Shown: one piece after another, positions 1-24,749 of the stretch | Numbering within the stretch: the first letter of the stretch is position 1 | How the letters are laid out: every line of letters begins with the position of its first letter | Virus record (IMG/VR): IMGVR_UViG_3300024520_000475 | Span: 1 to 24,749 of that record | Length of the DNA stretch: 24,749 nucleotides | Direction: 5' to 3' (one strand) | Origin: a virus | Position numbers and translations under genes: made by a program | The notes under the pieces: model-generated | What the model saw: the letters and a program-made list of their open reading frames with translations, nothing else | Database searches by the model: none | Told to the model about the DNA's origin: nothing

Positions 1-117
1 GGCGTTAGAGACGCTATTGGTAGAGATATTCTGTATAAGAATGATCTTTCAGATTTAGAAGAAATAATAGACGAGCTAAACAGCGGCAACATCATAAAAG
101 TTTGGCATGAGTATTGA
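1..117 (+). CDS. 3' end of a small hypothetical gene (cassette-borne)
   Basis: The reading frame is open from the first base to a TGA at 115-117 and gives 38 C-terminal residues, ending in IIKVWHEY. The start lies outside the window. I do not recognise the family; the visible part is acidic and probably helical. Codon use is AT-rich (about 35% G+C by hand count), unlike the phage genes from 666 onward. The stop codon sits one base before the first attC-like site, the usual position of a gene in an integron cassette. Function is unknown. Confidence 0.55.
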   Translation, partial: GVRDAIGRDILYKNDLSDLEEIIDELNSGNIIKVWHEY

Positions 118-118
118 A

Positions 119-180
119 ATATAACCTTAAGCTTATTTGTTGTGAGCTTGCGAACAATCAATTACAGCGCCTTGTTAGGC
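119..180 (+). other. attC-like integron recombination site 1
   Basis: The 62-base segment starts with ATATAAC (119-125, R'' box position; one mismatch to RYYYAAC) and ends with GTTAGGC (174-180, exact GTTRRRY R' box). Between them the halves form an imperfect palindrome. After 5-base unpaired spacers on each side, the left arm GCTTATTTG TTGT pairs with the reverse complement of the right arm, GCTGTAATTGATTGT, leaving two unpaired extra bases on one arm. Unpaired extra bases and unpaired central spacers are typical of attC sites folded as single strands. No integron integrase gene lies in the window. Confidence 0.7.
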
Positions 181-199
181 GCATTACGGAGCGAGAACT

Positions 200-352
200 A
201 TGGATAAGACAGAACTTATTGAGTATTTAAAAGAAGCGCTAGCTATAGAAGTCAAGCAGGAAAAGGGTTTTTATGGTGAGAAGCATACAGAAGTGGTTTT
301 AACGCTTGAAGGCGAGGCAATTTCTTCTGATTACTTAGATTTAGATTTGTAG
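200..352 (+). CDS. 50-residue hypothetical protein in an integron-like cassette
   Basis: ATG at 200 is preceded by a GGAG ribosome-binding site about 10 bases upstream, and the frame ends at TAG 350-352. The protein is small and acidic, starts MDKTELIEYLKEAL (probable helix), and has two strand-like stretches around HTEVVLTLEGEAIS. It resembles, from memory only, short phage proteins with a 'LDGEEIS' ending; I cannot assign a function. The gene fills the unit between two attC-like sites: the start is 20 bases after the first R' box and the stop is one base before the next R'' box, as in a promoterless integron cassette. Confidence 0.7.
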   Translation: MDKTELIEYLKEALAIEVKQEKGFYGEKHTEVVLTLEGEAISSDYLDLDL

Positions 353-353
353 T

Positions 354-412
354 GCCTAACCATTGCAAACAACAGCGAACGAAGTGAGTCAGATTGATTT
401 GCTTTGTTATAT
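354..412 (+). other. attC-like integron recombination site 2
   Basis: The 59-base segment starts with GCCTAAC (354-360, exact RYYYAAC) and ends with GTTATAT (406-412; one mismatch to GTTRRRY). The arms pair as GCAAACAACAG against GCAAATCAATCTG (the reverse complement of the right arm), leaving extra unpaired T residues on one arm. GCCTAAC is the exact reverse complement of the GTTAGGC that opens the same cassette at 174, as expected when R'' and R' come from one circular cassette. GTTATAT is likewise the exact reverse complement of the R'' box of site 1. Confidence 0.7.
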
Positions 413-431
413 TCAGACGGAAGGAGAAAGG

Positions 432-629
432 ATGATTAATATAGATGAGCCTTGGCCTGAGTGGAGCAACCAAGACTCCTATAAAGGTATGGCTGTTCAT
501 GCCTTATACACACAACCAGCATATATGAAGCGTGATGTAGGGACTAGGGCGAGGTGTGGAGCCGAGGCTGCGTGTCTCTACACAGAAGATGAATTAAGAG
601 TGACCTGCAAGAGGTGTAGCCGTAGGTAG
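432..629 (+). CDS. Small cysteine-rich (zinc-ribbon-like) protein, 65 residues
   Basis: The start at ATG 432 is chosen because AAGGAGAAAGG precedes it at good spacing; an in-frame ATG at 363 lies inside the attC-like site and is unlikely. Cys42, Cys48, Cys59 and Cys62 form a C-x5-C...C-x2-C pattern in the C-terminal third, which could bind one zinc. The protein ends in a basic CKRCSRR tail. The family is not recognised. The gene starts 20 bases after an R' box, the same leader length as the gene at 200, and is bracketed by the inverted repeat TTTGTTATAT (403-412) / ATATAACAAA (638-647). Base composition is about 46% G+C, closer to the phage genes than to the first two cassette genes. Confidence 0.6.
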   Translation: MINIDEPWPEWSNQDSYKGMAVHALYTQPAYMKRDVGTRARCGAEAACLYTEDELRVTCKRCSRR

Positions 630-637
630 CATTAAGA

Positions 638-647
638 ATATAACAAA
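638..647 (+). other. Possible truncated third attC (R'' half-site)
   Basis: ATATAACAAA lies 9 bases after the stop of the cysteine-rich gene and is the exact reverse complement of TTTGTTATAT at 403-412. If the cassette begins at 407 with TTATAT, its own R'' box should read ATATAAC, and it does (638-644). No full attC follows: a GTTGAAT matching GTTRRRY occurs at 658-664, but this would make only a 27-base site without arms. It is either a decayed attC at the phage junction or chance; a 10-base match within a few hundred AT-rich bases is suggestive only. Confidence 0.35.
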
Positions 648-665
648 ACGATAGAGGGTTGAATA

Positions 666-872
666 ATGAAAAGCTTTAAGTGTGGGGAGTGCAAGGAGGG
701 TAAAGAGGGTGTCCCAGCTTATGGAGGGGAGGGGGAGGAAGTGTGTAAAGATTGTTTTGTGGAAGGGGTTAACAAGCAGTTATCCTTCCTGTGGACAATG
801 CAAGCGTTAGCTGGATTGGCACTGGGGAGTATTGGTGGTATTACATTGTTCTTAATGAAGAGGGCGGGATGA
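666..872 (+). CDS. Small zinc-finger plus membrane-anchor protein, 68 residues
   Basis: The N-terminal half carries two CxxC pairs (Cys6/Cys9 and Cys27/Cys30), a probable zinc knuckle spaced by a Gly/Glu-rich loop. Residues about 42-63 form one hydrophobic segment (ALAGLALGSIGGITLFL) followed by KRAG, so the protein probably sits in the inner membrane with its finger in the cytoplasm. The stop TGA overlaps the ATG of the next gene (ATGATGA), implying translational coupling. The family is unknown; the role may be an early host-directed or membrane-tethering one, but this is speculation. Confidence 0.65.
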   Translation: MKSFKCGECKEGKEGVPAYGGEGEEVCKDCFVEGVNKQLSFLWTMQALAGLALGSIGGITLFLMKRAG

Positions 873-1225
873 TGATTTGGGCGGCCCTACAAAAGGTTCA
901 AAGGATTGAAAGGGCGAAAGAGAGGGAAGAGAGGGAAGAGAGTGATCGATTCTACGGGGAGATATTGAAGAATATGAAGAATAGGAAGTCTAGCCTAGAC
1001 AGGCAAGTAGGTGGTGATCACTATAAGAGCCAGAGGGTAGAGCCACTGGTACTTACATACTTAAACTTTGGATACGAAGGGCTGAGAGCTTCTGTGTATA
1101 CCAAAGTGAATAAGTACATGACGCGTGATAAGGGGCAGCACATAGAGAACTTAGAGAAGGCGGCCCACTGCCTAGAGATATTAATAGAGAAAGCAAAGTT
1201 GGAGCTGAAGGGGGAAACAACATAG
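869..1225 (+). CDS. DUF3310-type phage protein
   Basis: The 118-residue protein has an N-terminal charged coiled-coil region (about 8-40, rich in Glu/Arg) and a C-terminal DUF3310-like domain. VGGDHYKS lies at 47-54, followed by VEPL, then KVNKYMTR at 79-86 and ENLEKAAHCLEILIE at 93-107, the conserved elements of that family. DUF3310 proteins are common in phages, often near nucleotide-metabolism genes; their biochemical role is not established to my knowledge. The start at 869 is chosen because GAGGGCGGG precedes it and it gives the ATGA overlap with the upstream gene. A longer in-frame start at 791 would overlap that gene heavily. The stop TAG overlaps the GTG start of the reductase. Confidence 0.8.
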   Translation: MMIWAALQKVQRIERAKEREEREESDRFYGEILKNMKNRKSSLDRQVGGDHYKSQRVEPLVLTYLNFGYEGLRASVYTKVNKYMTRDKGQHIENLEKAAHCLEILIEKAKLELKGETT

Positions 1226-3180
1226 TGGTTAGTACAAGAGCAGAGATTGTAACGCGTAGGACTTATAACCGTCCATTAGACAAGAAAGGAGAGACGTTTG
1301 AAACATGGGAAGAGACGATCTCAAGGGTTATCTCACACCAAAAGTGGCTATGGGAGAGGGCGCAATCCTCCCCCCTCAAAGAGGAGCAACTATCTGAGCT
1401 GGAGGAGCTACGAGATTTTATGCTTCATCGAAAACTTAGTATGGCAGGAAGAACCCTCTGGCTTGGTGGTACTGAGGTCGGACAGACTAGGGAGGCTAGC
1501 ATGTTCAACTGCTCTTTCCTTAAAGTTCAGACGGTCTATGACGTTGTTGACGCTTTGTGGCTATTGCTCAACGGTTGTGGAGTCGGGTTCTCACCGGCTA
1601 TCGGTACCCTCAACGGGTTCAGTTCAGTTATTAAGACTGTTGAATTCAAACGCTGTACCCGTGAGCCCTCTTATCGAGGTATGGAAGATAATGAGGAGAC
1701 AATCGAAGATGGGGTGTGGACTATCAAGATCGGGGACTCGGCCACGGCCTGGGCCAGATCGGTAGGGAAGATACTGGCCGGTAAGACTAAGGTACACACA
1801 CTGGTTATTGATACCACTGAGATACGTGGCCCAGGTGAACGCTTAGAAGGGTATGGATGGATCTGTGCTGGAGACTCACCGTTAGTCAAAGCTCTTGAAG
1901 GGATCTGTAAGCTAATGAACCGTCGAGCTGGTTGCCTATTAACTCGCATCGATATACTGGACTTAATGAACTGGCTCGGCACTGTGCTGTCTACTAGGCG
2001 TTCAGCAGAGATTGCGCTATTCTCAGTCGATGAACCTGAGTGGGAAGAGTTTGCCGTAGCCAAGAAAGATTGCTGGAAGGATAATGTACAACGCTACCAA
2101 TCCAATAATAGCCTCGGTTTTGCTAACGCTCCTAGCCGCTCACAGCTTGTTCATATATTTAGACTTATGGAAGATGCTGGGGGTAGCGAACCGGGTTTTA
2201 TTAACACTGCTAGTGCTCGTAAACGTGCTCCTTGGTTCTATGGTATCAATCCCTGTGCAGAAATACTTCTTGGAGATAAGTCATTCTGTAACCTTACCGA
2301 GATCGATGTCGGAAAGTTTAAAGGGGATGCAGCAGGACTGGATAGGGCTCACTGGATCGCAGCCAGAGCTAACTACCGTCAAACCTGTGTTAACTTGCGA
2401 GACGGAATCTTGCAAGAAGCTTGGCACTTAAACAACCAGTTCTTACGCCTCCTGGGTGTAGGGCATACTGGTATTGTTAAGCGTCCAGATATGACCGAGT
2501 ATGACCTAACCTCCTTACAGCGTACAGCAATAGCTGCTGGCTACAGTATGGCAGATGAACTGGATCTACCTAGACCTAAGAACATCACCACTGTTAAGCC
2601 ATCTGGTACGCTAAGTAAGATCATGGATACTACGGAGGGGATTCACAAGCCACTAGGGAAGTACATACTGAATAATATTAACTTCAGTAAGTATGATCCA
2701 ATCCTCCCTAAGATGCGGGAGGCAGGGTATAGGGTGTGGGATAACCCATCTGATGATGAAGCCATCTTAGTAACCTTCCCTGTCAGTCATGACGGTGTAG
2801 AGTTCGATGTGGTAGATGGTGTGGAAGTAAACTTGGAGAGTGCAATAGATCAGCTTGAACGCTATAAGATGTATCAGCTGTACTACACTCAACAGAACAC
2901 TTCAGTAACCATTAGCTATGATTCAGAAGAAGTGGAAGGGATAATCGATTGGCTATTGGCCAACTGGGATATCTATGTAGGTGTGAGCTTTATCTATCGT
3001 GATGATCCAACTAAGACCGCGGCAGATCTAGGGTATGCTTACTTACCACAGGAAGTGGTGACTAAGGAAGTGTATGATGAATACTCTGCTGGACTGAAAG
3101 AAGTCAGCTTAGATGATGTGAATACGCTAGAAGAATTGAAAGAAGAAGAGTGCGCTACTGGCGCTTGTCCAATTAAATAG
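1225..3180 (+). CDS. nrdJ: Class II (adenosylcobalamin-dependent) ribonucleotide reductase, monomeric type
   Basis: This enzyme reduces ribonucleotides to deoxyribonucleotides using a coenzyme B12-generated thiyl radical, feeding phage DNA synthesis in the cytoplasm. The 651 residues carry the expected elements: MFNCSF with Cys96 (one of the reducing pair), GVGFSP near 119-124, INPCAEI at 341-347 giving Asn342, Cys344 (thiyl radical) and Glu346, SFCNLTE with Cys355 (second reducing Cys), VKPSGT at 457-462, and a C-terminal CATGAC (Cys643, Cys648) that passes electrons from thioredoxin. The layout matches the monomeric Lactobacillus-type enzyme (around 740 residues), somewhat shorter. All catalytic residues are present, so it should be active. 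Translation starts at GTG 1225 after AAGGGGG, overlapping the upstream stop. No B subunit gene accompanies it, as expected for class II. Confidence 0.95.
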   Translation: MVSTRAEIVTRRTYNRPLDKKGETFETWEETISRVISHQKWLWERAQSSPLKEEQLSELEELRDFMLHRKLSMAGRTLWLGGTEVGQTREASMFNCSFLKVQTVYDVVDALWLLLNGCGVGFSPAIGTLNGFSSVIKTVEFKRCTREPSYRGMEDNEETIEDGVWTIKIGDSATAWARSVGKILAGKTKVHTLVIDTTEIRGPGERLEGYGWICAGDSPLVKALEGICKLMNRRAGCLLTRIDILDLMNWLGTVLSTRRSAEIALFSVDEPEWEEFAVAKKDCWKDNVQRYQSNNSLGFANAPSRSQLVHIFRLMEDAGGSEPGFINTASARKRAPWFYGINPCAEILLGDKSFCNLTEIDVGKFKGDAAGLDRAHWIAARANYRQTCVNLRDGILQEAWHLNNQFLRLLGVGHTGIVKRPDMTEYDLTSLQRTAIAAGYSMADELDLPRPKNITTVKPSGTLSKIMDTTEGIHKPLGKYILNNINFSKYDPILPKMREAGYRVWDNPSDDEAILVTFPVSHDGVEFDVVDGVEVNLESAIDQLERYKMYQLYYTQQNTSVTISYDSEEVEGIIDWLLANWDIYVGVSFIYRDDPTKTAADLGYAYLPQEVVTKEVYDEYSAGLKEVSLDDVNTLEELKEEECATGACPIK

Positions 3181-3192
3181 AGAGAAGATAAT

Positions 3193-3498
3193 ATGTATAA
3201 TGTAATTATTTCGCGCCCCGTCAACAACATTGACGCCCTGACTTCAGCTGAGTACAAGGGGTGTATCGCCCTCCGACTGAGTGACATGGGGTTGGTATCA
3301 GCTGAGTTCTATGATGGCTCACAGAAGGTGTACAAGATGTTCGAGGGGGAGGAATTGGTTAAGACCCCAATGACTGAAGAGGAGATTCTAGCCACACCAG
3401 GGCTGGGTGACTACTACCGAGAGCAGATAGAAGCTGCTAAGGTTAGGGAAAAAGATGAGAAGTACGCTAAGGATATGAAGGTACTTCAAGGCGGCTAA
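3193..3498 (+). CDS. Hypothetical protein, 101 residues, downstream of nrdJ
   Basis: The gene starts 12 bases after the reductase stop with AGAGAGAAG as ribosome-binding site, so it is co-transcribed. The N-terminal half looks like alternating strands (MYNVIISRPV, CIALRLSDMGLVSAEFYDGSQKVYKMF). The C-terminal third is helical and highly charged (EQIEAAKVREKDEKYAKDM). There is no signal peptide or membrane segment. The family is not recognised; position suggests an accessory early or middle gene. It is the last gene of the forward block and is followed directly by a hairpin terminator. Confidence 0.7.
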   Translation: MYNVIISRPVNNIDALTSAEYKGCIALRLSDMGLVSAEFYDGSQKVYKMFEGEELVKTPMTEEEILATPGLGDYYREQIEAAKVREKDEKYAKDMKVLQGG

Positions 3499-3505
3499 AA
3501 CGAAA

Positions 3506-3535
3506 AAGGGGCCGGTCATCTCTGACTAGCCCCTT
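3506..3535. terminator. Bidirectional hairpin terminator between convergent blocks
   Basis: AAGGGGC (3506-3512) pairs with GCCCCTT (3529-3535). An inner GTCA/TGAC stem extends it past a single mismatch to a TCTC loop. It is preceded by an A-run (3503-3507) and followed by TTAT, so it has a usable tail in both directions. It lies between a forward gene ending at 3498 and a reverse gene ending at 3540. Confidence 0.8.
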
Positions 3536-3539
3536 ATAC

Positions 3540-3824
3540 TTAGTTGGAGTGCAACTCCCTCATATGTAAAGACATCTCCCTAAGATCCAACTTGTGAGTG
3601 TCTACTGCTTCCTTAAGATACCTCTGTCCTTCCTCGACTCGCGCCAGAGTCACATTTAAACTCCCCAACGCTTTAGCTGCTTCATTATGTAACGGTTGTT
3701 CAGCTTCAATAGCTGCAACAGCTGCCTTTATAGTAAAGATCTCTATACCCGCCCAACCCGTCACTGACAATAGTATTGCCATGAGAACGGTTTGAAACGA
3801 GAATAGATCTTCTTGGTTTAACAT
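3540..3824 (-). CDS. Membrane-anchored coiled-coil protein (i-spanin- or holin-like)
   Basis: From ATG at 3824 the product is 94 residues; a GTG at 3830 is also in frame, but the AGAGAG site fits the ATG better. Residues about 11-31 form one membrane helix (QTVLMAILLSVTGWAGIEIF). The rest, from about 34, is a charged helical region with heptad-like spacing (AAKALGSLNVTLARVEEG and on). One N-terminal anchor plus a long coiled coil is the plan of an inner-membrane spanin, and a holin of unusual type is also possible. It is the last gene of the reverse block, where lysis genes often sit. Membrane topology is visible; the lysis role is inference. Confidence 0.6.
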   Translation of the reverse strand: MLNQEDLFSFQTVLMAILLSVTGWAGIEIFTIKAAVAAIEAEQPLHNEAAKALGSLNVTLARVEEGQRYLKEAVDTHKLDLREMSLHMRELHSN

Positions 3825-3836
3825 GGCCACTCTCTC

Positions 3837-4694
3837 TTATTGCTGCAAGTTAACGGCTGACCAGGAGGCTACACGGGAGGATAGATCCACCTGCTTATAC
3901 CCCCAGAGACCCAGCCAATTGTACATCAATTCATTGAACGTCACACCCACAGCTCCCTGCTCCCTCATGTAAGTCATCCATGCTTCGTTTACCGGCCCAC
4001 CTGCGCCAAACTCCCTAATCCAATCCCCCATGTTTCGATAGGCTGGTATGGTCGTCCCTGCTGGAGCGATTACTAAAGTCTGAGATATATTCCTTCGGGC
4101 AGTGGCTGCTGTGAAATTATTTGGATCATCACTTGCCGCAGCCAACTCCCTGGTCGCCATTGCAACTATAGAATCTTGCCCGGCGCTACCAGTTGAAATC
4201 TCGGCTTGATTGTCTAAGTAGTTTGTTGGGTAGCCAGTTAGGGCTGCTGTCCGCTGCATGCTCATCTGCGCCAGATACATATTATCCGCCACTCCCCACG
4301 GAGCAGTAACTCCAGGCGGGTTTGGAGTAGCGGAGTTAGCAGTAACGGGGATTTGAGCGGCCACAACCCCTCTAAGATCCCCAGACCATCCAGTTATTGC
4401 ACAGGCTAGGTGAGAACTCTTAACTGCTATATCCGTAGGGAACGCTACAGAAGTACCCCCCTCCGTCCCATCTGCAATCTTCTTGAAGCAAGCAAGTGAT
4501 ACCGCAGAGAATGTCGTTGGTATGTATGTTAACTCCCACCCATCTGGCATAGTGATCACCGGATCCCCACCACTAGACACCTTGGTCAGTAGCAACTCTC
4601 CAGCGTTTACAGTTAGGGGTAAGTCCATTGAATGGGATGTCGTCGCAACCGACTCGGTTGACATATTACCAGCTGCTAGTGTTGGAAAAGCCAT
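3837..4694 (-). CDS. Fibre-like or minor virion protein, 285 residues
   Basis: The protein is rich in Thr, Ser, Ala and Gly. Its predicted beta-sandwich N-terminal domain (about 20-125, with GDPVITMPDGWEL and CAITGWSG) resembles beta-rich domains seen in phage structural proteins. The C-terminal 70 residues are different, with helical repeats around MGDWIREFGAGGPVNEAWMT and FNELMYNWLGLWGY, a type of short repeat seen at the ends of virion proteins. It has no signal peptide, membrane segment or recognisable enzyme motif. It lies between the internal virion/lipoprotein genes and the last membrane gene. A structural role (fibre or decoration) is most likely but not demonstrated. Confidence 0.6.
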   Translation of the reverse strand: MAFPTLAAGNMSTESVATTSHSMDLPLTVNAGELLLTKVSSGGDPVITMPDGWELTYIPTTFSAVSLACFKKIADGTEGGTSVAFPTDIAVKSSHLACAITGWSGDLRGVVAAQIPVTANSATPNPPGVTAPWGVADNMYLAQMSMQRTAALTGYPTNYLDNQAEISTGSAGQDSIVAMATRELAAASDDPNNFTAATARRNISQTLVIAPAGTTIPAYRNMGDWIREFGAGGPVNEAWMTYMREQGAVGVTFNELMYNWLGLWGYKQVDLSSRVASWSAVNLQQ

Positions 4695-4731
4695 ATCCCC
4701 TCCCTACCTTCTATAAAAATATAACCTTTCA

Positions 4732-5034
4732 TCAACTACCCCTTCTCTTATTGCCAAACGGTAAAATCTGTACGAACCCACGCCATATCTCCCCTGGGGA
4801 GGGCAGGAGCCAACCCAGTACCATTAGAATCATAAACTCTATTGGCACCTCTTGGACGTTGGTTATGCTCTCTGCCCTATCCCCCAACTGCACTTCCTGG
4901 TTCTTGTCACCCAGAGTCGTGTCCACCTCCAGGGAAGGGCCACCGCCACTCCCCAGAGATAGTAGATCCATAGCTGAGCAGCCACTAAGCAATAACACCA
5001 GGCTTAGGAATACACTTCTCAGTCCTCTCTTCAT
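4732..5034 (-). CDS. Small phage lipoprotein with C-terminal membrane segment (o-spanin-like)
   Basis: The 100-residue product begins with a type II signal peptide: basic MKRGLR, a hydrophobic core, then lipobox LSGC with Cys19 as lipid-modified residue. A polar middle contains VDTTLGDKNQEVQLGD. A second hydrophobic segment (about 65-78, PIEFMILMVLGWLL) is followed by PSPGEIWRG and a basic end. A lipoprotein that also spans the membrane is uncommon; similar small proteins occur, from memory, in T7-like phages near lysis genes. Serine at +2 suggests outer-membrane sorting. The start overlaps the upstream stop (TAATG). It could be an outer-membrane spanin partner or an exclusion lipoprotein. 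Confidence 0.6.
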   Translation of the reverse strand: MKRGLRSVFLSLVLLLSGCSAMDLLSLGSGGGPSLEVDTTLGDKNQEVQLGDRAESITNVQEVPIEFMILMVLGWLLPSPGEIWRGFVQILPFGNKRRGS

Positions 5035-6929
5035 TACGTCCCTCCCTCATTAGATGATAGTTCTTCTACCCCCTTACTCACCTCTCCCGCTGCTTCAGGT
5101 ATAACCTTAGTAGGCTCTCCCTCTACAGAGGTTTGGTCTTTGGGCAGGGGAGCAGTGCCACCAAACAGACTATTAAGATAAATATCGACTGACCCAAAAC
5201 TATCTTGCCATACTCTAGGGTTTTCACGCGCATACCTCTCTAATGATGAAATGTCACTAACCATCCGTGGAGATATTTCTCCATCAGCTGTTACCGTCTT
5301 CTTAGCACCACCTGCCAGCACTGCAGCTACGTTCTGCTCGGCACCTGAAGTGTGTTCCAGAAACTCGAACTGTGTGGGGAGGGATACCTGTATGTTGGTT
5401 GGTAGCGCTCCCACGGTGTTGTACTGAATCAGCTTGGCTTCCCTTGCCATCGAGTTCAACACCACCTGCTCCTTAGCAGGGTCTTGCTGCAGCACTCTAC
5501 GGAACTCAGGCGAGTTAACTGCATCCCCTATATGAACCCCCTTGAATGAGGCTAATGTAGCTTCCAACTCTTCCGCATCCTGCGTCTTGATAATAGGGAG
5601 GGAGGTCGTAGGTTCACTTAATACACCCGCCCCCGCTACCGCTTCCGCACTCCCCTCTACAGGAAGGGCTTTCCCTCCCATGATGGAGTTTACCGCATCT
5701 AGTTCAACTGCAGCTATCTGCTCTTGTGTCATAAACTCAGACAGCGCCTTCCCTATCGGGGAGTTCTCCAGCATCTTAGATGAGAGTTTGGAGGGGTTTG
5801 TGAAAGCGTCTAAGAACTTCTGCCCCAACTCTGGCCCCAGCTTCTCCCAAACAGTGAAGATACCTGGGTTACTGCGTAAGATCTTAGAGTAAGTCATAGA
5901 CTTCAGCGCACCATCTGCACTCTCTATATCCTTAACAACGTTATCGTAAAACTCAGAATACCCTGCATTCTCTAACTGAGCTGTCCAGGTCGTATAAGTG
6001 TCAGTCAAACTCTTCATAGCCCTGGCTTGATCTGCCTCATTCAAGTTAGCCCTCTCTATCTGCAGCCTCCCCCTCTCTAGCTGAGTGGCTGTAAACAACT
6101 CCCAATCCCTCATATCAGAGGCCTGTAGTCCACCCTGGACTTGGAGGAGTGTAGTGAAAGTCTGAGAGTCGCCAGCTAACTGCTGACCGATATCAAAGTC
6201 TACTATCTGAAAGGCTTCCTGCTGAGAGATTGTCTCACGCTGTTTAAGCGCTTCAATCATAATAGTGTTAGCCCGCTGCTCTTGAATAAACCCTACAGCC
6301 AGTGAGGTATTAGCCACCTTCCCTGTCCTAACCAACTCCTCGGCTATGAAGATATCACTCTGGGCTTGAGTGGCCTGTGCCTTAATAGCGGCATCTCTAC
6401 CTAACTCAGCTGGAGTCTTCCCGAAGAAAGCTGTACGAGCTGCACCAGATGATCCACCCCCAACTACTTGGTCATAAGAGCTAATGAACAAGGCTGACAG
6501 TGGATTGGCAGCAAACTCCTTCCTATTCTGCAACCTGCGGTTATTAGCCTCGGCGCTAGAGATAGCTCCAGCATCTAAGGCAGCCTGCAGTCGCCTGTCA
6601 TTAAGGTCAGCTCTAGCTAGAAACTCCCGCTTCCTCTGTCCCACCTGATCAGCTGTTGGTTCATTCTCAGCCAACTCGGTAGCACCGCTAGTAGCAGGGT
6701 CGAAGGCGAAAGCTGCTTCTACTACCGCGGTAGCTTCAGCCTGACTCTCATCACCCCCTAACTGCTGCTCTCCCTTCTCTGCAGCAAACCCTCCACCAAC
6801 CCCCTGTACGAAATTCGAGATAGCTTCAGCTTGCTGAGCCGTCTTCTGATTGAAGGCTTCAGGGCCATGTACTGTACGTTGGGAGGCTGTAAAGTCCGTC
6901 CCACCGATATCTATTTTAAAGTCTGGCAT
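5034..6929 (-). CDS. Internal virion protein (T7 gp15-like position)
   Basis: The 631-residue, Ala/Gln/Glu-rich, largely helical protein has no signal peptide or membrane segment. Size, composition and place directly after the giant internal virion protein match the second core/ejection protein of T7-like phages, which is packed inside the capsid and passes into the cell during DNA delivery. I see no enzyme motif. The C-terminal 40 residues are acidic and low-complexity (EVSKGVEELSSNEGGT). The start codon overlaps the stop of the upstream gene (TAATG), indicating coupled translation. Assignment rests on synteny and composition rather than sequence identity. Confidence 0.65.
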   Translation of the reverse strand: MPDFKIDIGGTDFTASQRTVHGPEAFNQKTAQQAEAISNFVQGVGGGFAAEKGEQQLGGDESQAEATAVVEAAFAFDPATSGATELAENEPTADQVGQRKREFLARADLNDRRLQAALDAGAISSAEANNRRLQNRKEFAANPLSALFISSYDQVVGGGSSGAARTAFFGKTPAELGRDAAIKAQATQAQSDIFIAEELVRTGKVANTSLAVGFIQEQRANTIMIEALKQRETISQQEAFQIVDFDIGQQLAGDSQTFTTLLQVQGGLQASDMRDWELFTATQLERGRLQIERANLNEADQARAMKSLTDTYTTWTAQLENAGYSEFYDNVVKDIESADGALKSMTYSKILRSNPGIFTVWEKLGPELGQKFLDAFTNPSKLSSKMLENSPIGKALSEFMTQEQIAAVELDAVNSIMGGKALPVEGSAEAVAGAGVLSEPTTSLPIIKTQDAEELEATLASFKGVHIGDAVNSPEFRRVLQQDPAKEQVVLNSMAREAKLIQYNTVGALPTNIQVSLPTQFEFLEHTSGAEQNVAAVLAGGAKKTVTADGEISPRMVSDISSLERYARENPRVWQDSFGSVDIYLNSLFGGTAPLPKDQTSVEGEPTKVIPEAAGEVSKGVEELSSNEGGT

Positions 6930-9900
6930 TATTCCTGTATCCCTCTCTCTTCAAATTCTCTAGCCATTCGTGGATTGGTTCTAGCCTTAGCTAAGCCAAG
7001 TGTCTCACCCCAGCTCTTCTCCAAATCACTCTCCCACCCTTCAACTAAACTCTTCACTTCCTTCCCCCAAACATCGGTAGGCTCTTTGATCAAGTTGTTG
7101 ACCTGGGCCGTGATCTTAGACCTGTCATCGTAGTCACCGTACTTAGTGACTATAGCGTTGATGGCGTATAGAGCAGCTTCATTGGCTCCATCTTCATTCT
7201 CGTCATGTAATAAGTTCATGATCTGAACAATACGTCTAGCCTCTCCATTCTTAACCGCGGTCGGTATGGTACCACCATCTCGGTTATGAACTTCATAGAA
7301 GTCAGCAACTGCTTGTGGTGAGAAGCCAGCAGCCTGAAACAGCATAGTCTGCGTATTAACCTCCCCCCACTCGAAGATAGGTCGACCAGCACCGTTCTTA
7401 TAGAACTGACTGTGCGTCATATCGTAAGCTTTAATCGAGTTAGCTAATGGCCCTGCAAACTGTGCGGTTGATCTGGCCAACACTTCAGCTACTAACGCCA
7501 CCTTACTACTCTCCATACCCTCGGCACTGAAGTCAGCGGATAGCGCATTACCTATGTTAAAGATCCAGTTGTGACCTTTATCATACAGGCTGTAACTGGG
7601 GCCAGCAAGTATCTCTACTATCCGTTGCCCTTCAAGGGAGGTGTTCATCACCTTCTCCAACAGATCCCCACCTAGCGTCATCCTTCCTGACACTACAGCT
7701 TCTACATCCATAAAGTCATTGAAGAACCAAGTAAGCGCTCCATTACGAACAGCCCGCATCTCCTCTTCACTTAGATTGGCAGCATTTAACCCTGCCATAT
7801 CCAGGAAGACTGGAGTGATATACCCAACCAGTGGCACCCCTGCAGCTCCGAAGAAGGCGATCTGCCCTGCTGCCATCCGCGTCTTTTCACTGACAGTAAA
7901 CGAGCTACCGAACAGCTTCTCCATGAACTTAGTATTAACTTGCTGGAACTGTGTAGCCCCTGAGATAACACCTGTCTGGAACTTAGCAGCGTTAGCCTTA
8001 GACATATCCAACCTGAAGTTCTCTGTCCTGGCCAGTATACTCTGCATGTCATCTGCGTCTGGTGTAGCCTTACCTGGGTTCATACTCTTCCAACGATTGA
8101 ACGCTGTAGCGAATGATAACCTGGCACTAACCAATTCTCCAGACTTAAAGAAGAATGTATCGTTAGCCATAACCTTGCGGATAGTACCCGCATCATATGG
8201 CAAGTTAGCCCACAACCCCTCATAGTCTAAGTTGGAAGATGTAATACTCTGCTTAATCCCACTCTTATCCCAAGCCTTATATCCATCTACATCCAACCCC
8301 TTCTTCTCCATCCAGGCTAGATACGTGTCCATCTTAGCTGGCTTGCTGGCAATCATCCTGTCTAGCACCTGATAGGCCATAGACTGGGGTACCGCCTTAG
8401 CTGCATGTATCGGGTTAACCGACAGCGCTATTAAGCCACCAGAAGCCTGTACTAAGTACTGAGCTGGATTGTACATACCGAGTAATGAATGGAATGTAGC
8501 CCCCCTCACTGTACCCAGGGTAGAGTCGACTATGTTCTTACCATGTAACTTCTTAGCAATCCCACCCAACCCCTTACGTTCAAACCATAAGGCGATAGCG
8601 GAAGTCTTAGCCATCATAGATTTCTCTGATGCAGTTGGTACTCCACTGATCAACCCTACTTGTGCGTGAGAGTCTTTAACAAAGCCGTAAGACGGGTGCT
8701 TAGTATCAGCAGCCAGTAGGAGGTCATCAAAGCTCCCTGTAGCCCCTCCAGGTACCACCCCTAGGTCTTTGGCTGTCTTCTCCCAACGTTCCCGTATGCC
8801 CGCTCTAAACAGGCTTATGGGCATCTGCTTAGACAGGTGGTTTACATAACGCTGTAGTCCGTGTAAGGCACTCTCCCTCTCAGCTAACTGAGCTTTCTCT
8901 TCTAGGCCGAATGGAACTGAAGTTTTCTTCCTAGCTCCAGTGAACTGTCCACGAGAGATATTAGTATACTCAGCCTCCCTAGCCGCGGCAGTCATCTCAC
9001 CGTCAGCCAGTACATGCAGCTTAGAAGTGTCAGGCTGTCTCTCCATCCAGGTTACTGCATCTGCATGGTTATCGAAGTAGCGGAGAGTGTGTGGAATACC
9101 ACTCACCTCCTTGCCACCGATATTAAGCGTACTCTCCTGCTTAACGAAGAAGTGTCCATCCTTAGCGATCTTAGGCATGTAGCCAGTACGTTGCCCTAGA
9201 GCTCCAGGTGAAGGGGACATGAACGCATCATCTTTAACCAATGCCCATTCTAAGTTAGTCCCCTCCCCTTTGATAAACCTCCCTTCCGTAACCTTAGCTA
9301 ACCTAAACCCTTTACCATACTTGTCAGTTATCCACTCCTCTGACATATCACTAGCTTTCTCAAATCTATGTGTGGTAATAGAGCCGTCAGCTTTCATAAC
9401 TCCAATAGCGTGAGTGTGAGTGGAAGACTGTTCAAATCCCATCCGGGCAGCATTGGCATCATCATAGCGTTTCATTGGTACAGAATCATCTGCCCAGTCC
9501 ACTATCTTAATCCCTTGAGCGTTACGCATATCCAAGATCTGCTTGTCTTTAGCGTAGTGCATGTGGTCGACTACTTGCCTAATCCCTTTGTATGCAGCTA
9601 CTTCCTTCTCTGTGTACACTACTCCAGTGGTACCGGACAGTAACTCCTGTGCGGTATAAACCTTCTCAGCCTCATCCCCTTGCAGTAACAGAGCGTCTAT
9701 CTTCTTAAACTCCCCCTTATTCAAACTCCCTACAGCACCCCTGATAGCCTTATCGTAACTCTCACGTATGGCACCAGCTTGGAAGTTCATCTGAGCGGGG
9801 AGCTGTACCAGAGTCTCACCATCATCTTTAAAACGGAACAGGGGAGAAGTAATGTGAGCATCTAGGGCATTATACCCCTTGATACCGTCAGATTCGAATG

Positions 9901-11209
9901 TAGTAGTATCAGACACTTTAAAGAAGGACTCCCTAACCCTCTCTTCTCCCTCAGCTCCTACCCTGTAATTTATCTTAAACCCCTTGGCATCTTGCTCTAC
10001 ATTAAGGATGTCAGTTAGAACATCTTCTTTCTGTAACGCCTTAACCTCACGGCTTATAGCCAACTCCCTCTCAGCAGGCTTTAGTGCCAAACCATACTCG
10101 CTAACTTCTTCTACTTTAGCTAGGTTCAACCCCACTGCTTGCTGTGTCTTAAGGATCTGAGCTGCCATACGGCTGTTAGATCCAGGTACCATCTTCATCA
10201 GTGTCTGCCCGCCAGGGACGATTGTAGCAGCTGCATCCAGCACATCTACTCCACCCCTTACCAACCCACCGGCCAACCCCTTAGATACGATCATAGACGC
10301 ACCCTTGACGTTACCTGACTTCACAGCCCTGTTGATAACGTTGGTGGTCTTGATCAGCCATTTCGGTACGGCAGTAGCAATACCTCCCACGATGGTAGCA
10401 GTGGTCACAGCTTGATCTGCTACACCGAACTTAGCGAATAACGACAAAGAGTCTTTATCATAATTACCTGTCAGGTTCATCAATGTCTCTTTCAACATGA
10501 TGCGGTTATCGCCAAGTATATCTTCCCAACCATCTACGATTGAATCCACAACCTTAACCGCTTCTTCTGGTGGCAAGGTCTTAATTCTAACACTTAGTCT
10601 CCCCAGGAAGTCAGAGTAGTCCAGAGCATCCATAGCGGTATATTCCATACCGACTATCTTGGCTACTTCATTCATCCTGATATTCTCTACATCAGGGCCA
10701 AGGAAAGAACCTATGTCCACTACATAGTCACCAAACCCCATCTCGTCACCAACCAGCATAGCTTGATGCTGAAGGTAACTCATGATGGCATACTCGTCTT
10801 TCTCAGAATCAGTCAAGTCAGCAGCATACGGCTGTCCCTCCACTTCATCTCTATACCCCTGCCACACTCCCATGTTAGCGGACTGGAAGCTTTGCAAGCT
10901 ATCCGTCACTTCCTCTGTGGAAGGCGGGCTCCCTGCAGCTATACCTGTCTCAATCCGCTCATTCAGGTCACTGATATACCTTTCGCTGTGCTTAGCAGCT
11001 AGATCTTCAGCTGACTTAGATAGGTAGTCTGGGTCATTGTTTACTTGATCGTATACCCGCTCTCCATTCTCCCCTCTGCCAGATGCCACTGAAGCGTCAT
11101 ACGCGGCTTCTGAGCCACGTTGCATTTCAGTAGGGTCAGTGTATGCCTGCTCTGTTACTTCTGCTGAGAACGTCTGTACGTCGCTCTCTTCTACTTCATA
11201 CTTACTCAT
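6929..11209 (-). CDS. Giant internal virion (DNA-ejection) protein, 1426 residues
   Basis: By size and position this is the counterpart of T7 gp16, an ejected core protein that helps carry DNA across the cell envelope. It is mostly helical and polar, with two hydrophobic stretches that could enter a membrane: about 267-285 (AVTTATIVGGIATAVPKW) and about 1108-1138 (QIAFFGAAGVPLVGYITPVF). T7 gp16 carries an N-terminal lytic transglycosylase domain; I see no clear equivalent here, the first 260 residues being acidic and helical. The stop overlaps the next start. The gene is the largest in the window and makes up about 17% of it. Confidence 0.75.
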   Translation of the reverse strand: MSKYEVEESDVQTFSAEVTEQAYTDPTEMQRGSEAAYDASVASGRGENGERVYDQVNNDPDYLSKSAEDLAAKHSERYISDLNERIETGIAAGSPPSTEEVTDSLQSFQSANMGVWQGYRDEVEGQPYAADLTDSEKDEYAIMSYLQHQAMLVGDEMGFGDYVVDIGSFLGPDVENIRMNEVAKIVGMEYTAMDALDYSDFLGRLSVRIKTLPPEEAVKVVDSIVDGWEDILGDNRIMLKETLMNLTGNYDKDSLSLFAKFGVADQAVTTATIVGGIATAVPKWLIKTTNVINRAVKSGNVKGASMIVSKGLAGGLVRGGVDVLDAAATIVPGGQTLMKMVPGSNSRMAAQILKTQQAVGLNLAKVEEVSEYGLALKPAERELAISREVKALQKEDVLTDILNVEQDAKGFKINYRVGAEGEERVRESFFKVSDTTTFESDGIKGYNALDAHITSPLFRFKDDGETLVQLPAQMNFQAGAIRESYDKAIRGAVGSLNKGEFKKIDALLLQGDEAEKVYTAQELLSGTTGVVYTEKEVAAYKGIRQVVDHMHYAKDKQILDMRNAQGIKIVDWADDSVPMKRYDDANAARMGFEQSSTHTHAIGVMKADGSITTHRFEKASDMSEEWITDKYGKGFRLAKVTEGRFIKGEGTNLEWALVKDDAFMSPSPGALGQRTGYMPKIAKDGHFFVKQESTLNIGGKEVSGIPHTLRYFDNHADAVTWMERQPDTSKLHVLADGEMTAAAREAEYTNISRGQFTGARKKTSVPFGLEEKAQLAERESALHGLQRYVNHLSKQMPISLFRAGIRERWEKTAKDLGVVPGGATGSFDDLLLAADTKHPSYGFVKDSHAQVGLISGVPTASEKSMMAKTSAIALWFERKGLGGIAKKLHGKNIVDSTLGTVRGATFHSLLGMYNPAQYLVQASGGLIALSVNPIHAAKAVPQSMAYQVLDRMIASKPAKMDTYLAWMEKKGLDVDGYKAWDKSGIKQSITSSNLDYEGLWANLPYDAGTIRKVMANDTFFFKSGELVSARLSFATAFNRWKSMNPGKATPDADDMQSILARTENFRLDMSKANAAKFQTGVISGATQFQQVNTKFMEKLFGSSFTVSEKTRMAAGQIAFFGAAGVPLVGYITPVFLDMAGLNAANLSEEEMRAVRNGALTWFFNDFMDVEAVVSGRMTLGGDLLEKVMNTSLEGQRIVEILAGPSYSLYDKGHNWIFNIGNALSADFSAEGMESSKVALVAEVLARSTAQFAGPLANSIKAYDMTHSQFYKNGAGRPIFEWGEVNTQTMLFQAAGFSPQAVADFYEVHNRDGGTIPTAVKNGEARRIVQIMNLLHDENEDGANEAALYAINAIVTKYGDYDDRSKITAQVNNLIKEPTDVWGKEVKSLVEGWESDLEKSWGETLGLAKARTNPRMAREFEERGIQE

Positions 11210-11239
11210 ATAACCTCTCGCCTCTGAGAAGAAAAGAAT

Positions 11240-11698
11240 TTAACCAACTGTTTTGTCTTTGTCGTTACTTGCCAGTTTACTTCCGAGACTGGAAGCTAGA
11301 GAAGAAGTTGCTATACTACCTGCCGTCCCTATCAACCTCTCACCAACACCTACTCTGGATGCATTAGCGACATTCTGTGCCGCATTAGTCAAGATATTAG
11401 CTTCGGAAGTAGCCCTGTTAATACCGCCGATGTTCTCTGACAGCTGGGCTCTAACTGATTGCCCTCCTACTATGGCTGCACTGCTGACACCCTGGCCACT
11501 GGCCGCCGCTACATTCGTCAGCTCTGCCTGAGCTGACTGAGCCTTAGCCCTGGCCACCCTCTTAGACCTAGCGGCCTTCTCCCCTCCAATAGCTCTCTCG
11601 ATCTTAGTCTGCCCTTCCTGAGCCTCCGCTACCTTGCCAGCCCGCTTGTCTGCTGCTACCGCAGCTACTATTGCTGCCGCTATTGCCCAGTAAGCCAT
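11240..11698 (-). CDS. Small internal virion protein (T7 gp14-like position)
   Basis: The 152-residue protein begins with a short hydrophobic helix (YWAIAAAIVAAVAA, about 3-16). Long Ala/Gln/Ser-rich helical segments follow (AKAQSAQAELTNVAAASGQG), then a Ser/Ala-rich C-terminus. This matches the small internal or core proteins of T7-like phages that form the outer-membrane part of the ejection channel. It lies just upstream of the giant internal protein. Its ribosome-binding site (GAGGGGG) lies inside the end of the upstream 55-residue gene, so the two are likely coupled. Assigned by synteny and composition. Confidence 0.7.
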   Translation of the reverse strand: MAYWAIAAAIVAAVAADKRAGKVAEAQEGQTKIERAIGGEKAARSKRVARAKAQSAQAELTNVAAASGQGVSSAAIVGGQSVRAQLSENIGGINRATSEANILTNAAQNVANASRVGVGERLIGTAGSIATSSLASSLGSKLASNDKDKTVG

Positions 11699-11847
11699 AC
11701 ATCCCCCTCAATAAGTTTACTGTCGAGATCACCTTCACCAAACTCTCTGACTAAAGCCCCCTCTAACCTTAACACCCTCTCCCTGTATTCAACATTAGAA
11801 ACAAGAGAGGTACCGCCATAAGTTGTTAACCCTGCTAACTTAGTCAT
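11680..11847 (-). CDS. Small hypothetical protein, 55 residues, upstream of the internal virion genes
   Basis: ATG at 11847 follows AGAGAGGTGTT, a good ribosome-binding site, and the frame closes with TAG at 11680-11682. The product starts MTKLAGLTTYGGTSLVSNVE and continues with a charged helix (YRERVLRLEGALVREFGEGD). The gene overlaps the start of the next by 19 bases and carries that gene's ribosome-binding site, which supports it being translated. The function is unknown. It opens a transcription segment behind the decamer-repeat region and may be a small core or assembly protein. Confidence 0.6.
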   Translation of the reverse strand: MTKLAGLTTYGGTSLVSNVEYRERVLRLEGALVREFGEGDLDSKLIEGDVWLTGQ

Positions 11848-11890
11848 AACACCTCTCTATGTATTTATATTAATAAAGAAGAAGAGTACC

Positions 11891-11940
11891 TTCTTATACT
11901 ATCTTATACTGTCTTATACTCTCTAATACCTTCTTACAGC
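11891..11940. repeat. Tandem 10-bp repeats in the main gap of the late operon
   Basis: Five consecutive decamers fill 11891-11940. The first three are TTCTTATACT, ATCTTATACT and GTCTTATACT, identical at nine positions. The fourth (CTCTAATACC) keeps seven of those nine and the fifth (TTCTTACAGC) six. Read on the coding strand the unit is AGTATAAGAN, phased at about one DNA turn. It lies in the 145-base gap (11848-11992) between tail tube B and the 55-residue gene, together with a small AAGAAG/CTTCTT hairpin about 11878-11895. A regulatory binding array or cluster of promoter -10-like elements is possible. Confidence 0.7.
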
Positions 11941-11952
11941 CCCGGCGGCCTA

Positions 11953-11964
11953 TAACTATAGTTA
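11953..11964. promoter_or_regulatory. 12-bp perfect palindrome TAACTATAGTTA
   Basis: TAACTATAGTTA reads the same on both strands and lies 13 bases from the decamer array in the same gap. It also falls within a 19-residue reading frame overlapping the end of the tail tube B gene, so it may be partly coding. A protein-binding site is possible; a 12-base palindrome can also arise by chance. Confidence 0.25.
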
Positions 11965-11992
11965 CGCACAGAATCGCTAAAAGTAAACCTCA

Positions 11993-14254
11993 TCAAGTAT
12001 CTTCTTCTAATATTTCTGTATTCCAACCATAAATATGACAGTCCTTACCTGGTTCAGATGTGAAGTTTAAACTTAATGCGTTACCTCTCCCTCTGACTTT
12101 ATTCTTAGTAGTTACGACTGTATACCCATAGTCCATCGAGTCATTGACATCCTCTGGCGTATATAACCTAGGAAGTTTGTAAGCTTGAAACTCAACTCCC
12201 CACCTTCCAGCAGCTTCTGTCTCAGTCCATTCCCACTGGGCCTGTACTAAGCAACTACTCGGGCCGATAGGTTCAAACCCCCCTTCATTCCCTTCATCCG
12301 TAAACCCTTGCTCTGTACGTCTGAAGTGAGTGAACAGGTAAGGCATGCGCTTATCCTGAGTCGACTTACCACCTGTCCAGTAGCCAGTAACCAATCGGGC
12401 TGGGCTGTCTATACCATCACCAATGTCTGGCCAGTCATAGAAGTCTATGTTACCCAGCTGAGCTACGGTGTAGTTCCAATCCCCTGCTTCCTTAACGGCA
12501 ACTAAGAACTTAGTGGATAGCTTGGTAGATTCCGATACAGTACGTATCCCTGCAGTAACATCCTCCCCACCGTCCGTCACGGTAACTCCCCCATCAGTAA
12601 CTAGGGTGACTATTGGCTGAGAGATAATGATATCCGCTACATCGATATACCCCATAACGTAGGCAGTATCAGTTGCGGAATCTATAGCGTTAAACTCATT
12701 CTTATAGAATGCTTGTAAGTTCAGGTCGTATATCAACTCTGAGTCATACAGGTTTCCGCTAGGGAGGGTTGTAGATCTATACAGCCACCTCATCTGGCGA
12801 GAAGCATTATCGTAGACAGATGTAACTTCCCTCTTAGCATCCTGTGGAATGGAGTCGTAGAGGGATTGTATAGTCGCCTGAGTTATATTAGTCGACACTC
12901 CGCGGAGGGATGTAGGGTCTATAGAGATCACCTGCAGTCCTGACTTAGCCCAGTACGCTACCCCATCTTCGGCAGTCAAAACTCCCTTACGACTCAAAGC
13001 CCCTATAGAGGATGTCTTTGAGAGGCTCTGGTTGGTCGCTGAGAAGGTATTCTCCCCTCCATGTATCTCCCACACTCCGTTGGACGCAATAACGAACAGG
13101 GAGTTTCCTAGAGGGGCTAAGGCATACACCTCCCCCATCTCTGGAATAACTACGAACCCTCCATCCGTAGCTAGTACATCATTAAAGTTCTCAGATGTCT
13201 GATCGTTCTGGGTATAGCACTTCTGAGCGTTCTCGGTACCTACCTGAGAGAAGGCGATCATGGTGTTGAGGTTTGGAGAGTTGTCATCACTGCCTGTCAG
13301 AGAGGTCTGCTGGAAAGAGTAGAACAACCTCCCCGCATAAGCAGCGACATTGGTAACTCCACCTAGAGCCTTATCAGCCGGCAACCCTGTAGATACATCT
13401 GAGACATCCAACCTGGCCCCGCCTCGATCCCATATATCTTCAAGTATCTTGCTCCCCCTGCCCGCTTCTATCGTCCCCTCAGTCCCCTTGTACAACCCCC
13501 AAGACGAGTACGCCCCTATGGAGGAGACATGATCGGAAGCTTCAAGGAAGTTAGCGTGAATAACGTCCGAGTTAGATGGGTAGAAGCCTTGATGAGAGAA
13601 GGTGTTATCAAGAGGGTCTTCATTGCCTCCCTCCCCTCCATTGGCCTTACCTGCACACATGAATATCTCTGGCCATCCCTGGTTACGTAGGTTGTACCTG
13701 TGGGTTTCAGAGAGGGTTTCAGGGCGCTCACCAGGGCTAAGGCCGTCATCCACACCCCACAGATCCCTCATATGCAGAGCATAGTTCTTTATGGTTATTG
13801 TCTCGAAATCCCTGTTATACGATAGGGTGTATACGAGGTCGTCCCCTCCCGCTATAAACAACTTCCCATCGATAGAGGTCATTGACATGATCGTGGTGGC
13901 ATCAATTTGACTTAGGGTGAGGGTTGTGGAGATGGAATCTGCAGTTATCACATCAGAGTTCGCATTGAAGAACTTTAACTTGTTCCCATCCTGAACTGCT
14001 AGGATCTCAAAGTCCCCTATGTTATCTGGATTCTCCCAACGGTGAGAAGTTACTGCCCCAGTGGTTAGAGAGTCCAGAGGGTGGAGTACGTAGTCATCCT
14101 CGAACCCCATACCGAATCGTCTCTGTCTACTGCCGTCCCTATTGAGGACATAGTTAGCCTCATCTAAGGAGGCATTGTCGGGGTAGGTTAGAGGGCCAGC
14201 CTCTGTTACCAACCCCTTGACAAACGTATTAAACTCAATCCGACCCTTCGCCAT
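11993..14254 (-). CDS. Tail tubular protein B (T7 gp12-like)
   Basis: The 753-residue protein begins MAKGRIEFNTFVKGLVTEAG and then DEANYVLNRDGSRQRRFGM, the typical opening of podovirus nozzle/tail tube B proteins, in which the N-terminus sets up a beta-propeller fold. The body is rich in strands with aromatic and Gly residues, including GVWEIHGG and AYWAKSGLQVISIDP. A short internal duplication VTDGGVTVTDGG is visible at about 547-560. The gene follows tail tube A and a small basic protein, as is usual. It has a good GGAGA site before ATG 14254 and starts inside the end of the upstream gene. The product forms the distal part of the short tail and contacts the fibres. Confidence 0.85.
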   Translation of the reverse strand: MAKGRIEFNTFVKGLVTEAGPLTYPDNASLDEANYVLNRDGSRQRRFGMGFEDDYVLHPLDSLTTGAVTSHRWENPDNIGDFEILAVQDGNKLKFFNANSDVITADSISTTLTLSQIDATTIMSMTSIDGKLFIAGGDDLVYTLSYNRDFETITIKNYALHMRDLWGVDDGLSPGERPETLSETHRYNLRNQGWPEIFMCAGKANGGEGGNEDPLDNTFSHQGFYPSNSDVIHANFLEASDHVSSIGAYSSWGLYKGTEGTIEAGRGSKILEDIWDRGGARLDVSDVSTGLPADKALGGVTNVAAYAGRLFYSFQQTSLTGSDDNSPNLNTMIAFSQVGTENAQKCYTQNDQTSENFNDVLATDGGFVVIPEMGEVYALAPLGNSLFVIASNGVWEIHGGENTFSATNQSLSKTSSIGALSRKGVLTAEDGVAYWAKSGLQVISIDPTSLRGVSTNITQATIQSLYDSIPQDAKREVTSVYDNASRQMRWLYRSTTLPSGNLYDSELIYDLNLQAFYKNEFNAIDSATDTAYVMGYIDVADIIISQPIVTLVTDGGVTVTDGGEDVTAGIRTVSESTKLSTKFLVAVKEAGDWNYTVAQLGNIDFYDWPDIGDGIDSPARLVTGYWTGGKSTQDKRMPYLFTHFRRTEQGFTDEGNEGGFEPIGPSSCLVQAQWEWTETEAAGRWGVEFQAYKLPRLYTPEDVNDSMDYGYTVVTTKNKVRGRGNALSLNFTSEPGKDCHIYGWNTEILEEDT

Positions 14255-14555
14255 CTAATTTCTCCGCTTGCTTCTCAGCCTGTTTAGCCTTCTTCGCCAC
14301 TGCTTTGTCTTTAATCGCCTTGAGGTTCTTCTTAGCCACCTCTTTCTGGGCAGCTTCGACACGGTTCTTCTCCTCAAGCTCTTCCTGCTCTGTCACTACA
14401 TCCCTAATGAGGTATAGTTTAATGGCATCTTTGGCTACCTTCATCTTAGTCCAAGCCCCCTGGAGGGCGGCAGGTGCAGGGCCACCTCCTTCATAGACTA
14501 TTCTATATTCGCCAACTTTGTTGGTCTTAACGATTAACTCTTTTTTAGCTTTCAC
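14235..14555 (-). CDS. Small basic protein between tail tube A and B, 106 residues
   Basis: The start is taken as GTG 14555 (VKAKKELIVKTNKVGEY), which overlaps the tail tube A stop by 11 bases and has GAGG upstream. An ATG at 14636 is in frame but would overlap that gene by 92 bases. The N-terminal part has strands and a EGGGPAPAALQGAW motif common, from memory, in small proteins beside the tail-tube genes of T7-like marine phages. The C-terminal half is a Lys/Glu/Ala-rich helix, probably a coiled coil. Function is unknown; position suggests a tail-assembly or minor virion component. Confidence 0.65.
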   Translation of the reverse strand: MKAKKELIVKTNKVGEYRIVYEGGGPAPAALQGAWTKMKVAKDAIKLYLIRDVVTEQEELEEKNRVEAAQKEVAKKNLKAIKDKAVAKKAKQAEKQAEKLDGEGSD

Positions 14556-15348
14556 CAGAATACTGCCTCGGATTAAAATGATTACCGCCGCCTGACTTAC
14601 CAGAGCGCCTTCCGTAGTTAGGGTATCTAACCCCACCCTTGACTGCCCAACCTCGCTGAGACATCGCTATATTGCCTCGTATGGCCTGCTGCTCAGCCTT
14701 CTGATCTATCTGCTGTTTGATTCGAGCAAAACAGATACTCTTCGCTTCCGCTATTAGTAACGGGAACGCTTCAGAAGGGAGGTCAGGTACGAAGTCATCT
14801 TCTACTGCCCACGAGGGCTCAAAGTAGATTACACATTGAGCGCTTGCCCCTTGGAGGGTAGTGGATAGATCTTCTACATAGCTATCGGTGATGATTGATA
14901 CATCGTCAAAACTGGTGTAGTAAGTTGGAGCAACATCATTCTGAATAAACAAGTCGGTACCATTAATACTGATGGTATCCACATTATCGTTATCAGGGTT
15001 GCTGATGATGTTCATCTTACGAATAAACTCATCGGGATATAGATACTTCAACTCTTTAAAGGAAGCTCTATCCTCTTCCTTAACCCGCTGGCTGTACGAC
15101 AGGAACTCTAGCTTAGAAGTCCCCTCTGGTATCATAAGCTGGTTTGGAATAGCCGTATCATTACTGTTCTCTAGCGTAACGGTCTTCCTCAAATGAGGCC
15201 AGTCTTTGCGGCTGATAATCTCAAAGAATGAACTCTTGATTATTCGCGCTACCTGCTCACTCTCCTCACTATCCCCTATCGCGTTAACGAGGTCAGAGTC
15301 CATGTCAGAAAGTATATCTATTGTCATCTCAAGCAATGAATACTTCAT
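14545..15348 (-). CDS. Tail tubular protein A (T7 gp11-like adaptor)
   Basis: The 267-residue protein begins MKYSLLEMTIDILSDMDSD, a helical start shared by podovirus tail tube A/gatekeeper proteins. Features include EIISRKDWPHLRKT at about 43-56, a central strand region, and a C-terminal helix with EAFPLLIAEAKSICFARIKQ (about 191-210). The Gly/Arg-rich tail is basic (GRRSGKSGGG). The gene product joins the portal to the nozzle in T7-like virions. ATG 15348 overlaps the stop of the preceding basic-protein gene (ATGA). Family, length and position agree. Confidence 0.85.
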   Translation of the reverse strand: MKYSLLEMTIDILSDMDSDLVNAIGDSEESEQVARIIKSSFFEIISRKDWPHLRKTVTLENSNDTAIPNQLMIPEGTSKLEFLSYSQRVKEEDRASFKELKYLYPDEFIRKMNIISNPDNDNVDTISINGTDLFIQNDVAPTYYTSFDDVSIITDSYVEDLSTTLQGASAQCVIYFEPSWAVEDDFVPDLPSEAFPLLIAEAKSICFARIKQQIDQKAEQQAIRGNIAMSQRGWAVKGGVRYPNYGRRSGKSGGGNHFNPRQYSGES

Positions 15349-15659
15349 TTCTTCTTCCCTCCCTTACGGCCACCGCGGGCCTTACCCGCTTTGTTACCAA
15401 TCTTGCCACCTTCAGCTCTATTGGACTTAACATCCTGAACCTTACGATTAGACTTAGCATTACTCCCACCATTCTTTAATGGCTTCTTATGCCCTATATC
15501 TTTACCGTCCCCCTTACTAGCCGAGCCACTCGCTATAGCCTCTCTACGAGCCTTATTACGCTTAGCGCGATTCTTCTTCTGCTCAGGCTTACTATTAAAC
15601 TTCCTTTGAGCTTTGGAGCGTTTACTAGCAGAGGCCTTAGTTTCACCTTTCTTCGCCAT
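15345..15659 (-). CDS. Highly basic protein with degenerate HNH-like motif
   Basis: The 104-residue product is about one third Lys/Arg. An N-terminal basic helix contains FNSKPEQKKNRAKRNKARRE (21-40). A stretch from 49 reads KGDGKDIGHKKPLKNGGSN and ends near SNR, resembling the GDGKDVDHK...GGSN...NLRV block of small HNH-type phage proteins. The first catalytic pair appears changed (DIGH rather than DVDH), so cleavage activity is doubtful. It is probably a DNA-binding or virion-associated protein. It sits between the head-fibre-like and tail tube A genes. ATGA overlap with the next gene indicates coupled translation. Confidence 0.6.
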   Translation of the reverse strand: MAKKGETKASASKRSKAQRKFNSKPEQKKNRAKRNKARREAIASGSASKGDGKDIGHKKPLKNGGSNAKSNRKVQDVKSNRAEGGKIGNKAGKARGGRKGGKKK

Positions 15660-15680
15660 AATTATCTACCCTCTTTAACC

Positions 15681-16955
15681 TTAGCCACTTACCGCAAACA
15701 TTTGGAAGAATGCACAATCCAGATCCTGAGAGCCAGATGTTCTAGTGATCCACAGCTCTATCGTATCCAGGTTCGACAGCTCTACAGGGACTTGGAAAGA
15801 GAACGAAGCATCCGCCCCTGTTGGAAACTCTACTCCGCTGATAACATCCACACTCCCTGAAGTTGTAACAGCAGTTATATCACAAGTGATGTTCGACCCA
15901 CCCGAAGACTGTCCAACAACTGTCCCACCAAGGGAGACTTTAACATCCTCAAGCCCTATGTACGATAACCTGTTATCAGCACTGCCGTCATCAAAACGTT
16001 CTGAAGCGGCTGCTAGGGTGGAAGTCCCCACAATCTTAACTGGAGTCGATGTAATAAGAACAGTATCATCTCTGCCAGAATCCTTAGAATACCCCCCTAG
16101 AGTGGCACTGTCTGTAACCCCTTGGTTCCCACCAAACTCCCATTGTAAATCTGAAGATGCTATGTCCGAAATATAAGTACCAGCCCCGGTGAAGATATTA
16201 CCTCCGATAATCCCTCTACCTCCGGAGTTCAGGTTTCCACTTGACACCAAACCATCTATACCAACCGAGCCTGATGCTACTGTAAACTGGTTCCCCTCAC
16301 CGAAAGTTACATAATCAAAGGTGGCACCGTTCAAGTCGAACATAGTACCTGTCCACGATATGAAGAATCCGTCTGAAACTGTTAACCTGTTATGAGAGCC
16401 CGTGAATAAGAAACCCCCTCCTGGAGCGCCAACAACCCCCATGTTATCCATCGCCGTAATACCACGATTGTCTATAGTCCCCATCGAACCGCCTGCCGTG
16501 ATAAAGTTCCTGGACATAATAACGGTATCATCTATAGCACCTGACAGGTTGAATACAGATGACGATAGGTTTGTGGTAGTAAGGAAGTGTGCAACCATTC
16601 CGAACTGGTTGGAGGAGTTGATCATAGAACCCGTTCCAGAATATGTAAAACCGTCTACGAGGCCGTTATGTCCGAAAGTGAAAGTGTCATTACTGTATGT
16701 TAATGTGTTGGCACCGAGTGAAATGGAGCCATCTAAAATATATGTTGTTGCTGCTGCTAGAGTTATGTTTCCGCTAACCGGATCAGGGAGGTCTGATATA
16801 TCCCTCACTATAACTTTAGTATTATAAAAACCTGGAGCTACTGACCAGGCACCTGAACCTAGACCGTCAGATACATACACCTCGCCTGCGCTTGCTGTAG
16901 CAACCCCCTTGGGTTCGTGTAGTGAAGACCCTGTAAGGGTATTATGCTCTGCCAT
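15681..16955 (-). CDS. Head-fibre-like or tail-fibre-like beta-helix protein
   Basis: The 424-residue protein opens with HNTLTGSSLHEPKGVATA then GEVYVSDGLGSGAW, an N-terminal anchor module seen in head fibres and related virion appendages of podoviruses. The middle (about 45-330) is a run of short strands with Gly/Ser/Asn turns, suggesting a right-handed beta-helix stalk. The C-terminus (about 330-424) looks like a separate beta-sandwich head, perhaps receptor- or surface-binding. It follows the decoration gene after a hairpin terminator, with AGGAGA upstream of ATG 16955. A head-attached fibre fits the position best; a tail fibre is the alternative. Confidence 0.65.
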   Translation of the reverse strand: MAEHNTLTGSSLHEPKGVATASAGEVYVSDGLGSGAWSVAPGFYNTKVIVRDISDLPDPVSGNITLAAATTYILDGSISLGANTLTYSNDTFTFGHNGLVDGFTYSGTGSMINSSNQFGMVAHFLTTTNLSSSVFNLSGAIDDTVIMSRNFITAGGSMGTIDNRGITAMDNMGVVGAPGGGFLFTGSHNRLTVSDGFFISWTGTMFDLNGATFDYVTFGEGNQFTVASGSVGIDGLVSSGNLNSGGRGIIGGNIFTGAGTYISDIASSDLQWEFGGNQGVTDSATLGGYSKDSGRDDTVLITSTPVKIVGTSTLAAASERFDDGSADNRLSYIGLEDVKVSLGGTVVGQSSGGSNITCDITAVTTSGSVDVISGVEFPTGADASFSFQVPVELSNLDTIELWITRTSGSQDLDCAFFQMFAVSG

Positions 16956-16981
16956 GCTGATTTATCTCCTAGGGAAAGAAA

Positions 16982-17010
16982 GGGGCAGAGGGTAATAGAT
17001 ACCATGCCCC
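16982..17010 (-). terminator. Hairpin terminator after the decoration gene
   Basis: On the coding strand GGGGCA...TGCCCC encloses an inner GGTA/TACC stem and is followed by TTTCTTT. It lies between the decoration-like gene (ending at 17020) and the head-fibre gene. Readthrough would be needed for downstream expression, so it probably reduces rather than stops transcription. Confidence 0.7.
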
Positions 17011-17019
17011 GAATACTAC

Positions 17020-17454
17020 TTAGACGCGTGTAAACTCTACAACTACTTTAGCGTAAGAGCCTGCAGCATTAGCAACGGCAGCAGTCGGATTAGAGACTGT
17101 AATGACGTCTGTGCTGTCGATAGGCTCAATTGCACCTAGCGGTACATCTACCATACCTAGAGAGGTAAGGGCGACAGGAGCGGTATTGATGGGGCTGCCA
17201 CCAATGTCCAGATCGACTGTACCAGAAGCGAATGCGTTATCGCTAACTTCTAAGTAGCAAGAAGAGATCATACCGTACCCTTCAGGGATAGTATAACTCT
17301 GTGCGGCTAGAGCAGCTGCATCATCGCCATCAAACTCGAATACCAACCGAGCTTCACCGGAAGCAGAAGAAGTAATGCCTTGTACATTACCAACTTCCCG
17401 CTCACCGTAGCGTTGACCTACACCTAGGCCATTTGTACCTGTTTCATATGACAT
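17020..17454 (-). CDS. Capsid decoration-like protein, 144 residues
   Basis: The small, acidic, Ala/Val/Gly-rich, all-beta protein opens with MSYETGTNGLGVGQRYGERE and contains strands such as GEARLVFEFDG and GSYAKVVVEFTRV. The gene lies directly after the major capsid gene behind a hairpin, and before a head-fibre-like gene, the usual place of a cement or decoration protein. It has no cysteine pair (one Cys only) and no enzyme motif. It starts with AAAGGAAATTAATATG. It could instead be the base of a head fibre; the role is inferred from position and fold character. Confidence 0.6.
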   Translation of the reverse strand: MSYETGTNGLGVGQRYGEREVGNVQGITSSASGEARLVFEFDGDDAAALAAQSYTIPEGYGMISSCYLEVSDNAFASGTVDLDIGGSPINTAPVALTSLGMVDVPLGAIEPIDSTDVITVSNPTAAVANAAGSYAKVVVEFTRV

Positions 17455-17482
17455 ATTAATTTCCTTTAAAAAATATTTAGTA

Positions 17483-17508
17483 AGTACCCCGCCACCTGGA
17501 GAGGTACT
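17483..17508 (-). terminator. Hairpin terminator after the major capsid gene
   Basis: AGTACC (17483-17488) pairs with GGTACT (17503-17508). The stem extends inward through TCTCC/GGCGG with one mismatch and one G-T pair to an AGGT loop, read on the coding strand. The following coding-strand sequence ends in AAATATTTTTT. It sits just downstream of the major capsid stop. Confidence 0.75.
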
Positions 17509-17516
17509 AGCCTGGT

Positions 17517-18470
17517 TTAAACGTAGTCAGTAGCACTGGTGCCAAGGACAGCCAGAGTATCTAAACGCTGAGCACCAAAGCCGAAGCGAGCAGTCTGAAC
17601 GAATTCATCACGCTGTAGATCCTTATTGCGAGCCCCTTCAACTTTAGGGACTTGACGCCATGCAGCCATAAGCGGCTTAACGTTATCATCCAGTACACAC
17701 ATGAACAAGTTAGCAACACCATCTGCAATAGTGGTGGTACCGTCACCGACACTACCTTTAGGTAGACGGTTAGAAGTCATGATACTCCAGCCGAAGATAT
17801 TGGTCACGAACGAGTGCTCACGAGCAAAGCCACCTTCAAAGATTGCCTGAGAAGTTGGGTTAGCGTTCAGGTCGCCAGAGACGATCTGGTAAGTAGTGTT
17901 CAGCGTGGCTTCAACGATTGGATCTACGACACCGATACGACCACCCATTGGAACTTCAGCTTTGTTAAAAGCCAAGCGTAAGGCGATCAGATGAGCGGTA
18001 GAGAAGACACCATTAGTCTCAGCTGAAACGATACGGTGGGCAAAGCCATTGATATCGTTTGGATCACTGTTAGTCTGGGCAGCATTCAAAGTATCGAAAG
18101 CTTGAGTCTCAAAATACTCCTGGATAGCGCGAGTAGCTTCACTCCCACGGGCAGCCAATAGAGTCTCGATCTGTGAACCGTCTTGACGCATTTTGTCGGT
18201 CACATACCAACCATCGCCTACATACTCAGTAATACGGAGTTCTACTTCACCAGTCTCGATAGGGCTGTACTTGATAGGGGCGTCTTCTGACACCTCTTGG
18301 ATCTGAGCCTCACCGATAGTTTTGATATTCAGAACTTCACCTGAGCCGAAGTCTGAGACGTTACGGTAGAACGTGCTAGGTAGCAAGCCATCGTGTAGAG
18401 TTGAAAGAATGAAGTCGGAATACTGTTCCGCTTCAATGAACGAAGTGTTCGATTGGGTTGTAATTGCCAT
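17517..18470 (-). CDS. Major capsid protein
   Basis: The 317-residue protein has the composition and order of an HK97-fold coat protein. An N-terminal arm (MAITTQSNTSFIEAEQYSDF) comes first, then a long helical spine region (DKMRQDGSQIETLLAARGSEATRAI, within about 96-125). The P-domain follows with FNKAEVPMGGRIGVVDP near 171-187, and the C-terminus is beta-rich. It follows the scaffold gene by 24 bases with AAGGAAAT as ribosome-binding site and is followed by a strong hairpin. Length and place after portal and scaffold match T7-like capsids. It assembles the icosahedral shell around the scaffold. I see no protease gene nearby, so maturation probably does not involve cleavage. Confidence 0.88.
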   Translation of the reverse strand: MAITTQSNTSFIEAEQYSDFILSTLHDGLLPSTFYRNVSDFGSGEVLNIKTIGEAQIQEVSEDAPIKYSPIETGEVELRITEYVGDGWYVTDKMRQDGSQIETLLAARGSEATRAIQEYFETQAFDTLNAAQTNSDPNDINGFAHRIVSAETNGVFSTAHLIALRLAFNKAEVPMGGRIGVVDPIVEATLNTTYQIVSGDLNANPTSQAIFEGGFAREHSFVTNIFGWSIMTSNRLPKGSVGDGTTTIADGVANLFMCVLDDNVKPLMAAWRQVPKVEGARNKDLQRDEFVQTARFGFGAQRLDTLAVLGTSATDYV

Positions 18471-18494
18471 TACTTGATTTCCTTAAAGTTAGAG

Positions 18495-19205
18495 TTAGAG
18501 GCCTAAGCGCTTATTAGTGACTTCCGCAGACTTCTTCCATTTATCCAATGCGGAATTGGCAGAAGGCTGGAAAGGGTTGAACTTAGGTTTCTCCGTTTCA
18601 TTGCCTGTAAAGCTAGCTGCTGTTACATCTGAACGTAGGGCTGGCTTAACAGTTCCTGTTTCGGCTGTGACACCGAGCAGTTTTAATACAGCTGTTGGGT
18701 TGGATGCGGATAGACGGTTAATCTCCATTTTAGAGAAACCTACTTCTGCTGCAGCTGCGTAATACTTAGCCTCTGCTTCCTCGCCATGAACCTCTTGAAA
18801 CTTATTAGCTACTTTCGAAGCGTTAGATTTCTGGGCTGATGCTGTATCTCGGCGCTCAACTACTTTCTCTAGTAATTCAGCAATTGTACCCTCATCGAGT
18901 GTTGGAGCACTTGTGGGTGCTGCTTCGCTCTCTTGAGGTTTCATAGCATTCAGAACGTCTTGGAGAGTAGTGGACTTCTCCACCCCCTGTTTGAACGTAG
19001 TGTTTTCTTGTTCCAAACGACTGATATGCTCCTGTGCAGAGTTCAAGCCCTTCAAGGCGTCCTCTATAGTTGCATACTTCTGATTGCCTTCGGCGTTAGT
19101 GATACCTGCTAAGAGCTGGTCTACCCCTGAGATTTCTTTTACGCCTTCTGAAGCAGACTCTTGTGGAGTGGCTTCTGTTTGATTGAAGATAGACTGGTCG
19201 GTCAT
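18495..19205 (-). CDS. Capsid scaffold protein
   Basis: The 236-residue, acidic, helix-rich protein lies immediately before the major capsid gene. It contains a coiled-coil-like segment (NSAQEHISRLEQENTTFKQG, about 50-70) and a central helix with Gln/Ser/Ala linkers. The C-terminus is basic and helical (LDKWKKSAEVTNKRLGL), typical of scaffolds that bind coat protein through their C-terminal end. The gene product shapes the procapsid and leaves before DNA fills the head. It is comparable in role to T7 gp9, shorter than that family's usual length. The assignment rests on position and composition. Confidence 0.8.
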   Translation of the reverse strand: MTDQSIFNQTEATPQESASEGVKEISGVDQLLAGITNAEGNQKYATIEDALKGLNSAQEHISRLEQENTTFKQGVEKSTTLQDVLNAMKPQESEAAPTSAPTLDEGTIAELLEKVVERRDTASAQKSNASKVANKFQEVHGEEAEAKYYAAAAEVGFSKMEINRLSASNPTAVLKLLGVTAETGTVKPALRSDVTAASFTGNETEKPKFNPFQPSANSALDKWKKSAEVTNKRLGL

Positions 19206-19206
19206 C

Positions 19207-19467
19207 TTATAAGTCCTTAATTTTGAGTAATGAAATAGCTTCTTCCAGGGCTCTTTGATACCCTATGGAGTCTGCCTGTTTGTACGCCCAGTTAGCAACA
19301 TCATACTGCTTAGGTTGCTTAAGATCAGCTTTGTGAGCTTCTAGGGTACGACTTAAGACGAGAGCAAAGTGGTCGAATAGATCTTCAACCGCCTTACACC
19401 TCTTCTCAAATTCTTCTTTGGAAACATCCTTTGGTAGCGCTGATGTTACTTTACTGCTCAGTCTCAT
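19207..19467 (-). CDS. Hypothetical 86-residue protein between portal and scaffold
   Basis: The small helical protein has charged N-terminal residues (KDVSKEEFEKRCKAVEDLFD) and Leu-rich helices thereafter. It has no signal peptide, membrane segment or known motif. ATG 19467 lies inside the end of the portal gene and its stop is one base before the scaffold start, so it belongs to the same translational chain. Small genes in this place are frequent in podoviruses; the role is unknown, possibly head assembly. Confidence 0.65.
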   Translation of the reverse strand: MRLSSKVTSALPKDVSKEEFEKRCKAVEDLFDHFALVLSRTLEAHKADLKQPKQYDVANWAYKQADSIGYQRALEEAISLLKIKDL

Positions 19468-21211
19468 CCTCTGCCACTCCTGGTGTCTCCGCTTCTACTG
19501 CCAATGTCTCGTTAGCAGTGTTGGCTATTGATTGTGTCTCAGCCTGTTCATGAACCGCCGCGTTAGGTCGTATCAGATCGAACTTACCTAGCTCGAAGAC
19601 ATCTTCAACTAATGCTGCTGCAGCCTTACCGCTAAGGTGTGGAGCTATTAGCTGCCCCAGGCCACCGTTCATTGTGTTAGTTAAGTTCTGGATGATCATG
19701 GCAGTCTGTCCAAAGTGTCTAGCACCTACTGGACGCACTGTACCGTTCTTAACCAGTTCGTTATTAGTGATCACAGAGAAGTCTACAAACCCCAACTCTT
19801 CATCCATAAGCGGTACAGTAGTACCAGCCTCATGTAGCTGAGCTTCTGCAAGCAACCCCTTCAGACAGTTCTCCAGCATTATCTCGAAGGTCACTGCCTT
19901 CTCCTGGAAGATCCTACCTGCTGCGTTATCTAGTGACTGCACTTCGAATGCTGTCTTCTCTCCTGGAGTTCTAATCCCCATAGCTTGCTTAGGCGCACCA
20001 GCATACTCTTCCATACGCTGTTCTAGCAAAGTGATCTCTTGCTCTGCTATAGCCATGCCCTGAACACTCTTAGTTAGTTCAGTAACACTGCCTTCACCGA
20101 TGATCTGGATAACAGCTTCTGGAGCCCACTCAAAGGGTTCTACATCCCCCTGGATAGCCAGTGGTGGATGAACACATAAGTCCATAGCATCGGACTTAAG
20201 ATTCTGCAGGTGGTCTATACGGTACTGCATGCCTATCAGGTTATCCAGCGGCCCCATAGCGTATAGATTGTCAGGACGCTTCCTCCACCCTGCATGGCTA
20301 ATATTGCCTACACCTACGGGAGAAGTAATGTCCGACATACCCACGGTGATACTGCGATCAATGATAATGATCTCTTTACCCTGGTGCAGCTTGTCTTCTT
20401 CACTGTCGTAGTAGTCCCCTAAGAATCGTAAGATCTCAACGTACTGATCACCGTAATACTCCTTCATGTCACCGAAGCCATCTACGCTGAAACCCAGAGC
20501 TTTATGGAAATCATCAATGCTGTAGTTACCTGCAGCTGACCTCATCTCCTTGGTCTTGGCATACGCCTCTGCCCAGGAAGGGTCATTCTCTGCAAGCTTA
20601 GCAATCTCACCAATTGATTTGATATAACGAATAATCTTTGGTGACTCTTCAAACGTCGGTGCCATCGGATTGAATACGATGTCCAGTGGACTGATCCGTC
20701 TTAACCTAGGGCCGACATAAGAACTTGCATACTGGCCATTACCATCCACGGACTGTGTACCATAATCCCATTCAGGTTCGGCAAAACAGTTCCCAACATC
20801 AATGTAATCATATAGTAGCGCACTAACTTCACTCCTTAAGTCAGACTGAATCATCTTATGTCGCATATATGCAGTTATCATTTTGCGAACTTCCTTGCTG
20901 TTCGCAACCTTATCGTAAGCATCCCAACGTAACCAATTGTCGTTGGGGAATATAGCACTTAAATAGTTACTGTGAAGATTATCCCGTATCTGGCACAGCT
21001 TAGGCATTGTAGTAGAGTTCTTCCACATACCCTGGTTAGATGTCGTTGTGGAGTCAGTGGCAAAGATATAGTTCCTCCGCTCCTTATACTCCTCTACCCA
21101 GCTGTCTCGTTGGCTGGTGTAGTTATCCCACATATAAGCGATGTTCCTTCCGGACTGATCTTTCACCCGATCAAACATCCCAGTTAATTCCGCTATCTTA
21201 CCTGCCATTCG
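19451..21211 (-). CDS. Portal (head-tail connector) protein
   Basis: From ATG 21211 the product is 586 residues. That start is preceded by GGTGGAG at ideal spacing; a GTG at 21223 is in frame but poorly placed. The protein has the T7-like portal plan: N-terminal helices with SQRDSWVEEYKERRNYIF, then clip and stem regions. RPDNLYAMGPLDNLIGMQYRI is a conserved-looking central block, followed by helices with EYAGAPKQAMGIRTPGEKTAFEV (about 400-422). The C-terminus is acidic. Twelve copies form the ring through which DNA is packaged and ejected. It overlaps the large terminase gene by 14 bases. The start, order and length (T7 gp8 is about 536 residues) agree. Confidence 0.88.
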   Translation of the reverse strand, partial: RMAGKIAELTGMFDRVKDQSGRNIAYMWDNYTSQRDSWVEEYKERRNYIFATDSTTTSNQGMWKNSTTMPKLCQIRDNLHSNYLSAIFPNDNWLRWDAYDKVANSKEVRKMITAYMRHKMIQSDLRSEVSALLYDYIDVGNCFAEPEWDYGTQSVDGNGQYASSYVGPRLRRISPLDIVFNPMAPTFEESPKIIRYIKSIGEIAKLAENDPSWAEAYAKTKEMRSAAGNYSIDDFHKALGFSVDGFGDMKEYYGDQYVEILRFLGDYYDSEEDKLHQGKEIIIIDRSITVGMSDITSPVGVGNISHAGWRKRPDNLYAMGPLDNLIGMQYRIDHLQNLKSDAMDLCVHPPLAIQGDVEPFEWAPEAVIQIIGEGSVTELTKSVQGMAIAEQEITLLEQRMEEYAGAPKQAMGIRTPGEKTAFEVQSLDNAAGRIFQEKAVTFEIMLENCLKGLLAEAQLHEAGTTVPLMDEELGFVDFSVITNNELVKNGTVRPVGARHFGQTAMIIQNLTNTMNGGLGQLIAPHLSGKAAAALVEDVFELGKFDLIRPNAAVHEQAETQSIANTANETLAVEAETPGVAEDETEQ

Positions 21212-22790
21212 ATACTCCACCAAAACGTGTATTATAAACTATATTAGACTTCTTAACTCCCAGCTGACCCAACCCTCTAGGTGCTACGGCTATCTGTACT
21301 ACACTGGCCAGAGTATCCTTGAGATCGTCATGCTTGGGACGGGCTAGTATCAGCTCCTCCTCTAGGGCGCTAGTCAACCCTCCCTTAGTATGGTATACAG
21401 TTAAGTTCTCATACCGCGGCTCTAGGATAGCAGCTATACGCTCTGCCTTAGACCCTTCATTCCTGGTAGGACGGTTCTCGTCAATACTTAACGACATCCC
21501 CTCCTGCCTGATATAGTCCTTGAAGTCTCCAGCAATCATGCTCTGAGCGGCTGTAACCTCCGCCCTCAACTTCCTGAATGACCACTTCTGATGCATGACC
21601 ACTAAGTGATCGAACATCGTCTTGATCTTATCAGTCTTAAATCTGTCCATATCCAATACGTATATGTAACCATCAGGGTCTATCCCGATAACTACGATAG
21701 CCGTGTAATCCGACTTCTTGTTGGTAGTGTATGCGAAATCGATTGCCGCATAAACATTCAATGGCTTACCACGAACATTCCACCGCCCTTCTAAGAACCG
21801 TACACTCTGCTCTTCTATGTACTGGAACCTATCTCTCTGGATCCGATCACTACCTGGGTCATTCGGATCGTTGTAATACTGTGCGTAGTACTGAACGATA
21901 TCATCATACTCCCCTCTGATACGCGAGAGGACGTTCTTGTTGAATCCGAATACCTTACCCCCTTTCTCCGATCTAGGCCAGAGGAACTCCCCCTTAACTT
22001 CTACAGCATGCTCAACGATATCCCATACCGGAAGTGTATCTTCCAGCTCGTCGTTATCATCGTAGACTTCATACTCCTGGTGCCTCCAGGTGTCATAGAC
22101 ATCAGCAGGGTGGTATCTGGTACCACAGGCTAATGTGAATCCACCAGCGTTCCTGATCGATGTCATCTGGGAAGCCTTCTTAGTAACCAGGCTCCTCCCC
22201 TCCATCGTATACGCATTCTCTGGTACCACTATATCGTCAGCGATAATGATATCAGCATGCCAGCCGGTAGTATTTGTTGTTAACCCTGCAGTAGCAATAG
22301 TGGCATCTCGTATACCCTCATCCCCTCTACTGTGGTGATCGATACTTATCTTACGGTTATTCCACATCTCCCTCTTCCCCTCTTGGGGGTGGATATACTC
22401 TGGGAAGAAGTGTTGGTAAGCATCACTCTCAAATATATTCTTTATGGCGTAAAGCTGTGTCTCTGCCAACTCACTGGTAGCAGATAGATATAGCATAGTG
22501 ACTTCAGGGTGCCGAGTAATTAACCAGGCACACGCTGTAGCAACCATATGAGATTTTAAGTGAGCCCGCGGTAACATGACTAGCTTATTAGCGGTCAGTG
22601 TCTCCCCTCGCCCGAATAGAGAATACTCCATCATCCACTTGTACAGTTCCATATGGATATCACCATACGCGTACTGTGGATTCATTGTCTTAGCAAATAC
22701 TCGAAGATCAGCTAAACATAACTCTCTGCGCTCTATAGTATCTGCGTCCATCTTAGCGATGTGAGTTTCTGCTGCTTTTCTCCAGGTCAT
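21198..22790 (-). CDS. Terminase large subunit (DNA packaging ATPase/nuclease)
   Basis: The 530-residue motor pumps DNA into the procapsid and cuts concatemers. Visible elements are a Walker A-type LPRAHLKS at 73-80, a Walker B HADIIIADD at 178-186 with adjacent Asp185/Asp186, and the coupling-like CGTRYHP at 222-228. In the C-terminal RNase H-like nuclease, Asp351 lies in YAAIDFAY, Glu411 in LRAEVT, and the last Asp pair in HDDLKD (487-492). The PRAHLKS form of Walker A is typical of T7-like terminases. The gene follows the small subunit by three bases and overlaps the portal. All catalytic residues are present. Confidence 0.93.
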   Translation of the reverse strand: MTWRKAAETHIAKMDADTIERRELCLADLRVFAKTMNPQYAYGDIHMELYKWMMEYSLFGRGETLTANKLVMLPRAHLKSHMVATACAWLITRHPEVTMLYLSATSELAETQLYAIKNIFESDAYQHFFPEYIHPQEGKREMWNNRKISIDHHSRGDEGIRDATIATAGLTTNTTGWHADIIIADDIVVPENAYTMEGRSLVTKKASQMTSIRNAGGFTLACGTRYHPADVYDTWRHQEYEVYDDNDELEDTLPVWDIVEHAVEVKGEFLWPRSEKGGKVFGFNKNVLSRIRGEYDDIVQYYAQYYNDPNDPGSDRIQRDRFQYIEEQSVRFLEGRWNVRGKPLNVYAAIDFAYTTNKKSDYTAIVVIGIDPDGYIYVLDMDRFKTDKIKTMFDHLVVMHQKWSFRKLRAEVTAAQSMIAGDFKDYIRQEGMSLSIDENRPTRNEGSKAERIAAILEPRYENLTVYHTKGGLTSALEEELILARPKHDDLKDTLASVVQIAVAPRGLGQLGVKKSNIVYNTRFGGVSNGR

Positions 22791-22793
22791 ACT

Positions 22794-23231
22794 TTACCTC
22801 AACGGTGTCAGGAAACGCTTAGAGGCTTCCACCACCTTAGCTTCTCTATTTACTTTCTTCTCAACTTCTTTCTTAGATGGCCTGCCAGCTTCTCTGACAT
22901 CCCACCCTCGGTCAGCCAGGAACTTATTAGCCTGGTAGTGACCACCTTCAGCTTCAGCAGCTATACGCTCAAGTGACTCGCAACGTATGGCTACTTCCAA
23001 CTCCTCTTTCCAATCTTCTATATGGCAATGGAACGTACTGTTCTCTAGCGCCTTCCAGTGGGCATAGCCCCCCAGATGCGCATTAGCGAACTTATACCCT
23101 GTCATATCTTTCAGCTCGACAAAGCGTTCCCTCCCCTCTTCGAGGGTCATAATGATAAACTCTTTATTACCTGCTGCTGTCTCAGCGAACAGGCCAGTAG
23201 TGAGCCATCTATTCCCTTTATCTTTAAACAT
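22794..23231 (-). CDS. Terminase small subunit (DNA maturase A-like)
   Basis: The 145-residue protein lies immediately upstream of the large subunit. The middle has GYKFANAHLGGYAHWKALE, then WKEELEVAIRCESLERIAAE. Next comes GHYQANKFLADRGWDVREAG followed by GRPSKKEVEKK, a pattern common in small terminases and maturases of podoviruses: a helical core plus a basic region. The product recognises viral DNA and loads the large subunit. ATG 23231 follows GAGTGGG. The overall family is inferred from position and the conserved GRPSK-type end. Confidence 0.75.
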   Translation of the reverse strand: MFKDKGNRWLTTGLFAETAAGNKEFIIMTLEEGRERFVELKDMTGYKFANAHLGGYAHWKALENSTFHCHIEDWKEELEVAIRCESLERIAAEAEGGHYQANKFLADRGWDVREAGRPSKKEVEKKVNREAKVVEASKRFLTPLR

Positions 23232-23245
23232 TATTTACCCACTCT

Positions 23246-23311
23246 CTAAACTGGTGTGTTAGCTGTTGTAGTTAGTATGCCAAGTATTGCAGGAACTTTT
23301 GTAAGCGCCAT
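23246..23311 (-). pseudogene. Possible 5' remnant of a displaced tailspike gene
   Basis: In the 104-base gap between the tailspike and small terminase, ATG 23311 opens a 21-codon frame starting MALTKV and ending at TAG 23246-23248. MALTKV is a frequent N-terminus of phage pectate-lyase-fold tailspikes, so this may be the stub left when one tailspike replaced another. The frame is very short and the ribosome-binding site is weak (GAG). Chance is a real alternative. Confidence 0.25.
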
Positions 23312-23335
23312 AATTATTATCTCAGCTTGGCTTAT

Positions 23336-24631
23336 TTAGTTAGGTATCCGTAGCACCTTAAACCCAACACCACCTGAGTCAGCCGCACCGACAGTCACGC
23401 GCTCAAGGGTGGCGTTATCTACATCATAAAGAAGCATCGAGGTATTGCCAGCTGTAGCGTCATTATCAGCACTTATTCTTGTTACATCGTCAACTCTCAA
23501 GCTCGCCGACGCACCCGTTAATGCGTATTCTCCTTCAATATCCCAGCCATTAGCCGGCACTGATTTAGGTGCGATAACTTGGTGCCCTCTTGGTAAATAA
23601 AGCTGCGACCTATTGCCGCCCGTTGCATCTCCAGTTAAATCAATCTCATCACCATCAATAGTTGTGTAACTATTTACGCCAATTGTAGTGTCATTAACTC
23701 GGTTAAGTTTAATGCCTGACAAGCCCTCAGAAATAGGGTTTCCTGAAATAACGCCAGCATCAACGCGGTCGCACAGTATCTGTGTGCCGTCGTAAGAACC
23801 TGGGCCAAGCGCTGTAGTAGAATTATTCTTAGAGCAGGTGTTACCTATAACAGTGGGGTTTATCACAGAATCTGCACCCGCATTATCCCCAAGATGCAAG
23901 CCCGCTGAGTTTACGTTGTAATTCTTACCGAACCTATTACCAATTATCTGTGGGTTTGTTCCGATAAACTTACCACCAGTATTACACTGGTCAAGCTTGT
24001 TAAGTGTGACTAAGTTATTGCTCCCATCTTCAAGCACCCCAATATCAAAGCCTTTCTTAATCTCGCCATCGCTAACAACATTATCGGAGCCGGTGATGTG
24101 GATACCGATACTACCGGTAGTGATGCCTGTGCCGTCCAGGATGGTTACAGGCTCGGCATCAATCAGGAATGACTCAAAATGATTAGCGCCAGACTCCAGG
24201 GCGACGCACGCGGTAGGACTCGTTGCATCAAACCGAGTAATCAGTATATTTTTAGTAGATACGATTCCGCTACTGGTGGCAGTGACAGCCCTTGTTGCAT
24301 TCTGATCCATATCAATAGATATGTCCCTTAGAATCAATTGAAAAGAGTTTTCTGCTAAAAATACGCTTTTCGCTGTGTCATTGAAATCACACAAGAAAGT
24401 ACAATCAGCCGCCGATAGTGAATAATCATAACGGTCGCCCTCTATAATAACGCTTCGAGTGGTCGCTAATTCATCAGTCAAACGATAGGGGCCGCCATAA
24501 GCTGTTACATGGGCAGACGCATCAATAGCAGCCTGAATAGCTGCTGTATCATCGGTTACGCCATCACCTACAGCGCCAAAGTCTTTAACGCTAACCCTTT
24601 CTAATACGCTTCCGCGAACTATTGTTGTCAT
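23336..24631 (-). CDS. Tailspike with pectate-lyase-type beta-helix
   Basis: The 431-residue protein begins MTTIVRGSVLERV and runs straight into VSVKDFGAVGDGVTDDTAAI (13-32), the classic start of the pectate-lyase-fold beta-helix in tailspikes. Short strands with Asn/Gly turns follow through about 330 (for example GIHITGSDNVVSDGEI). The C-terminal 100 residues look like a trimerisation or cap domain. It probably binds, and may degrade, host surface polysaccharide. Active-site residues cannot be identified by eye. The start overlaps the stop of the upstream membrane-protein gene (ATGA) after GGTGGTGG. Its place before the terminase genes, away from the other tail genes, suggests a module exchanged on its own. 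Confidence 0.85.
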   Translation of the reverse strand: MTTIVRGSVLERVSVKDFGAVGDGVTDDTAAIQAAIDASAHVTAYGGPYRLTDELATTRSVIIEGDRYDYSLSAADCTFLCDFNDTAKSVFLAENSFQLILRDISIDMDQNATRAVTATSSGIVSTKNILITRFDATSPTACVALESGANHFESFLIDAEPVTILDGTGITTGSIGIHITGSDNVVSDGEIKKGFDIGVLEDGSNNLVTLNKLDQCNTGGKFIGTNPQIIGNRFGKNYNVNSAGLHLGDNAGADSVINPTVIGNTCSKNNSTTALGPGSYDGTQILCDRVDAGVISGNPISEGLSGIKLNRVNDTTIGVNSYTTIDGDEIDLTGDATGGNRSQLYLPRGHQVIAPKSVPANGWDIEGEYALTGASASLRVDDVTRISADNDATAGNTSMLLYDVDNATLERVTVGAADSGGVGFKVLRIPN

Positions 24632-24749
24632 TCTCCACCACCTTTATATTCGTTACTGGATTCTTTATCGTTTGTTCTAGCGGAGTGATCCGAGTAAGTC
24701 TCACTGCTAATGAAGACAGACAGCACACCTGCTGCAGCCAGTATTAAGT
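24628..24749 (-). CDS. 3' end of a small membrane protein (partial)
   Basis: The frame is open from the window edge to a TGA that overlaps the tailspike start. The visible 39 residues begin LILAAAGVLSVFIS, a hydrophobic helix, and then a polar, charged tail ending KESSNEYKGGGE. One membrane helix with a charged C-terminus fits a holin or another small phage membrane protein, but the rest of the gene is missing and the family is not recognised. Confidence 0.5.
   Translation of the reverse strand, partial: LILAAAGVLSVFISSETYSDHSARTNDKESSNEYKGGGE

Follow-up and report, generated by a model that had tools for sequence, protein, structure and literature searches.

Integron-type gene cassettes at a fixed, attI-like site in a lytic-type podophage

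Among the early genes of a lytic-type podophage there is probably a fixed position occupied by an integron-type cassette array, for which a short phage-borne site serves as attI. The stretch of DNA analyzed here (the window, a 24,749-base IMG/VR record, IMGVR_UViG_3300024520_000475) is a fragment of a T7-like podophage with gene calls for ribonucleotide reductase, terminase, head-tail connector, major head, tail, and internal virion proteins, and its terminase is 60%–63% identical to the terminases of Salinivibrio phage CW02, Pseudomonas PA11, and Vibrio phages. Relatives were retrieved via the conserved phage backbone, including the ribonucleotide reductase, which is 100% identical in contig L002 (IMGVR_UViG_3300027856_000470) and 99% identical in contig L003 (3300033144_003947). 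Over 4.4 kb of backbone, the identity to the window is 99.7% for L002 and 97.4% for L003. A second cassette-bearing phage, L087 (3300024062_001125), is described below, and all four contigs are fragments. L003 includes a left arm that is absent from the window, with DNA polymerase, nuclease, and phosphoesterase genes (named by eye, except for the phosphoesterase, which was searched). The window also encodes an Rz-like spanin-type protein (phrog_1804, E=2.8e-5; 4732–5034, minus strand), and no match to PF00959 lysozyme was found in the window or L003, both of which are fragments.

A first-pass annotation, made from the sequence letters, had described two attC sites of integron type at the left edge of this phage. 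The boxes on which it relied are all where it placed them (ATATAAC at 119, GTTAGGC at 174, GCCTAAC at 354, and GTTATAT at 406), and its further observations were reproduced: stop codons end one base ahead of a box (at 117 and 352), ATG codons begin 20 bases past a box (at 200 and 432), and G+C content shifts from 38% (1–406) to 46% (407–640), with 48% in the remaining phage. The pairing of GTTAGGC at 174 with GCCTAAC at 354 as the two ends of one cassette, B, also stands, with an exact 7-nt match. What had to be revised was the layout, which comprises three cassettes, one of them partial. A third box had been overlooked, ATATAAC at 638; because GTTATATTC at 406 pairs with it over 9 bases, 360–643 is a cassette rather than phage DNA. 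The order, taken leftwards from the phage edge, is A-B-C (Table 1). Outside its attC body, cassette A has no homology to L002 or L003. L002 contains cassette C with its whole 96-aa ORF and its end boxes, GTTATATTT, which match over 9 nt. End boxes agree over 7–10 nt in all six cassettes (A and B of the window, the shared C, and X, D, and Lys of L002), and the true pairing is the best among the 720 permutations of the six. The window and L087 have two attCs each and L002 has four, of which one is degenerate, so that each contig carries at least the two that define a cassette array; apart from the best site, several are individually weak, and some boxes have one or two mismatches.

Table 1. Cassettes, attC sites, and neighboring phage features at the left end of the window
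Feature	Position	Strand	Evidence or remark
Cassette C, partial, contig ends within	1..124	-	Identical to L002 through window base 125, diverging at 126
Cassette C ORF, open at left	1-117	+	Partial in window
attC of cassette B	119..180	- (canonical polarity)	Structural 6.3 canonical vs 3.3 reversed; model 16.1 bits
Cassette B, end boxes GTTAGGC / GCCTAAC	125..359	-	Predicted cuts at 124/125 and 359/360; exact 7-nt match
Cassette B ORF, 50 aa, phage family phrog_6906 with no assigned function	200..352	+	E=8.5e-9
attC of cassette A	354..412	-	Model 33.2 bits; structural 6.3 vs 3.6
Cassette A, adjoining the phage site	360..643	-	GTTATATTC at 406 / GAATATAAC at 636, own end boxes match over 9 nt
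Cassette A ORF, 65 aa, no known family	432..629	+	No family match
Candidate phage-borne attI-like half-site	644..664	-	ATTCAACCCTCTATCGTTTTG, cut, then TTAT of first cassette
First phage gene right of the edge site, 68 aa, no assigned function	666..872	+	Conserved in L002 and L003
Ribonucleotide reductase	1225..3180	+	phrog_367, E=6e-168; conserved phage backbone

Two kinds of search were used to evaluate the attC sites. A structural scan, designed on the known attC form (box-spacer-stem architecture with one extra base), scores both window sites at 6.3 on the minus strand versus 3.3–3.6 for the mirrored form, and no other site reaches 6 in the remaining 46 kb of the window, L002, and L003. 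Sites with attC box and stem architecture occur at a background of 0.005–0.011 per kb in 835 kb of relatives, compared with two in 0.66 kb of the window and three in 1.9 kb of L002; the clustering of such sites at the array exceeds chance. The first-pass annotation had also called for a covariance model, and one site scores well above background with a model built solely from published attCs (PH101, TJE1, Vibrio p16, and Shewanella M16-3, picked with the structural scan): 354–412 on the minus strand, at 33.2 bits (E=1.8e-5 in 221 kb). The site at 119–180, also on the minus strand, scores 16.1 bits (E=0.59 in 221 kb), by itself not significant, and on the plus strand the window sites score 3.8 bits or less. 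Minus-strand scores in L002 are 26.7 bits (915–973), 17.9 (1547–1598), and 10.3 (1189–1239). The model found no match at E<=5 across 679 kb of relatives, and no Rfam family reached its gathering score. A plus-strand match at 767–812 of the window (17.9 bits, E=0.19 in 221 kb) lies within the 68-aa gene that L002 and L003 also have, shows no L-stem pairing, and is probably due to chance. In another lysozyme-bearing phage contig, L091, the model scores 4712–4762 at 23.6 bits (E=0.011), with model and structural strand calls in disagreement.

The attC direction had initially been taken as plus, the same as the ORFs, and this reading was revised. Structural polarity is minus, with the extra base at the canonical place, in seven of eight sites, and the array is read leftwards from the phage edge. 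Cassette genes are usually, not absolutely, co-oriented with attC polarity; here the ORFs are on the plus strand and the attC polarity is minus, with the cassette genes pointing towards the edge in the same direction as the phage genes on both sides. In two published controls, TJE1 and Vibrio p16, the scan places attCs and ORFs on the same strand, and the polarity test is therefore valid where it can be checked. The attC of the proximal L002 cassette appears degenerate (structural 2.2 versus 2.9). The covariance model prefers the plus strand for the lysozyme-cassette attCs (10.7 in L002 and 10.2 in L087); both values are non-significant and conflict with the structural call. Stems of the array sites are weak, in-array hairpins fold no better than shuffled sequences, and their minimum free energy fold is uninformative. 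Reconstituted single-cassette sites fold somewhat better (z of -1.1 to -2.9; two PH101 sites, -2.4 and -2.7), and the extrahelical base in the folded strand is mostly C or A here, versus the conserved G. In Pseudoalteromonas phage PH101 (L080 25919–27987, corresponding to H101 75919–77987), four attCs are on the plus strand and several annotated array genes on the minus strand; judging from this array, other virulent phages may also carry cassette genes in reverse.

Comparison of the window with its two closest relatives locates the limit of the array at a single base. To the left of base 644 the window, L002, and L003 all differ, and from base 644 onwards all three agree. The first-pass annotation had proposed looking for further attC sites, and more were found at the same position in L002, whose array from the phage edge is X-C-D-Lys, whereas L003 has at this position a phage gene, no attC, and no cassette. 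The window and L002 share cassette C without a difference as far as the box and diverge from the next base; counted from the phage site, it is the third cassette in the window and the second in L002. The unshared cassettes are proximal and the shared one distal, the order that addition of new cassettes at the edge would produce. The repeated nature of the attC bodies is evident from 55 identical bases shared by the attC of cassette A and that of a different cassette in L002 (915–973). A cassette content and order that differ at one exact base, plus an empty-site relative, form the pattern expected of present use, and the earlier proposal that a lytic-type phage carries integron-type cassettes is supported. 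In L016, L017, and L018, the homolog of the window ORF ending at 1225 comes right after the phosphoesterase, and thus the edge site sits where gene content varies across the group. None of 65 loci gathered by the phosphoesterase has an attC at the array position, and a search of IMG/VR with the proteins of cassettes B and C found no relatives beyond L002. The boundary 19-mer was found in IMG/VR, beyond the relatives, in three contigs with one identical unrelated sequence, which we judged to be chance.

The phage side of this boundary is itself informative. The three-way agreement begins at C-AAAACGATAG, the minus strand of which reads CTATCGTTTTG, cut, TTAT, and the edge at 643/644 coincides with the predicted G/TT cut of an integron integrase. 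In the sequence CTATCGTTTTG/TTAT, a 7-base spacer separates an L-type box from an R box, and the whole nearly matches the L'-R' half of the lysozyme-cassette attC of L002 and L087. The earlier description, of two sites beside a phage, missed this resemblance of the phage edge to half an attC. The edge may be left over from an attC or may have been retained for use; in both cases its form is that of an attI simple site. The distance of about 7 bases between its L and R boxes and the position of the change-point both fit an attI, a role that the edge may have. The half-site motif also occurs at 1118 in L110, within a gene-like stretch, and this instance was dismissed as chance.

The L087 contig, a podophage-like fragment, was found by a search with the L002 endolysin. 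A tblastn search of its 11.2 kb against the proteins of the window and L003 gave no match, and its edge has the same half-site core, AACAAAACGATAG at 2536. From the edge, it carries a lysozyme unit, an attC, an 81-aa cassette with ends that match over 9 nt, a second attC, and a phage-type gene. The left edge of an array is visible only in this contig, where phage-type genes flank the array on both sides. Its lysozyme unit contains an HTH protein (75% identical to that of L002), a small protein, an endolysin (62%), and a 72-aa ORF, and has end boxes that do not match each other; the small protein, in the place of CsrA, is 20% identical over the alignment, and its homology to CsrA is not clear. 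Both attCs are on the minus strand, with structural scores of 7.0 and 6.0. The lysozyme attC is 86.8% identical between L002 and L087, versus 66%–73% for the genes, and its stem tip changes from CGGC/GCCG to CCC/GGG with pairs kept. The attC is more conserved than the genes and the stem tip is compensated, which points to selection acting on the hairpin. A gapped search of IMG/VR for this attC recovered L002 and L087 only.

In L002, one cassette (58–966) holds three genes in a row, encoding an HTH-like protein (phrog_4973), CsrA (PF02599, E=1e-14), and a GH24 phage endolysin (phage lysozyme PF00959, E=3e-13). Together with the phrog_6906 protein of cassette B, these are the recognized families, and the recognizable cargo is, by family assignment, phage-type. 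The nearest phage relatives of the L002 lysozyme are in Shewanella, Pseudoalteromonas, and Marinobacter phages, which is only a hint to the host. Exact attC sequences were found in none of 84,980 genomes searched for a host, a gapped attC pattern gave one match, to a Clostridiales MAG, that was judged to be chance, and array DNA had no match on plasmids.

Several other explanations were weighed. The arrays could have been frozen on arrival from a host chromosomal integron, with phages differing through homologous recombination or deletion at attC repeats and no integrase acting. Phages recombine readily, the repeated attC bodies (55 identical bases in two cassettes) would allow homologous exchange, a half-attC-like phage edge could be a deletion remnant, and no integrase is seen in the phage records. 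However, the phage junctions, where three sequences join, share just the box (about 5–6 bases), which is too short for ordinary homologous recombination; further, cassette C switches neighbor exactly at the box, and there are phage-type genes among the cargo. We consider this explanation unlikely.

Quite unlikely, too, is an array on the plus strand, with ORFs and attCs co-oriented and the last attC truncated at the phage, although ORFs do end near plus-strand R'' boxes, like those of ordinary cassettes, the model favors plus for the two lysozyme-cassette sites, and the phage edge resembles a broken attC. Such an array would need independent cuts at the same base to account for the differing last cassettes of the window and L002 and for the empty L003, and it conflicts with the structural polarity, the strand of the best model matches, and the TJE1 and Vibrio p16 controls. 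The first-pass annotation had raised a chimeric assembly or a phage inserted in a chromosomal integron; both are unlikely, given a different array at the same base in a second contig and a cassette-free third contig. For a chimera of host cassette DNA joined in silico to a phage contig, one could cite that the window and L002 both end inside the array and that short k-mers could misorder cassettes near 357–411, in the 55-base attC repeats. Yet the sequence shared by the two arrays at the junction is too short to mislead an assembler, and the array of a different phage, L087, is flanked by phage-type genes, leaving this a very improbable explanation.

Our preferred reading is that of a phage-borne array in use at its own site. 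No tyrosine recombinase (PF00589) was found in the records of the window, L002, L003, and L087, all fragments, and none of these holds a complete integron. Since none was seen in the phages, the integrase is probably the host's and would act in trans, its most likely source being a marine gammaproteobacterium with a chromosomal integron. In attC sites the extrahelical base determines strand and cut point, and its inversion shifts the cut to the opposite box (PMC2727003). By this rule the plus strand would be used, with cuts at 124/125, 359/360, and 643/644, the last being the observed edge. The folded attC strand (plus in the window) would recombine with the phage half-site, cassettes would be gained next to the half-site, and they would be lost or reordered via attC x attC recombination. 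Phage genes flanking the array are presumably transcribed left to right towards the site, which would favor cassettes of reversed polarity; selection would retain those with genes against the usual attC polarity, read together with the phage genes. As the recognizable cargo is phage-type, the likely role would be rapid exchange of accessory phage genes, lysis included. More tentatively, it is possible that lytic phages have a cassette economy of their own, in which phage genes, including an endolysin, travel as attC cassettes between unrelated phages via a conserved half-attC site, in a mirror-image layout with genes facing the site, using the integron integrase of the infected cell.

Cassettes in virulent phages were already known. 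Qi et al. (2023) listed 17 phage CALINs (attC clusters without an integrase), of which three belong to characterized virulent phages, and found that IntI1 integrated at five of six tested phage sites, virulent-phage attCs included (PMC9892861). The CALINs of TJE1, P12002L, and PH101 (PMC9892861) likewise consist of tandem attC-type sites in lytic phage genomes with no adjacent integrase, and those of PH101 resemble the sites of the window, with some annotated array genes on the opposite strand. These three are single isolates, with no sister genomes carrying other arrays, no empty site, and no phage-side attachment site described. In contrast, the phages analyzed here show one-base turnover between near-identical genomes, a conserved half-site, an endolysin cassette in two different phages, and all recognized ORFs opposite to attC polarity. 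The novel features are cassette turnover at one fixed position, an empty site, phage-type cargo, and reversed gene polarity. In our literature search, virulent-phage cassettes appeared only in Qi et al. (2023; PMC9892861) and one review, and no endolysin cassette was reported.

Two other settings invite comparison. Sedentary chromosomal integrons of marine Gammaproteobacteria have repeated attC bodies, cassette-specific end boxes, and proximal cassette gain, the first two of which are shared here and the third probably so; unlike them, the present array is in a lytic-type phage, shows no intI, and has genes that face the attachment site. Loot et al. reportedly described, in 2024, integron cassettes at secondary sites, or attG. 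Insertion of cassettes outside integrons, at secondary sites or attG, was documented by Souque et al. (2023; PMC10127599). As in the reading proposed here, insertion takes place outside an integron, at a short G/TT-type site, by an integrase encoded elsewhere. However, those sites are degenerate and scattered, whereas here one site, with an L-type half, is conserved across phages and is followed by several cassettes in a row.

Earlier reports of attCs in single virulent phage genomes left the question of whether these are relics or in use, and the near-identical phages studied here address it. The phage half-site is a compact, testable attachment site. If an integrase is responsible, phages would be trading lysis and regulatory genes through integrons, and cassettes could move between host populations in this way too. 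The arrays suggest phages swapping genes with machinery best known from the spread of bacterial resistance genes.
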